A stretch of DNA of 64,000 bases from Deltaproteobacteria bacterium (GTDB taxonomy: Bacteria; Desulfobacterota; Syntrophia; Syntrophales; JAFGHS01), in contig JAFGHS010000042.1 of the NCBI GenBank assembly GCA_016930075.1, positions 1 to 64,000 of the forward strand, in the 5' to 3' direction. Below the pieces are notes generated by a model. That model saw only the letters and a list, made by a program, of their open reading frames with translations, was not told the DNA's origin and searched no databases. A program made the position numbers and the translations under genes. Positions 1 through 64,000 of the stretch are shown piece by piece; positions within the stretch are counted from its first letter, which is position 1, and the number at the start of each line of letters is the position of its first letter.

Positions 1-880
1 CATCTTCCTCGACTCTGTGCTTGACATCCTCCTTGGCTTTTCGTTTGGCTTCTTCGGCTTCCCGCCTGGCTTCCTCGGCCTCCCGTCTGGCTTCATCGGC
101 TTCCCGCCGGGCCTCTTCGGCCTCTTTCCTTGCTTCTTCGGCCTTTCGATTGGCTTCCTCTTCGATTATCTTTTTAGCCTCTTCTTCGGCCTTTCGTCTG
201 ATTTCTTCTTCAGCTTTTCTTTTGGCCTCTTCGGCCTTTCGTCTGATTTCCTCTTCAGCTCTCCGTTTAGATTCTTCTTCGGCTTTTAGTCTTGTTTCTT
301 CTTCGGCTTTTCGCCTGGCTTCCTCTTCTGCCTTGCGACGCGCCTCTTCTTCAGCTTTTTGTTTGGCCTCTTCTTCAGCCCTGCGTTTTGCTTCCTCAGC
401 TTCTTGTCTGGCTTCCTCGGCTTCCCGCCTGGCTTCTTCAGCCTCCCGCCTGGCTTCCTCGACTTCCCGTCTGGCCTCTTCGGCCTCCCGCATAGCTTCT
501 TCGGCCTTTCGCGAAGCTTCTTCCTGAGCCTTGCGCTTGGTTTCCTCGGCAGCCATAAGGCGGGTTTCTTCTTCGGCTCTTCGTTTGGCCTCCTCTTCGT
601 TCCGGCGCCGTGCATCTTCCTCGACTCTGTGCTTGACATCCTCCTTGGCTTTTCGTTTGGCTTCTTCGGCTTCCCGCCTGGCTTCGTCGGCCTCCCGCCT
701 GGCTTCCTCAGCTTCCCGCCGGGCTTCTTCGGCCTCTTTCCGGGCTTCTTCGGCCCTTCGATTGGCTTCCTCTTCGATTATCTTTTTAGCCTCTTCTTCG
801 GCCTTTCGCCTGATTTCTTCCTCAGCTTTCCTTCTTGCCTCGTCGGCCTTTTGTCTGATTTCTTCCTCGGCTTTTCGTTT
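1..880. repeat. 612-bp direct repeat inside the helical CDS (copy 1 from position 1, copy 2 from 613)
   Basis: 'catcttcctcgactctgtgcttgacatcctccttggcttttcgtttggcttcttcggcttcccgcctggcttc' occurs at 1 and 613 with continued near-identity. The offset of 612 is a multiple of 3. Confidence 0.8.
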
Positions 881-2686
881 AGCTTCCTCGTCGGCCTTTC
901 GCCTGGCTTCCTCGTCGGCTTTTCGTTTAGCCTCCTCTTCGGCCTTTCGAATGGCGGCCTCTTCCTCAGCTTTCCGTCTGGCCGTCTCTTCAGCCTTGCG
1001 CCGCGCCGCCTCCGCCGCTTTACGTTTGGCGTCTTTTACCGCCCTCTGTCTTGCTTCTTCCAGGGCTTTGCGTTTGGCCTCTTCTTTGGTCTTACGCCGG
1101 ATCTCGTCCTCGGCCTTGCGTCTGGCTTCGTCTTCGGCCTTTCGCCGTGCAGCCTCCGCTGCTTTACGTTTGGCGTCTTTTACCGCCCTCTGTCTTGCTT
1201 CTTCCAGGGCTTTGCGTTTGGCCTCTTCCTTGGCCTTACGCCGGATATCTTCTTCGGCCTTTCGCCGGGCTTCCTCTTCGGCTTTTCGCCGTGCAGCTTC
1301 CTCTGCTTTACGTCTGGCGTCTTTTGCCGCCCTCTGTCTTGCTTCCTCCAGGGCCTTGCGTTTGGCTTCTTCTTCGACCTTTCGTCTTGCCTCTTTTTCG
1401 GCCTTTCGTCTTATTTCTTCTTCCGCCCTGCGTGCAGCTTCCTCTTCAGCTTTTCGTATTGCCTCTTCCTCGGCTTTACGTTTGGTTTCCTCGGCTTCCC
1501 TCCTTGCTTCTTCCGCCTCCTGCCTTGCTTTTTCTGCTTCTCGTCTTGCTTCCTCGGCCTCTCGTCTTGCTTCCTCGGCTTCCCGTTTGGCTTCCTGCGC
1601 CTTGCGTTTGGCTTCCTCTTCGGCCTCTCGTCTTGCTTCCTCGGCCTCCCGCCAGGCTTCTTCCGCTCTGCGTTTAGCTTCCTCTTCTGCCTTTCGCCTG
1701 GCTTCCTCGATCTTGCGCCTGGCTTCCTCGTCGGCTTGACGTTTAGCTGCTTCTTCCGCTTCTCGTCTGGCTTCCTCAACCTTGCGCTTAGCTTCCTCTT
1801 CCGCCCTGCGCCGTGCTTCTGCAACTTCTCGTTTGGCTTCCTCTTCGGCTTTTAGTTTGGCTTCCTCTTCGGCTTTTTGCCTTGCCTTCTCCGCTTCTCG
1901 CGCTGCTTCTTCGACCTTGCGTTTAGCTTCCTCTTCGGCTTTTAGTGTAGCTTCTTGCTCCGCCTTGCGTATGGCTTCTTCTGCCTCCCGCTTGGCCTTT
2001 TCCGCCTCTTTTCTTGCTTCTTCCGCCTGTCGCCTTGCTTCCCCGGCCTCTTTCCTTGCTTCTTCCGCCTCTCGCTTAGCTTCCTCCGCCCTGCGTTTAG
2101 CTTCCTCTTGGGCTTTAAGGATGGCCTCTTCTTTTGCCTTGCGTATCGCTTCTTCCGCCTCTCGCTTGGCCTTTTCTTCCCTGCGTTTAGCTTCTTCTTC
2201 GGCTTTTTGCCTGGCTTCTTCTTCCCTGCGTTTAGTTTCCTCCGCCTTGCGTTTAGTTTCTTCTTCGGCTTTTCGCCTGGCTTCTTCTTCCCTGAGCCTT
2301 GCTTCCTCTTCTGCTTTGAGTTTGGCTTCTTTCTCTTCCGCTGCCTTGCGCCTGGCTTCTTCTTCCTCCCGGTGTTTATCTTCTTCTTCGTATCTGAGTT
2401 TTGTCCTGAAATCGGTTTCTTTGCCTTGATCCCAGCTGCTTTCCCATTGAGTTCCGTCAGGTGAAATGAAGATGCCCTTTCCATGCGGCAGGTTATTGCG
2501 CCATTGGCCCTTGTAGCTGCTGTTGTCCGGCCATGTAAAGACGCCTTCGCCTTCCATGTTTCCGTCAACAAACTCGCCGTCGTAACGACTGCCGTCGGGC
2601 CAGACCAACGTCCCCTTGCCGCTGAAGTTTGGTTCCCTCCAGCTTAAGCAATATTTTGTCTCTTCTGTTGATCCTTTTGTCAGCAT
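1..2686 (-). CDS. MORN-repeat protein with very long E/A/R/K-rich helical repeat (TolA/single-alpha-helix-like), truncated by the left window edge
   Basis: Reverse-strand ATG at 2686 gives MLTKGSTEETKYCLSWREPNFSGKGTLVWPDGSRYDGEFVDGNMEGEGVFTWPDNSSYKGQWRNNLPHGKGIF (MORN-like), then EEARRKAEEEAKRKAEE... to position 1. No stop-terminated ORF is listed in this frame, consistent with it running off the edge. The listed + strand and other - strand ORFs here are shadows of this repeat. Confidence 0.85.
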   Translation of the reverse strand, partial: MLTKGSTEETKYCLSWREPNFSGKGTLVWPDGSRYDGEFVDGNMEGEGVFTWPDNSSYKGQWRNNLPHGKGIFISPDGTQWESSWDQGKETDFRTKLRYEEEDKHREEEEARRKAAEEKEAKLKAEEEARLREEEARRKAEEETKRKAEETKRREEEARQKAEEEAKRREEKAKREAEEAIRKAKEEAILKAQEEAKRRAEEAKREAEEARKEAGEARRQAEEARKEAEKAKREAEEAIRKAEQEATLKAEEEAKRKVEEAAREAEKARQKAEEEAKLKAEEEAKREVAEARRRAEEEAKRKVEEARREAEEAAKRQADEEARRKIEEARRKAEEEAKRRAEEAWREAEEARREAEEEAKRKAQEAKREAEEARREAEEARREAEKARQEAEEARREAEETKRKAEEEAIRKAEEEAARRAEEEIRRKAEKEARRKVEEEAKRKALEEARQRAAKDARRKAEEAARRKAEEEARRKAEEDIRRKAKEEAKRKALEEARQRAVKDAKRKAAEAARRKAEDEARRKAEDEIRRKTKEEAKRKALEEARQRAVKDAKRKAAEAARRKAEETARRKAEEEAAIRKAEEEAKRKADEEARRKADEEAKRKAEEEIRQKADEARRKAEEEIRRKAEEEAKKIIEEEANRRAEEARKEAEEARREAEEARREADEARREAEEAKRKAKEDVKHRVEEDARRRNEEEAKRRAEEETRLMAAEETKRKAQEEASRKAEEAMREAEEARREVEEARREAEEARREAEEARQEAEEAKRRAEEEAKQKAEEEARRKAEEEARRKAEEETRLKAEEESKRRAEEEIRRKAEEAKRKAEEEIRRKAEEEAKKIIEEEANRKAEEARKEAEEARREADEARREAEEARREAEEAKRKAKEDVKHRVEED
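1000..1450 (-). repeat. Three tandem copies of a 144-bp (48-codon) coding repeat
   Basis: 'gctttacgt(t/c)tggcgtcttt...gccctctgtcttgcttc(t/c)tccagggc(t/c)ttgcgtttggc' starts at about 1017, 1161 and 1305. Confidence 0.8.
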
Positions 2687-3084
2687 AATATATATAAGTG
2701 GTTATTTCTAATCATGCTTCATTGATGATGCCGTATAAGTCGCAAGTCGACAAATATCCTGAATCATCATGCCGGCCAAAGCAGAATTCCCCAAAATACA
2801 AATGTCAGCAGAACAATTTTGGAACATGTTTACCCCAGAGTGACGGCATTTTACGAGTTCATCATGCGCTTATATTGTCATACAGCAGGATTCATTCCAA
2901 AAAAGAGATTATGGTATTAAATTAACTTTTCGACTTTAGAAAAAATGTCTTTGTATGTCAAAGGAAAAGAACTTTTCGGGCATGGCAGACAGCGGATCTT
3001 TACTTTTCCCGCTGATTCGGGTACACATGGCAATCACTGGGCTTAATCAAAAAAATTCAGCATCATCGCAGCAGACAGTTCAAT

Positions 3085-6078
3085 TTGGGGGAGGGAAACG
3101 ACGTGATCAATGAGGCAAATTGTCCGGAGGCGCAGCTATCCGTGGGAGAAAAATTCCATGGGTTTCATGTGTTAAGGGTTGAAAAGATTAGTGATATCAG
3201 GGTGACGGCCTATGAAATAGAGCATGACAAAACCGGCGCGAAGATCATCCATCTGCACTGTGACGATAAGGAAAACCTCTACGCCGTCGGTTTCCGGACG
3301 CCGCCGAAAGATTCAACCGGAGTGCCGCATATCCTTGAACATTCCGTTCTGGCCGGGTCCGACCGATACCCCCTGAAGGATGCCTTCAATGAATTGATCA
3401 AGGGCACTCTCCAGACGTTTCTCAATGCCTTTACCTATCCCGACAAGACCGTTTACCCCGTAGCGAGTCAGGAACGAATGGATTTTTACAATCTCGCCCG
3501 CGTTTATACCGATCTGGTTTTAAAACCGAGATTGCTCAAAGAAACCTTTTGTCAGGAGGGACATCACGTCGAGGTCCTTGATCAGGATGACGGCAGCGTT
3601 CATCTCATGATTTCCGGGATCGTTTATAATGAAATGAAAGGCGCCTATTCCTCGCCCGAATCGCTCCTGTATAAATCCGTCCAGGAAAATCTGTACAACG
3701 ACAGCGATTATGCCCACGATTCCGGCGGCGATCCCGATGTGATTCCATCCCTTACTTATGAACAGTTCAAGGAATTCCATAAGCTGTACTATTCGCCGAC
3801 GAACGCCCGGTTTTTCATTTATGGCGACATCCCGACCAGGGATCACCTGATATTTTTGGAAGAGATGCTCGCGGGATTTGATCGCGTGGCTGTGGATTCA
3901 TCGGTGAGAAGTCAGGCGAGATGGTCTGAGCCGAAGTCCGTCAAGGCTTTTTATCCCATCGGGAAGGATGAAGATATTCAAGGGAAAACCTATGTCAATC
4001 TCGCCTGGATGATGACGGAGAACACGGATTATGAAACGGTGGTTCTTCTCGAAATCGTTTCCGCCATGCTGGTGGGGAGCGCTGCGGGGCCGCTTCGCAA
4101 GGCCCTGATCGATTCGGGTCTTGGCCAGGACCTTTCGCCGGTAACGGGTCTGGAAAGGGATTTGAAACAGCTCTGCTTTGCCGTGGGCCTGCGGGGCTCC
4201 GAGGCGGACAGGGCGTCCAAGATTGAGGACCTGATATTTGACACCCTGCGTGCGGTCGCTCAATCGGGATTTGACAAAGACCTGGTCGAAGGAACGCTGC
4301 ACCAGATTGAATTTCACGGCAAGGAAATCAGCCGCGGCGTTTATCCTTACGGCATCGTCCTCATGGGCAGAGCCTTCCATACCTGGCTCTATGACGGCGA
4401 CCCCTTCGTCGGACTCCATTTTTCCAAAATCATCGAGGATATACGAAGCAAATGGACGGCAGACCCGCGATTGTTCCAAGGTGTCATCGAGCGCTGGTTT
4501 TTAAATAATCCCCATCGCCTCCTGGCGGTGATGGAGCCGAGCAGGACGTACCAGGACGACCGGGAAGAGGCCTTCAAAAGAAAAATGGCGGAAATGAAAG
4601 AGCGGTTATCTGCCGAAGAGATTGACAGGATAAGAACCGAGACGAATGCCCTGCGGACCTTCCAGAGTGAACCGGATTCGGATGAAGCCCAGGCGACGCT
4701 TCCGAAACTCAACATTTCCGACATCTCCCGGGCCGTCGAAACGATTCCGACAGCCCATGCGGCAATCAGCGACGCGCCGGCCATGCTGCATGACCTTTTT
4801 ACGAACGGGATTGCCTATCTGGATATGGCTTTCGATATCAGCGACATCCCGGATGAGCTTCTTTCATACCTGCCTCTTTTAGCGAAGCTTTCGATTAATA
4901 TGGGCGCCGCCGGTCTGACCTATGAGGAAATGTCCAAACGCATTGCCTTAAAGACGGGGGGCATATCGTGTGCGCTGGAATCGGGTCTCCGGGCCGACGG
5001 TCCCGGCCATTGGCAGAAGATGATCTTTCGCGTTAAGGCTCTTTATCGGAATATCCCGGACGCCGTTCAGATTCTGTCCGATATTTTTCTGAAAGGGGAC
5101 ATGACCGATGAAAATCGCCTGAAGGATTTGATCCTGGAAAAAAAGAACGGCCTTCATGCCTCCGTTGTTCCGTCCGGCCATGTATTTGCCAGGCGTACGG
5201 CGGGCGCGGGGCTGTCCGTGCCGGCCTATCTCGATGAGGTATGGCACGGCGCGACACAGTTGCGATTCATCAACAATGTGGCCAAAAAATTTCCGGAAAC
5301 GAAAGAAGACCTGCGGAAGAAACTTGAATTTCTTAAGGAAAAGTTATTCAACAAAAAAAGGCTGCTGTTGAATCTTTCAGCGGACCAGGAAGGGCTTGAC
5401 CTCCTTTCCGAAAGTGTTTTGCCCCTTGTCGGTCGGCTTTCGGGGGACATGAATGTGGGAGATCTTCCAACGCTTCCTTTGCAGCCCCGCCATGCGGGTG
5501 TTGCCGTTTCCGCCCAGGTATCCTATGTCGCCCAGGTCTGGCCGGCGCCTACTTACGCCGATCCGGCGTGTGCGTCTTTGTTTCTTGCCTCCCGGCTTTT
5601 ATCCAGCGGCTACCTGTACAAGCATATCAGGGTCCAGGGCGGGGCATACGGCGGCTCTTCCGCGTATAGTCCGTTAAGCGGCCTGCTGGCCTTCATTTCC
5701 TATCGGGACCCCCATATCCGGGAAACCTTGAAAGTCTACCGGGAGGCCGTCGAATCCATCACACAGCAACCGGTATCTTTGGAGGACCTTGAAAAAGCCA
5801 TCATCGGAACCATCGGCGCCCTCGATCGGCCCATGGACCCCTCAAGCCGGGGATATGCCGCCATGATTCGCGAATTCAGCGGTTTGACCGATGAGACGCG
5901 GAAACAGTTTCGCGGTCGAATCCTTGACATGGCGCCGGAGAAACTCCGGGAAGATGTCTGCCGGTATTTCCCGCAGGTTTTGAATGCGGGTGTTATCGCC
6001 GTCTATTCATCCGATGAGAACCTTTGCAAGGCCAATGAAACGTTGGAGCCGAAGCTCCCTGCGGAAGCACTGGTGTGA
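3085..6078 (+). CDS. M16C-family zinc metalloprotease (presequence protease / insulinase-like)
   Basis: 997 aa with inverted zinc motif HILEH in 'GVPHILEHSVLAGSDRYPLKDAFNELIKGTLQTFLNAFTYPDKTVYPVAS', typical of the PreP/Cym1 family. Confidence 0.93.
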   Translation: MGEGNDVINEANCPEAQLSVGEKFHGFHVLRVEKISDIRVTAYEIEHDKTGAKIIHLHCDDKENLYAVGFRTPPKDSTGVPHILEHSVLAGSDRYPLKDAFNELIKGTLQTFLNAFTYPDKTVYPVASQERMDFYNLARVYTDLVLKPRLLKETFCQEGHHVEVLDQDDGSVHLMISGIVYNEMKGAYSSPESLLYKSVQENLYNDSDYAHDSGGDPDVIPSLTYEQFKEFHKLYYSPTNARFFIYGDIPTRDHLIFLEEMLAGFDRVAVDSSVRSQARWSEPKSVKAFYPIGKDEDIQGKTYVNLAWMMTENTDYETVVLLEIVSAMLVGSAAGPLRKALIDSGLGQDLSPVTGLERDLKQLCFAVGLRGSEADRASKIEDLIFDTLRAVAQSGFDKDLVEGTLHQIEFHGKEISRGVYPYGIVLMGRAFHTWLYDGDPFVGLHFSKIIEDIRSKWTADPRLFQGVIERWFLNNPHRLLAVMEPSRTYQDDREEAFKRKMAEMKERLSAEEIDRIRTETNALRTFQSEPDSDEAQATLPKLNISDISRAVETIPTAHAAISDAPAMLHDLFTNGIAYLDMAFDISDIPDELLSYLPLLAKLSINMGAAGLTYEEMSKRIALKTGGISCALESGLRADGPGHWQKMIFRVKALYRNIPDAVQILSDIFLKGDMTDENRLKDLILEKKNGLHASVVPSGHVFARRTAGAGLSVPAYLDEVWHGATQLRFINNVAKKFPETKEDLRKKLEFLKEKLFNKKRLLLNLSADQEGLDLLSESVLPLVGRLSGDMNVGDLPTLPLQPRHAGVAVSAQVSYVAQVWPAPTYADPACASLFLASRLLSSGYLYKHIRVQGGAYGGSSAYSPLSGLLAFISYRDPHIRETLKVYREAVESITQQPVSLEDLEKAIIGTIGALDRPMDPSSRGYAAMIREFSGLTDETRKQFRGRILDMAPEKLREDVCRYFPQVLNAGVIAVYSSDENLCKANETLEPKLPAEALV

Positions 6079-6090
6079 GTGGAGATGTGA

Positions 6091-6110
6091 GGACAGATTT
6101 AAAACTGTCC
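6091..6110. repeat. Short palindrome GGACAGATTTAAAACTGTCC
   Basis: ggacag...ctgtcc hairpin in the intergenic gap; resembles REP-like remnants. Confidence 0.45.
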
Positions 6111-6138
6111 CCACGGGGTCGCCTGTCATGGGAAGGTA

Positions 6139-7305
6139 ATGATGATCAGTCCGGCAAAAGGTTTATTTTATCTCATCGAATTTATTAATTGCTACGCTGC
6201 CGTTTACTATTCCAATTTCCTCTTTTTTTACCTGCGGCGCACACTCGGTTTCGGCGAGGTTGAAAACCTGCTGACGGCGGCCCTTGGCGGGGTTGTCTAT
6301 ATGATCGCGTCCTGGCAGGGCGGCCGGTATGCCGATCGTTATGGATGTATCCGGATGCTCTATATCGGTTTTGCCGGCGTCATGGCATCCCTGGTTCTGG
6401 GGATGCTGTTTTCCGGATCAACGGCCCAGGTTATTATATTTTGTTTATGGAACATGGCTGTTTGTTTGATCTGGCCGTCTCTTGAAGCGCTGATCAGCGA
6501 CCGGGCGGGCGCGTCGCTGTCGAAGATGGTCGGCATCTACAATATCACCTGGGCGGCCGGCGGGGCGGTGGGATATTTTACGGCGGGCATCCTGCTTGAG
6601 AAAATGGGCATGGCAAGCCTGTTCTGGTTTCCCCTTGGCCTCACGGTCATTGAGCTTGCCTTACTGCTGTTCGCTGCCGGGCGGCTGAAAGAAGAACACG
6701 ATTGTCAGGATCTTGATGCGCCTGAGCCTTCGGCGTTTCGTCCGGCAGAAGCCGACCGGTTTCTGCGGATGGCCTGGTTTGCCAATCCTTTTTGCTATGT
6801 GGCGATCAATACCGTCATTCCGTTAATTCCCTCCATCGCCGATAAGCTGGCACTGTCAACAGCCGTGGCGGGCATGGTCTGCTCCCTGTGGATGTTTGCC
6901 CGGCTGGCGGCATTTGCCATCCTGTGGCGCTGGGCGGGATGGCATTACCGTTTCCGTTGGCTGGCGGCGGCGTTTATCCTGATGATTGTCTGTTTTTTTG
7001 GGTTTCTTCTGGCGCAATCCGTCTGGCTGCTTATGGCTGCAGAAGTCGGTTTTGGGTTCTCCATCGGTCTTGTGTACTACTCATCGCTTTACTATTCCAT
7101 GCATGCGTCGGAAAAGCAGGGTTCAAACGCCGGCCTTCATGAAGCGATGATGGGCGGCGGGCTGTTTTTAGGCCCCGCCATCGGAGCGGCCGCCCTTTAT
7201 CTGGCCCCGGCCGCCGCAGGCATCGGCGCCTGGTCTGTAGGCGGTCTGCTCTGCGCCGGATTTTCGGGTTTGCTTTTTATGAGTCATTACCGGATAAAGT
7301 CATAA
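6139..7305 (+). CDS. MFS transporter
   Basis: 388 aa, multiple hydrophobic TM segments, 'GGRYADRYGCIRML' loop motif after TM2. Confidence 0.85.
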   Translation: MMISPAKGLFYLIEFINCYAAVYYSNFLFFYLRRTLGFGEVENLLTAALGGVVYMIASWQGGRYADRYGCIRMLYIGFAGVMASLVLGMLFSGSTAQVIIFCLWNMAVCLIWPSLEALISDRAGASLSKMVGIYNITWAAGGAVGYFTAGILLEKMGMASLFWFPLGLTVIELALLLFAAGRLKEEHDCQDLDAPEPSAFRPAEADRFLRMAWFANPFCYVAINTVIPLIPSIADKLALSTAVAGMVCSLWMFARLAAFAILWRWAGWHYRFRWLAAAFILMIVCFFGFLLAQSVWLLMAAEVGFGFSIGLVYYSSLYYSMHASEKQGSNAGLHEAMMGGGLFLGPAIGAAALYLAPAAAGIGAWSVGGLLCAGFSGLLFMSHYRIKS

Positions 7306-7338
7306 GCAGTGTTCGCTTTTTAAAAAGGAGGTGGACCT

Positions 7339-7584
7339 ATGGCGAAGGTGATAGAGAAACGATGGACCGTAATGGTCTATCTGGCAGGCGACAACAATCC
7401 GGACAGCCCAGGGGGTGGTGTCCCCCTCCGACGGGATTGCAGGCAGTGGTGTCCCTCGCTGGCGGGGTGCAGCCCTCTTACGGGAGTGCAGGGGGTACGC
7501 CGGCGGGGTGCAGCGAGTGGTGTCCCCCTCCGGCGGGGGTGCAGGGGTTGGTGTCCCCCTCTGGAGGGGGCCAGGGGGAGGTAG
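7339..7584 (+). pseudogene. Clostripain/C11-like peptidase N-terminal fragment disrupted by GC-rich repeats
   Basis: Starts MAKVIEKRWTVMVYLAGDNN (C11-type N-terminus), then turns into repeat-encoded low complexity (PGGGVPLRRDCRQWCPSL...). Confidence 0.5.
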
Positions 7585-8070
7585 GCTTCTGATGCGGCTG
7601 CAATAGAAGAGGTATTAACAAATATTCAGAGGCTGCAAGAAAGATTGAATAGTTGGGGGTATTTACCACCTCCGTCACTTTGTGACACCTCCGCCAGCGG
7701 AGGACATTCGCCTTTTTTCGTGAAGCGTGCCGCGTTGCTCGTAAAGCGGAAAAACAGCAGCCCCTGCTTTGTCCCCCACCGGCAAGGGTGTAGGGAGTAG
7801 TGTCTCCCTCCGATGGGAGTGCAGGGAGCGGTGTTCCCCTCTGACGGGGGTGCAGGGGTTGGTGTCCCCCTCTGGAGGGGGCCAGGGGGAGGTAGGCTTC
7901 TGATGCGGCTGCAATTGAAGAGGTATTGACAAATATTCAGGGCTTGTTGGTGGCGGTGAAAAAGATGCCACTACCAGGGCTGCAAGAAGGATTGAAAGGA
8001 TTATGAAAACATCGTACCACCCCCTGCCCCCGCCGGTAGGGGATAAATGAGGACGGTGCGGGGGATGCGG
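7405..8070. repeat. GC-rich degenerate repeats 'gtgtccccctccggcgggggtgcagg' with an 89-bp direct duplication
   Basis: About 89 bp (gcaggggttggtgtccccctctggagggggccagggggaggtaggcttctgatgcggctgcaat(a/t)gaagaggtatt(a/g)acaaatattcag) at 7541-7629 and 7852-7940. Confidence 0.75.
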
Positions 8071-8090
8071 GGGGTGGACAACCAAAAGAG

Positions 8091-11000
8091 GTGACAGAAA
8101 TGGATGAGAAGAAGCAGTGTGAGATCGCGCGGATGAGCTGGACGGACCTGGCGAATAATCTCCAGATTCCGGAAAAGGGTAAACGCGGAGCAGGGGGCGT
8201 CTCCCAGGACAAGGCCCTCCGGGAATACTTCGGGGACGAAGAATACGCCTATCTCCAAAAACTGGCGACCCGCACCCGGGCTGCCCGTACGCGAAGCCCT
8301 GCGGAGGGAAACATCGTCCTGGTGCCCGGCATCATGGGTTCCAGTTTGATGACCACGGATACCGAAGGCGATGCAGACCTCATCTGGATCAGCCTCTTCA
8401 GGCTGGTTGCGGGACAGATCCGGCGTCTGGCCTTTAAGCCCGACGGCGCCTCCGAGGATAATTCCCGTTATGTCGTGACGCCCGGCGAACTGGACAAGCG
8501 GGTTTATACGCGCGCCGTCCTCTGGCTTCAGGCGTCATGGAATGTCGAATCTTTTCCCTTTGACTGGCGCAAGGACATCGACACCGCATCCGATGCGTTG
8601 GCGGTGTTTATTAAGCAGAAATTTCCCCATCAGCCGGTGCATCTTGTGGCCCATTCCATGGGCGGTCTTGTATGCCGAAATTTTATCCGGCGTCACGGGG
8701 AACAGTGGAACGCCCTGCAAGGCGGCGATGGCGCCGAGGGTGGACGCCTGATTATGCTGGGCACACCGAACTACGGGTCTTTTGCCATTCCCCAAACCAT
8801 GACGGGCCGTGAAACGCTGGTCAAACTCCTGGCCGCCGCGGACCTCAAAAACAGCCTGTCCGATATCCTCGACACCATCAATACCTTTGTCGGCAGCTAC
8901 GAGATGCTCCCGTCGCCGAGCAAACTCCCGCCGTCTCTGCAACGCCTCTATAAAAAGGACAGTTGGGGCCGTTACCCGGTTTCGGAAAAGCACCTTGATC
9001 GCGCCTTGCAGTTCCACCGCGATATGGAACGGGAAGATACGATTGACCCTGCCCGCATGACGTATATAGCGGGGTGCAACCAGGAGACGCTGGCGGGGAT
9101 GGAGGTTGTCGGACCAGGGGAATTCGACTATCTCGTCACGGATAACGGTGACGGCCGCGTGACCCATGAGTTAGGACTGCTTCCCGGAGTTCCGACGTAC
9201 TATGTGGAAGAGGCGCATGGCGATTTGCCGAAAAATGAACAGGTCCTTGCCGCTTTGCAGGACCTCCTGAAAATGGGCTACACCGATGCTTTGCCCATTC
9301 AGCCGGTGATATCCCGATCCCTTCCGTCTTCTGGCATATACAGGATAAACCGTGCAAGCGAAGAGAGCATCAGTCGCCAACTGGGAGACATATCTCTGCG
9401 CGTCAAAGGAAAGAAGGAATGCTCGCCCGATGATGTGCGTTTCGCCGAGGAGGCTCTCCTGAGAGCGGCGACAGGTCAACGTCCATCTTCCCGGCCCAAA
9501 GCATCAAAGGAAACGGGCAAAGACCGTTTTCAAAAGCAAAAACCCCTGCCCCTCCACATTGATGTGGTGAGAGGGGATGTGACCCAGATCAAAGCCCCCG
9601 TCCTGGTTGTCGGCCATTACAAAGGCGCTGCGCCGGTAAATGCCGAGGGGGCCCTTGACAAGGCCCTCGATTACTGGATTACCCATGCCGGCCGGCAGGG
9701 GATCATCGGCGCCGGCCTGGGAGAGCTCTTCTTTATCCCCATTATGGAAAAACAGGTTGCCGCCAAAGCCGTTGTGCTCGCGGGGATGGGAAACGAAGGC
9801 GAATTCACCAAACCCGATTTGCGATACCTGATTGCCAATGCCGCTTATGCCGCGTCGGCCCTGAAACTGGATACCTTTGCCACGGTCCTGATCGGTTCCG
9901 GGACGGGGAACCTGTCCAGGGAAAGGGCGCTGCGGGGCATGATCGAGGGGATGGCCGATGCAATGCAGCGATTGCCGGAGAAACAAAGGATTCAAACCCT
10001 CATCCTGGTGGAAAGGAATGACGAAGCGTATGCGGATATCGTAAAGTCGGTTCAGCTACTCAAAGAAAAAAAGGTTTTCCCAAATCTTTCCCTTCAGATC
10101 ACGAGCAGGACAATGAATCTGCCCATTGCCGGGGCTCCCCAAAAACGGCCGCCGGACATTCTGGAGGACGCATTCCCGGAAACGAGAATCACCGTGGAGA
10201 GGGACAGGGACAAATTCCGTTTTTCCGCGTTGAGTAAGACGGCCGTCGTCCCGGTTCGCGAGGTCGAGGTCCAGTCTCTTCTGGCCGGCGACATTGCGGA
10301 GCGGCTGATGTCATCGAGAACCCCGGAAGAACAGACGATATACGGCCAGATGCTTGCCGCCTATCTCATGCCGGAAGATTTTCGCCGCCTTGTCGAAGAG
10401 GCGGAATCCCTGACCCTGATCCTCGACCGCAGCACGGCATCGTTTCCCTGGGAGATGGCGGGCATCAAGAAAGCACAGGGATCGTCGTTCTTCGGCACTG
10501 ACCTCAATCTTACCCGTCAGTTCCGGACCATGCTGGCCTCGCCGGGCCTCATGCCCCCGCTCAATCGCTCCCTCCGGGTCCTGGTGATTGCCGATCCCGC
10601 TCCGGAAGAGGAATACCGATTGCCGGGCGCACGCCGCGAAGGCCGCGCCGTTGTGGACGTCCTGAACCGTTTCAAAAAAGGCAAAGGTCTGGACATTATG
10701 ATTGATGAACATATCGGCGCCAATGCCTGTGATCCCGTGGAGATTCTGGCGCTCCTGTACAATGAGGAATACGACATCGTCCACTACGCGGGCCACGGGC
10801 TGTTTGATGAAGAGAATCCGTCGCACGGCGGCTGGGTATTCGGCAAGGATTACATCCTGTCGGCGCGGGAGATCTTCCAGGCCCGCCGGGTGCCGCGGCT
10901 TGTCTTTGCCAATGCCTGTTTTTCCTCCGTCATCAAGGAACGACAGGCCATGGGCGCCGATGAAATGAACCGAAGCCTGGCCGGTATGGCCGAGGCGTTT

Positions 11001-11213
11001 TTCGCCCGCGGCATCCAGAACTATATCGGCGCCGGCTGGCCCGTGGATGATGAACCGGCCGTGATATTCGCCTCCGCATTTTACGAGAACGCCCTTGAAG
11101 GAAAGACCCTCGGGGCGTCCATCGCCGAAGCCCGCCGGGCCATTTTCGGCCAGGCCTCGACGTGGGGGGCCTATCAGCATTACGGACAGGTGAACGGGAA
11201 ATTAATCCTCTGA
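8091..11213 (+). CDS. Multidomain LCAT-like alpha/beta hydrolase plus CHAT (caspase-like) domain protein
   Basis: N-terminal 'NIVLVPGIMGSSLM' and nucleophile elbow 'LVAHSMGGLV' (LCAT-like lipase). C-terminal 'DIVHYAGHGLFD' (His) and 'RLVFANACFSSV' (Cys) are CHAT dyad motifs. Confidence 0.82.
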   Translation: MTEMDEKKQCEIARMSWTDLANNLQIPEKGKRGAGGVSQDKALREYFGDEEYAYLQKLATRTRAARTRSPAEGNIVLVPGIMGSSLMTTDTEGDADLIWISLFRLVAGQIRRLAFKPDGASEDNSRYVVTPGELDKRVYTRAVLWLQASWNVESFPFDWRKDIDTASDALAVFIKQKFPHQPVHLVAHSMGGLVCRNFIRRHGEQWNALQGGDGAEGGRLIMLGTPNYGSFAIPQTMTGRETLVKLLAAADLKNSLSDILDTINTFVGSYEMLPSPSKLPPSLQRLYKKDSWGRYPVSEKHLDRALQFHRDMEREDTIDPARMTYIAGCNQETLAGMEVVGPGEFDYLVTDNGDGRVTHELGLLPGVPTYYVEEAHGDLPKNEQVLAALQDLLKMGYTDALPIQPVISRSLPSSGIYRINRASEESISRQLGDISLRVKGKKECSPDDVRFAEEALLRAATGQRPSSRPKASKETGKDRFQKQKPLPLHIDVVRGDVTQIKAPVLVVGHYKGAAPVNAEGALDKALDYWITHAGRQGIIGAGLGELFFIPIMEKQVAAKAVVLAGMGNEGEFTKPDLRYLIANAAYAASALKLDTFATVLIGSGTGNLSRERALRGMIEGMADAMQRLPEKQRIQTLILVERNDEAYADIVKSVQLLKEKKVFPNLSLQITSRTMNLPIAGAPQKRPPDILEDAFPETRITVERDRDKFRFSALSKTAVVPVREVEVQSLLAGDIAERLMSSRTPEEQTIYGQMLAAYLMPEDFRRLVEEAESLTLILDRSTASFPWEMAGIKKAQGSSFFGTDLNLTRQFRTMLASPGLMPPLNRSLRVLVIADPAPEEEYRLPGARREGRAVVDVLNRFKKGKGLDIMIDEHIGANACDPVEILALLYNEEYDIVHYAGHGLFDEENPSHGGWVFGKDYILSAREIFQARRVPRLVFANACFSSVIKERQAMGADEMNRSLAGMAEAFFARGIQNYIGAGWPVDDEPAVIFASAFYENALEGKTLGASIAEARRAIFGQASTWGAYQHYGQVNGKLIL

Positions 11214-11595
11214 TCCGGGTGTGCGCGGATGTTTCCTGTTTTCGAGGAAACCCGAGAATCTATTGACAAGACTTCGGCAAAATGATTTGAAAGACAGAGA
11301 TTCCTAACGCTTTACATAGGGCAGATCACTTACCTGTCAAGACGATTTATGTTTTCATAATTTACCGTCAGAGAAGACTTGATCGCCGGCAAATGATATG
11401 TACCAAACGTGTAATAGCATTAAAAACGACACGATATTCGGCAATATGGGCATATATCGTTGGCGATTGAATATAGACATATGAAGTTCAATATTATGTA
11501 GTTAGACATCGTTAACGGAGGAGCGAACCCCAAAAATTGCGGAGATATACGGAACTACAGAATAACTTGTTCTGCATCAAAAATGAGGCATAATA

Positions 11596-12555
11596 ATGAA
11601 AGATTACAAAGCAGACTTAAACCAACGATATTGGAACTATCAGAAAACTCAGTTTTCAGCTGGGTATACTTTCTTTGAGCGTTCGTTTGTCCAAGATGGA
11701 CGCCCACCTGTCTTTATTAGAAATGAAGCGTGGCGAAATGTCATTATCAATCCTGTTGCAGACGAACTGGAAACTCGTAGATTACTTGCTGTGATACCTG
11801 AAGGGGAAAGGCATAGATGGTTTGGTAGCATGAACAGTTCACAAGCCTTGGCACAAAGTGTATTTGGTAATTTGGCAACATACGACTCTTTGCACTACCT
11901 GTCTGACCTAACAGATGATGAAGGAATACCATTGTTTGGTAAAGCACAAATATCATCAGATAATTTTAAGATGGAGCATAAAATAGATTATCTTGGCGAA
12001 CCACGTCGTACAAGCCTTGATGGATATATTTCCGGAGATTATCGAATAGCAATTGAATGTAAGTTTACTGAACAAGAAATCGGGACTTGTTCTCGACCAC
12101 GATTAAAAGCAACGGTTTCAAACTATGAGAGCGAACATTGCAATGGAACTTATTCAATACAAAGGGCAAGAAGGGAACGATGTTCATTAACCGAAATTGG
12201 TGTTTTATATTGGCACTATGTTCCGTACTTGCTCAATTGGAAAAATGATAGCGATTATAATCCATGCCCACTGAATAAAAACTATCAATTGGTAAGAAAT
12301 ATCTTGGCAGTAGGCATAAATACAGATGGAAATGCATCTGTTAATAGTGGTCATGTCATACTAATTTATGATGAGCGTAATCCAGCTTTCCAGCAAGGTG
12401 GAAATGGTCTACTTGCTTATATAAGCATTCAATCAGATCTGCGAGAACCTGCAATGTTAAGGAAATGTAGTTGGCAACGTATTATCCAGCATATAAGAGA
12501 AAAAAACATTTTGTCTTGGCTAACAGAGAACCTTACACTAAAGTATGGGTTGTAG
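11596..12555 (+). CDS. Putative PD-(D/E)XK-family nuclease (PGN_0703-like / restriction-endonuclease-like)
   Basis: 319 aa; 'RTSLDGYISGDYRIAIECKFTEQEIG' fits the D-x(n)-E-x-K core. AT-rich relative to the flanks. Confidence 0.6.
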   Translation: MKDYKADLNQRYWNYQKTQFSAGYTFFERSFVQDGRPPVFIRNEAWRNVIINPVADELETRRLLAVIPEGERHRWFGSMNSSQALAQSVFGNLATYDSLHYLSDLTDDEGIPLFGKAQISSDNFKMEHKIDYLGEPRRTSLDGYISGDYRIAIECKFTEQEIGTCSRPRLKATVSNYESEHCNGTYSIQRARRERCSLTEIGVLYWHYVPYLLNWKNDSDYNPCPLNKNYQLVRNILAVGINTDGNASVNSGHVILIYDERNPAFQQGGNGLLAYISIQSDLREPAMLRKCSWQRIIQHIREKNILSWLTENLTLKYGL

Positions 12556-12731
12556 CGCCGAACCAATAAGGATTGAAGCGACCTGTCACGTCAGGCAATA
12601 AGGCCAGTCGGCACCCAGGTTACTTTCAATCCAATGTTCAAATCATGCAATACACCGGACCCGCGTTCCGCGGGCCTGTGATCGCCACGTAATGAATAAA
12701 ATTAACAAAATAGCAAAGGAGAATTTAACCA

Positions 12732-12935
12732 ATGATCGACCCAAAAAAAGCAGAAGAAATATCCAGAAAAATTAGGGATATCGCACAACAAATTAGCAAC
12801 CACAAAAACAACTTTGAAAGAATTAAAAAAGACAAGGAATATAAAGTTAGAGATTTTGACAGACAAATGGAACAAGAAAATGAAGCAATGAAACGCTTAG
12901 GAAGACAGATTGATGATTTGAAGAGACAAATTTAG
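12732..12935 (+). CDS. Small charged coiled-coil hypothetical protein
   Basis: 67-aa ORF after an AGGAG-like site; IDPKKAEEISRKIRDIAQQISNHKNNFERIKK... Confidence 0.45.
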   Translation: MIDPKKAEEISRKIRDIAQQISNHKNNFERIKKDKEYKVRDFDRQMEQENEAMKRLGRQIDDLKRQI

Positions 12936-12985
12936 AAGAAGGAAGGGGGTCACATCTTCATAGGGGGATAAAGGGGGGGATAAAG

Positions 12986-13056
12986 GGGACGCTGTTACCT
13001 TATAAACTTATTCGAGAACTATTCAATGAAGTTAATAAGTTAACAGCGTCCCTAAC
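12986..13056. repeat. 24-bp imperfect inverted repeat (stem-loop)
   Basis: gggacgctgttaccttataaactt ... aagttaataagttaacagcgtccc; arms match at 22 of 24 positions. Confidence 0.7.
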
Positions 13057-13235
13057 CCATAACCCGACTGGCGTTCAATACTTTTTAGCGTGCCAATCGG
13101 TATGTCTTTTTTTGGATGTGGAACGATAACACGCCCTTTGCGCTTTGAATGCCGGAATTGAGTATGAGAGCCAGCTTTGTCAATTTCATACCATCCATTT
13201 TGTTTGAGTATTTAGATGATTTGCCGACTATCCAT
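13032..13235 (-). pseudogene. hicA-type mRNA interferase toxin remnant with in-frame nonsense codon
   Basis: Reverse-strand translation MDSRQII*ILKQNGWYEIDKAGSHTQFRHSKRKGRVIVPHPKKDIPIGTLKSIERQ...; GSH and VPHPKKDIPIGTLKSI are HicA motifs. TAA replaces an expected Lys/other sense codon at position 8. Confidence 0.75.
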
Positions 13236-13492
13236 AATGTGTATTTATGCGCATTAAATTGTTTCTTGTCAATCATAACCGGATAACCTCGGCATGAACC
13301 GTGACGGGAATTTTGCTGGCGCTCAATCCCAGCAGATTATGCCCACGAGGATCAATCTCTCTAATGCCATTTCTCAATTATCTGCATGAAAAATATAGGG
13401 CTCGGGTCTACGCTCCTGACAGGATTATTATAGGATTTTCCCTATGCAGGTAGCGTTTCCATTGGGCACGGCGCCGGAATAGTGCCTGCCGG

Positions 13493-14455
13493 CTACTTCA
13501 GGACAACCCGGTTTCGTCCGGATTGTTTTGCTTCATACAGGGCGGTGTCCGCCCGTTTGATCAAACTTTCTTCCGTATCATCGGCCAGAAAGAGTGTTAC
13601 GCCGAAACTGGCGGTTATCTGCCGGTCGATTCCCGGATACGCCGTCGACTGAATGGATTTGCGGATTCTTTCCGCGCATTCCACGGCGGTAGCAACCGGT
13701 GTTTCGGGAAGGATCACGACGAATTCCTCGCCGCCGAAGCGAGCCGTAATATCTTCCTTTCTGCACATCATACGCAGGATATTTGCTACTTGCACCAGCA
13801 CCCTGTCGCCGGCGTCATGTCCATAAGTATCATTGATTGATTTGAAGTGGTCGATGTCCGTCATCAGTGCCGACAGCGGACGACCATGACGCCTGGCTCT
13901 GGACATCTCCTTATCGATCATTTCTTTCAGTTTCCGCCTGTTGGTCAATTCTGTTAACGGATCCGTGTTCATCAGTTTGGTGATGGTGATGTTTGCAGAT
14001 TCCAATTCCCTGTTCTTCTTGTTGAGTTGTCGGGTCAGGTCGGTTAATTCATCGGTGAGTTTGGACAGGGTGGCAAAAAGTTCGTGATCGGTCAGACGGA
14101 CGTTATGCGCAAAAATAAGATAGCGGTTGCCAACTTCGATGACATGGCCCGACAAAGAGCGCTCAAGTGAATGATGCAATGCTAATGTGAGCCGGATGGG
14201 CCGGCAATCTCCCCGGTCTAAATCCTTGTCTATCGGAAGCCCTCCGCTGAGGAAAGCATCAATAGACTGACCGACAGGTTTTTCGGTCAAATCAATGTTT
14301 TCCAGAAAGAATGGATTGCAGTCCAAAATGGTTCCCTGACGATCCAGAAGGATGACGGCAAGCCGGCCTGAGGTCAGGAGATAGTCGGCAATTTTCTCCG
14401 GATGCTCAAGAAATATCTTTGACAAATGGGCAGGGACATCGTGTTCGCTTACCAT
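13493..14455 (-). CDS. PAS/GGDEF diguanylate cyclase
   Basis: 'TDPLTELTNRRKL...DIDHFKSINDTYGHDAGDRVL...RFGGEEFVVILPET' GGDEF-domain signature with GGEEF. Likely start MVSEHDVP at 14455; the ORF track extends to 14521. Confidence 0.92.
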   Translation of the reverse strand: MVSEHDVPAHLSKIFLEHPEKIADYLLTSGRLAVILLDRQGTILDCNPFFLENIDLTEKPVGQSIDAFLSGGLPIDKDLDRGDCRPIRLTLALHHSLERSLSGHVIEVGNRYLIFAHNVRLTDHELFATLSKLTDELTDLTRQLNKKNRELESANITITKLMNTDPLTELTNRRKLKEMIDKEMSRARRHGRPLSALMTDIDHFKSINDTYGHDAGDRVLVQVANILRMMCRKEDITARFGGEEFVVILPETPVATAVECAERIRKSIQSTAYPGIDRQITASFGVTLFLADDTEESLIKRADTALYEAKQSGRNRVVLK

Positions 14456-15543
14456 GTCAAAACCTGCCTTATCGCAGATTTGGGATCTTCCGCCCAGGCG
14501 TCGGCGCCGATTTGCCGCCACAAATTACGATCCGAGTTGAAAGCCGATCCGCCGACCAGAATCTTGATGTGACCCAGATCAGGCGCGCCCTTGAGGGTTG
14601 AAATAATGGCCGCCACTCTGTCCATGCCAAACGGCATGGTCAGGGATATGGCGAGGAATCGTGGATTGGTTTTTCTGATCAGTCTGATAAGTTCTTCAGC
14701 CGGAGTGTTCGCCCCAAGATAAAGAATGTCCCATCCCGCCGCTTCCAGCATATCCGCGAGCATTCGCCCCCCCAGTTCATGAAATTCGTTAGGCGCGGAG
14801 GTGACTATGGCCTTGCCCCTGTCGGGTGGCGGAATGGGTAGTTTTGCATAGAGGCCGGCCAGTATTCTTCCGACCATGGACGTGGCCAGATGTTCTTCGG
14901 CGGTGCTGATCTTGTCTTGCTCCCAGAGACGGCCGATCTCGTACATAACCGGCTGGATCAGTCCCAGATAGAGTGTCTCCTGTCCGTTTTCCCTGGATAG
15001 GATGGATTCGGCGATTTTCATACAGCTTTGAAAGTCGGCAGAAAGAAGGCAGGCGCCGAACTTTCCGCGCTCATCGGCAAGGTCCGGATAGGCTTCTTCC
15101 ATATCGGAAACAACGGTGGAAAGTTCGATCATGTGGCGGTGATGATGAAGCATCCAGTCGTAAACCGCGTTGATTTCAGCGGCGGCGGCCGGGGCGAGGT
15201 GCTTTTTTACCGCTTCCTTCCACGTCTCCAGCACCTGGGGGAAGTAGTCGAAGGAAAAACCGTGTGTTCCGTAGGCACGGTAAACCCAGGGGAGGGTCTT
15301 GGCCAGCATTTCGTAGCTGTTGAATTGAAAGACGGTTGCCATGAAGTCAATATGATTGCGATGATTATCGTGCATCATACGGATGGGGTTGCCGCCGATA
15401 AGCACGGCGATTTGGGGATGATCTTCCATCCGCGTATTGACTTCGTCCAGCAGAACGTCCCTCGCCTCGATGTAGCGATGCGTTGCGTCAGGTGTGACCT
15501 TCAATGATTCTTTTGCCTCTTTAATCAATGATTCCCGGTCCAT
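14449..15543 (-). CDS. Cobalamin (B12)-binding domain protein
   Basis: 364 aa; 'VTSAPNEFHELGGRMLADMLEAAGWDILYLGANTPAEELI' matches B12-binding fold features. Overlaps the GGDEF gene by a few bases. Confidence 0.85.
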   Translation of the reverse strand: MDRESLIKEAKESLKVTPDATHRYIEARDVLLDEVNTRMEDHPQIAVLIGGNPIRMMHDNHRNHIDFMATVFQFNSYEMLAKTLPWVYRAYGTHGFSFDYFPQVLETWKEAVKKHLAPAAAAEINAVYDWMLHHHRHMIELSTVVSDMEEAYPDLADERGKFGACLLSADFQSCMKIAESILSRENGQETLYLGLIQPVMYEIGRLWEQDKISTAEEHLATSMVGRILAGLYAKLPIPPPDRGKAIVTSAPNEFHELGGRMLADMLEAAGWDILYLGANTPAEELIRLIRKTNPRFLAISLTMPFGMDRVAAIISTLKGAPDLGHIKILVGGSAFNSDRNLWRQIGADAWAEDPKSAIRQVLTW

Positions 15544-15558
15544 AAGTCCTCCTCAATT

Positions 15559-16284
15559 CTACCGGTCCCATAAATGCCTGTCGACATACTGGGCAAGAAC
15601 CTCCTGCATCCGGCTTGGCGGAGGCACGCCGAAATAGATGCAAATTACGGCGTGGGCAATTTCGTGGGCGAGGATGCGATCCGTAATATTGCCGATCGAT
15701 ACGGAAATGCTCCGGGTGCCGTGCGAATAGAATGCCACCGGAGCGGAGCCCCTGCCGCCCATTCCCCTGAACGCGCCGGTTACTTCTGCCTGCGTTTTAT
15801 AAAGGACGATGCCGAAGTTTAAATTGAGCGGATGCATATCGAGGATTGCGCATACCGCTTCCACGATCTTGTCGATGCGGGTCTTGGCAAGCAGAGGATT
15901 GCTTTCCGGGCTTTCACGCAGGAAGCTCAAACCGGTGGCAATATTCCTTGTAAATGTGTGGAGATCTTTTTCGTCGGCATAGGAGATGGTGACGTATTGC
16001 GTTTTATAGGTCTGGTTTGCTTCATCCGCATAAACCCGGGAGGTATTGACGGTAAAAAAAAGTGCGAAACAGAAGGAGATGATGATGAAAAAGGCATTGC
16101 GGAGCGGCGTGTACGCCCTTAAGTGATGATTAAGGAAGGTTTCTTTCCCTGAACCGAAAGAGAAGATGCCGCTATTGTTTGCCGCGCATCCGGAAATGCC
16201 GGATGGGGTAATGCGTGCTTCCCGGTTGACGCTATTTCGGCTGGGTCGTTTTGAAGTGTTGGGCCGCATCCTGTAGTTCCACAA
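15559..16284 (-). CDS. Secreted putative zinc metallopeptidase
   Basis: 'ILAHEIAHAVICIYFGVPPPSRMQEVLAQYVDRHLW' HExxH plus downstream E; hydrophobic signal segment upstream. True start may be internal. Confidence 0.65.
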   Translation of the reverse strand: MWNYRMRPNTSKRPSRNSVNREARITPSGISGCAANNSGIFSFGSGKETFLNHHLRAYTPLRNAFFIIISFCFALFFTVNTSRVYADEANQTYKTQYVTISYADEKDLHTFTRNIATGLSFLRESPESNPLLAKTRIDKIVEAVCAILDMHPLNLNFGIVLYKTQAEVTGAFRGMGGRGSAPVAFYSHGTRSISVSIGNITDRILAHEIAHAVICIYFGVPPPSRMQEVLAQYVDRHLWDR

Positions 16285-16846
16285 GTCTCTGCTTAATTTC
16301 CTTTATGAGGCGCTCGATGTCTTTTTCGATTGCCGGGTGTGATGCAGCAAGCATTTGCAGCTCCGACGCCAGTCGGTCTAACTCAATTGCCTGGGTTTTT
16401 ATGTTCCCGATTTTTTCGTCCATGATCGCCGACAGTCCATTGATGCGGTCGGCAAGATCCTTGAGCTGATCATTTTTCCTGAGGCTGAAACGCAAAGTCA
16501 GGTCTCCGTTGTAGAGCTCCGTCAGGATCTTTTCGAATCGGTAGAGCGGGCCCGCGATGCGGTGGGATATTAATATCATGACGATAATCGCGACACTGCC
16601 TGATACGAAAATGATCGCGAAAGTTGATGCGAGGAGCGTCGGGAGGAAAAAAGCGCCGGTTTTGAGAAGCTTGACTTCGGAACCGGTATAGCCGGCGGTA
16701 ATGGTTCCCGTAGAATAATAAAGAAAGAGCACCAAACCCGCAATGACGGCTACGGCAACGATAACAAGGAACTTGACGGCAAAACCGGTCTGGAATTTCT
16801 TATCAATGAAGTAATGGCGTCTTCTGAAAGATGGTTTGTTATTCAT
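16232..16846 (-). CDS. Membrane protein with HAMP-like region
   Basis: Two TM segments, then 'HRIAGPLYRFEKILTELYNGDLTLRFSLRKNDQLKDLADRING'. Confidence 0.7.
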   Translation of the reverse strand: MNNKPSFRRRHYFIDKKFQTGFAVKFLVIVAVAVIAGLVLFLYYSTGTITAGYTGSEVKLLKTGAFFLPTLLASTFAIIFVSGSVAIIVMILISHRIAGPLYRFEKILTELYNGDLTLRFSLRKNDQLKDLADRINGLSAIMDEKIGNIKTQAIELDRLASELQMLAASHPAIEKDIERLIKEIKQRLVELQDAAQHFKTTQPK

Positions 16847-17645
16847 GGGCGATCCTTTGCAGCATTTTATCGTTTATCTTGATCCTGGCCGACTGTTTGA
16901 CCTTTTCCATCCATTTTTTTACGGCGGTCTGTTTCTTGTGGGCGAGTAAAGACTCCTTGATGAGAGATCGGATGTCGTCCATAGGGGGTATCGGCACTTT
17001 ATCCTTCTTCAGCAGATGAATGACGACGTACTCGCCTTCCGAAAAGAACGCTTTCACTTCACCCGCCTCCATCTCGAAGGCTTTCGACAGGGAACATCCC
17101 TTCGCGTCATCATAGTAGAGCGGGCCGCTGGCTTCCGCTCCGTCCGGTGTTTTCCCCGCCCGCATGAGGTTCACGATCTTGTCGGCATCCTCCTGAGTGC
17201 GCGCCCGCATGGCGACGACGGACGGCCTGCACCCCATACGGTCATATTCTTCTTTGATTTCTTCATCGGTGACAAATAGCGTTTCCGCCCGCTCGCTGGT
17301 TTCGGATTCGATCAGTTCTTTAATGAGGGCCTGTTCCCAATATTGTTTTATGGCGGCGACGAATTTTTTGTCTTCATGGAGTCTTTTTTTCATGGCTTCC
17401 TGCACCAGCAGTTTTTGCTCGATGATCACCTTGAGCCGGTCCTCAACCGTGGCGCCGGTAATTTTTTGCGAGGGATTCTGCCTGGCGAAGCGGGCGACTT
17501 CTTTTTGAAGTTCTTCTGCATCGATGGGCGCACCGTTTACCGTTGCGACAACCTCAGGCTTTTCCTTGCCCGAATTGCATGCGGCCAAGGCAAGTGCGAG
17601 GATGCAGGAAAGCAAAAGGCCGGGGATAAGGCTGTGTCTTCTCAT
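16839..17645 (-). CDS. SurA/PpiC-type peptidylprolyl isomerase-like lipoprotein
   Basis: Lipobox LALAACNSG; 'VVATVNGAPIDAEELQKEV' SurA-N-like segment. Confidence 0.75.
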   Translation of the reverse strand: MRRHSLIPGLLLSCILALALAACNSGKEKPEVVATVNGAPIDAEELQKEVARFARQNPSQKITGATVEDRLKVIIEQKLLVQEAMKKRLHEDKKFVAAIKQYWEQALIKELIESETSERAETLFVTDEEIKEEYDRMGCRPSVVAMRARTQEDADKIVNLMRAGKTPDGAEASGPLYYDDAKGCSLSKAFEMEAGEVKAFFSEGEYVVIHLLKKDKVPIPPMDDIRSLIKESLLAHKKQTAVKKWMEKVKQSARIKINDKMLQRIAHE

Positions 17646-17837
17646 AGCGGCTCCTTCTTAGAGTATCTATCAAGGCTTATCTGGAAAAAATTCTACACGT
17701 TCATTTAAGTTATGTCAAATAGTTAAGCATCTCAAGCGACAGCCCATTATATTGGGTTGACATGCAAAACGGCTTTTTTTATACTCAGGCCGTCAGAAAA
17801 AAATAATGCCTTGTCGATGTTATTCAGGAGAGCTTTT

Positions 17838-18803
17838 ATGCAAGTCCGTTTCTGGGGTTCGAGGGGATCGCTGCCTGCTTCAATCACCAATAAAATGATT
17901 GAAGCAAAAATATTGAAGGCTGTTCAGGCATCGCGGTCATTCGAACTGGAAACGGACGAAGCCATAAAGACCTTCATCCAAAACGAACTGCCATTTGCCG
18001 TCAGGGGGGGATACGGCGGCAACACATCATGCGTCGAACTATCCAATGCCGGGGGATATATCCTCTGTGATGCAGGAACAGGGTTGAGGGATTTCGGCAA
18101 TCAGTATATGAAAGCCAAGATAGCCGGGCAAAGCAAGATGTCGAACATTTTTCACCTCTTTATTTCGCACCTGCATTGGGATCACATCCAGGGATTTCCT
18201 TTTTTCACGCCGGCCTTCATCACCGGCAATCAGGTTCACATCTATGGACTTCACGCAGATATGGAAAAGGCGTTTATCAACCAGCAGAATGCGCCGTCCT
18301 TTCCTGTCCCTCTGCAGGCCATGGGCGCGGATATCAGCTTCCATGTCCTTGATCCCGGCTCATCTTATCATGTTGCCGGAATGAATGTGACCGGCATGAA
18401 ACAGAACCATCCGGGCGATTCATACGGATACTGCTTTCAGCAGGACGGGAAAAAAGTCGTCTACTCGACCGATTCGGAGCACAAGGAAAATGCGTGGGAT
18501 GATCATTACGAATTTATTGAGTTTTTCAAGAATGCCGATTTATTGATCTTTGATGCGCAGTACAGTTTCCTGGATGCCGTCGATACAAAGGAGAACTGGG
18601 GCCATTCCAGCAACCTCCTCGCCGTTGAACTGGCCGTGCGCGCCGGTGTTCAGCGTCTGTGCCTTTTTCATCACGAACACACGTTCGATGATGAAGCTCT
18701 GGATCAGGTTCTAAGCGATACCTGCAAATACCACAAGCTGCACGACAGTTCATGCCCCCTGAGCATTTATCTCGCCTACGACGGTCTGAAAATAGATCTA
18801 TAA
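17838..18803 (+). CDS. MBL-fold metallo-hydrolase
   Basis: Start MQVRFWGSRGSLPAS at 17838 (ORF opens at 17757); 'FISHLHWDHIQGFPFF' metal-binding HxHxDH. Confidence 0.88.
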   Translation: MQVRFWGSRGSLPASITNKMIEAKILKAVQASRSFELETDEAIKTFIQNELPFAVRGGYGGNTSCVELSNAGGYILCDAGTGLRDFGNQYMKAKIAGQSKMSNIFHLFISHLHWDHIQGFPFFTPAFITGNQVHIYGLHADMEKAFINQQNAPSFPVPLQAMGADISFHVLDPGSSYHVAGMNVTGMKQNHPGDSYGYCFQQDGKKVVYSTDSEHKENAWDDHYEFIEFFKNADLLIFDAQYSFLDAVDTKENWGHSSNLLAVELAVRAGVQRLCLFHHEHTFDDEALDQVLSDTCKYHKLHDSSCPLSIYLAYDGLKIDL

Positions 18804-18847
18804 CAGATATTAAGATATTAGGGACACTTCCCTATTTATCATTTACC

Positions 18848-19249
18848 CTAAAAAGCATCAATGCTTCTCAGATATTTTTTCATCTCTCGTATGTACTTCT
18901 TTGCATCTCTAACGATCGTCTCGGCTGTTTTCTTATCGAAAATGACTTTGACTGTATAATCGCTTTCTTCCCGTTTTGTTCTAATGTAGTCAAATATCTT
19001 TCCGTACTCGATATCGAATATCTTGGGTTTAATAAAATACTGATTGAATGCTGCTTCCACACCGGTATGCTTCGAGCGTTCCAGCTTTTTGGTAAGAAGA
19101 TCGGCAGTGGTGACGCTGAAGATCGCATAATAAGCCCTGTTTACTGCAGCACGATAACGCTTGAGCGATAATAGTTCGGTTGCCGTATCAATGTCCTCTT
19201 CGGTCTTTTCTATACGGACTTTGACAAGTTCTCGGATGCTTTCGTCCAA
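18848..19249 (-). CDS. HEPN-domain protein (MNT/HEPN module)
   Basis: 'ELLSLKRYRAAVNRAYYAIFSVTTADLL', typical HEPN helix; directly follows and overlaps an NTase ORF. Confidence 0.8.
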   Translation of the reverse strand: MDESIRELVKVRIEKTEEDIDTATELLSLKRYRAAVNRAYYAIFSVTTADLLTKKLERSKHTGVEAAFNQYFIKPKIFDIEYGKIFDYIRTKREESDYTVKVIFDKKTAETIVRDAKKYIREMKKYLRSIDAF

Positions 19250-19578
19250 AGCTCTATCCCATCCCTGTGGACATTTTTATAGAAGGGGTCTTTGTTAATG
19301 CGGTGCCAGTCGAAGGTGCTTTTATCCATCACGATCGGTGAAAAGACCATATTGTTTTTCAATGCAACCTCATACGCCGACATGCTTATCTCATCTTTCA
19401 ATCTGTCGTATTTGTCGGGGACAACAATGAGGATATCGATGTCTGAATCCCTGTCGTTTTCTCCTCGTGCGGCAGATCCGAATAACATAGCCTGCAAGAT
19501 GATTGAGCCGTACTGCTTTTTTAGAAGCTTTGTATATTCATCTATCGCCTTGTTCAACTTTCCGTTCATATTGGCCAA
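19210..19578 (-). CDS. MNT-type nucleotidyltransferase (MNT/HEPN module)
   Basis: 'AMLFGSAARGENDRDSDIDILIVV': GSxARG...DxD nucleotidyltransferase motif. Confidence 0.88.
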   Translation of the reverse strand: MANMNGKLNKAIDEYTKLLKKQYGSIILQAMLFGSAARGENDRDSDIDILIVVPDKYDRLKDEISMSAYEVALKNNMVFSPIVMDKSTFDWHRINKDPFYKNVHRDGIELWTKASENLSKSV

Positions 19579-19941
19579 CTCCCTGGCAGAGGTTAAAGAA
19601 ACCCTCCTTATTTGTCGAGGAAGAAAGGACAGGTTTAGCTTTGGGGTCGGACCAAGCTAACATATTGATTACTCATGATATATATTCCATAAATGGGTTT
19701 TTTCGAGCCTTAGAGCATCATTTTGGCATCAAAATGGGCCTTATAAGGAATAGGGAAATGACTGTTCGCGCAGGACGTAGGCGCCGGTCGAATCGGCATG
19801 ATCCACATACCGCATTATGTTCCCTTCAAAAAAATAGTTTTGTCGCCTTTTCCTGGTTTATCGTTGAAGGCCCGCTGCTGATTTTATCCAATCAGTAGCC
19901 ATGAACTTGTAAAAAGTCCGTCATTTCCACTTGTGCGAAAG

Positions 19942-22068
19942 TTAATGAAGGATTTGGATGAGATTGACGGAATCGTCCGTCCAGAGGGATGCAGGTTTCA
20001 CCTCGTTGGATTTGAGGGATACGGCGGACCGGATTTCCGGTGTGGAAAGAAAACGGTTGTCCCGGGACAGCAGGACCCAGTCGCTCGATTTAACCCCGCG
20101 GGCCTCATCGGTCGGGTTGGTGATCAGGACCATGTGCAAATTCAAATGCTCGGCCAGCCGCCGGATGACCCGCTTGAGGTCCATGTGGATGCTCGATATG
20201 TGCAGGGCGATAACGCCTTCGGGTTTGAGATGGCGCAGATAAAGATCAAAGGCTTCTTTTGTCAGCAGATGGATGGGAACGGCATCGCCGGAAAAGGCAT
20301 CCAGAAAAAGCAGGTCATACGCCTGGGGGGCCTGGCGCTCCATGGAAAGCCGGGCGTCGCCCGGCATGAGGAGCACCTCGGCGCTGTGGGCGCGCAGAAA
20401 GGTAAAGTTTTCCATGGCCAGCCGGATCACATCCGGATTGATTTCATAAAACCGGATGACATCGCCCTGCTGCCCGTACAACGCTAACGTTCCCACCCCC
20501 AGGCCGACAACCCCGATCATACGGGGGCTGCCTTTCCGGTAGAATTGCATGGTCAGTCCGGCGCCGCTTTGGGGTCCATAGTAGGATGTCGGAAGAAACG
20601 CGCGCTGGGGATTCAGGAACTGAAATCCGTGGAGCGTGGTTCCATGCTGCAGCTCCAACCGGTGCTGCATGGGATCGCCGTAGTTATTCTCCTCCACCCT
20701 GAGGACGCCGAAGAAGTTTCGATAGAGTTTTACGCCGGGAGCCCACTTCCCGTTGAATTGGTTTTCAGCGAAAACAACGGCAAACCCCATCAGTAAAGCC
20801 AAGGCAAATGTTATGGCCTTTTTGGCCGTTGACAGGTTTTGCGGTCTTTTTTGGGTCAGATAGAATAAAAGGCAGCAGGCGGCAAGTCCCAGGTAAAGTT
20901 CGGTAAAGGTGTCGAACAAAAAGGGCGCCAGCACCACCACAAAGAATCCTCCCAGGGCGCCGCCCGCTGCGATCATAAGATAGTAGCTTGTCAGGTAGCG
21001 GACGGGGGGCCTTAAACGGTAAAGCTCGCCGTGGCAGATCATGCAGCACAGAAAAAGGCCTGCGCAATAAAAGCCGATTTCCGCCGCCGCGGACATCTGC
21101 TGCGGATGCGTCCGGATATAAAACATAACGGCGATGGAAACGACGAAGGCGATAAACATGGGGAATCGCCGGTACCATTTTTCGGAATGAAAGCAGAGAA
21201 TAAAGCTCAACAGATAAAGACTCAACGGCAATACCCAGAGAAAAGGCACAACGGCAATATCCTGACAGATCTTATTGGTGATGGCCATAAGCTCCGTTGT
21301 CGCAACGGCGGGCAGGGCAAGCCAGAGCAGGCGGTTTTCCCAGGAGGGGGCTTTCGGTTCAGGCCCGGGTTTTCCAGGCGGCGAAGACGCCGCGCCGGTT
21401 CCATCCGGTCGCTTCCATAACCCATAAGCACAGAATGCGCTCAGCGCCGCAAACAGAACCATGAGCCCGCTCCATACATAGACCTGCGTAAGACGCGGCA
21501 AAAGCGGCTCGATGATGAACGGGTAGCTCAAAAGGGCGATGAGCGAACCGGCGTTCGAAAGGGCATACAGCCAGTAGGGCGAAGCGTGGGGATTGGCCCG
21601 GCTGAACCACCCCTGAATCAGAGGCCCCGTTGATGAAAGGACAAAATACGGCAGACCGATGGTGACGGTCAGCATGATGAAAATCTGCAGGGCGGGGTTG
21701 TCCAGATCAACGGGCTTGAAGCGCTCGGCGGGGATGACGGGCAATACGGCCAGGGCCGCCATCAGCAGGATGATATGGACAATGACGGCGGCGCGGGGCG
21801 GCAGGTAGGCAATGCTCACATGGGCATACGCGTAACCGGTAAGCAGGAGCACCTGGAACAGCAGGAGGCAGGTTGTCCAGACCTCCGGGCTGCCGCCGAA
21901 CCAGGGCAAGATGAATTTTCCGATCATGGGTTGAACCTGAAAAAGCAGAAAGGCTCCCAGAAAGATGGTCATGGTGAAGACGGCAGCGGACAAGGAGAGG
22001 GGTATGGATGGGCGGGTCGTTGCCGTAATTTCAGGCATGGGAGGCGGTCTTTTGTTTTTATCGCTCAT
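19942..22068 (-). CDS. Fused membrane (MFS-like) / spermidine-synthase-like protein
   Basis: 708 aa; N-terminal multi-TM region and C-terminal 'IGVVGLGVGTLALYGQQGDVIRFYEINPDVIRLA...LLFLDAFSGDAVPIHLLTKEAF' SAM-dependent fold. Confidence 0.88.
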   Translation of the reverse strand: MSDKNKRPPPMPEITATTRPSIPLSLSAAVFTMTIFLGAFLLFQVQPMIGKFILPWFGGSPEVWTTCLLLFQVLLLTGYAYAHVSIAYLPPRAAVIVHIILLMAALAVLPVIPAERFKPVDLDNPALQIFIMLTVTIGLPYFVLSSTGPLIQGWFSRANPHASPYWLYALSNAGSLIALLSYPFIIEPLLPRLTQVYVWSGLMVLFAALSAFCAYGLWKRPDGTGAASSPPGKPGPEPKAPSWENRLLWLALPAVATTELMAITNKICQDIAVVPFLWVLPLSLYLLSFILCFHSEKWYRRFPMFIAFVVSIAVMFYIRTHPQQMSAAAEIGFYCAGLFLCCMICHGELYRLRPPVRYLTSYYLMIAAGGALGGFFVVVLAPFLFDTFTELYLGLAACCLLFYLTQKRPQNLSTAKKAITFALALLMGFAVVFAENQFNGKWAPGVKLYRNFFGVLRVEENNYGDPMQHRLELQHGTTLHGFQFLNPQRAFLPTSYYGPQSGAGLTMQFYRKGSPRMIGVVGLGVGTLALYGQQGDVIRFYEINPDVIRLAMENFTFLRAHSAEVLLMPGDARLSMERQAPQAYDLLFLDAFSGDAVPIHLLTKEAFDLYLRHLKPEGVIALHISSIHMDLKRVIRRLAEHLNLHMVLITNPTDEARGVKSSDWVLLSRDNRFLSTPEIRSAVSLKSNEVKPASLWTDDSVNLIQILH

Positions 22069-22110
22069 GCAGGTCTGAGGGCGTTGGATGAGGCTATGTT
22101 CAGTAATTGA

Positions 22111-22794
22111 TCAATTTATTTTAGATTTTTCCATGGCGGCCAAGCGTTTTTGCGTTTCACTGATATACTGATTTGTTTTGGCTTCCAATCCAAGACCGGC
22201 ATAATCTTTCGTTACTTTTTCAAAACGCTGCAAAGCGGCCTGGTATTTTTTCATTTTGAAATAAAGACGTCCCACATAAAGCTCATGCTCCGCCAGCTTG
22301 ATATTGCATTCCTTCAACATATTTTCCGCCAGGGGCCTGAATTTGCTTTCGGGAAAGCGGCTGATCAACCGTTCAAACGCCGTTTTGGCATTATAGGTTT
22401 CCGTCTGATCCCTGTCGATGGTGTCTATTTGCTTATAATGGCACATAGCAATTTGATAATGGGCATAGGGCACATGTTCGTTCAAGGGATGAAGGTTGAT
22501 AAAATCGGTATAACTCAGGGCGGCATCAACGTATTCCTTATCGCTGAAATAGGCGTCGGCAATGCCAATTTCAGCCATGATGGCCAGCTCGCTTAAGGGA
22601 TATTCCTCATTGAGCCTTTGAAATGCTTCGATGGCTTTTTTATACTTTCCCCGCTGATAGTCTTCGTATCCCCGCTGATATAGCGCCTCCGGCGCGTTTC
22701 TCGGCGGAGATTGCTTTTTCCAGAAACCGCAGCCGGAAAAGAGGGCGGCAATGATGAACAATGCCGTGGAAAAACGAATTATTTTATGGTTCAC
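22111..22794 (-). CDS. bamD: Outer membrane protein assembly factor BamD-like lipoprotein
   Basis: Lipobox LFSGCGFW; TPR 'ALYQRGYEDYQRGKYKKAIEAFQRLNEEYPLSELA'. Confidence 0.88.
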   Translation of the reverse strand: MNHKIIRFSTALFIIAALFSGCGFWKKQSPPRNAPEALYQRGYEDYQRGKYKKAIEAFQRLNEEYPLSELAIMAEIGIADAYFSDKEYVDAALSYTDFINLHPLNEHVPYAHYQIAMCHYKQIDTIDRDQTETYNAKTAFERLISRFPESKFRPLAENMLKECNIKLAEHELYVGRLYFKMKKYQAALQRFEKVTKDYAGLGLEAKTNQYISETQKRLAAMEKSKIN

Positions 22795-22886
22795 AGGCCA
22801 TTCCTTACGGTTAATAGGTTTATTGCAGGCGCAAGCGCTTTCCGGTCACAGGAAAGCCGGAAATTACAAATATGATGTTTGCGAAA

Positions 22887-23219
22887 TTACAAACCCTTTT
22901 TAATAAAATCCTCAAGGCGGTCTTTAGAAACGAGGCCGATCATGGTATCCAGCGCCTTGCCGTCCTTGAAAAGGATCAGGGTGGGAATGCTCCGTACGCC
23001 ATATGTTGCCGATATGCTTGGATTATTATCAACGTTGAGTTTCATGACCTTGACGCGGTCTTTATACTGTTCCGCGATGTCTTCCACGATCGGACCCAGC
23101 ATCCGGCAGGGACCGCACCAGGGCGCCCAAAAGTCAATGAGTGTCGGTTTGTCCGATTTCAGCACCTCCGTCTCAAAGCTGCCGTCCGTAACCTGTGCAA
23201 GCGTTTCCTTCTTATCCAT
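22887..23219 (-). CDS. trxA: Thioredoxin
   Basis: 'LIDFWAPWCGPCRMLGPIVEDIA' (WCGPC). Likely start MDKKETLAQ; the ORF extends to 23270. Confidence 0.93.
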   Translation of the reverse strand: MDKKETLAQVTDGSFETEVLKSDKPTLIDFWAPWCGPCRMLGPIVEDIAEQYKDRVKVMKLNVDNNPSISATYGVRSIPTLILFKDGKALDTMIGLVSKDRLEDFIKKGL

Positions 23220-23370
23220 ACCAAAACCTCCAATGTTAATATCTATGATTGACGCAATGACATACAACATTAATGACAGACGATCAAGTTTTTTGACTAA
23301 ATGATCTCATTCTGTTAAATATCGTGTCAAGTCGTGGGATTGCTATTATTTTGAAAAGGAGACAGGGCCT

Positions 23371-24081
23371 ATGGGCATGCTGGGGATCATTACGGGCACG
23401 ATCGGTGCGAGTGCCGACTTGCTGGCAAATGCGAAAGGGAAAGTTATAAAAAACGCTTACGGAAAGGCCTTTGTTCTTATTTCACCAAGGGGCGCCGTCA
23501 TTCCGAGGCACGGCTCAGACCGGCGCCGGCATATCCTTCCCCACGAAATCAATCATCCGGCAAATATGACGGCATTAAAAGACCTGGGGGTTGATGAGGT
23601 CATTGCCGTAAATTCTACGGGATCACTTCGGAAATCCTTAAAACCGGGGTTGTTTGTCGTTCCGGATGATTTCATCCTGCCGTACGGGGGGCCTACCGTT
23701 TTCTCCGGGGAAGCCGTGCACATTACGCCGACCATCGATGCAAGCGTCAGGCTCAAGCTCGTCCGGGCCGCCGGCGAGTGCAGGATTAAAACAATCGACG
23801 GTGGCATCTACTGGCAGACGAAAGGGCCGAGGCTGGAGACGAAGGCGGAAATTGCCATGATGGCCCGGTTTGCCCATCTTGTCGGCATGACTATGGCCGG
23901 CGAGGCCATCGTTGCCCAGGAGCTGGATTTGCCTTACGCCTGCCTGTGTTCCGTCGATAACTATGCCCACGGCATCGGTGAAAAGACGCTCAGCCAGGAT
24001 CAAATCGTCGTGCACGCAAGACAAAACTCTGAAAATGCCATGCGGATCATCCGGCGATATATCGAAAATCATCATTCATAA
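23371..24081 (+). CDS. MTAP/PNP-family nucleoside phosphorylase
   Basis: 'PRHGSDRRRHILPHEINHPANMTALKDLGVDEVIAVNSTGSL' and 'GPRLETKAEI', PNP/MTAP family 2. Confidence 0.88.
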   Translation: MGMLGIITGTIGASADLLANAKGKVIKNAYGKAFVLISPRGAVIPRHGSDRRRHILPHEINHPANMTALKDLGVDEVIAVNSTGSLRKSLKPGLFVVPDDFILPYGGPTVFSGEAVHITPTIDASVRLKLVRAAGECRIKTIDGGIYWQTKGPRLETKAEIAMMARFAHLVGMTMAGEAIVAQELDLPYACLCSVDNYAHGIGEKTLSQDQIVVHARQNSENAMRIIRRYIENHHS

Positions 24082-24088
24082 GCCGTCG

Positions 24089-24523
24089 TCAGAAAGCGCC
24101 CAGTTGGCACGACGTAATCTTGATATTGAGGGTTTCGCAAAGGGAGGATATGCGCATTTTGGGAACGCCGAATCTCGCCGCCAGGTCCCATGCCGCCCTG
24201 CAGGTAAGGCGGTTGTCCACAAGGGCTTCCCGAATGGCCTCTTCCATGTCCGTTTTGATGATCTTGGCCGGTTTGAGGGGCTTATCGTCTTGCCCGTAGC
24301 CGAAAAAGCCGAGTTGGCATTTGGTGATGCGAATCTCCATGAGGTCAAGGGCCGTGCCGACGTCTTTCAGGTCGAGTCTCAGGGACCCGGCGATGCGGTT
24401 CGCCTGGCCGCAGGCCATCTCGCCGTTGACGACTTTTCTGTTGATCGCCTCGACCAGCCGCGGACTGATTTTCTTGCCTGCTTTATGCTTGGCTTTATAA
24501 TTTCCCGTGTTGCTGTGTGCCAT
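24089..24523 (-). CDS. Conserved hypothetical protein with duplicated CQLG module
   Basis: 144 aa; two repeats ending 'IRITKCQLGFF' and 'IKITSCQLGAF'. Confidence 0.7.
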   Translation of the reverse strand: MAHSNTGNYKAKHKAGKKISPRLVEAINRKVVNGEMACGQANRIAGSLRLDLKDVGTALDLMEIRITKCQLGFFGYGQDDKPLKPAKIIKTDMEEAIREALVDNRLTCRAAWDLAARFGVPKMRISSLCETLNIKITSCQLGAF

Positions 24524-24541
24524 ATTATTTTCTCCTGATGA

Positions 24542-24997
24542 TTAATATTTCATGTAATGGAAAGGCTCTATGGCCTCCAGGGCTTCCGCGTCGAGTGTCT
24601 TGAACTTATTCTTCTCCAGGATTTTCAGGGTCTTTTCGATCTGGTCGACATCGACGACAAAGACGGCCTTTTCCCGGCTTTCGAGAACAAACCCATAGGC
24701 GTTATTGATATTGATGCTTTCCCTGGCGAGCAATTGGGTCAGCCGGTCCAGCCCGCCCGGTTTGTCGTCGATGACCACTGCAATCACCTCGCGCAGACGG
24801 CACATCATCCCGGCCTTGGTCAGGGCTTTCTCCGCCCTTTTCGGATCGTCGACGATGAGGTTGATGACGCCGAACGTATCGGACGTTGCGATGGTTGTCG
24901 CCCGGATGCTGATTTTTTCCGCCGCAAGGATATGGGTTACGTCCGCGAGTTTCCCGGGCTTATTTTCTGAAAAAACCGAAAGTTGATTAGCAATCAT
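24542..24997 (-). CDS. Tandem ACT-domain protein
   Basis: 'QLSVFSENKPGKLADVTHILAAEKISIRA' and 'VIDDKPGGLDRLTQLLARESININNAY'. Confidence 0.9.
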   Translation of the reverse strand: MIANQLSVFSENKPGKLADVTHILAAEKISIRATTIATSDTFGVINLIVDDPKRAEKALTKAGMMCRLREVIAVVIDDKPGGLDRLTQLLARESININNAYGFVLESREKAVFVVDVDQIEKTLKILEKNKFKTLDAEALEAIEPFHYMKY

Positions 24998-25018
24998 CTT
25001 GCCCCCCTTTTTTATGGA

Positions 25019-26320
25019 TTAGTCTTTTCGGTTATCCTTGACCCTTACCGCCTTGCCTTCGCTTTTGTCGAGGCTGTCGGGACCCACAAGATCCACTTTT
25101 GGCGTAATCAGAATATCGCTCTTGAGTTCTTCCACGATGCGCCGCCTCAGATTTTCAAGCTGCTTCAAATTGCCCAAAAAGAACTCCTTTTGCACCTCGA
25201 CCTTCACGATCATCGTATCGTTGAAGTCTTCCCGTTCCAGGATGATTAGATAATTTGTCCCGACGCCGGGGATCCCCATCAGTTTCCTTTCGATCTGGAT
25301 GGGGAAGATGTTGACGCCCTTGATGATGATCATGTCGTCGCTGCGTCCCTTGATGCGCTCGATCCGGCGGTGGGTCCTGCCGCATTCGCATGGTCCGGGG
25401 ATGATCCGGGTCAGGTCTCTGGTTCTGTAACGGATGATCGGCATCCCTTCTCTTAAGAGGGTCGTCATGACCAGCTCGCCTTCTTCGCCGTCGGGAACGC
25501 GCCTGAGGCTCACGGGATCGATGATTTCCATGATAAAGTTGTCTTCCCAGACATGCAGCCCGTTCTGACAGGGACACTCAAAGGCGACGCCGGGTCCGCA
25601 CATCTCCGACAGGCCGTAGGAATTGTAGGCCTTGAAACCGTAAAAATCCTCAATGATCAATCTCATTTTTTCCGAATGCGGCTCCGCCCCCACGAAGGCG
25701 CCCTTGATTTTCGTGTCTTTTCGCGGATCGACCTTCATCTCTTCAAAAACCGACGTCAGATGGAGGGCGTAACTCGGTATAATGTGGATGTAGGTTGTGT
25801 CGAAGTCGATCATCAACTGAATCTGCCTTTTGCTGTTGCCGGCGCTGGCCGGTATGACCAGGGCGCCGAGCTTTTCCGCTCCGTAGTGAAAGCCCAGTCC
25901 GCCTGTAAAGAGGCCGTAGGTCATGAGATTCTGAAACACATCGCTTTTTCTCATCCCCGTCATGTACATGGAACGGGCCAAGAGATTCGTCCATTGATCG
26001 ATATCGTTTTTCGTATGAAAAACGACGATGGCCCGCCCCGTCGTCCCCGATGAAGAATGCATCCTGACGAGGTCTTCTTTCCCGCAGGCCAGAAATCCGT
26101 AGGGCCACTGTTCCCTGAGATCATCCTTTGTGGTCAGAGGCAGTTTCTCCACGTCCTCAAGGGTGTTGATCTGATGGACATCGAGTCCGCAATCCTTGAA
26201 TACTTTTGTATAATACGGGGATTTGCCGGCCTTTTCCAGCGTCTCCTTCAACCTTGACAACTGGAGGGCTTCAAGTTTTCCCCGATCCATGGTTTCTATG
26301 TCTTTTTCCCAGTACATCAC
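25019..26320 (-). CDS. paaK: Phenylacetate-CoA ligase
   Basis: 'MHSSSGTTGRAIVVFHT' AMP-binding P-loop, 'YNSYGLSEMCGPGVAFEC', 'GRSDDMIIIKGVNIFPIQIE'. Confidence 0.92.
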   Translation of the reverse strand: MMYWEKDIETMDRGKLEALQLSRLKETLEKAGKSPYYTKVFKDCGLDVHQINTLEDVEKLPLTTKDDLREQWPYGFLACGKEDLVRMHSSSGTTGRAIVVFHTKNDIDQWTNLLARSMYMTGMRKSDVFQNLMTYGLFTGGLGFHYGAEKLGALVIPASAGNSKRQIQLMIDFDTTYIHIIPSYALHLTSVFEEMKVDPRKDTKIKGAFVGAEPHSEKMRLIIEDFYGFKAYNSYGLSEMCGPGVAFECPCQNGLHVWEDNFIMEIIDPVSLRRVPDGEEGELVMTTLLREGMPIIRYRTRDLTRIIPGPCECGRTHRRIERIKGRSDDMIIIKGVNIFPIQIERKLMGIPGVGTNYLIILEREDFNDTMIVKVEVQKEFFLGNLKQLENLRRRIVEELKSDILITPKVDLVGPDSLDKSEGKAVRVKDNRKD

Positions 26321-26522
26321 CCGCCTCCGGTATATTCGATATGTGGGTAATTACTATATCTTTGGTGCGATTTTATCAAGTCAAATATATGGCTTGCGGG
26401 AAGAAATGCTTGTCATTTGGAATCCATAAAGATAAAAGGGATGGGAAGAAAAGACCGGGGGACAGGGAACAGGTTGCAGGTTAAGGTGCAATGAAAAAGG
26501 TGAAAGGCGGAAAGCGGCAACG

Positions 26523-27101
26523 ATGACGGGCGTTATCTTATCAGGCGGCATGAATACAAGAATGGGCAGCAACAAGTCCTTCATTGAGGTGGAGGGCGAG
26601 CGGCTGATCGACAGAACGGTGCGGATTTTAAAGGGTATCTTTACGGAAGTGATGATCGTTACCAATTCGCCCCTCGAATATCTTGATCTGGGCGTGCAAA
26701 TCGTTACGGATATTTTTAAGGGCAAAGGCTCTCTGGGGGGCATCTATACGGGTCTCTTCCATGCCTCGTCGGATTTAAGCTTTGTTACGGCCTGCGACAT
26801 GCCGTATTTGAACAGCTCCTTCATTGAGTACATGGTGAAAATGGCGGGAAAGTACGATATCGTTACACCGGCTATGACCGAAGGGCCGCAGCCCCTCCAT
26901 GCCGTTTATTCGCGACGGTGCCTTCCCAACATCAAAAACCTCATGGATCAGAACAAACTCAAGATCACCGGCTTTTATAAAGGCATGGATGTCCTTTCAA
27001 TCTCCCCGGAAACGATCCGGTTATTCGACCCCGAAGGGCGGATGTTTTTCAACGTGAATTCCCCGGACGATCTCAAGCGGATCATCCGCAAAGAATTCTG
27101 A
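26523..27101 (+). CDS. mobA: Molybdenum cofactor guanylyltransferase-like protein
   Basis: 'TGVILSGGMNTRMGSNKSFIEVEG' NTP-transferase motif; 'FVTACDMPYLN'. Confidence 0.88.
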   Translation: MTGVILSGGMNTRMGSNKSFIEVEGERLIDRTVRILKGIFTEVMIVTNSPLEYLDLGVQIVTDIFKGKGSLGGIYTGLFHASSDLSFVTACDMPYLNSSFIEYMVKMAGKYDIVTPAMTEGPQPLHAVYSRRCLPNIKNLMDQNKLKITGFYKGMDVLSISPETIRLFDPEGRMFFNVNSPDDLKRIIRKEF

Positions 27102-27181
27102 CGTCGGCCTTTGACGGTAAATGTATTTTAGTCGTTCATCCGGTTCTAAACGGGGCAGGGGAATCAATAGAGGTTAGAAAA

Positions 27182-28504
27182 ATGAAATCGATCGTTGCCA
27201 TTATCGGAAGGCCCAACGTAGGGAAATCGACGCTCTTCAACCGCCTGTCGGACAGAAAGAAGGCGATTGTTATTGATGAGCCGGGCGCCACGCGCGACCG
27301 GAACTATGCCGATTCCACATGGAACGGCAAGACCTTTACCCTTATCGACACGGGGGGGTTCGAACCGGAATCAAAAGAAAAAATCCTCATCCAGATGCGC
27401 GAACAGACCAACCTTGCTGTTGAAGAAGCCGATATTATTATTTTTCTGCTGGATGGCCGGCAGGGGTTGATGCCGGCGGATCAGGAGATTGCCCGGCGGC
27501 TCAGGGGCGTCGACAAACCGGTTTTTTACGTCGTCAACAAGATCGACGGCCCGAAGCATGAAGATGTCGTGGCGGATTTTTACAAACTGGGCGTCGAGCC
27601 TCTCCACGCCGTTTCGGCGCAGCACGGGATCGGGATGTCGGAATTCATGGACGAAATGGCTGAATTGCTGCCGGACGCCGCGGCACAGGAAACCGCTGCC
27701 GACGACGTGATCAAGCTTGCCGTCATCGGCAGGCCCAACGTCGGTAAATCGTCTCTGTTGAATAAAATCCTCGGATACGAAAGAACCATCGTCAATCCCC
27801 TCCCCGGCACGACGAGGGACAGCATCGATTCATCCTTTACGATGAAAGGGCAAAATTATCTTCTCATCGACACGGCGGGGATCAGGCGCAAGAGCCGGAT
27901 CAGCCTCACCCTGGAAAAGTTCAGCGTTGTCCAGGCCATGAAGGCCGTCGATCGCTGCGATGTCGCCCTGCTCGTCATCGACGCGGAGGAAGGCATTACG
28001 GAGCAGGATGTGAAAATCGCCGGTCTGGCCTTTGAAAAGGGAACGGCCTGCATCATCGTCGTCAACAAATGGGACTTGGTGGAAAAGGACGAGCGCACAT
28101 CGGGAACCTACGCGATGGACATTAAAGACAAACTGAAATTTATGGACTTCACGCCGATTATTTTTGTTTCCGCCCTGTCGGGCCAGCGGGTTGTAAAAAT
28201 ATTCGAGTTTGTCGAAAAGGTTTACGGGCAATATACGAAAAGGGTCAATACGGCTGAGTTGAATAATGCGGTTGGGGCGTTTTTGCGAGCCAATCCTCCG
28301 CCTCAGTACCGGAACAAATCCAATCCCGTCAGTTATGCCACGCAGGTTGCCGTAAAGCCCCCGACGTTCATTATGTTTGTCGGCGACCCCAAAAAGATTC
28401 ATTTTTCCTATGAACGCTACCTGATCAATCAGCTTCGCGAGGCCTTCGGTTTCGACCATGTGCCGATCCGGCTTTATTTCAGAAAGAAGCGCAAACCGGA
28501 TTGA
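27182..28504 (+). CDS. der: Ribosome biogenesis GTPase Der (EngA)
   Basis: Two GTPase domains: GRPNVGKSTLFN and GRPNVGKSSLLN; C-terminal KH-like region. Confidence 0.97.
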   Translation: MKSIVAIIGRPNVGKSTLFNRLSDRKKAIVIDEPGATRDRNYADSTWNGKTFTLIDTGGFEPESKEKILIQMREQTNLAVEEADIIIFLLDGRQGLMPADQEIARRLRGVDKPVFYVVNKIDGPKHEDVVADFYKLGVEPLHAVSAQHGIGMSEFMDEMAELLPDAAAQETAADDVIKLAVIGRPNVGKSSLLNKILGYERTIVNPLPGTTRDSIDSSFTMKGQNYLLIDTAGIRRKSRISLTLEKFSVVQAMKAVDRCDVALLVIDAEEGITEQDVKIAGLAFEKGTACIIVVNKWDLVEKDERTSGTYAMDIKDKLKFMDFTPIIFVSALSGQRVVKIFEFVEKVYGQYTKRVNTAELNNAVGAFLRANPPPQYRNKSNPVSYATQVAVKPPTFIMFVGDPKKIHFSYERYLINQLREAFGFDHVPIRLYFRKKRKPD

Positions 28505-28515
28505 GGGGTTTTGCC

Positions 28516-29316
28516 TTATTTCAGGTGGAAGCGGATACAGAGGGTGGCTTTTGACGGGACTAATTTTCCGTTTCGGCGTCCTGGAGAAAAGGATGATTTT
28601 TTGATGGCCTCGACGGCGGCTTCCGTAAAACCCAGCCAGGGAGATTCGACGACTTCAATGTCCTGGAGTTTACCCTGCATGTCGATGAGCAGCTTGAGAA
28701 CGACCTTTCCTTCCTTTCCCAGACGCTGCGCCAACCTTGGATAATCCGGCAGTTCTCTGTGGATGAAGGCCGGGGCGTCGATGTCCCCGAAGGTCCCTTC
28801 CTGGATTCCTGCATTGCCGCCATATTGCGGTTCTGAAGATGGCGCACCGCTTGCCTCAGAGAATAAATTTGCGCCTCCCACGGATGTTTTTATTCCCTGA
28901 AGGGTTTCCGTCTCCGGTTTAAGGTCCCCTGCCGTAAGCAATTCCGGGACGGGTTTCTGCCCGGCCTGCATTGGAGCCGCTTCTTCAACGCGCCTCGGTT
29001 CCCCTTGGCTTGAAGGGATGATGATATTTCTGCTTTCTTTGGGTACAGGTTTTTTTATCGATGCGACGGTTCCTTTCCGCTTTTTGTGTTGAACCGCGGG
29101 TGCGGGGGCATTTTGAACGAGAGTAACGATGATCGGTTCCGTTGCCGGAAGGATTTGTGCGGCAGGAGCGACAACCAGTAATGATAAAATAAAGCAGTGA
29201 ACCGCTGTGGAAACGATAATCCCGCGCTTTCGCAGCAAGGCATTCGACCGAACCCCGCCGGCATTCGTCTTTTTCTGAATGACAGAATCTTGATCAACCA
29301 TAGCCGAGATCTTCAT
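28516..29316 (-). CDS. TonB-family energy transducer
   Basis: N-terminal TM, Pro/Lys-rich middle, C-terminal 'DYPRLAQRLGKEGKVVLKLLIDMQGKLQDIEVVESPWLGFTEAAVEAIKKSSFSP'. Confidence 0.9.
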   Translation of the reverse strand: MKISAMVDQDSVIQKKTNAGGVRSNALLRKRGIIVSTAVHCFILSLLVVAPAAQILPATEPIIVTLVQNAPAPAVQHKKRKGTVASIKKPVPKESRNIIIPSSQGEPRRVEEAAPMQAGQKPVPELLTAGDLKPETETLQGIKTSVGGANLFSEASGAPSSEPQYGGNAGIQEGTFGDIDAPAFIHRELPDYPRLAQRLGKEGKVVLKLLIDMQGKLQDIEVVESPWLGFTEAAVEAIKKSSFSPGRRNGKLVPSKATLCIRFHLK

Positions 29317-29613
29317 GAAATCCGATAAGCCCTGAATTTTTACGGTATATATATGACAAATAGGAGCTCTATTGCATTCGTCGGTTTACTATCATTTTCA
29401 TTAAACCGAGTCAATGATTTAACATGCCATATTCCGTGGGCGCAGGGCATGAGGATGGGGCGGCGGATGGGGCTAAGGCGTTGAATCGCGACAATGATGG
29501 GGAATGAGGAGAGTGAAATTCATCCTTGCAAAACGATGATGTTTATGGCTTTATCTCAAGTTCAATGCATCATAAAATCGGTGTGCATAACCGAATCATA
29601 GGGGGTTATTGGA

Positions 29614-32010
29614 ATGCAAACAGCTAAAGAATTGAGGGGAAAAATCGTCAGCAAGGCGGTCCGCAACGTCAAGCGGGGTTATGCCGATGACGATTCAAAA
29701 CGGGGAATGTATCGCAAGGGGATCAGGCTCGATCTGCAACGCTCCCGCCTGATGACCGAATCGTTCAAGGAAACGGACGGGCAGGCCATGGTTCTCCGCC
29801 GGGCCAAAGCCCTGGCCAATCTTCTGGATAAAATGGGTATTTTTATCCGCGATCATGAGCGGATTGTGGGTTATCAGACGTCCGATAAAAACGGTATTTA
29901 CCATCCCATCGACCAGAACTGGAAATCGGTCCTGCGTCTGGTGAACAGTAAAGCCGGGAAAAGTCTCCTCGACAAGGCGGGCCGGAAGGAACTGGATGAA
30001 CTTTGCGCCTACTGGAAGGGCAAATCCATGAGTGACCGCCACCAGGAGGCATTGCCCGACGATCTGAAAAAATATTGGACCTATGAAGGGACATTTCTCT
30101 GGAGCCAGCTGTCCGAGTTGGGCATCCCGGATTATGAAAACCTCTTTAAAACAGGGCTCAAAGGCCGCATCGACATGGCCCGGAAACGGATCGAGGAAAT
30201 CGACCGGACCATCCCCGTGGACTATGTGGACCAGAAGGAGTTTCTGGAGGCCGTGATCATCAGCCTGGAGGCGGTTATCCGCTTTGCCCGGCGCTACGCC
30301 AAACTCGCGGAGGCGATGGCCAAAAAGGAAACAAAGCGGGACCGGAAGGCGGAACTTAGGGAAGTCGCCCGGATTTGCTCTATTGTGCCGGAATTGCCGC
30401 CTCAGACTTTTGCCGAGGCGGTCCAGTTTTTCTATTTCATTCATCTGATCCGTTATGTCGAATATTCCACACTCGGCGTCGGCGTCCGCATCGATCAGCT
30501 CTTCGGCCCCTTCTATGAAAAAGACCTGAAGGCGGGCCGCATCACGAAAGAAGAAGCCCTTGACATCCTGCAGCTCCTCTGGATCAAACTCAACGAACTG
30601 GGACTGGTTTATTCGCCCACGGTGAGTTCCGTTTACGGTGGCGTTGCATCCCTCCAGGCCGTGACTATCGGCGGGACCGATGAAAAAGGCCGGGACGTCA
30701 CCAACGATCTGACTTACCTGGCCCTCGAGGCGGCCAAACAACTGCAATTGATCGAGCCCAGCATCGTCCTGCGTCTCCATGCAAAGACGCCGGACAAGGT
30801 TTACGACAGTGCTGTGGACGTCATCAAAACGGGCGTCGGCTATCCGTCTCTGTTCAACGATGAAGCCCTGATCCCGCTGTATAAGCGTTGGGGCGTGCCG
30901 GAAAAAGACGCCAAAAACTATGCCGTCACGGGCTGCGTCTATATCGAAATCCCCGGCAAAAACGTCATGCGCCGGTCTGTGGGCTATTTCGTGCTGCCCA
31001 AATGCCTCTGGTGGGCCCTGCATCAGGGCGTCGATCCCAAAACGGGCGAGCAGCGCGGCGCGCGCACGAAAGACCCGGCGACGTTCAAATCCTGGAAGGA
31101 TCTCCTCAAAGCCTATGAAGAGCAGGTCCGGTTTTTCACAAACAAGATGGAACAGCTGGAGCGGATCAACCTGGAGCTTTATGAGAAGTATTGCCCCCGC
31201 CCCTTCTACTCCGCCGTTGTCGAGGGCTGCATCGAAAAAGGGAAGGACGCACGGAAATGGGTGTATCCCTCCATGCTCCATCATTTCACCCAGGTCATCG
31301 GCGGCACGAATGTCGCCGACGCCATCACGGCGGTCCGGAAAGTCGTCTTCGACGACAAGCTCCTGACCCTGCCCGAACTGATCAAGATCATGGACAAGAA
31401 CTGGGCGGGCCGCGAGGACATCCGGCAGGCCTGCCTGAACGCCCCCAAATTCGGCAACGACGACAACTACGCCGATCTCATTGCCCGTGACGTGCACAGC
31501 CGCGGTGAGGCGGCCATGGAAACGGTGAAAGACCGGTACGGTTTTTCCAACCGCGGCGACGGAAGCGCCGTGTCCGCCACCTACGGCCTGGCCATCGATA
31601 CGCCGGCAACCCCGGAAGGTCGTCTGGACGGCGAGCCCTTCGCCGATTCGACCCTGGCGCCCCTGCCGGGCAAAGACAGGAAAGGCCCTACGGCGGTGCT
31701 CAATTCCTGCGCCAAGATTTCGACGGTGGATACCTACAATCACCTGCTGAACCAGAAGTTTCTGCCGAAGTTCCTGGATGACGACCTGAAGCCCGTCTTC
31801 ATCAGTTATCTCAAGACCTGGAAGGATATGGGAGTGCCCCACATCCAGTTTAACGTGGTCGATAAGAATAAGCTGGTCGCCGCCCAGACCTATCCGCAAA
31901 AATACGCCGATATGATTGTCCGCGTTGCCGGCTTCAGCGCCTACTTTGTCGATCTGTCCCGGGGTCTGCAAGATCACATCATCGCCAGGACGGAGCAGAG
32001 TTTAAAGTAG
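29614..32010 (+). CDS. Glycyl-radical enzyme (PFL-like superfamily), atypical GCVY active-site loop
   Basis: 798 aa; catalytic Cys in 'AVTGCVYIEIPGKN'; glycyl-radical loop 'IVRVAGFSAYFVDLSRGLQDHIIART' near the C-terminus. Confidence 0.93.
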   Translation: MQTAKELRGKIVSKAVRNVKRGYADDDSKRGMYRKGIRLDLQRSRLMTESFKETDGQAMVLRRAKALANLLDKMGIFIRDHERIVGYQTSDKNGIYHPIDQNWKSVLRLVNSKAGKSLLDKAGRKELDELCAYWKGKSMSDRHQEALPDDLKKYWTYEGTFLWSQLSELGIPDYENLFKTGLKGRIDMARKRIEEIDRTIPVDYVDQKEFLEAVIISLEAVIRFARRYAKLAEAMAKKETKRDRKAELREVARICSIVPELPPQTFAEAVQFFYFIHLIRYVEYSTLGVGVRIDQLFGPFYEKDLKAGRITKEEALDILQLLWIKLNELGLVYSPTVSSVYGGVASLQAVTIGGTDEKGRDVTNDLTYLALEAAKQLQLIEPSIVLRLHAKTPDKVYDSAVDVIKTGVGYPSLFNDEALIPLYKRWGVPEKDAKNYAVTGCVYIEIPGKNVMRRSVGYFVLPKCLWWALHQGVDPKTGEQRGARTKDPATFKSWKDLLKAYEEQVRFFTNKMEQLERINLELYEKYCPRPFYSAVVEGCIEKGKDARKWVYPSMLHHFTQVIGGTNVADAITAVRKVVFDDKLLTLPELIKIMDKNWAGREDIRQACLNAPKFGNDDNYADLIARDVHSRGEAAMETVKDRYGFSNRGDGSAVSATYGLAIDTPATPEGRLDGEPFADSTLAPLPGKDRKGPTAVLNSCAKISTVDTYNHLLNQKFLPKFLDDDLKPVFISYLKTWKDMGVPHIQFNVVDKNKLVAAQTYPQKYADMIVRVAGFSAYFVDLSRGLQDHIIARTEQSLK

Positions 32011-32012
32011 CC

Positions 32013-32915
32013 ATGGAAACCGGCGTCGTTTTCAATATCCAGCGTTTCAGCGTCCACGACGGGCCGGGCATCCGAACCACCGTCTTCATGAAGGGCTGCC
32101 CGCTTAGCTGCCTGTGGTGCTCCAATCCGGAATCGCAGGATTTTGCCCCCGTACTTCTGGCAAGGGATATTCTCTGCCAGGGATGCGGCGCCTGCGTCAA
32201 GGCCTGCCCCCAGGGGGCCGTCACCCTGACGCGGAAGTCGGGACGGACTATTGACCGCCGGAAGTGCGACAACTGTTTTCAATGCGTTGCCGCCTGTCTC
32301 TATCAGTCTTTGACGATCTGCGGTCAAACAATGACCGTGCAAGAGGTTATGGATGAGGTAGTGCAGGACCGGATGTTTTATAAAAATTCCGGCGGCGGCG
32401 TGACGGTTTCGGGCGGCGAGGCTTTGGCGCAGAGCCGGTTTGTCCTGGCGCTGCTGAAACAATGCCAGAAGGAGGGATTGCATACGGCCCTCGACACATC
32501 CGGTTACGCTCCTTGGGAAAAGCTTAAGTCCCTTCTGCCTTTTGTCGATGTCCTCCTCTATGACCTGAAGCACCTTGACCCGGCGGAGCATAAAAGAACC
32601 ACCGGCGTGGACAATGCGGTTATTCTTGAAAATCTGGAAAAGGCCGCAAAGCGTTCAGAAGTCTGGCTCCGTCTGCCGCTCGTGGCCGGCTTTAACGATT
32701 CCGTCGGCCACGTCAAAAAGATTGCCCGGTTAGGAAAGTCACTGGGCGTGGAGAAGGTCTCTTTTCTCCCTTACCATGAAGGGGGAATCGCTAAAAAAAG
32801 GCACTTGGGAAAGACCGGCGATATCTTCATCGCAAAGGCGCCCGGCGACAAACAGATCCTTAAATTAAAAGACATTGTGGAAAAAGAGGGCATGAAAGTA
32901 ACGGTCGGCAACTAA
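32013..32915 (+). CDS. Glycyl-radical enzyme activating protein (radical SAM with ferredoxin-like insert)
   Basis: 'GPGIRTTVFMKGCPLSCLWCSNPES' CxxxCxxC plus 'CQGCGACVKACPQGAV' and 'CDNCFQCVAAC'. Confidence 0.96.
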   Translation: METGVVFNIQRFSVHDGPGIRTTVFMKGCPLSCLWCSNPESQDFAPVLLARDILCQGCGACVKACPQGAVTLTRKSGRTIDRRKCDNCFQCVAACLYQSLTICGQTMTVQEVMDEVVQDRMFYKNSGGGVTVSGGEALAQSRFVLALLKQCQKEGLHTALDTSGYAPWEKLKSLLPFVDVLLYDLKHLDPAEHKRTTGVDNAVILENLEKAAKRSEVWLRLPLVAGFNDSVGHVKKIARLGKSLGVEKVSFLPYHEGGIAKKRHLGKTGDIFIAKAPGDKQILKLKDIVEKEGMKVTVGN

Positions 32916-32929
32916 TGAAGTAAAGGAGG

Positions 32930-33787
32930 TTGATGATGGACATTCAAAACGTTTGCGTTTTAGGCGCCGGGTTGATGGGCAACGGCATAGCCCAGATATG
33001 TGCCCAGGCAGGTTATCAGGTTGCATTGCGCGATATTGAACAGCGATTTATCGATGGCGGCATGAATACCATAAAGAAGAATCTGGGGCGGGATGTGGAG
33101 AAGGGGAAACGCACCCAGGAGGAAATGAAAGCCGTCCTGGGGCGGATCAAACCGACCCTTGATCTTGCGGAGGCTGCCGGCAATGCCGACATCGTTGTCG
33201 AAGTGGTTATTGAGGTCATGGACGTCAAGAAAAAGGTTTATGGGGAGTTGGAAACGATTGTGCCGGCCCACTGCCTGTTTTTTACCAACACCTCCGGCCT
33301 CAGCATCACGGAAATGGCGGCCATCACGAAACGCCCGGAGCGGTTTATCGGGACGCATTTTTTCAATCCCGTGCCGGTGATGCGTCTGCTTGAGATCATC
33401 AGGGGCTACGAGACCTCCGACGAGACCCTTGCCATCGCCTCCGAATGGGGCAAAAAAATCGGCAAGGACGTCATTGTCGTCAAGGAAGCCCCCGCCTTTG
33501 CCGTCAACCGGGTCCTCTGCACGATGATCAACGAGGCGTTTTACGCCCTCGATGAAGGGATTGCCAGTGCGGAAGACATCGACAAGGGCATGGTCCTGGG
33601 CTGCAATCATCCCATGGGGCCCCTGGCCCTGGCCGATCTGGTGGGGAACGACACCCTGCTGCACGTCATCGAAGGGATGCACCGGGAACTGGGCGACAAG
33701 TATCGGCCTGCGCCGATCTTACAGAAACTCGTGCGGGCGGGACGCTTCGGCAGGAAAACGGGCAAAGGCGTCTACGATTACACATAG
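32930..33787 (+). CDS. 3-hydroxyacyl-CoA (3-hydroxybutyryl-CoA) dehydrogenase
   Basis: '[24 protein letters not shown]' Rossmann motif; '[26 protein letters not shown]'. Confidence 0.95.
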
Positions 33788-33793
33788 GACAAA

Positions 33794-33831
33794 CAGGGGC
33801 CGGGTCTTCGCTTTTGAAGAACCGGCCCCTG
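33794..33831. terminator. Bidirectional Rho-independent terminator between convergent genes
   Basis: caggggccgggtcttcgcttttgaagaaccggcccctg followed by a T-rich tract. Confidence 0.8.
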
Positions 33832-33935
33832 CCGTTTATTATCCCTTTTTTTGCAGTTCATTTCCCGGGGGCATGGGAAACCGGGTTTCCGGTGTGAGGC
33901 CGATGGCTTGTCCTTTTGCCGGAGATTTACCGACA

Positions 33936-35870
33936 CTATAATTTCAAAGCCGCCAGGTAGCCGTCGCGCACAGCTTCCATGATCCCGTGGGGCTCCGCGG
34001 CGTCGCCGACACAGACAACCTCCGGTCCTTTTCCGGCCATGGCTTTGAACAGGGCGTCGTTCCCGGCAGACCCGACGGCGAGTATGACCGTATCGGCAGG
34101 CAATGTTGTCTGCCGCCCGTCGGCCGTCGTGATCTGCACGCCGTCTCCGGATATTTCACGGCACGTCGCTTCGGTGTACATTGCAACACGTTGTTCCCGG
34201 AGACCGTCCAGCAACCGGCGCCTGGCCATGGGGCCCATCTCGCCCGCCATTCGCTTGAGCATTTCAATAATCACAACGGTCTTGCTTCTCGTGGCCAGCC
34301 AGTGCGCCGTATCGCAGCCCACCAGGCCGCCGCCGATAATCACGCAATTCTGCCCCGCCGGGGCCTTGCCGGCCAGGACGTCCTGGGCCGTCACAACGTT
34401 GGGGGCATCAATGCCGGCGATGGGCGGTTTTACGGGGATGCCGCCCAGGGCGAGGATGACGGCATCGGGTTTTTCCGCCAGAATAATCTCCGGCGTTGCC
34501 TCCGTGTTGAGCCGCGTTTCGACGCCGCCCTTTTCGAGCTGCGTTGTCTGATAGGCAATCCAGGGGAAAATGTCTTCCTTGTTCGGCGGCATGGCGGCAA
34601 TCGTCAGCTGGCCGCCCAGTTTGTCGTTCTTCTCGAAGAGGACGACCCGGTGGCCCCGCAGGGCGGCAACACGCGCCGCCTCCATCCCTGCCGGTCCGCC
34701 GCCCACCACGACCACTTTTTTCGTCTCCGGGGCGGGCGTGATGCGCCGTTCTTCTTCCCTGCCCGCGGCGGGATTAATCGTGCAAATAACGCCTTCACCC
34801 CGGCGGCCGAGGCGTTCGATGCATTCCATGCAGCCGATACAGTAATTGATGTCTTCAAGCCTTCCTCCCATGACCTTGTTGGGAAGCTCAGGATCGGCGA
34901 TGAGGCGCCTGCCGATGGCGATGAGGTCGGCTTTCCCCTCCCTCAGGACTTTTTCGCCCGTTTCCTGATCGAGCCTCCCGACGGCCATAACCGGTACCGT
35001 CGTGACTTTTTTTACGGCTTCCGCCAAAGGGACAAGAAAGGCCGCTTTGTCCGGCAGGGGCGCTTTGGTGATATGTGAAAAGGCCGCATAAGCGGAAGCG
35101 TGAACCGCACAGGCCCCTGCTTTGACGGCCATGGGCACAACCTCAAGCGTTTCTTCGATGGTGATGCCGTTTTCGATGCCGTACTCCATAACGTTCAGGC
35201 GCGGCCAGATGGGATAATCGGCCCCGGCGGCAGCCTTCATGGCCTCCGTGATTTCGACGAGGAACCGGGCCTTGTTCTCCAAGCTGCCGCCGTATTTGTC
35301 CTTTCGCTTGTTGGACGAGGAAGACAAAAACGAGGCGACAAGGTACTGGTGGGCGCCGTGGATTTCCACGCCGTCCACGCCGACGTCTCTGGCCCTCCGC
35401 GTTGAGTCGGCGAAACACCGGATGATTTCTTCGATTTCCTCAACCGTCAGTTCATGGGGGAGTCTGCCGCCGACGCCGATCATCCGGCCCGGCGACGCCA
35501 CGGCGGAGGGCGATACCTGGACATACTCGCCGTTTTTCACTTCATAACCGGCATGATGCAGCTGGACGGCAATCTTCGCGCCGTGCTTGTGCACCGCCTT
35601 GACGAGCTTTTCCCAGCCCGGCAGATACTTGTCGTCGCCCAGTCCCACCTGATTGGGACCCCGGCACCATTCGCCGGGACCGGTCCCTTCCACGATGATG
35701 AGTCCCGTTCCGCCTTTTGCCCGGGCTTCGTAATAATCGATGATGCGCCGGCCGATGATTCCCGCTTCGGAATAAGCGGTTCCCATGGGCGGCAGGACGA
35801 TCCGGTTCTTCAGCTGCATTTTTCCGATGTTGATGGGTTGAAACAGCATTTTATATGGGGTTGTTGTCAT
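33936..35870 (-). CDS. Old-yellow-enzyme / 2,4-dienoyl-CoA reductase-like FMN-FeS-FAD oxidoreductase
   Basis: 644 aa; N-terminal OYE barrel, 'CIGCMECIERLGRRGEGVICTINPAAG' Cys motif, 'KVVVVGGGPAGMEAARVAALRGHRVVLFE' FAD fold. Confidence 0.92.
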   Translation of the reverse strand: MTTTPYKMLFQPINIGKMQLKNRIVLPPMGTAYSEAGIIGRRIIDYYEARAKGGTGLIIVEGTGPGEWCRGPNQVGLGDDKYLPGWEKLVKAVHKHGAKIAVQLHHAGYEVKNGEYVQVSPSAVASPGRMIGVGGRLPHELTVEEIEEIIRCFADSTRRARDVGVDGVEIHGAHQYLVASFLSSSSNKRKDKYGGSLENKARFLVEITEAMKAAAGADYPIWPRLNVMEYGIENGITIEETLEVVPMAVKAGACAVHASAYAAFSHITKAPLPDKAAFLVPLAEAVKKVTTVPVMAVGRLDQETGEKVLREGKADLIAIGRRLIADPELPNKVMGGRLEDINYCIGCMECIERLGRRGEGVICTINPAAGREEERRITPAPETKKVVVVGGGPAGMEAARVAALRGHRVVLFEKNDKLGGQLTIAAMPPNKEDIFPWIAYQTTQLEKGGVETRLNTEATPEIILAEKPDAVILALGGIPVKPPIAGIDAPNVVTAQDVLAGKAPAGQNCVIIGGGLVGCDTAHWLATRSKTVVIIEMLKRMAGEMGPMARRRLLDGLREQRVAMYTEATCREISGDGVQITTADGRQTTLPADTVILAVGSAGNDALFKAMAGKGPEVVCVGDAAEPHGIMEAVRDGYLAALKL

Positions 35871-35883
35871 GAGGGCCTCCTGA

Positions 35884-36771
35884 TTAACGTTTTAAATCGC
35901 TTAAATACTCGATGAGAATGCGGTTCACCTCGTCGGGCCGCTCCATCTGCGTCCAGTGGCCGCAGTTGCCGATGAGGCGTTTTGTCAGATTTGTGCAATG
36001 GCGCTCCATGCCGTCCATCATGCCCGGCAGCAGGATGGGATCGTTTTCCGCGCCGATCATGAGGGCGGGCATGGTTACTTTCGCGTCCGTCAGGTGGGCC
36101 GTGATCTCCCAGTTGCGGTCCGCGTTGCGGTAATAGTTGATGGGCCCCGTGAATCCGCCCTTTTTGTAAGCATCGTAATAAACCTTCATGGTCTCGTCCG
36201 TCATGAAGCTTGTGTCTTTGGCAATGTTGCGCATGGTCGATTTGAGCCACCTTTCGACATTGGGCTCGATCTCCGACTCCGCAAGGCCCGGTTCCTGAAA
36301 ATGGAGGACATAATTAAACCGGCCGTCGCCTAACTTCTTATAGGCGTCCGTCGGCCTTGTCTGCCCCCGGCCATGAAAAGGGGTATTGAGAGAAATGACC
36401 CGTTCCACCCTTTGAGGCGCCAGCAGGGCCATCTGCCAGACAATGACGCCGCCCCAGTCGTGGCCGACGATGACGGCCTTTTTTTCGCCCAGGGCGTCAA
36501 GGAGGCCCGTCATGTCCGCAACGAGATGATAAATGTCGTAAAGCTCGATGCCGACGGGCTTGTCCGTGTCTCCATAACCGCGCAGGTCGGGGGCGATAGC
36601 GTGGAATCCCGCGGCGGCGAGAGCGGGAATCTGATGGCGCCAGGAGTACCACAATTCCGGGAACCCGTGCAGGAAAATGACAGGAAATCCCTCACCCTGC
36701 TCGGCATAGTGCATTCGAATTCCGTTTGTCTGGGCAAACCGATGTGTCCATGTTTCTTCCATAATATTCAT
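35884..36771 (-). CDS. Alpha/beta hydrolase (epoxide hydrolase / haloalkane dehalogenase-like)
   Basis: 'VIFLHGFPELWYSWRHQIPALAAAGFHAIAPDLRGYGDTDKP' and 'VIVGHDWGGVIVWQMA' (nucleophile Asp). Confidence 0.92.
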   Translation of the reverse strand: MNIMEETWTHRFAQTNGIRMHYAEQGEGFPVIFLHGFPELWYSWRHQIPALAAAGFHAIAPDLRGYGDTDKPVGIELYDIYHLVADMTGLLDALGEKKAVIVGHDWGGVIVWQMALLAPQRVERVISLNTPFHGRGQTRPTDAYKKLGDGRFNYVLHFQEPGLAESEIEPNVERWLKSTMRNIAKDTSFMTDETMKVYYDAYKKGGFTGPINYYRNADRNWEITAHLTDAKVTMPALMIGAENDPILLPGMMDGMERHCTNLTKRLIGNCGHWTQMERPDEVNRILIEYLSDLKR

Positions 36772-36863
36772 CCTTTATTTTAAGTAAGGTTTACAACCAC
36801 TAAATCACAAAAAGCTCAGCATGACAGGCATGTACAAGAAGACCTTTGAAAAACGCCTCTTTT

Positions 36864-36947
36864 GTCATGACGACCGAAGCGAAGCAATCTCATCAGTATC
36901 CAATAATTGGAGAGATTGCCACGGCGCTATGCGCCTCACCATGACAG
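36864..36947. repeat. REP/MITE-like imperfect palindromic intergenic element
   Basis: gtcatgacgaccgaagcgaagcaatctc ... gagattgccacggcgctatgcgcctcaccatgac. Confidence 0.55.
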
Positions 36948-37017
36948 GAAAAACGGAAATTCAAAGTTCTCACACGGTCACCTGCCGGATTCCTTGATCT
37001 CTGCCCCTCCCAGCCGG

Positions 37018-39774
37018 CTATTTCTTCTTTTCCAAATCCTGGAGAATCTTTTCAACAAGTTTCATTTCTTCTCCGTAGTTGCCCCACTTGCCCTGGCGCA
37101 GGGCTTCCTGGGCTTTGCGGTAATGTGAGAGGGCCTCGACGGCCAGCTGCCGATCCGAGATGATCTTCTCCGCTACCGGGGGAGGCGCGCCGACTCCCAC
37201 CGGTTCCTTGGATTTTATGAGGGTCCCGCCGAATATGCGCTGCAGCGAAAGTTCCAGGTTATCCTCCATGGCGATGTTGTTTGCAAAAGCCACGATGACC
37301 CGCTTCAATTCCGGAAGCTGCCCTTTCTCCGCCGCCAGGTAGAGGGGCTCTACGTAGAGAATCGATTTTTCGATGGGGATGGCCAGCAGACTTCCCCGGA
37401 TGACCTGGGAACCGCTCTGGTTCCAGAGAGAAATCTGCTTGGAAATTTCCGTGTCCTGGTCGATGCGGGCCTCGATCTGCCGCGGCCCATAAATCAGCTT
37501 CTGCTTGGGGAATTTGTAAACAATGACCTTCCCGTAGTTGGGCGCGTCGCAGCGGGCGCCCATCCAGGCTGACATGTTGTCTTTGTTGCGCGGCGTGAAG
37601 GGAAGCAGGAGAATGAATTCCTCTTTCTTTTCCTCGGGCAGCCTCATGATGGTGTAGTAAGGCTCCATTTCCCTTTCGGAGCCCGCTACGGCTTTCATGG
37701 GAATCGACCACAAGTCTTCCTTATTGTAGAAAACCTGCGGGTCCTGCATATGATAAGCCCGGTACATGCGCGCCTGAATCGCCATCAGCCCTGCCGGATA
37801 GCGAATGTGGCTCATAAGCTCCGGCGGCATTTGATCGAGGTTCTTAAACACGCCGGGATAAATCTTGGCGTATGTTTTCATGATCGGATCGTCGGCGTCG
37901 CTGATGTAGAGCTGCACCGTGCCGTCATAGGCGTCAACGACGGCCTTCAGGGAGTTGCGGATGTAATTGCCCATTTTTGGAACCGGTTCGGAATAGGGGA
38001 AGCGATCCGTAACCGTATAACCGTCCACAAACCACAGGAGCCTGCCTTCCGGCGAAATAACGAGGTACGCATCGCTGTCGAGGCGCGCAAAAGGCGCGAT
38101 CTGTGCGACGCGCTCCTTGATCGTCCGGTAATACATCACCCGGCTTTCTTTGGTGATGTCGTCGGAAAGCAGGATGGTAAAAGCGCCGAACCGGGCGGCG
38201 TAAAGGACTTTCCGGAAAAAGGAAAGAGGCACGCCGCCTTTGCCCTCATAACGGGCATAGACGTTCTTATCCCCCACGGGATAATCGAATTCGGGACGCT
38301 TGGTCTTGACGAAGACATAATCATTGGAGGTCTCGTCGTAATAGATCTCCGGGCGGGTGATTTTGATTTCCGTCGAAGAGACGGGCGGAATATCCTTGAT
38401 GAAGAATTCAGGCAATCCTTCGGGCGATATGCGGTTCACCGGCCCCATGACGGCGCCGTAGCCGTGGGTGTAATTGAGGTGTTCGTTTACCCAGGACCGC
38501 GAGGGAAGGGCAGCGTAGGAGAGCTCGCGCGGCGAGAGCATGACCTGGCGGTATTCCCCGCCGATGGTGTAGCGGTCGTTGTCCACATCGACGAATTTAT
38601 AATAGGTGCGGATTTCCTGGAGCTGACTGTACGTCATGAGCAGCGGTGAATGATCCCAGAGGCGGATGTTTTTTATCGTCGGATCGTTCCGGCGGATGTC
38701 TTCGATGGTAAGGTTGTCTTCCGCGGGGAATTCTTTATCTTCGATATCGTGGAGTTTATAGGCGATCCTCGAATATTTGATGTTCTGTTCGAGATACGGC
38801 TTTTCCGCCACGATCTCATTGGGGATGACCTTGAACCGCTGGACAAAGGCGGGATACATGCCCCGGCCGACGACTACGACGGCGACAAATATCAGAACCG
38901 CCGCTACGGGAATCCGCCAGTTTTTCATGAATATAAAGGACAGGACGGCGAGGCCCGTCAGGGCGGACAGTCCCATTAAAACCTTGAGGATCCAGACCTG
39001 CGTCGTTACCTCCGTATATCCGGGACCGAATACGACCCCCCGCTTGGTAAAGAGGAGTTCGTTTAGATCGAGCCAGTAGCCGTAAATCATTAAAAAGAAG
39101 ACGATCGCCAGGAGAATCAACAGGTGCGCCTTGGCGGCCGGCGCAAAATAGACGGTCTTCGGCGGTATGAAAATGAAGGACCGGCGGAGAAAATAAATCA
39201 GCCCGGCGGCCACGGCGCTGATGACGACGGTCGTTATCAGCCATGTGTAGGCATAGGACAAAAAAGGAAGCTCAAATACATAAAAGCCGATGTCTTTTCC
39301 CAGGAGGGGATCGGTTAAGCCGAAAGGCGTCGCATGGGTGAGACGCAGAAGCTCCTCCCAGTGAGCCGCGCCCTGTATGGCTGAAAAAAACCCAAAGACG
39401 ATGGTGCTCGACAAAATGAGATGGTTCAGGGCATGTTTGTCGATTTCCGGTGTGGGAATGGGGATGCCGCCCCCCAGATCAATGGGGCGCTGACGGGCGG
39501 ACAAGCGGCCCGCCAGGTAGATATTCCCGAAAAAGATGACCATAAAGCCGATGCCGAACAACAGGGCCGTCTTGATTTTGGCTATGAGGCTCACGGAAAA
39601 GACCGTTTCATAGCCGACCTCCTGAAACCAGTACCAGTCCGTAATCAGGCTGACGATCTGCCACGAAAAAAGCATGACAACAAAGGCGGCGATGAAGATC
39701 ACGATGCCTTTCCCGCCCTGCATCGGCGGTCCGGCCGGTTCCTCCGGTTTTTTAAATATAACGGTTGGGCTCAT
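37018..39774 (-). CDS. UPF0182-family large membrane protein
   Basis: 918 aa; multiple N-terminal TMs, 'GVVFGPGYTEV', 'YTHGYGAVMGPVNRISPEGLPEFFIKDIPP'. Confidence 0.9.
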   Translation of the reverse strand: MSPTVIFKKPEEPAGPPMQGGKGIVIFIAAFVVMLFSWQIVSLITDWYWFQEVGYETVFSVSLIAKIKTALLFGIGFMVIFFGNIYLAGRLSARQRPIDLGGGIPIPTPEIDKHALNHLILSSTIVFGFFSAIQGAAHWEELLRLTHATPFGLTDPLLGKDIGFYVFELPFLSYAYTWLITTVVISAVAAGLIYFLRRSFIFIPPKTVYFAPAAKAHLLILLAIVFFLMIYGYWLDLNELLFTKRGVVFGPGYTEVTTQVWILKVLMGLSALTGLAVLSFIFMKNWRIPVAAVLIFVAVVVVGRGMYPAFVQRFKVIPNEIVAEKPYLEQNIKYSRIAYKLHDIEDKEFPAEDNLTIEDIRRNDPTIKNIRLWDHSPLLMTYSQLQEIRTYYKFVDVDNDRYTIGGEYRQVMLSPRELSYAALPSRSWVNEHLNYTHGYGAVMGPVNRISPEGLPEFFIKDIPPVSSTEIKITRPEIYYDETSNDYVFVKTKRPEFDYPVGDKNVYARYEGKGGVPLSFFRKVLYAARFGAFTILLSDDITKESRVMYYRTIKERVAQIAPFARLDSDAYLVISPEGRLLWFVDGYTVTDRFPYSEPVPKMGNYIRNSLKAVVDAYDGTVQLYISDADDPIMKTYAKIYPGVFKNLDQMPPELMSHIRYPAGLMAIQARMYRAYHMQDPQVFYNKEDLWSIPMKAVAGSEREMEPYYTIMRLPEEKKEEFILLLPFTPRNKDNMSAWMGARCDAPNYGKVIVYKFPKQKLIYGPRQIEARIDQDTEISKQISLWNQSGSQVIRGSLLAIPIEKSILYVEPLYLAAEKGQLPELKRVIVAFANNIAMEDNLELSLQRIFGGTLIKSKEPVGVGAPPPVAEKIISDRQLAVEALSHYRKAQEALRQGKWGNYGEEMKLVEKILQDLEKKK

Positions 39775-39883
39775 TTTCTGCTCCTTTGTTCATTTTTTTG
39801 AAAATATAGGTTACCTCGTTTGATGTGTCAAGTTAATATGGCCAAACCGTATTACGGCGGACGGCGCGGAAAACCTTTTGAGT

Positions 39884-40903
39884 TTACCAATCCTTCAATA
39901 TGACGCCCACGCCGATCCGGTTTGCATAGTGATTGTAGTCGATGAGGCTTTCGCCGTATCCGGCAAAATACTGCACGTAGGCGTTCAGGTGTTCTATGAG
40001 AGGGAAACTCACTTCAAACAACATGGCGCCGCGGTTGCGGGAGCGAAAGTTGTTCCGGAACATCATGTTCAGATGGTAGTCCCGCCAGATGGCGCCCAGC
40101 CAGAGTTCGCCGTATCCGAGGAAGGATGTGATTTTTGGATTGTCGTCATGCTCGGCGCTTTCGGGGACGCGCCCCCAGGTCCTAAGAACGATATTGAACA
40201 TGTCCCGTTCAAAGCCGAAGTTGGCCACCACGCGGTTCCAGCTCCGGGAGAGGGGTTCACTGCGGCCGTTGGACTGATGATTGAAGCCAAGCTGAATGAA
40301 CCGGCTTCTGACGAGGCCGAAGATGTCCTGATTCATCCGGTAATTGAAAAGGATTTCCGGTTCATAATTTGTTTCCCGGAAGGGCGAAGAGGCTTCGGTG
40401 TTGTAAAACTGCCAGAGGGAAAGCTGGGTGTAGGCCGCCCAGAGGTCCAGGTTTGTGCCGAAAATGCTTTCCCAGAGTTTGATCTTGAAGCTAAGCTGGA
40501 AGGTTGTCTCGGCGTTCTGGACATTGATGTCCGGATTTGCCGCCTTAAAGGTTTCTTTATCCTGGTTGAAGTTGTAGGTAAAAGGCAGAATGTAGATTTG
40601 CCGATGGGACATGATGGCGAAGCGGCGTCTGCGGCTCTCATCATCGAGTTGCCATTTGCCGGACAGGTAGCTGGGTTTCTTGCGTTCTGCCCCTTCGGAG
40701 GGCTGTTCTGTCTGAGTCACAGCCGGGATTGTCGGTTTTCTGCCGGCTATCTCGTCATAGCAGTTAAGACGCGCGGCATCATCATCGATCCTGCGGCAGT
40801 CCTCAAGATTTAAAGATTTTTCGGCGCGGGCTTGATCGTTTGGCATCCCGAAGATGAAGATACAGGCAAACAGCACGACAACGAACAGCAAATGACGAGT
40901 CAT
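39884..40903 (-). CDS. pldA: Outer membrane phospholipase A1-like
   Basis: 'FIQLGFNHQSNGRSEPLSRSWNRVVANFGFE' contains the HxSNGR OMPLA active site. Confidence 0.9.
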   Translation of the reverse strand: MTRHLLFVVVLFACIFIFGMPNDQARAEKSLNLEDCRRIDDDAARLNCYDEIAGRKPTIPAVTQTEQPSEGAERKKPSYLSGKWQLDDESRRRRFAIMSHRQIYILPFTYNFNQDKETFKAANPDINVQNAETTFQLSFKIKLWESIFGTNLDLWAAYTQLSLWQFYNTEASSPFRETNYEPEILFNYRMNQDIFGLVRSRFIQLGFNHQSNGRSEPLSRSWNRVVANFGFERDMFNIVLRTWGRVPESAEHDDNPKITSFLGYGELWLGAIWRDYHLNMMFRNNFRSRNRGAMLFEVSFPLIEHLNAYVQYFAGYGESLIDYNHYANRIGVGVILKDW

Positions 40904-40924
40904 GATTTTCCTTAAAAAAATTAT

Positions 40925-41857
40925 TTATGCTATTCCTCTCCCGGACCCCGCCTTCGGCTTCAGATAACCGAACTGATGCAGGGCCGCCCGAAGCACTTCC
41001 CGGTTTTCATCTTTCAGAGGCGACAGGGGGAGCCGCAGTTTCCCGGCCGGCAGGCCCATCATGGCAAGCGCTTCCTTGACGGGGACGGGATTGGTCTCAA
41101 TAAAGAGCGTCTGGACCATGGGCAGCATCTTAAAATGAATATCCCTTGCTTCCGCGATTTTCCCGGCCAGATACAGACGGATCATTTCCCCGTATTCCTT
41201 CCCGATCACATGGGCAACCGCCAGGATTCCGCCGTCGCCGCCCAGGGCCAGCATCGGGAAAGTCAGTGCGTCTTCGCCGCTTAAGACATAGAACTTTTTC
41301 TTGCCGTTGCGGGTGCCGCGGATGATTTCCATGGTGACCATCATGTCGCCTGCGGCATCCTTCATGCCGATGACATGATCCAGTTTGGACAGGGCGATCA
41401 TGGTTTTTGCCTCGATGAGGCGTCCCGTCCGCGACGGAATATTATAAATAAAAAGGGGTAGCGACGCGGCTTCGGCAATTGCTTCAAAATGCCGGAGCAG
41501 GCCGTCCTGCGTGGGTCTGTTGTAATAGGGGCAGACCTGCAGACTGGCGTCGCAGCCTAAATCCGCGGCATGCTTGGTCATCTCGATGGCCTCCCTGGTG
41601 CTGTTGGACCCCGTTCCCGCCATGACGGGCACCCGGCCCTTGACTTCGTCGACGACGATTTTGATGACCCTCGCGTGTTCTTCGTGATCCAGGGTCGGCG
41701 ATTCGCCGGTGGTGCCGCAGGGGACGATGCCGTCGCACTTCACCTCTTCGATGTAATAGTTGACAAGCTTGCGCAGCCCGCCTTCGTCGATGGAATAATC
41801 ATCTTTAAACGGCGTAATGATCGGCAGATGGCATCCGGCCCAAGTTTTTACCTGCAT
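40925..41857 (-). CDS. dapA: 4-hydroxy-tetrahydrodipicolinate synthase
   Basis: 'GIVPCGTTGESPTLDHEEHARVI', 'PYYNRPTQDGLLRHFEAIAEAASLPLFIYNIPSRTG'. Confidence 0.94.
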   Translation of the reverse strand: MQVKTWAGCHLPIITPFKDDYSIDEGGLRKLVNYYIEEVKCDGIVPCGTTGESPTLDHEEHARVIKIVVDEVKGRVPVMAGTGSNSTREAIEMTKHAADLGCDASLQVCPYYNRPTQDGLLRHFEAIAEAASLPLFIYNIPSRTGRLIEAKTMIALSKLDHVIGMKDAAGDMMVTMEIIRGTRNGKKKFYVLSGEDALTFPMLALGGDGGILAVAHVIGKEYGEMIRLYLAGKIAEARDIHFKMLPMVQTLFIETNPVPVKEALAMMGLPAGKLRLPLSPLKDENREVLRAALHQFGYLKPKAGSGRGIA

Positions 41858-41896
41858 AATGTCTCCTTAATATTTCTGTATTCATCTGTGATGGTC

Positions 41897-42034
41897 TCGT
41901 AAAAAGTCGCAAAACATCAGCAATGTCATTTCGACCCCGCATTTTGCGGGGGAGAAATCTTGAAATCGTTACAGATTTCTCGTCGCCCCGCTTCGGTGGG
42001 GCTCCTCAAAATGACAGGATTTGCCTTTTTACGA
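41897..42034. repeat. MITE/REP-like element with terminal inverted repeats
   Basis: tcgtaaaaagtcgcaaa ... tttgcctttttacga, with internal palindromes gaccccgcattttgcgggg and gccccgcttcggtggggc. Confidence 0.65.
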
Positions 42035-42232
42035 AAGCGTCGTCAGTCGGCACATGAGAAATAATCCACTGAATCATCGCGCGATAGCATGGCTGCACAA
42101 AACGGTAAAAAGAGGGACTTTAACTTCAATAACGCCGCATGCGCCGCCGGGAGCGGATCAATGGCGCGTCTTGCTGTCTGACGCAACGCGGGGCTTTTTT
42201 TGCAAAGTCATTCAATGTTCAGCGCGTCGTTT

Positions 42233-42334
42233 CTCCGGGAAGAGTCCCTCATGCCGTCATTTGTTCAAGGATTACAACGTTTCCGTGACCACTGTGAGCC
42301 TCCGGGAAGAGTCCCTTATGCCGTCATTTGTTCA
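42233..42334. repeat. 35-bp direct repeat, 67 bp apart
   Basis: ctccgggaagagtccc(t/t)(c/t)atgccgtcatttgttca at 42233-42267 and 42300-42334. Confidence 0.8.
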
Positions 42335-42779
42335 GTTTGAAGTCTCCGTCTTCGAGAGGAATCTGCTGCATGGTTTTTTTGCAGGTGATATTCCAATCGG
42401 AGTTCCAGCAGGTCGACGTGCAATTCCAGCAATTGTCGCAGTCCGGCCCCAGCGTACAGCGAGACTGGAAATCGCGTACGGTGATAGCATATATTCCTTC
42501 CCCACATTGCCCCTCAATCCAGCGTGGGCACTGGGCGCCGGTCCCCACGGTGGTGGAGCTGTGAGGAGCTATGGTGCGCTCCTCGTATTCGCGATTGGTC
42601 ACCGTGCCCCCGTAAACCACCGTGACCCAGCAGTGAAAGTCGGTCCGGTTCTCGATCTTGACCTTGTGGTTTACCCCTCCGCCGGCGACCGCTGCGCCCG
42701 TGAACCCAAGCAGCGCCCATCCGCATGCCGCGCCGATAAAAAGAATGAACATCACAACATTCCGTTTTTTCATAAGTTC
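42324..42779 (-). CDS. Secreted Cys-rich hypothetical protein
   Basis: Start MKKRNVVMFILFIGAACGW (signal peptide) within the listed 42324..42830 ORF; at least 9 Cys in the mature part (CTLGPDCDNCWNCTSTCWNSDWNITCKK). The start coordinate is approximate. Confidence 0.55.
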   Translation of the reverse strand, partial: ELMKKRNVVMFILFIGAACGWALLGFTGAAVAGGGVNHKVKIENRTDFHCWVTVVYGGTVTNREYEERTIAPHSSTTVGTGAQCPRWIEGQCGEGIYAITVRDFQSRCTLGPDCDNCWNCTSTCWNSDWNITCKKTMQQIPLEDGDFKLNK

Positions 42780-43091
42780 CTCCGCTATATTCCATATTGA
42801 CCGGTTTATTTGCCCAAGCACGCACCCCATGGTGCGTCATGAAGTTTATTAAAAACAGCCACGGCAAGTCAAGTTAATTCCGGTAATTGGTTTCCCCATC
42901 CGCTGGATGACCCATAATCGTTTTTTGCCGGTCAATCGTACGGCAACACAATTTAAGCCCCAAAATTTTTTTTTTGACATCACGGACGCCATACCCTATA
43001 CTCCCCCCGGAAAATGCATCGCCCGCAGACAAATCCAAGAAGCCTGCCGAATCCGATATTTTGGAAATAAAAAGGGAACTCGCGAGGGGTT

Positions 43092-43898
43092 TTGAACATG
43101 GCGCACAGCCTCGAATTAATCAAACCGTCCAAATCGCAGTTACAGGCATGGGCAGACCTGAGTCATTCGCGGGAGCGCCGCGGGCAGGGGCTTTTCCTGG
43201 CGGAAGGCTATAAAATTATTCAGGAATTATACAGGAGTCATTGGGAAGTCAAAGCGTTTCTGGTCATGGGGAGGAAAAAGGACCGCTGGGAGCCGTTTCT
43301 TTTTACCGTCATCACCGATGAGACCGTCTTCGGGCTGACAGACGCGCAATGGGGGAAATTAAGCCAGGACAGGGAATCGGAAGGCCTGATGGCCGTCGTT
43401 GAAAGGCCTCCCCGGGAAAATGTCGCAACGGCGCTCAGCCGGAAGCCGGAACGGCTTCTTCTGCTCCACCAGGTGAACAATCCCAATAACCTCGGCGCCC
43501 TGCTGCGGACGGCCCAATGGTTCGGATTCGGCACGATCCTGCTCGGCGCAGGCAGCGTAGACTTTACGAATCCCAAGGTCGTGCGGTCTTCCATGGGGAG
43601 CATTTTTCATGTCCGTATCGTCGACGAGGTTGCCTTTGACGAGGCCATGCCGCTCATTAAAAGGGACTATTTTGTCTTGGGGAGCCATGCCCGGAAAGGC
43701 GCCCGGCCTCATGTGCGCGCAGGGGGCAAGACGGCTCTTTTTTTAGGCAGCGAGAGCCACGGCATTCCGAAATCCCTGCTTGCCGCGTGCGACGAGTTAT
43801 GGCGGATTCCCGGAGTTGGAGACGCCGATTCCCTGAGCCTGCCCCAGGCCGCCGCCATCATGATGTATGAATGCGCGTCGCTGCCGGATAATGTTTGA
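43092..43898 (+). CDS. SpoU/TrmH-family RNA 2'-O-methyltransferase
   Basis: 'LLHQVNNPNNLGALLRTAQWFGFGTILLG', 'FLGSESHGIPKSLLAACDELWRIPGVGDADSLSLPQAAAIMMYE'. Confidence 0.94.
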   Translation: MNMAHSLELIKPSKSQLQAWADLSHSRERRGQGLFLAEGYKIIQELYRSHWEVKAFLVMGRKKDRWEPFLFTVITDETVFGLTDAQWGKLSQDRESEGLMAVVERPPRENVATALSRKPERLLLLHQVNNPNNLGALLRTAQWFGFGTILLGAGSVDFTNPKVVRSSMGSIFHVRIVDEVAFDEAMPLIKRDYFVLGSHARKGARPHVRAGGKTALFLGSESHGIPKSLLAACDELWRIPGVGDADSLSLPQAAAIMMYECASLPDNV

Positions 43899-43911
43899 CG
43901 GGATGTCCGTG

Positions 43912-44244
43912 ATGAATCATTACATCATCGTCACGACGACGACGGACAACAAAGAGGATGCCGAAAAAATCGCCCGATTCCTTGTGAAAAAGCGGCTGGC
44001 CGCCTGCGTCCAGATTGCGGGTCCCGTCGCGAGCATCTACCGGTGGAAGGGCAAAGTGGAAACGGATAGGGAGTGGCAATGCATCATCAAGAGCCGTCAG
44101 GATTTCTTCGACAAAATTGCGGAGGCCGTCAAATCGATCCACCCGTATGAGACGCCGGAGATCATTGCTGTCCCCGTTGTTGCCGGCAGCCGGGATTATC
44201 TCGACTGGATGAACGATGAAATGCCCGTATCCTATGAAACATAA
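43912..44244 (+). CDS. cutA: CutA-like divalent cation tolerance protein
   Basis: 'IVTTTTDNKEDAEKIARFLVKKRLAACVQIAGPVASIYRWKGKVE'; ORF opens at 43867. Confidence 0.93.
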   Translation: MNHYIIVTTTTDNKEDAEKIARFLVKKRLAACVQIAGPVASIYRWKGKVETDREWQCIIKSRQDFFDKIAEAVKSIHPYETPEIIAVPVVAGSRDYLDWMNDEMPVSYET

Positions 44245-44247
44245 AAG

Positions 44248-45249
44248 GTGACCCTCATGCTGCTTGCCGTTGACGTGGGCGCCACGAAAACCCGGCTGGG
44301 TCTTTTTGATCCCCGCCGCATGAAGCCGGAAGCGTCGGTTGAGGCCGCGTTCCCCAGCGATCCGTCCTCATCCCTCGATGCGATCGTCAAGGAATTTCTC
44401 GAACGGGAAAATCAGCCCGTGACGGCGGCCTGTTTCGGCGTGGCGGGTCCCGTTGCGGACGGGAAGGCCAAAATTACGAATCTGCCGTGGGTGTTGGAGG
44501 AGAGTGCTTTGAGCCGGACCCTCGGCATCTCGAAGGTGAAGCTCCTCAACGATCTGGAGGCAACGGCCTGGGCGGTTCCCTGCCTGGATGCGCAGGATTT
44601 CGACCTTCTCCATGAAGGATATCCCGTACAGGGCGGCAACATGGCCGTGATTGCCCCCGGCACGGGTCTGGGGGAGGCGTATCTCGCGTGGGACGGCAGG
44701 CGGCATCACGCCTATGCCTCCGAGGGCGGCCACACGGACTTTGCGCCGCAAAGCGTCCGGGAAGAAGAGATGCTCCGCGATTTCCGGGAACGTTTCGGCC
44801 ATGTCAGTTATGAGAGAATCTGTTCGGGGCAGGCGATTCCCGATGTGTACGGGTTTTTGAAAGACCGGGGCTATGCGGAAGAACCGCCGTGGCTTACGGC
44901 GAGGCTGAAGGATGCCGCGGACCCGACGCCGGTGATTATCCATGCGGCCCTGGCGGAGGAAAAGGACAGCGAACTGTGCGCCATGACCCTCGATCTTTTT
45001 GTCGCTGTGTTGGGGGCCGAGGCGGGCAACCTGGCCCTCAAAATCATGGCGACAGGAGGCGTGTATCTGGCCGGGGGCGTTGTTTTTCACATCAGACAGG
45101 CATTGAAAAAGGGCCGTTTCATGGAAGCCTTTCTGCACAAAGGCCGCATGTCGGAGCTGATGGGGCGGATGCCCGTCCATATTATCATTAATCCGCGGGT
45201 CGCCCTGATCGGGGCCGCCTGCCGGGGTCTGCAATTCTATAGGGAGTGA
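44248..45249 (+). CDS. glk: Glucokinase
   Basis: 'LLAVDVGATKTRLGLFD', 'VIAPGTGLGEAYLAWDG', 'EGGHTDFAP'. Confidence 0.93.
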   Translation: MTLMLLAVDVGATKTRLGLFDPRRMKPEASVEAAFPSDPSSSLDAIVKEFLERENQPVTAACFGVAGPVADGKAKITNLPWVLEESALSRTLGISKVKLLNDLEATAWAVPCLDAQDFDLLHEGYPVQGGNMAVIAPGTGLGEAYLAWDGRRHHAYASEGGHTDFAPQSVREEEMLRDFRERFGHVSYERICSGQAIPDVYGFLKDRGYAEEPPWLTARLKDAADPTPVIIHAALAEEKDSELCAMTLDLFVAVLGAEAGNLALKIMATGGVYLAGGVVFHIRQALKKGRFMEAFLHKGRMSELMGRMPVHIIINPRVALIGAACRGLQFYRE

Positions 45250-45264
45250 AAGAGGAGTTCATCG

Positions 45265-47319
45265 ATGACAAAAGAGGAAAAATTCGAGCAGCGTTGTATC
45301 AACACCATCCGTTTTCTCGCGGCTGATGCCGTTGAGAAGGCAAAGTCGGGGCATCCCGGCATGCCCATGGGCGCGGCGGCCATGGCTTATGTCCTTTGGC
45401 GCCGACATGTGAAGCATAATCCGGCCAATCCCCTGTGGATCGATCGCGACCGCGTCGTCCTGTCGGCGGGGCATGCCTCCATGCTGCTTTATGCCATGCT
45501 TTATTTGACGGGTTACGACATCACGCTGGAGGATATCCAATCGTTCAGGCAATGGGGCAGTAAAACGCCGGGACACCCGGAACGCTGCCAGCCCCCCGGA
45601 GCGGAAATGACGACGGGCCCCCTGGGGCAGGGTCTGGCATCTGCCTGCGGGATCGCCCTGGCGGAAGCCCACCTGGCGGCAACGTACAACCGTCCCGGGC
45701 AGGATATTATCCGTCATTTCACCTATGTTCTGGCAAGCGACGGGGACCTGATGGAAGGCGTTTCCGCCGAGGCCTGTTCTCTTGCCGGACACCTGGGTCT
45801 GGGCAAACTGATCGTCCTTTATGACGACAACGGCGTGTGTCTGGCCGGATCGACGGGCCTGAGCTTTACGGAAGACGTGGGTATGCGGTTTGCCGCCTAT
45901 GGCTGGCATGTGGAAAAGGTCGATGAGGGCAACGACACATCGGCCATCGACGCGGCCATCAGCAAAGCAAAGGCGGAAACAAACCGCCCCTCGATTATTT
46001 GCGTTCGAACCACCATCGGCTATGGAGCGCCCAACAAGGAAAACACATCCGATGCCCACGGCTCGCCCCTGGGGAAGGAAGAATTGCTGGCGGCCAAAAA
46101 ACGCCTCGGATGGCCCGCAGAGCCGGATTTTCTGATCCCTGAAGAGGTGCTGGCCCATTTTCGCGAAGCCCTGAAAACCGGCCAGGATCTCGAAAATCAG
46201 TGGGAAAAAAGGTTCAGCGGGTATGCGGATCAATATCCCGAACCGGCCCGCGAATTTCAGCGCATCATTGCGGGGACGCTGCCGGATGACTGGGAATCGG
46301 CGCTGCCTTCATTTCCCGACGATTCCAAAGACATGGCCACACGCAAGGCGTCCGAGACAATCATGCAGGCCGTTGCGCCGCGGCTGCCTGAATTGATGGG
46401 CGGGTCGGCGGACCTGAACCCGTCCACTTTTACCTGGCTCAAAGGGCTTGGCGATTTTCAGAAACCGGGGACGGACAGCAACGCCGTCAAGGGAACGACG
46501 GGAAGCCAGTGGAATTTCGCCGGCAGGAATATCCATTTCGGCGTGCGCGAACATGCCATGGCCGCCATGATAAACGGCATGGCCATCCACGGCGGGTTCA
46601 TCCCCTATGCGTCCACATTCCTCACGTTTTCCGACTATATGCGGCCGTCCATCCGTTTGGCTGCCATGATGCGATTGCGGGTCGTTTATGTTTTCACCCA
46701 CGACAGCATCGGCCTGGGCGAAGACGGACCGACCCATCAGCCCATCGAGCAGGTCATGAACCTGCGGTGCATCCCCAACATGACCGTCATCCGCCCCGCC
46801 GACGCGAATGAAACGGCGGAAGCCTGGAAATACGCCCTGCAAAATCAGAATGGCCCCACGGCCCTGATCCTGACGCGCCAGAACCTGCCGGTTCTGAACC
46901 GGTCGGAGCTCGAACCGGCGGAGTGTTTGCAACGCGGGGCCTATATCCTCTGGGACTCATCAACCATCCTTCCCCAGGTGATATTGCTGGCGACCGGTTC
47001 GGAGGTGGAGATTGCGATGGCGGCAGCGAGAAAACTTTTTGCGGAAGGCCTCCGCGTCCGCGTCGTGTCCATGCCGTCGTGGGAGTTATTCGAACTCCAG
47101 CCGCCGGAATACCGCGACAGCATATTGCCGGCTTCCGTCCGGGCCAGAGTCTCTGTGGAAGCGGGCGTTCGCATCGGATGGGAGCGCCACGTCGGCTTTG
47201 ACGGCGCCATGGTGGGCATGGACAATTTCGGCGCCAGCGCCCCCGCCAAGGTCCTGTACGAAAAATTCGGCTTCACCGCCGATAACGTGGTGGCTGTTGC
47301 AAAGACGCTGATTAAATAA
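45265..47319 (+). CDS. tkt: Transketolase
   Basis: '[21 protein letters not shown]', '[33 protein letters not shown]', '[17 protein letters not shown]'. Confidence 0.97.
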
Positions 47320-47329
47320 GGAACAAGGC

Positions 47330-48496
47330 TTGCTCCGATTTATTCACACGGCTGACTGGCATTTGGGAAGGCTGTTTCACGGCGTCTCCTTGACGGACGA
47401 CCAGGCCTATGTCCTGGATCAGCTGGTGCGGCTTGTTGTGGACGTCAAACCGGACGCCCTGCTGATAGCGGGCGATATTTACGACCGGGCCGTTCCTGCC
47501 CCCCTGGCCGTCAAACTCCTCAATGAGGTGCTGTCGAGCATCACGGCGGACCTGAACGTTCCCGTCGTCATGATCTCCGGAAATCACGACAGCCCCGAAC
47601 GCCTCGGGTTCGGTTCGCGCCTCCTGTCCAGGCAGGGTCTTTTCATCTTCGGACGTCTTTCACGGGATCTGCGCCCCGTCCTCATTATGGGCAAGGGCTG
47701 GGGCCTGGCCGCCCGGATTTACGCCCTGCCGTATGATGATGCGGCGGCCTTCATGGATGCTCCCGACGATGGTTCCGCCCCCGCTGAAAACAGCGGCGCG
47801 TCGCTTGGCGCCGTCATCCGGAATCTGCTTGACGACCACCCCCCCGACGAGTGCGCTGTCTGCGTCAGCCATGCATTCATTGCGGGGGCGACGGCCGGCG
47901 AATCGGAACGCCCTCTGTCCGTCGGCGGCGCTGCCGCCGTTGACGCCGCCCTTTTCAAGGACTTCGATTACGCCGCTATGGGCCATCTCCACCGCCCCCA
48001 GTCCGCAGGCGGCGAAACCATTCAATACGCCGGTTCCCTTCTCAAATACGCCTTTTCCGAGGCGGACCAGGTCAAATCGGTGAATCTTGTGGAAATGGAC
48101 CGGCAGGGCCTTGCCCGCTGCGAACGGATCCCCCTTGCGCCCCGGCGGGACGTGCGCATCCGCGAGGGGACTCTGGCGGACATCCTCAAGGGGCCCGCTT
48201 CCGGTGAAAACCGGGAGGACTATCTGATGGTCCGTCTTCTCGACAAGGGCGCCATCCTTGATGCCATGGGAAAAATCCGGGAGGTCTATCCGAACTGCCT
48301 TCATATCGAAAGGCCCTCGCTCCTTTTTAAAGACGCCGGGATGACCGCTCGCACCGATCATACGAAGACGACGGGCATGGATCTGTTTAAGGCCTTCTTC
48401 GTCCAGACGACGGGCGAAGAGCTTTCGGAGGGCCAGGCACGGGCCTTCGCTTCCGTGGCGGACGAGCTGGACCGGTCGGAAAGGGAGGCGCCCTGA
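47330..48496 (+). CDS. sbcD: Nuclease SbcCD subunit D (Mre11-like)
   Basis: 'FIHTADWHLGRLFHGVSL', 'IAGDIYDRAVP', 'ISGNHDSPERLGFGS'. Confidence 0.95.
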   Translation: MLRFIHTADWHLGRLFHGVSLTDDQAYVLDQLVRLVVDVKPDALLIAGDIYDRAVPAPLAVKLLNEVLSSITADLNVPVVMISGNHDSPERLGFGSRLLSRQGLFIFGRLSRDLRPVLIMGKGWGLAARIYALPYDDAAAFMDAPDDGSAPAENSGASLGAVIRNLLDDHPPDECAVCVSHAFIAGATAGESERPLSVGGAAAVDAALFKDFDYAAMGHLHRPQSAGGETIQYAGSLLKYAFSEADQVKSVNLVEMDRQGLARCERIPLAPRRDVRIREGTLADILKGPASGENREDYLMVRLLDKGAILDAMGKIREVYPNCLHIERPSLLFKDAGMTARTDHTKTTGMDLFKAFFVQTTGEELSEGQARAFASVADELDRSEREAP

Positions 48497-51400
48497 TGAA
48501 ACCCCTCGCCTTATCCATGCAGGCCTTCGGCCCCTACGCGGCCGTCCAGACCCTCAATTTTGATGCCCTTGAAGGCCGGCAGTTTTTCCTTATCCACGGC
48601 CCGACCGGCGCGGGCAAGACGACGATCCTCGACGCCGTGTGTTTTGCCCTTTACGGCGCCAGCAGCGGGGCGGAACGGGAGGGAAGCGCCATGCGGAGCG
48701 ACCATGCCGATCCCGCAACGCCCACGGAAGTGACCTTCGATTTTGCCGTGGGGCAGCAGGCCTACCGGGTGCGGCGCAGACCGAAACAGGAGCGCCCAAA
48801 GAAGCGCGGCGGCGGTACGACGACGGACGAACCGCAGGCCGCCCTCTGGCGATGGACCCTTGAGGCCGACGGGAAGCGCCGCATGGACCTGTTGGCGGGA
48901 CAATGGGACCGCTGCACGCGGGCCGTGGAAGACATCCTGGGCTTCAGGAGCGCCGAGTTCCGCCAGGTTGTCATGCTTCCCCAGGGGCAATTCCGGCAGC
49001 TCCTGGCCGCCGACTCCCGTGAACGCCAGAAAATCCTCGAAACCCTGTTCCACACGGAGCAGTACCGCATGATGGAGGAGCGTCTCAGGGAAAAGGCCAA
49101 AGACATCGAAAACGACGTCAAGGATTTCCGGCGGCGCATCGACCTTGTTCTGGCCCAGGCGTCTGCAGAAAGCACCCCGGCCTTGACGGCGGGCAAACAG
49201 GAACTGGAGGCCGCCGTCAAGGACCGGGAGGAAAGCCTCATCCGGGCGAGGCGGGAGGAGGTCCTGGCCCAGACGGCCGTCCATGAAGGCGTCCGGATTG
49301 TCGAGAAGATCGAGGAATGCGCGGCGGCGAAAAAGGGGCTGCAAAGCCTCGAATCGCAAAAAGCCGCCTTTGCAGAAAAGAGGCGCATCCTGGAGGCCGG
49401 GCGGCTCGCCCTGATCCTGACCGATGCGGAGGCGGCGCTGGAAAGCCGCCGGCAGGAGCACGGCGCATTGACGAAGGCCGTGGACGATGCCGGGGCGCAG
49501 TTGCTGAAGGCCGGCGACGATGCCGGCCGGGCCGAAGAAGCCCTCCGCCGGGAACAGGAACGGGAAACGCAACGGGAAGCGGCCCTGCGCGCCTTGAATG
49601 AACTGACGTCTTTCAGGGGGCGGGTTGCGGACCTCGATCAAGCCCGCAATGCTTTAAAGAAGGCGCAGACGGCCTTTCAATTGCGCGAAAGACAGCAGCG
49701 AAAAGCCCGTGAGACCCTTGCCGCTGTCCGTAAGATTCTCGAAGAGAAAACGGCGATACAAACGCAGACGGCGGCCCTTGCGGCGCAGGAACCGGCCCTG
49801 TCGGCCGCCCAAGGGGAGGCCAGAAAACTCTTTCAAGGGCGGCGTCAATATGAAGAGGCGCAAAACACCCGTGCCGCCGTGCAGAAAAAATATGCTGCGG
49901 CGGCGGCACGTCGGCAGTCGGCGGAACAGGCGGCTGCAAAACACCACGAGGATCTGAGGACGGCGGAACACCTCCGGCAGGAGGGTCGGGCTGCCGTCCT
50001 GGCCCGCACCCTTACGCACGGAGAGCCCTGCCCCGTTTGCGGCTCCCGGGAGCATCCGTCTCCCGCCGTCTCCGACGCGTCCATCCCTGAAGAACAAACC
50101 ATGAGGGAACTTCGGGCGCAACTGGAAAAGGAGGAGCAGGACCTGACGGTCCTCCGGGAAAAAGAGGTCAGTAGCGGTCTGGAGTTGGAACGGTGCAAGG
50201 CCGACCTCGCCCTTTTGAGGGCCGCCCTCGGTGATGCCGCGGAACTCCCTCTGCCGCAGTTGGAGGACAGGGAGGCAGCGGCGGAAAAAGCCCTGGCCCT
50301 AGCGCGGGAGGCCGGTCAGCAAGCGGAGCAGGCGGCACGGGAGATGGAAAGCCTCGGAGCAAAAGAGGTGGACGGCATCCGGGCTGTGGAAGAGGCGGAA
50401 CAAGCCTGTCAGGCCGCCTTTATTGAAAAGGAAAAACAGACCGCCGTCGTGTCGGAGCGGGAGGCGTCCATTCCCGAAGCCTGGCGGGACGCCGGGGCCC
50501 TCAAACGTGAACTCACGCAGGTTTCCGCCGTGCTGGAAGCCCTGAAGGTTGCATTCAGGGAGGCCCAGGAGAAAAACCTCCGGGCACGGGAGGCCAGGTC
50601 CGCCGCCGAGGCGACCTTGAAGGAAAAGACGGCGGCCCTGAAGGCTGCGGCGGAAACCCTGCGGCTTGCCGGGGAAGATTTTGCCGGCCGTTTGGTTGTG
50701 GCCGGTTTTTCCGATGAAGCCTCTTTTCAGAGCGCCAAACGGCGGGCGGAGGATATAGGGCGGCTTGACGAAGAGATCCGGGCCTTCGAAGGGGCCGTGG
50801 AAAGCGCCGGAGACCGGATGAGGCGGGCTGTGCAGGCAGCGGAAGGCCTTGCCGCCCCCGATCTGGAGGGTCTTTCAGCGCGTCTTTTGGCCGTCAAAGA
50901 CCGGTTGGGCGCCCTGACGGCCGAGCAGGCGGACCGGAGGGCCCGCGTCAAGCTCCTCGATGCGGCTCTGAGGCATATTGCGGATTATTCCGCCCGTCTC
51001 GAAGACCTGGAGGCCCGATACGCCGTCTTCGGCCGCATCTCCGAGGTGGCCGGCGGGAAGAATCTCTACGGCATGACCTTTCAGCGGTTCGTCCTGGCAG
51101 CCCTTCTCGATGACGTCTTGACGGCCACGTCGGCAAGGCTTAAAATCATGAGCCGGGAGCGTTATGAGCTGCACCGCGTCCGGGACAGGAGCAAACGTCC
51201 CAGCGGACTGGAACTGGAGGTTTACGACGCTTACACGGGCGCCCTCCGGGGCGTGGCCACCCTGTCCGGCGGCGAGAGTTTTCTCGCGTCGCTGTCCCTG
51301 GCATTGGGGCTTGCGGATGTCGTGCAATCTTACGCAGGCGGCGTTCATCTGGATACGATCTTTATCGACGAAGGATTCGGGAGCCTCGATCCGGAGGCCC

Positions 51401-51555
51401 TGGAGCAGGCCATGGTCGCCCTGATGGATTTGCAGAAGGGCGGCCGCCTCGTCGGCGTCATTTCCCATGTGCCGGAAATGAAGGAATGGATACCCGCCCG
51501 CCTGGAAATCACCTCAGGCAGACAGGGAAGCGAGGCAAGATTTGTTTTAAAATAA
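48496..51555 (+). CDS. sbcC: Nuclease SbcCD subunit C (Rad50-like ATPase)
   Basis: Walker A 'IHGPTGAGKTTILDAVCFALYG', zinc hook 'CPVCGSREHPSP', 'TLSGGESFLASLSLALGLADVV', 'IFIDEGFGSLD'. Confidence 0.97.
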   Translation: MKPLALSMQAFGPYAAVQTLNFDALEGRQFFLIHGPTGAGKTTILDAVCFALYGASSGAEREGSAMRSDHADPATPTEVTFDFAVGQQAYRVRRRPKQERPKKRGGGTTTDEPQAALWRWTLEADGKRRMDLLAGQWDRCTRAVEDILGFRSAEFRQVVMLPQGQFRQLLAADSRERQKILETLFHTEQYRMMEERLREKAKDIENDVKDFRRRIDLVLAQASAESTPALTAGKQELEAAVKDREESLIRARREEVLAQTAVHEGVRIVEKIEECAAAKKGLQSLESQKAAFAEKRRILEAGRLALILTDAEAALESRRQEHGALTKAVDDAGAQLLKAGDDAGRAEEALRREQERETQREAALRALNELTSFRGRVADLDQARNALKKAQTAFQLRERQQRKARETLAAVRKILEEKTAIQTQTAALAAQEPALSAAQGEARKLFQGRRQYEEAQNTRAAVQKKYAAAAARRQSAEQAAAKHHEDLRTAEHLRQEGRAAVLARTLTHGEPCPVCGSREHPSPAVSDASIPEEQTMRELRAQLEKEEQDLTVLREKEVSSGLELERCKADLALLRAALGDAAELPLPQLEDREAAAEKALALAREAGQQAEQAAREMESLGAKEVDGIRAVEEAEQACQAAFIEKEKQTAVVSEREASIPEAWRDAGALKRELTQVSAVLEALKVAFREAQEKNLRAREARSAAEATLKEKTAALKAAAETLRLAGEDFAGRLVVAGFSDEASFQSAKRRAEDIGRLDEEIRAFEGAVESAGDRMRRAVQAAEGLAAPDLEGLSARLLAVKDRLGALTAEQADRRARVKLLDAALRHIADYSARLEDLEARYAVFGRISEVAGGKNLYGMTFQRFVLAALLDDVLTATSARLKIMSRERYELHRVRDRSKRPSGLELEVYDAYTGALRGVATLSGGESFLASLSLALGLADVVQSYAGGVHLDTIFIDEGFGSLDPEALEQAMVALMDLQKGGRLVGVISHVPEMKEWIPARLEITSGRQGSEARFVLK

Positions 51556-51568
51556 GGAGGCCGTCGTT

Positions 51569-53272
51569 ATGTCGTGTTCGTTGGTATCGGCTGAGTTGGG
51601 TGCGTACCGTGCGCCCGTTGAAAACGCCCTTGCGCAAATGCGCAAAGACGGCGTCATTGCCCGCATCCTGAAGAAGGACCATACGCTATGGAAACCCTCT
51701 CCGGTGGAAATCGCGAACCGTCTGGGCTGGCTGGACAGCCCCCGGGCCATGGCGGATCACATGGCCGGGTTGCAGGCCTTTGCCGGTGATCTTCGCCGGG
51801 AAGGCTATGCGCACGCCCTCCTTCTCGGCATGGGGGGATCGAGTCTCGCCCCGGAAGTTTTCCGTAAAACCTTCGGCGTCGTTTCCGGCTGTCTCGATCT
51901 TGCCGTTTTGGACAGCACAGATCCCGGCGCCGTCTTGGCCGCCACGGAAACGCTCGATTTGACAAAAACACTTTTCATCGTTTCCACCAAATCAGGCGGC
52001 ACGATAGAAACCCTTTCCCTGTTTAAATATTGCTATCAACTCTGTCTGGAAAAGACAGGAACCGCTGAGGCGGGCCGGCATTTTATCGCCGTTACCGATC
52101 CGGGAAGCGGTCTGGCCGCCATGGCGGAGAAATACCATTTCCGCAAAGTGTTCCTTAACGATCCTGCCATCGGCGGACGTTATTCGGCCCTGACGTATTT
52201 CGGTCTTGCGCCGGCTGCGCTTATCGGCATGGATGCCGGGCGTCTGCTTGCAGAAGCCCGGAAGGCGGCGGCGACCGAAACGGCTCATGCTGAAGCGCCC
52301 GGCAAGGATGCCTTGAGCGGCCTTTTTCTGGGTGCTGTTTTGGGGGAACTGGCCAAGTCGGGACGGGATAAGGCGACCTTCATCTTTTCGCCGCAAATCG
52401 AGAGCTTCGGCGCCTGGCTGGAGCAGCTCATTGCCGAAAGTCTGGGGAAGGAAGGCCGGGGCATCCTGCCCGTTGTCGGCGAACCCGCGGGAGAAGCGCC
52501 CGTTTACGGCCACGACCGTGTGTTTGTCTTCATGAGCCTGAAGGGCGACCGACAGGATGATCATCGTTTTTCCGCTCTTGTTCGGCAGGGCCATCCGGCA
52601 CTCCATGTCGTCCTCGATGATCCGTATGATCTGGGGGGGCAGTGCTTTACCTGGGAAATGGCCACCGCTGTGGCGGGCCACCTGATTTGTGTCAATCCTT
52701 TCGATCAGCCCGATGTGGAGGCAGCGAAGGTTCTGGCCCGGCAGATGATCGCGGACGCCGCCAAAAACGGCGTTTTGCCTGCGGAAACGCCCGTTGCTTC
52801 CGAAAAAGGCATCACGGTTTACGGAGCCGTCAGGGCCGGAACGCCGGGGGAAGCCTTTGCGGTCTTCCTGAATCATGTGCCGCCGGGGGGCTATATCGCT
52901 CTTCAGGCGTTTATTCAACCGACAGCGGAAGCGGATGCCGCGCTCCAGGCCATGCGCCTGCGCCTGCGCGATCAATTCAGGACGGCCGTCACAACGGGCT
53001 ACGGCCCCCGATACCTCCATTCCACAGGCCAGCTTCACAAGGGCGACGGCGGCAAGGGGCTGTTCATCCAATTCACCGCCGATGATGCACGCGATATGAT
53101 CATTCCCGACGAGGCCGACAAGCCCGGCGGCGGCTTAACCTTCGGCGCCCTGAAAGCGGCCCAGGCGCTGGGCGATGGGAAGGCCCTTGTCCGTGCCGGA
53201 CGCCGCGTGATGCGGTTTCATCTTGGGACGGACGCTGTCCGCGGTTTGCGGCTGCTGACGGAAAGCCTGTAA
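51569..53272 (+). CDS. pgi: Glucose-6-phosphate isomerase
   Basis: 'LLGMGGSSLAPEVFRKTFG', 'IVSTKSGGTIETLSLFKY', SIS-type fold. Confidence 0.88.
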   Translation: MSCSLVSAELGAYRAPVENALAQMRKDGVIARILKKDHTLWKPSPVEIANRLGWLDSPRAMADHMAGLQAFAGDLRREGYAHALLLGMGGSSLAPEVFRKTFGVVSGCLDLAVLDSTDPGAVLAATETLDLTKTLFIVSTKSGGTIETLSLFKYCYQLCLEKTGTAEAGRHFIAVTDPGSGLAAMAEKYHFRKVFLNDPAIGGRYSALTYFGLAPAALIGMDAGRLLAEARKAAATETAHAEAPGKDALSGLFLGAVLGELAKSGRDKATFIFSPQIESFGAWLEQLIAESLGKEGRGILPVVGEPAGEAPVYGHDRVFVFMSLKGDRQDDHRFSALVRQGHPALHVVLDDPYDLGGQCFTWEMATAVAGHLICVNPFDQPDVEAAKVLARQMIADAAKNGVLPAETPVASEKGITVYGAVRAGTPGEAFAVFLNHVPPGGYIALQAFIQPTAEADAALQAMRLRLRDQFRTAVTTGYGPRYLHSTGQLHKGDGGKGLFIQFTADDARDMIIPDEADKPGGGLTFGALKAAQALGDGKALVRAGRRVMRFHLGTDAVRGLRLLTESL

Positions 53273-53349
53273 TCTTAAAGGACAGAGACCCGGGGGCAGG
53301 GATTCAGAAACGAAAACGCCGGATAAGAAAAGAAAACGTCCCGCAATGC

Positions 53350-54363
53350 CTATTCCGTATCGCTTTCTCGTGTTCCGGAATTCAGCGCTTTGAAATGATC
53401 GGATTCCGGCCTGCCGTCGTCCGCGTGGGCCGGGTGATAATGGATATAGACCTTCCTTAAAAGATCGATTTTTTCACACAGATATTTTTCAACGGCATCG
53501 GCGATTTCATTGCCCTCATCCACCGTCTGCCGGCCGTCCACGCCGATGGTGATATTGGCGACGAAATAGGGACCGAACCTATGGGCGTGCACCGATTCGA
53601 CGGTCTGGACGCCGGATATTCTTCCGACCAGCCCCCGGATCTTACGGTCGATCTCTTTGCTCGGCACCGTGTCCATCAACTCGTTTGCCGACTCGCGCAG
53701 AATGTCGGCGCCTGTTTTGACGACAATAACGGCAACAACGGCTCCGGCGATGGGATCGAAGACCGCATGGCCCAAAATACCGCACAGAATGCCGATGCCG
53801 GCGCCGGCCGATGCAAAGATGTCATTGCGGTGGTCCCGCGCCAGGGCCATGACCGCAATGCTCTGAATGCGGGCGCCGATGGTCTTGGCCTGAAGCATGA
53901 GCATGATTTTTATGATCACCGTCCCGGCGGCGACGATAAGGGTGAAGGTGCTGATGGGGTCATTCTGCATCCTTCCCATACAGAGATCGAAGACCTTATT
54001 GATGGAATCCCAGAAAATCGCCAGCCCCGTCGTAATGACAAACGCGCCGACAACGAGGGCGGCAATGCTTTCAAACTGATGGTGTCCGTAAGGATGTTCG
54101 TCATCCGAGGGTTTCCCGGACAGCGTGACGAGGATGCGTACGATGATGAAATACACGACATCGGAAAGGGAATTGATGCCGTCTGCAAGAAGGGCCTGGC
54201 TGTGTCCCAGAATGCCTGCGGAAAGTTTGGTCACGGCAAGAACGGCATTGGCGCCCAGACCGAGATTGACGACGAGGCCAGCTTTTTCCTGACGCAGCCG
54301 GTCTTCCTGCCATGCATCCGTCCGGAGGATGTTTTTTTCGATTTCTGAATTGCTTGTGCTCAT
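53350..54363 (-). CDS. Cation diffusion facilitator family transporter
   Basis: 'SQALLADGINSLSDVVYFIIVRI', 'DEHPYGHHQFESIAALVVG'. Confidence 0.93.
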   Translation of the reverse strand: MSTSNSEIEKNILRTDAWQEDRLRQEKAGLVVNLGLGANAVLAVTKLSAGILGHSQALLADGINSLSDVVYFIIVRILVTLSGKPSDDEHPYGHHQFESIAALVVGAFVITTGLAIFWDSINKVFDLCMGRMQNDPISTFTLIVAAGTVIIKIMLMLQAKTIGARIQSIAVMALARDHRNDIFASAGAGIGILCGILGHAVFDPIAGAVVAVIVVKTGADILRESANELMDTVPSKEIDRKIRGLVGRISGVQTVESVHAHRFGPYFVANITIGVDGRQTVDEGNEIADAVEKYLCEKIDLLRKVYIHYHPAHADDGRPESDHFKALNSGTRESDTE

Positions 54364-54508
54364 GTCTGCCGTCTTCTTCCCGCTGCCTGGATGGGTTTTT
54401 TTGAACCGATGTTCAATATAAATCAGATGCCGGCATTTTTATCAAGAAGTTCAGTAAAAAATTTAAAACGGTCTGTGCAAGTTTTTTTCGACGGTCCCCA
54501 TCACGATC

Positions 54509-54536
54509 TTGACAAGACCGCAGGGATGATTATATT
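54509..54536 (+). promoter_or_regulatory. Candidate sigma70 promoter upstream of groEL
   Basis: TTGACA-N16-TATATT about 100 bp upstream of the groEL start; no CIRCE inverted repeat seen. Confidence 0.5.
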
Positions 54537-54628
54537 ACACACTGTGTATTCGACAGTCCATCATCATGCCTGCAAATTAAACAGGATAGAGACATTCATT
54601 ATCATATATCAAAATGTAAAGGAGGTAA

Positions 54629-56263
<1,635 letters not shown>

Positions 56264-56370
56264 CATCTTATCTGAAAAAAAACCGCGCCGCCTTGTTTGT
56301 CCGCTGAAAAAACGACCGGGGCGGCGAATCTTTTTCAGCACAAAAAACAAGATCGAAGGGAAAATACAGT

Positions 56371-56715
56371 ATGAAACATATAGTGAGAATTCTTTTTGTA
56401 TCGGGAATATGCGCCGTCGTCATATTGGCGGGGTTTACCGTGATGAGAGTTGCCGTTCCTTCTTACCACAGTGCTCCCTCGTTGCTTGGTCAATATGGAA
56501 TCACCGCCCAGCAAAGGGAAGCAAGCGCCCATGCGCCATTGACGGAGGCTTGCTTCCTCCCCGCCGTCAAAGCGCAGATAGCTAAAGACAAATGCATAGC
56601 GAACTGCAATGCGGGATGTAATGGGTGGTGCAAGGGAGTGGAGGCCATATCAGGCTGCTATGTCGGGTGTGCCGTCATGAAAGATTATGCCACGGGCGCT
56701 TCTTCTTATGAATAA
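56371..56715 (+). CDS. Small exported Cys-containing hypothetical protein
   Basis: N-terminal TM/signal, then 'CIANCNAGCNGWCKGVEAISGCYVGC'. Confidence 0.55.
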   Translation: MKHIVRILFVSGICAVVILAGFTVMRVAVPSYHSAPSLLGQYGITAQQREASAHAPLTEACFLPAVKAQIAKDKCIANCNAGCNGWCKGVEAISGCYVGCAVMKDYATGASSYE

Positions 56716-56750
56716 CGGTCTTGGCGGCCGGATTCAGCGCCCCCGGTTGT

Positions 56751-57929
56751 TCAGGACCGCAGGGCCTTGATGGGGTCAAGACGCGATGCCGTGCGGGCCG
56801 GGTAGAAACCGCAGAAGATGCCGACGACGGTCGATACGCCGAAACCGAGAATGACGGACGAAAAAGACATGACAAACTGCCACTTGGAAAAATAGGCGAA
56901 CAAATAGGATATGCCGATTCCCAGCACGATGCCGATAATCCCTCCCGCCAGGCACAGAATAATCGATTCGATGAGGAACTGACTCTGGATGTCGCCCTGC
57001 TGGGCGCCGAGGGCGCGGCGCAGGCCGATTTCGCTTTTCCGTTCCGTTACGGAGATGAGCATGACGTTCATCACGCCGATGCCGCCGACAATCAGGGCGA
57101 TGCTGCCGATGGCCCCTAACAGCAGCGAAAACATCTGCATCTGTTTTTTCATCCTCTCGATCAGTTCCTCCGCCGATGTGATTTCCACCTGAGCGCCCCT
57201 GGATTTTTTCTGAAAAAAGTCCTGAACATCGGCCTTGATCCGTTCTGCGGGAACATCGGCGCCCACACGGGCCATAATGGTGTTGATCTCCGCATTCTGA
57301 AATGTCCGGACGGCCGTGGACAGGGGAATCAGCATGCCCTTGTTGATGCCGTAAGGACGAAGCCCTCCCTCCGCCGACTGATCCAGAATGCCGACGACGG
57401 TAAAGGCGCGGTCGTTGGCCATAATCCGGCTGCCTAAAGGCGGCGATGTCCCGTTTTGCCTGAGAAAATCGGCTAATTCCTTACCGATGACGCAATAATA
57501 GCGATTCTGATCGAGTTCCGAAAGGAGCCGCCCTTCACGAATCTGAAGCTTGTTGATCGAGAAAAAGGACGCCGTAACCCCCATCTGCTCCATATTCGTC
57601 TTTGCCCGCCCGCTATAATATTCGGTTCCGCTGTTGACATAGGGTGCGACTTCCTGGATGTATCTGCTCTCCGCGGGGATCTTCATGACGACGTCCGTCC
57701 TGAATTCGTAACGCGTCTCGCCGCCGTAGCTTTTTCTGATGCTGATGATGTCGACGCCCATATCTTTAAATTGCCGGATGGATTCCTGCTGGACAATGGA
57801 GCCGATGGACACCATGGCGATGACCGATCCGATGCCGATGACAATGCCGATCAGGGCCAGCAGACTGCGCTGCCTGGAGCTCCAGAGGCTTCTGAACGCC
57901 TCATGAAAATTGATTTTCAGTAGATTCAT
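56751..57929 (-). CDS. MacB-type ABC transporter permease
   Basis: 'SLLALIGIVIGIGSVIAMVSIG', 'IGSIALIVGGIGVMNVMLISVTERKSEIGLRRALGAQQGDI' (FtsX/MacB). Start MNLLKINF at 57929. Confidence 0.93.
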   Translation of the reverse strand: MNLLKINFHEAFRSLWSSRQRSLLALIGIVIGIGSVIAMVSIGSIVQQESIRQFKDMGVDIISIRKSYGGETRYEFRTDVVMKIPAESRYIQEVAPYVNSGTEYYSGRAKTNMEQMGVTASFFSINKLQIREGRLLSELDQNRYYCVIGKELADFLRQNGTSPPLGSRIMANDRAFTVVGILDQSAEGGLRPYGINKGMLIPLSTAVRTFQNAEINTIMARVGADVPAERIKADVQDFFQKKSRGAQVEITSAEELIERMKKQMQMFSLLLGAIGSIALIVGGIGVMNVMLISVTERKSEIGLRRALGAQQGDIQSQFLIESIILCLAGGIIGIVLGIGISYLFAYFSKWQFVMSFSSVILGFGVSTVVGIFCGFYPARTASRLDPIKALRS

Positions 57930-58606
57930 GCTGAATAAATCATCCCGTCGATAATTTTTACGGCCCGGCCGCATTGCTCGGCAAGCTCCGGATTATGGGT
58001 GATGATTACGATGGTAATGCCTTCATCCCGATGGAGCCGCTGGAAAAGCTCCATAATCTCCTCGCCTGTTTTCTTATCCAGGGCGCCCGTCGGTTCATCG
58101 GCCAGAATAATCGCTGGCGACCCGATCAGGGCCCGGGCAATGGCGACGCGCTGCTGCTGGCCGCCGGACATTTCATTGGGTCGATGGTTGGCGCGCGATT
58201 GTATATCGACCTTGGTCAGAAATTCCATGCCCATCTTTTTGATCTCACCCACACGGATGCCGCGATAGGTCAGCGGGACGCCGACATTTTCAAGGGCCGT
58301 CAGTTTCGGCAGCAGGTGATACTGCTGAAAAACAAACCCGATCTTCCGGTTTCTCATCGTCGACAACACCCGGTCGTCGTCATAAACAACCCTGGCGCCG
58401 TCAATATGATAGGTTCCCGTATCGGGCTTTTCCAGAAGCCCCAGCATATGCATCAGGGTGGATTTTCCGCTGCCCGACGGTCCGATGACGGCGAGGAATT
58501 CGCCCCGCTCAACGGAGAGGTTGATTCCCTTGAGGACATTCACCTCCGTGGGGCCGACGCGATAGGACTTGCGGATGTCCGCAATATCGAGCATAAGGTC
58601 GTTCAT
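57926..58606 (-). CDS. MacB/LolD-type ABC transporter ATPase
   Basis: 'IGPSGSGKSTLMHMLGLLEKPD', 'EMSGGQQQRVAIARALIGSPAIILADEPTGALD'. Confidence 0.96.
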   Translation of the reverse strand: MNDLMLDIADIRKSYRVGPTEVNVLKGINLSVERGEFLAVIGPSGSGKSTLMHMLGLLEKPDTGTYHIDGARVVYDDDRVLSTMRNRKIGFVFQQYHLLPKLTALENVGVPLTYRGIRVGEIKKMGMEFLTKVDIQSRANHRPNEMSGGQQQRVAIARALIGSPAIILADEPTGALDKKTGEEIMELFQRLHRDEGITIVIITHNPELAEQCGRAVKIIDGMIYSA

Positions 58607-60369
58607 CAGTAGGCAACCTCATCCCCGGCTTTGAGCCCGCCCGTGATTTCCACGGCATCGAGGGTGGTAATCCCCGTTTCCACCTTCACGGTTTTTGTGC
58701 TGCCGGTCTTTTTATCCCGGACGCGGACGACGCGGTCCGGCCCCTCCATGATGACGGCCTCGATGGGAAGCATCAGCGCGTCAGGCTTGTTGACCAGCAT
58801 GATTTCCATATTCGCCGACATGCCGAGACGGAGTTTGTCTTTTATGGCATCCGGGAGGCTGTCCATAACGACGGACACCTCGAAAGTAGCGGTTTTTTTG
58901 CCTTCGCTGCCTTTAACGGCCTGGGACGAGATGTGGGCGACCCGCCCCTCGAGCGTTTCGCCAAAAGCATCGACCGTTACCTTGACATCCTGGTCTTTCC
59001 TGATTTTCAGCACCTCCAGTTCATCCACGCCCGCCGTCATGGAAAGGCCCTCCGTATTGCCGATGGAAAGCAGGATTTCGCCCTGGGAGAAGGTCACGCC
59101 GCGCTCGGCAATTTTGCCTTTCTGCTCCTTGTCGGAGGCCAGATCGGGAAGCAGAACGGTTCCCGAAACAGGGGCGACAATATCGGAATGGCTAAGCTGA
59201 AGTTCGAGATCCTGCAGCTTTTGCCGGGCGTTTAGCAGCTTGAGTTCGGCGATCACCCGGTTTTCACCTTCTCCCTGCTTTTTGACGACCTCCATATCCC
59301 TAAGCGATGCTTCGTAGTCCATTTTCGCGGTTGTGAACTGCTGTTTTGCGCTGGCATATTCCGTCGCCGGAACAATTTCCTTCTTGAACAGGCGCTCCGT
59401 TTCCTGAAGGGTTTTCTGATAGCCGTCGAGGCTTAATTTCGAACGCGTCACGCTCTGCCGGGCTTTGGCCATCTCGTTGCCGTTTTCCCAATTATCAAGC
59501 TCTTTCACTTTTTCCAGCGCCTCGATATAGGCCGTTTTTGCCTCCCGGTATTTCACCTCCGTTTCACTCCTGTCCAGTTTGAGCAGGAGTTGTCCTTTGG
59601 CGACGGCCTGTCCGTATTCAAACAATTTTTCCTTCACCATGCCGCTTGCGGGGCTGGTGATGTTGACGACCCGGATCGGTTTCAGAACGCCTTTGAGGGC
59701 AATGCTGTCTGTGAGCGTCCGCGGCTGAACCGTATATACTCTTGCGGCTTCACTTCGCGGGCCTGCGGCTGTCGGCGTCTTGCCGGGTGAAAGGTGGGTT
59801 TGCTTCCAGGTGAAAAGGCCGACGGATAAAAACAGAATGATGACAAAGACCGTGGCCGCTACGCGAATCATCTGGACCTTGCGCAAGGCCGCATTGAGGC
59901 TGTCGTTGGTTTCCTCCATCTCCAGGTAGGACTTCTGGAGTTCACGATGCTTTTCCTTCAACTCCGCCGTAAGCCGCTCTTCCGATTCCTGAAGCCGCTC
60001 GACCTCCGTCTTGTCCGTAAAAACGACGACGACGGCGACGTTTTTCTTTACGCCGTCTTCCTGGGTTGAAAGGAATGTGGTGGTCACCTCGAGGCTCAGA
60101 ATCGTCTCCCCCCTTTGCCAGGGGACGATTTTATTATGAATCGTATCGGCGTCGTAAATCGCGTTGAGGATGGTCTGGTTAAACGGATCGTTTTCTTCGC
60201 GAACCAGAAAGATTTCCCCAAAGGATTTTTGTACAACGTCCTGACTTTGCAGGCCGAGGATTTCTTCCGCTGCCGCGTTGAATGTCAGGATCTTGCCGTC
60301 GAGGCCGATGGCCATGACGCCGTCGCCCATGCTTTCGAGGATGTTGCGGAATATAATGTCGGTTGTCAT
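58606..60369 (-). CDS. PAS domain fused to HlyD/MacA-type periplasmic adaptor
   Basis: N-terminal 'ILESMGDGVMAIGLDGKILTFNAAAEEILGLQSQDVVQKSF' PAS; one TM (VAATVFVIILFLSVGLF); C-terminal adaptor with 'VVNITSPASGMVKEKLFEYGQAVAKGQLLLKLD'. Confidence 0.9.
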   Translation of the reverse strand: MTTDIIFRNILESMGDGVMAIGLDGKILTFNAAAEEILGLQSQDVVQKSFGEIFLVREENDPFNQTILNAIYDADTIHNKIVPWQRGETILSLEVTTTFLSTQEDGVKKNVAVVVVFTDKTEVERLQESEERLTAELKEKHRELQKSYLEMEETNDSLNAALRKVQMIRVAATVFVIILFLSVGLFTWKQTHLSPGKTPTAAGPRSEAARVYTVQPRTLTDSIALKGVLKPIRVVNITSPASGMVKEKLFEYGQAVAKGQLLLKLDRSETEVKYREAKTAYIEALEKVKELDNWENGNEMAKARQSVTRSKLSLDGYQKTLQETERLFKKEIVPATEYASAKQQFTTAKMDYEASLRDMEVVKKQGEGENRVIAELKLLNARQKLQDLELQLSHSDIVAPVSGTVLLPDLASDKEQKGKIAERGVTFSQGEILLSIGNTEGLSMTAGVDELEVLKIRKDQDVKVTVDAFGETLEGRVAHISSQAVKGSEGKKTATFEVSVVMDSLPDAIKDKLRLGMSANMEIMLVNKPDALMLPIEAVIMEGPDRVVRVRDKKTGSTKTVKVETGITTLDAVEITGGLKAGDEVAY

Positions 60370-60387
60370 TTCATGCTCTCAAAGTTT

Positions 60388-61956
60388 CTAAGGGACCGGT
60401 TTAGTTTTTAACGAGGTCGGCCTGATTTGATCGTCCTGTTTGCCGACATCGATCTTCCATGTCATCAAAGTCGTTCCCAATGTATCGTCAAGGTTGGTCA
60501 GAGAATTCAAATAGGCCGTTGCGGCCGACAATTCGTTGAGCTGGGCCGCCTGCAGATCCCGTTGGAAACTGACAAATTGAAAGTTTGTCGTTCGTCCGGC
60601 GCCCAGTTTTTCCTGCTCGATCTCCAGTTTCTTGTCGGCCAGTTCCCTTGCCAGCATGGCGCTTTTGAGGGACCGATAGCTGGAATCGACGTTGCGCACG
60701 GCGTTCTGCACGTTGATTTCAATGTCGAGCTTCAGTTTGTCCAATGCGAGATTGGCCTTTTCCAGATCATTTTTCGCTCCCAGATAAGACCGCATATCCG
60801 ACGTCATATAAACCAGAGGAATATCAAGAGACAGCCCGGCGTACCAGTCTCTTTCCGACGGACTATCGAACGCCCGCCTGAATGCGGAATCGTAGGCGTC
60901 ATAAGTTGCCGCGGCGGCGCTGTCCGTGGTTGACGCCAGCAGATTGAGGCTCCACAGCCGGTTCCGTTTGGATCGGGTCAACGCCAGTTTTTTCGCTTCC
61001 AGATTCTGAAGGGCCTGGAGGTAATCCGTCCGGTGCTGAAAGGCGAGCGAAAGGGCTTCATCCAGGGCGGGGGCTTCGACCGGTTGCCGGTTCTCATCCA
61101 CCGCCTCGAAAGCGGTATTTTTATCGATGTACAGGACCTGGACAAGGGCCAGCCGGGCGTTATCCAGGTTGTTTTTGGCGTCGATCACGGATGTTTCCTG
61201 TGAGGCGATACCCGCCTGGGCCTGAACGATTTCCGTGCCGGCCAGGCGTCCGGCCTCGATCATGTCCTTGTTGTACTGGTAAAGCTCTTCTGCCCGCACC
61301 AGGCCCATTTCGGCAATGACCAGCTGCCGCTCTGCCGTTTTATAATTTCGGAACGCCCCGATGGTTGATTTTATCGTTTGCGCAATCGTGTCCTTCAGGT
61401 ACAGAATATTTATCTCTTCCGAAATCCTGGCAATTCTGACGTTGTAGGCGGCGTTCGCCATGCCGCTGCCTTTAAGGAGCGGCTGCATGAAGGAAGCGGT
61501 CCAATCGGACGAGTAATCGAAATTCCGGCCTGTGTCCGGCCGGCCGCCCCTGTTGTTCCAGGCAAAGGTCAATGTGCCCCCCGTGGGTATGGCGAGCGTC
61601 GCCGTAAAATTACCGGTCACGTTCAGATTTTCCGTGCGGCTCGCACCGGAGGAACCCGCTGCCGCCGTATAGTGGGACCCGCTGCCGACGCCGAGGGTCA
61701 GGGCGGGGTCGCTGGGCAGATAGTTTTGCCTTTCCGCCATCTTCAGGTCGATCCGCTGGAGATGACGGTCAAGGTAAGCGCTGCGGAGATTCACGTTGTT
61801 GGTCAGGGCGACAAATACGGCATCGGCTATGGTCAACTTCCTGATCCGGGTATCGCCGTTTTTCGGCGGTTCTTTGCAGTCTCCCGGCATGGCAAAGAAA
61901 AGCAAGGCGGCGACAAACAGCATGCAGGCGACAAAAGATTTACAAGGTTGTTTCAT
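60388..61956 (-). CDS. TolC-family outer membrane efflux protein
   Basis: Signal peptide; 'ADAVFVALTNNVNLRSAYLDRHLQRIDLKMAERQNYLPSDPALTLG', paired coiled-coil repeats. Confidence 0.88.
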   Translation of the reverse strand: MKQPCKSFVACMLFVAALLFFAMPGDCKEPPKNGDTRIRKLTIADAVFVALTNNVNLRSAYLDRHLQRIDLKMAERQNYLPSDPALTLGVGSGSHYTAAAGSSGASRTENLNVTGNFTATLAIPTGGTLTFAWNNRGGRPDTGRNFDYSSDWTASFMQPLLKGSGMANAAYNVRIARISEEINILYLKDTIAQTIKSTIGAFRNYKTAERQLVIAEMGLVRAEELYQYNKDMIEAGRLAGTEIVQAQAGIASQETSVIDAKNNLDNARLALVQVLYIDKNTAFEAVDENRQPVEAPALDEALSLAFQHRTDYLQALQNLEAKKLALTRSKRNRLWSLNLLASTTDSAAAATYDAYDSAFRRAFDSPSERDWYAGLSLDIPLVYMTSDMRSYLGAKNDLEKANLALDKLKLDIEINVQNAVRNVDSSYRSLKSAMLARELADKKLEIEQEKLGAGRTTNFQFVSFQRDLQAAQLNELSAATAYLNSLTNLDDTLGTTLMTWKIDVGKQDDQIRPTSLKTKPVP

Positions 61957-62187
61957 GATCGGTTTCTTTGATGTCCGTTTCCCTTTTGCGAAAAAGTATA
62001 GGTCAAGAAAAAAACAAGGTCAAGAAGAAACACATTCGGCCATAAGCTATATTGCAGGGCATCTGTCTTTTTATGACACATCGTCAGGAAGATCATCCGG
62101 CCATGAAATTGAGCCTGACAGCCGTTTGTCCGAATCGCCGTTGGAAGGGAGGGGATGGCCTGAGCGTCATGCGGCCGGGAGTGCAAT

Positions 62188-63870
62188 TTAGCCCTTTTCC
62201 CGGAAGGGGCCTGCGCTCCCGTGTCGGAACGTTTCGGTAACGACGTTTGCCAGATGATCCCCGATCATGGTGTAAGGAAGCAGGACTTCGTTGGCGCCCC
62301 CCGCCTTCAGCGTGTCAATCTGATCGACGGAATCGGCCGTGGCGACGATTAAGGCGTTGGGCGCCACGGCGCGGCACATGGTCACGATGGACTCATTATT
62401 GGTACCCTTCAGAAGCATGTCGGGGATGGTGGAAAGGATCATTTCGGCGCCGTCGATATGGGCGTGTTCCAGGGTGTCCATGCTGCTGATATCTCCGAAG
62501 ACGGCCTTGATATTGCGTTGTTCGAGTTCTTTCAGAACTTCGAGGTTGTAATCAATCACCAGCATCTTTTTCAAAAGATCGGGCGCCGTCGTCTCCATGC
62601 GGTCGATGAACGACCTGGCCCCCCGGTGAAAACCAAGCAGGACAATCGGATAATGGTCTCCCGCTTCCTCCTCGGCGGCCTCTTTGAACTTGGAGCCGAA
62701 GCCTATTTTTGTGAGGAGGCGGTCAAACATCAGGTAGGCCTGGTGATTGCCGTTGATAAAATAGGAAGACAGAACCGATGTGATGGCCATGGCGTAGATA
62801 ATCAGAGACATCATCCGCTGCTCGATATGGCCGTAACTCACGCCCAAAGCCGCCACGACGAGGGAAAACTCGCTGATCTGGGAAAGGTTGAGGCTGGCGA
62901 TAAAACAGGTCCGGCGTCCGCTTCCGGCAACAGCGAGGAGCGGATAAACCGTCAGGAAGCGGGAGACGATGACGAAGATGACGATCGCTGCGGCGGTGAG
63001 CAGCATGGACGGATCGGGCATGGGGATTTTCATGCCGATGGACAGAAAAAACAAGGTCAAAAAGAAATCCCGCAGGGGGAGAACTTTTGCCGTCACATGG
63101 ATGCTGTACGGAAAGGTCGAGATGGCGACGCCGGCGATCAGCGCCCCCATTTCCATGGAAAGGCCGATCCATGCCCCCATGCCCGCCATGAACGCGCACC
63201 ACGCAATGGACAGGGCCACCACCATTTCCGGCGTTTTTGATATTTTTTCAAAAACCCAGCGAAGCAGGTATCTGCTGAGGATGAAGCCGATGGCGAGGAG
63301 GACCACGCTTTTCAGAAGGGCGATAACGACCGGAAGGAATTGGGGATTCATAAACTGAGGCTGCAGGGCCAGAATCAGGATTGCCCAGAGATCCTGAAAA
63401 ATGAGGATGCCCAAGGTAATGCGGCCCGGCAGGGTATCGAGTTCGAATTTGTCGTAGAGAAGCTTGACGACAATGGCCGTACTGCTTAAGGCGCAGAAGA
63501 TGGCCAGATAGAGGGCGTCGATGCGTCCCTGGCCCAGGCCGTAACCCAAAAACATGAAAAAACCCACCCCGATGAGGACGCAGAAGACAAACTGGCCGAC
63601 GCCCGCATAGATCAACTGCCGCCCCGATGAAAGAAGTTTTGTGGGATTGAGTTCCAGACCGATGATGAACAAAAGGAGAATCAGGCCGATTTCCGAAATG
63701 ACCTGGATGTTTGCGGGATGGGAAACGAGCTTGAAGCCGATTTCCGGTCCGATCAGGGCCCCCGCCACAAGATACCCCAGGATGACGGGCTGACGAAATA
63801 TCTGAAATACAAAACCCAGGGCCGTAGCCACCAGAATAGAAATGCCGATTTCCGGGAGGATGCCGTGCAT
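62188..63870 (-). CDS. CPA2-family monovalent cation/H+ antiporter with C-terminal TrkA-N domain (Kef-like)
   Basis: 'VILGYLVAGALIGPEIGFKLVSHPANIQVISEIGLILLLFIIGLELNP'; C-terminal Rossmann 'LVIDYNLEVLKELEQRNIKAVFGDISSMDTLEHAHIDGAEMIL'. Confidence 0.94.
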   Translation of the reverse strand: MHGILPEIGISILVATALGFVFQIFRQPVILGYLVAGALIGPEIGFKLVSHPANIQVISEIGLILLLFIIGLELNPTKLLSSGRQLIYAGVGQFVFCVLIGVGFFMFLGYGLGQGRIDALYLAIFCALSSTAIVVKLLYDKFELDTLPGRITLGILIFQDLWAILILALQPQFMNPQFLPVVIALLKSVVLLAIGFILSRYLLRWVFEKISKTPEMVVALSIAWCAFMAGMGAWIGLSMEMGALIAGVAISTFPYSIHVTAKVLPLRDFFLTLFFLSIGMKIPMPDPSMLLTAAAIVIFVIVSRFLTVYPLLAVAGSGRRTCFIASLNLSQISEFSLVVAALGVSYGHIEQRMMSLIIYAMAITSVLSSYFINGNHQAYLMFDRLLTKIGFGSKFKEAAEEEAGDHYPIVLLGFHRGARSFIDRMETTAPDLLKKMLVIDYNLEVLKELEQRNIKAVFGDISSMDTLEHAHIDGAEMILSTIPDMLLKGTNNESIVTMCRAVAPNALIVATADSVDQIDTLKAGGANEVLLPYTMIGDHLANVVTETFRHGSAGPFREKG

Positions 63871-63917
63871 GTTTATAATCCTGTCTTAAAAATAATGATC
63901 ATCATTTTATGATGCCT

Positions 63918-64000
63918 TCGTAAAAAGTCGAGTTTTGGTCTTTTTTGTCATTCCCGTGAAAACGGGAATCCAGTCTTTTTAAGTGCTTACCTCTTCCTGG
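63918..64000. repeat. REP/MITE-like element, truncated by the window edge
   Basis: tcgtaaaaagtcg (same end as at 41897), then gtcattcccgtgaaaacgggaatccagtc palindrome. Confidence 0.55.

Follow-up and report, generated by a model that had tools for sequence, protein, structure and literature searches.

In the MoxR-vWA/VMAP ternary conflict systems, a caspase and an α/β-hydrolase are encoded by neighbouring genes (PMC7159879). The fusion family described here, which we found in the window (the whole stretch of 64,000 nucleotides of bacterial DNA that was analysed), likewise places a caspase-superfamily protease beside an α/β-hydrolase. However, the hydrolase of those ternary systems is a neighbouring gene, whereas here a lipase and a CHAT protease form one polypeptide with the N-domain of an M17 aminopeptidase (M17N) between them, and no vWA/MoxR gene was present among the window flanks scanned. 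Phage defence also employs proenzyme effectors that are activated by partner proteases, as in the caspase-nuclease (canu) and trypsin-nuclease pairs (PMC12799240). We propose the same logic for the fusion, namely a pro-effector that a partner protease switches on, but the effector of these pairs is an MBL nuclease whose gating loops are cut, while the fusion would have a lipase as its effector, with a protease fused to it and the cut predicted after an arginine of the linker.

The CHAT fold is common to the fusion, to Craspase TPR-CHAT and to SAVED-CHAT of type III-B CRISPR, where a CHAT protease is coupled to a caspase-type protease, PCaspase. In contrast to these, the fusion protein has an added lipase and contains no SAVED domain. 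PADLOC matched residues 873-1016 of the fusion to positions 526-664 of the 711 positions in the model of BovA (Borvo) with an E-value of 1.7e-9; this is not a match to the full-length model, as it is confined to CHAT and has no counterpart of the lipase or M17N. The family also resembles Thoeris-type TIR signalling, in that the fold of the middle domain is macro-like and TIR genes adjoin some of the homologues, one of them being ThsB-like according to PADLOC. However, TIR genes lie within about 10 kb of only 16 of the 90 family loci (a raw count, without a random-locus baseline), there is none in the window genome, and the profiles favour M17N over a canonical macro domain. From the ternary systems and the protease-nuclease pairs the family differs in three respects: its lipase is fused to its protease, M17N separates the two, and the partner is another protease of clan CD. 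Literature searches returned no earlier description of the lipase-M17N-CHAT architecture, although one may still exist in a J. Bacteriol. 2020 study, which reportedly defined TPR-S and pYEATS.

Gene structure and domain composition

The initial annotation had described a lipase-like and CHAT fusion within one ORF, and our analysis bears this out. The region window:8091-11213(+) is a single intact open frame of 1040 aa. It contains the GIMGSS and HSMGG motifs, and both Pfam LCAT (PF02450; aa 151-274, E 1.4e-6, 28.3 bits versus a cut-off of 21) and Pfam CHAT (PF12770; aa 751-1032, E 2.9e-28, 99.6 bits versus a cut-off of 24) match above their curated cut-offs. Because the Shine-Dalgarno sequence AGAGGTG, at about 8085-8091, overlaps the GTG at 8091 and has a spacing that suits the ATG at 8100, this ATG is the likelier start, and the fusion protein would more likely be 1037 aa than 1040 aa long. 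The features are summarised in Table 1.

Table 1. Features of the fusion gene and of its upstream region in the window
Feature	Position	Strand	Details	Evidence
Clostripain (Peptidase_C11) remnant	7339..7416	+	First ~25 codons, in the partner position	tblastn to L112 clostripain
Dispersed GC-rich repeat copies	7409..7940		Site of the missing clostripain remainder	Repeat search
Lipase-M17N-CHAT fusion CDS	8100..11213	+	ORF opens at GTG 8091	
LCAT-type α/β-hydrolase (lipase-like) domain	8313..9305	+	About aa 75-405; S189, D354, H376	Pfam LCAT, residue conservation, model
Variable, partly disordered linker	9306..9542	+	About aa 406-484; R409 codon 9315-9317, candidate Arg cleavage site	Alignment, shuffle test, pLDDT
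M17 aminopeptidase N-domain-like (macro-fold) domain	9540..10316	+	aa 484-742	Pfam, structure model, hhalign
CHAT protease domain	10341..11186	+	aa 751-1032; dyad H902, C943	Pfam, conservation, fold matches

The sequence contains the putative Ser/Asp/His triad of an LCAT-type lipase (S189/D354/H376). We summarised conservation over 87 core sequences, read in frame from the match coordinates, and rows without the region concerned were left out of the denominators. S189 was found in 85/86 of these sequences, and D354 and H376 in 86/86 each. The His/Cys dyad previously proposed for the CHAT domain corresponds to H902 and C943, and both residues are present in all 85 core sequences that could be compared, so the dyad is not lost anywhere in this set. 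A search of the fusion protein against PDB with phmmer recovered no sequence relative. The full-length structure model (pLDDT 88.8, pTM 0.57) matched separase, Craspase TPR-CHAT and SAVED-CHAT in structure comparison, and no obvious disordered gating insertion was seen inside its lipase fold. The genome has a second CHAT gene (C113), which encodes a different protein, apparently a lipoprotein.

The middle region, approximately residues 490-640, had been singled out earlier as a distinct segment without a name, and it can now be identified as M17N. Pfam Peptidase_M17_N matched aa 506-624 (E 8e-10, 39.1 bits versus a cut-off of 23.4), and hhalign aligned the domain with M17N with a probability of 98 and an E-value of 3e-13. 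The AlphaFold model of the region (pLDDT 88.5) matched the N-domains of leucine aminopeptidases and also macro domains, including PARP9 macro 2 with NAD+. We considered an ordinary macro domain, but the profiles do not support it: hhalign against canonical macro (PF01661) gave a probability of 0.4 and an E-value of 0.17, Pfam gave no match to it either, and the likeness to macro domains is one of fold only. The catalytic metallopeptidase domain of M17 had no Pfam match in the fusion protein, where M17N is followed by CHAT instead. By its profile matches, the middle region is the N-domain of an M17 leucyl aminopeptidase without the catalytic domain.

Distribution of the family

We found the three-domain order in at least about 90 loci, some of them on plasmids, that represent at least nine bacterial phyla, and since the catalytic residues are kept as well, the architecture is not a product of chance. 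A single-sequence search of genome contigs gave no match; with an alignment as the query and one genome per species we recovered at least 80 loci, and tblastn against plasmids found full-length homologues in Rhizobium, Azotobacter, Burkholderia, Paracoccus and Ensifer. The tree comprises Nitrospirota, Acidobacteriota, Verrucomicrobiota, Planctomycetota, Pseudomonadota, Myxococcota, Thermodesulfobacteriota, Bacteroidota and Actinomycetota, and its clades of mixed phyla indicate horizontal transfer. The window copy groups with homologues from Nitrospira and one from Bryobacterales, at 46-51% identity among the matches listed. It belongs to a short clade of about 1040-1200 aa, with one longer member (L066). 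The members of a long clade have about 1600-2200 aa and typically have an additional DUF7379 hydrolase at the N-terminus and are extended at the C-terminus.

Close to the host the gene is rare, being present in one of the 100 nearest genomes. Within the phylum of the window 21/396 genomes had a match. In most of them only CHAT matched, and no more than about seven of the 396 combine the lipase with M17N-CHAT. The distribution is patchy and points to horizontal movement of the gene. A constant housekeeping context, which would speak against the immune role suggested by the initial annotation, was not observed, as the homologues often lie near immune-type genes.

Three plasmid loci present the domains in other combinations. 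In Qingshengfaniella (L011:7938-10460) the same kind of lipase is fused to a trypsin-like protease and not to CHAT. In Streptomyces (L012:3865-9353) a STAND ATPase with a C-terminal CHAT has a 4-base overlap with a stand-alone lipase of the same kind. The Rhizobium locus (L010:4975-18865) encodes an M17N-CHAT-TPR-S protein without the lipase, situated between two TIR-nSTAND1/WD40-type proteins.

Genes neighbouring the fusion

The commonest neighbour of the homologues is a metacaspase. Among the matches listed, it immediately precedes the fusion gene in the same orientation in 31 of the 75 loci that could be tested (those with at least 900 bp of upstream sequence). Loci with a metacaspase include L013, L015 and L016 from Nitrospira, which are about 50% identical to the window copy, and L017 from Bryobacterales. 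The catalytic Cys motif is kept in 32 of the 33 partner metacaspases. At two other loci, L112 and L110 (the same locus as L028), a clostripain stands in place of the metacaspase. Some 40% of the testable loci thus have another clan CD protease, either a metacaspase or a clostripain, immediately before the fusion gene. The effector was previously suggested to be self-contained; given the partner protease, the system often is not. The gene upstream of the Rubrivivax homologue (L071:5110-8400) looks caspase-like with its catalytic residues lost, as judged by eye only.

The other neighbours are more varied. In L013 the gene row reads TPR-S-type, metacaspase, patatin-TPR-S, fusion and DUF4062-TPR, and patatin or nuclease genes also adjoin part of the loci. 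We counted TPR-S-type proteins, an assignment confirmed by Pfam for some members only, in 17/90 loci, SIR2 in 3/90 and nSTAND in 4/90. At least one scored immune partner was present in 48 of the 90 loci and none in the remaining 42; all these are raw counts without a random-locus baseline.

Directly upstream of the fusion in the window there is no intact C14 or C11 protease, only the remnant of a clostripain. The remnant begins MAKVIEKRWTVMVYLAGDNN... and shares 15/27 identical residues with the clostripain of L112 (tblastn, E 2e-6). In place of the remaining clostripain gene there are GC-rich repeats at 7409-7940, which are about 30-125 bp long each and occur at 30 places in the genome. Peptidase_C11, Peptidase_C14, TIR_2 and SIR2_2 had no match in the window genome, which is 92% complete. 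With a remnant of clostripain and neither C11 nor C14 in the genome, the two-protease arrangement has therefore lost its partner in this genome.

Downstream of the fusion, the next gene (11596-12555, +) encodes REase-ARP, a nuclease with the restriction-endonuclease (PD-(D/E)XK) fold. The REase-ARP family is a rapidly evolving nuclease of NAD/ADP-ribose-linked systems (PMC9503650). We considered it as an operon partner and treated it as unrelated, as it is 383 bp away, AT-richer and not a recurrent neighbour. The absence of a known defence operon, noted earlier, holds for the intact genes upstream; it has to be amended by the broken clostripain start upstream, by REase-ARP downstream and by the immune neighbours seen at the level of the family. 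Otherwise the flanks consist mostly of housekeeping genes (M16C peptidase, MFS, GGDEF, B12-binding). Elsewhere in the window, 18848-19578 (-) holds a HEPN and nucleotidyltransferase (MNT) pair, likely a toxin-antitoxin module, and 1-2500 is a long low-complexity stretch with strong AT skew (-0.8) and repetitive ORFs overlapping in several frames.

A conserved arginine in the linker

The linker behind the lipase has a variable length, and its residues 409-414 have a pLDDT below 50 in the full-length model. In the alignment, 82/85 sequences have an arginine at the position of R409, followed mostly by Gly, Ala or Ser. Because a multiple alignment over-aligns Arg in gappy linkers, we relied mainly on an alignment-free test in which each linker was shuffled separately. 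An R[GAS] motif 8-12 residues past the lipase-end anchor was found in 66 of 84 sequences versus 13.7±3.2 (maximum 25) after shuffling, uncorrected for relatedness. In the long forms, the R[GAS] enrichment was weaker in the linker that joins the two hydrolases (34/48 versus 17.0±3.3).

Cleavage after Arg is typical of metacaspases, clostripain, trypsin and separase-type proteases. All four kinds are seen with this lipase: C14 and C11 proteases are encoded next to it, trypsin is fused to it (L011), and CHAT is present in cis. As all these Arg-specific kinds co-occur with the lipase and the linker Arg is conserved, we predict that the lipase is released at R409, probably by Arg-specific cleavage. 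The conserved Arg also fits the activation of the lipase by cleavage proposed in the initial annotation. The enzyme cutting at R409 could be the partner protease rather than CHAT, and the role of R409 could instead be structural.

Discussion

We see about an even chance that the fusion is a zymogen effector of an abortive-infection-type defence, in which a protease would free the lipase to attack the membrane of its own cell. The data show the architecture, the two conserved active sites, the recurring partner protease, the conserved Arg of the linker and the patchy distribution; the zymogen state, the cleavage, the lipid substrate and the phage trigger we infer. The LCAT-like lipase would be kept inactive through its fusion to the M17N/macro-like and CHAT modules. 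Speaking against this proposal are the absence of an obvious gating insertion in the lipase fold, the 42 loci with no scored immune partner and the broken partner protease of the window. Upon infection, an upstream signal would switch the protease on; in the relatives this signal would probably pass via the metacaspase or clostripain encoded alongside and, in some of them, involve TIR/SIR2/TPR-S/STAND partners. The polypeptide would be cut after R409 either by its own CHAT domain or by the partner, two proteases expected to cut after Arg, and the freed lipase would attack the cell's own membrane, so that phage replication stops. Since the partner protease is broken in the window genome, the effector would either work alone there, with CHAT activating itself, or be decaying.

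Decay would make the window gene a leftover of a two-protease operon that no longer functions, and we consider this very improbable. It would account for a clostripain partner reduced to ~25 codons, with the remainder taken over by repeats, and for the lack of C11 or C14 elsewhere in the 92% complete genome. However, the frame stays open for all 1040 codons, every catalytic residue is present, the Shine-Dalgarno sequence is good, and many homologues have no adjacent protease partner either. The roles of the two enzymes could also be reversed, with CHAT as the toxic part, degrading proteins of the host or of the phage. The lipase and M17N would then be sensor or targeting modules, or the lipase would remove a lipid-type signal, and cleavage at R409 would free CHAT from the lipase part. 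CHAT is indeed the domain that the fusion has in common with validated immune proteases, PADLOC relates the CHAT part to BovA (E 1.7e-9), and the Rhizobium relative L010 keeps M17N-CHAT without the lipase. We nevertheless find this explanation unlikely: the lipase triad is conserved as well as the CHAT dyad, and the lipase is also found with trypsin (L011) or apart from CHAT (L012), which argues for an enzymatic role of its own.

A role outside immunity, as an enzyme of the envelope or of lipid metabolism, or as a stress or development protein, with turnover controlled by the CHAT part, would agree with the housekeeping character of most window flanks and with the roughly half of the loci without scored immune neighbours. 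Many prokaryotic metacaspase operons, moreover, have non-defence neighbours (PMC3501461). However, the patchy, horizontally moved distribution, the copies on plasmids and the recurrent TIR/SIR2/TPR-S/STAND neighbours are typical of conflict systems, and a non-immune function appears to us an improbable explanation too.

Returning to a lipase that is freed by a protease, a wider and rather doubtful version, which we put forward tentatively, is that the family represents an undescribed immune module present across phyla. The lipase zymogen would come with a built-in CHAT activator and with a sensor of macro fold for a nucleotide-type (e.g. NAD-derived) signal. Metacaspase or clostripain, as interchangeable Arg-specific proteases of clan CD, would be connected to it in a two-protease cascade that ends in the destruction of the membrane. 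If this is true, the module would be a cross-phylum, lipase-based counterpart of gasdermin-type cell death. A pro-lipase within one polypeptide would extend the logic of protease-activated pro-nucleases to membrane attack, and the family would offer a simple system for learning what prokaryotic metacaspases do.
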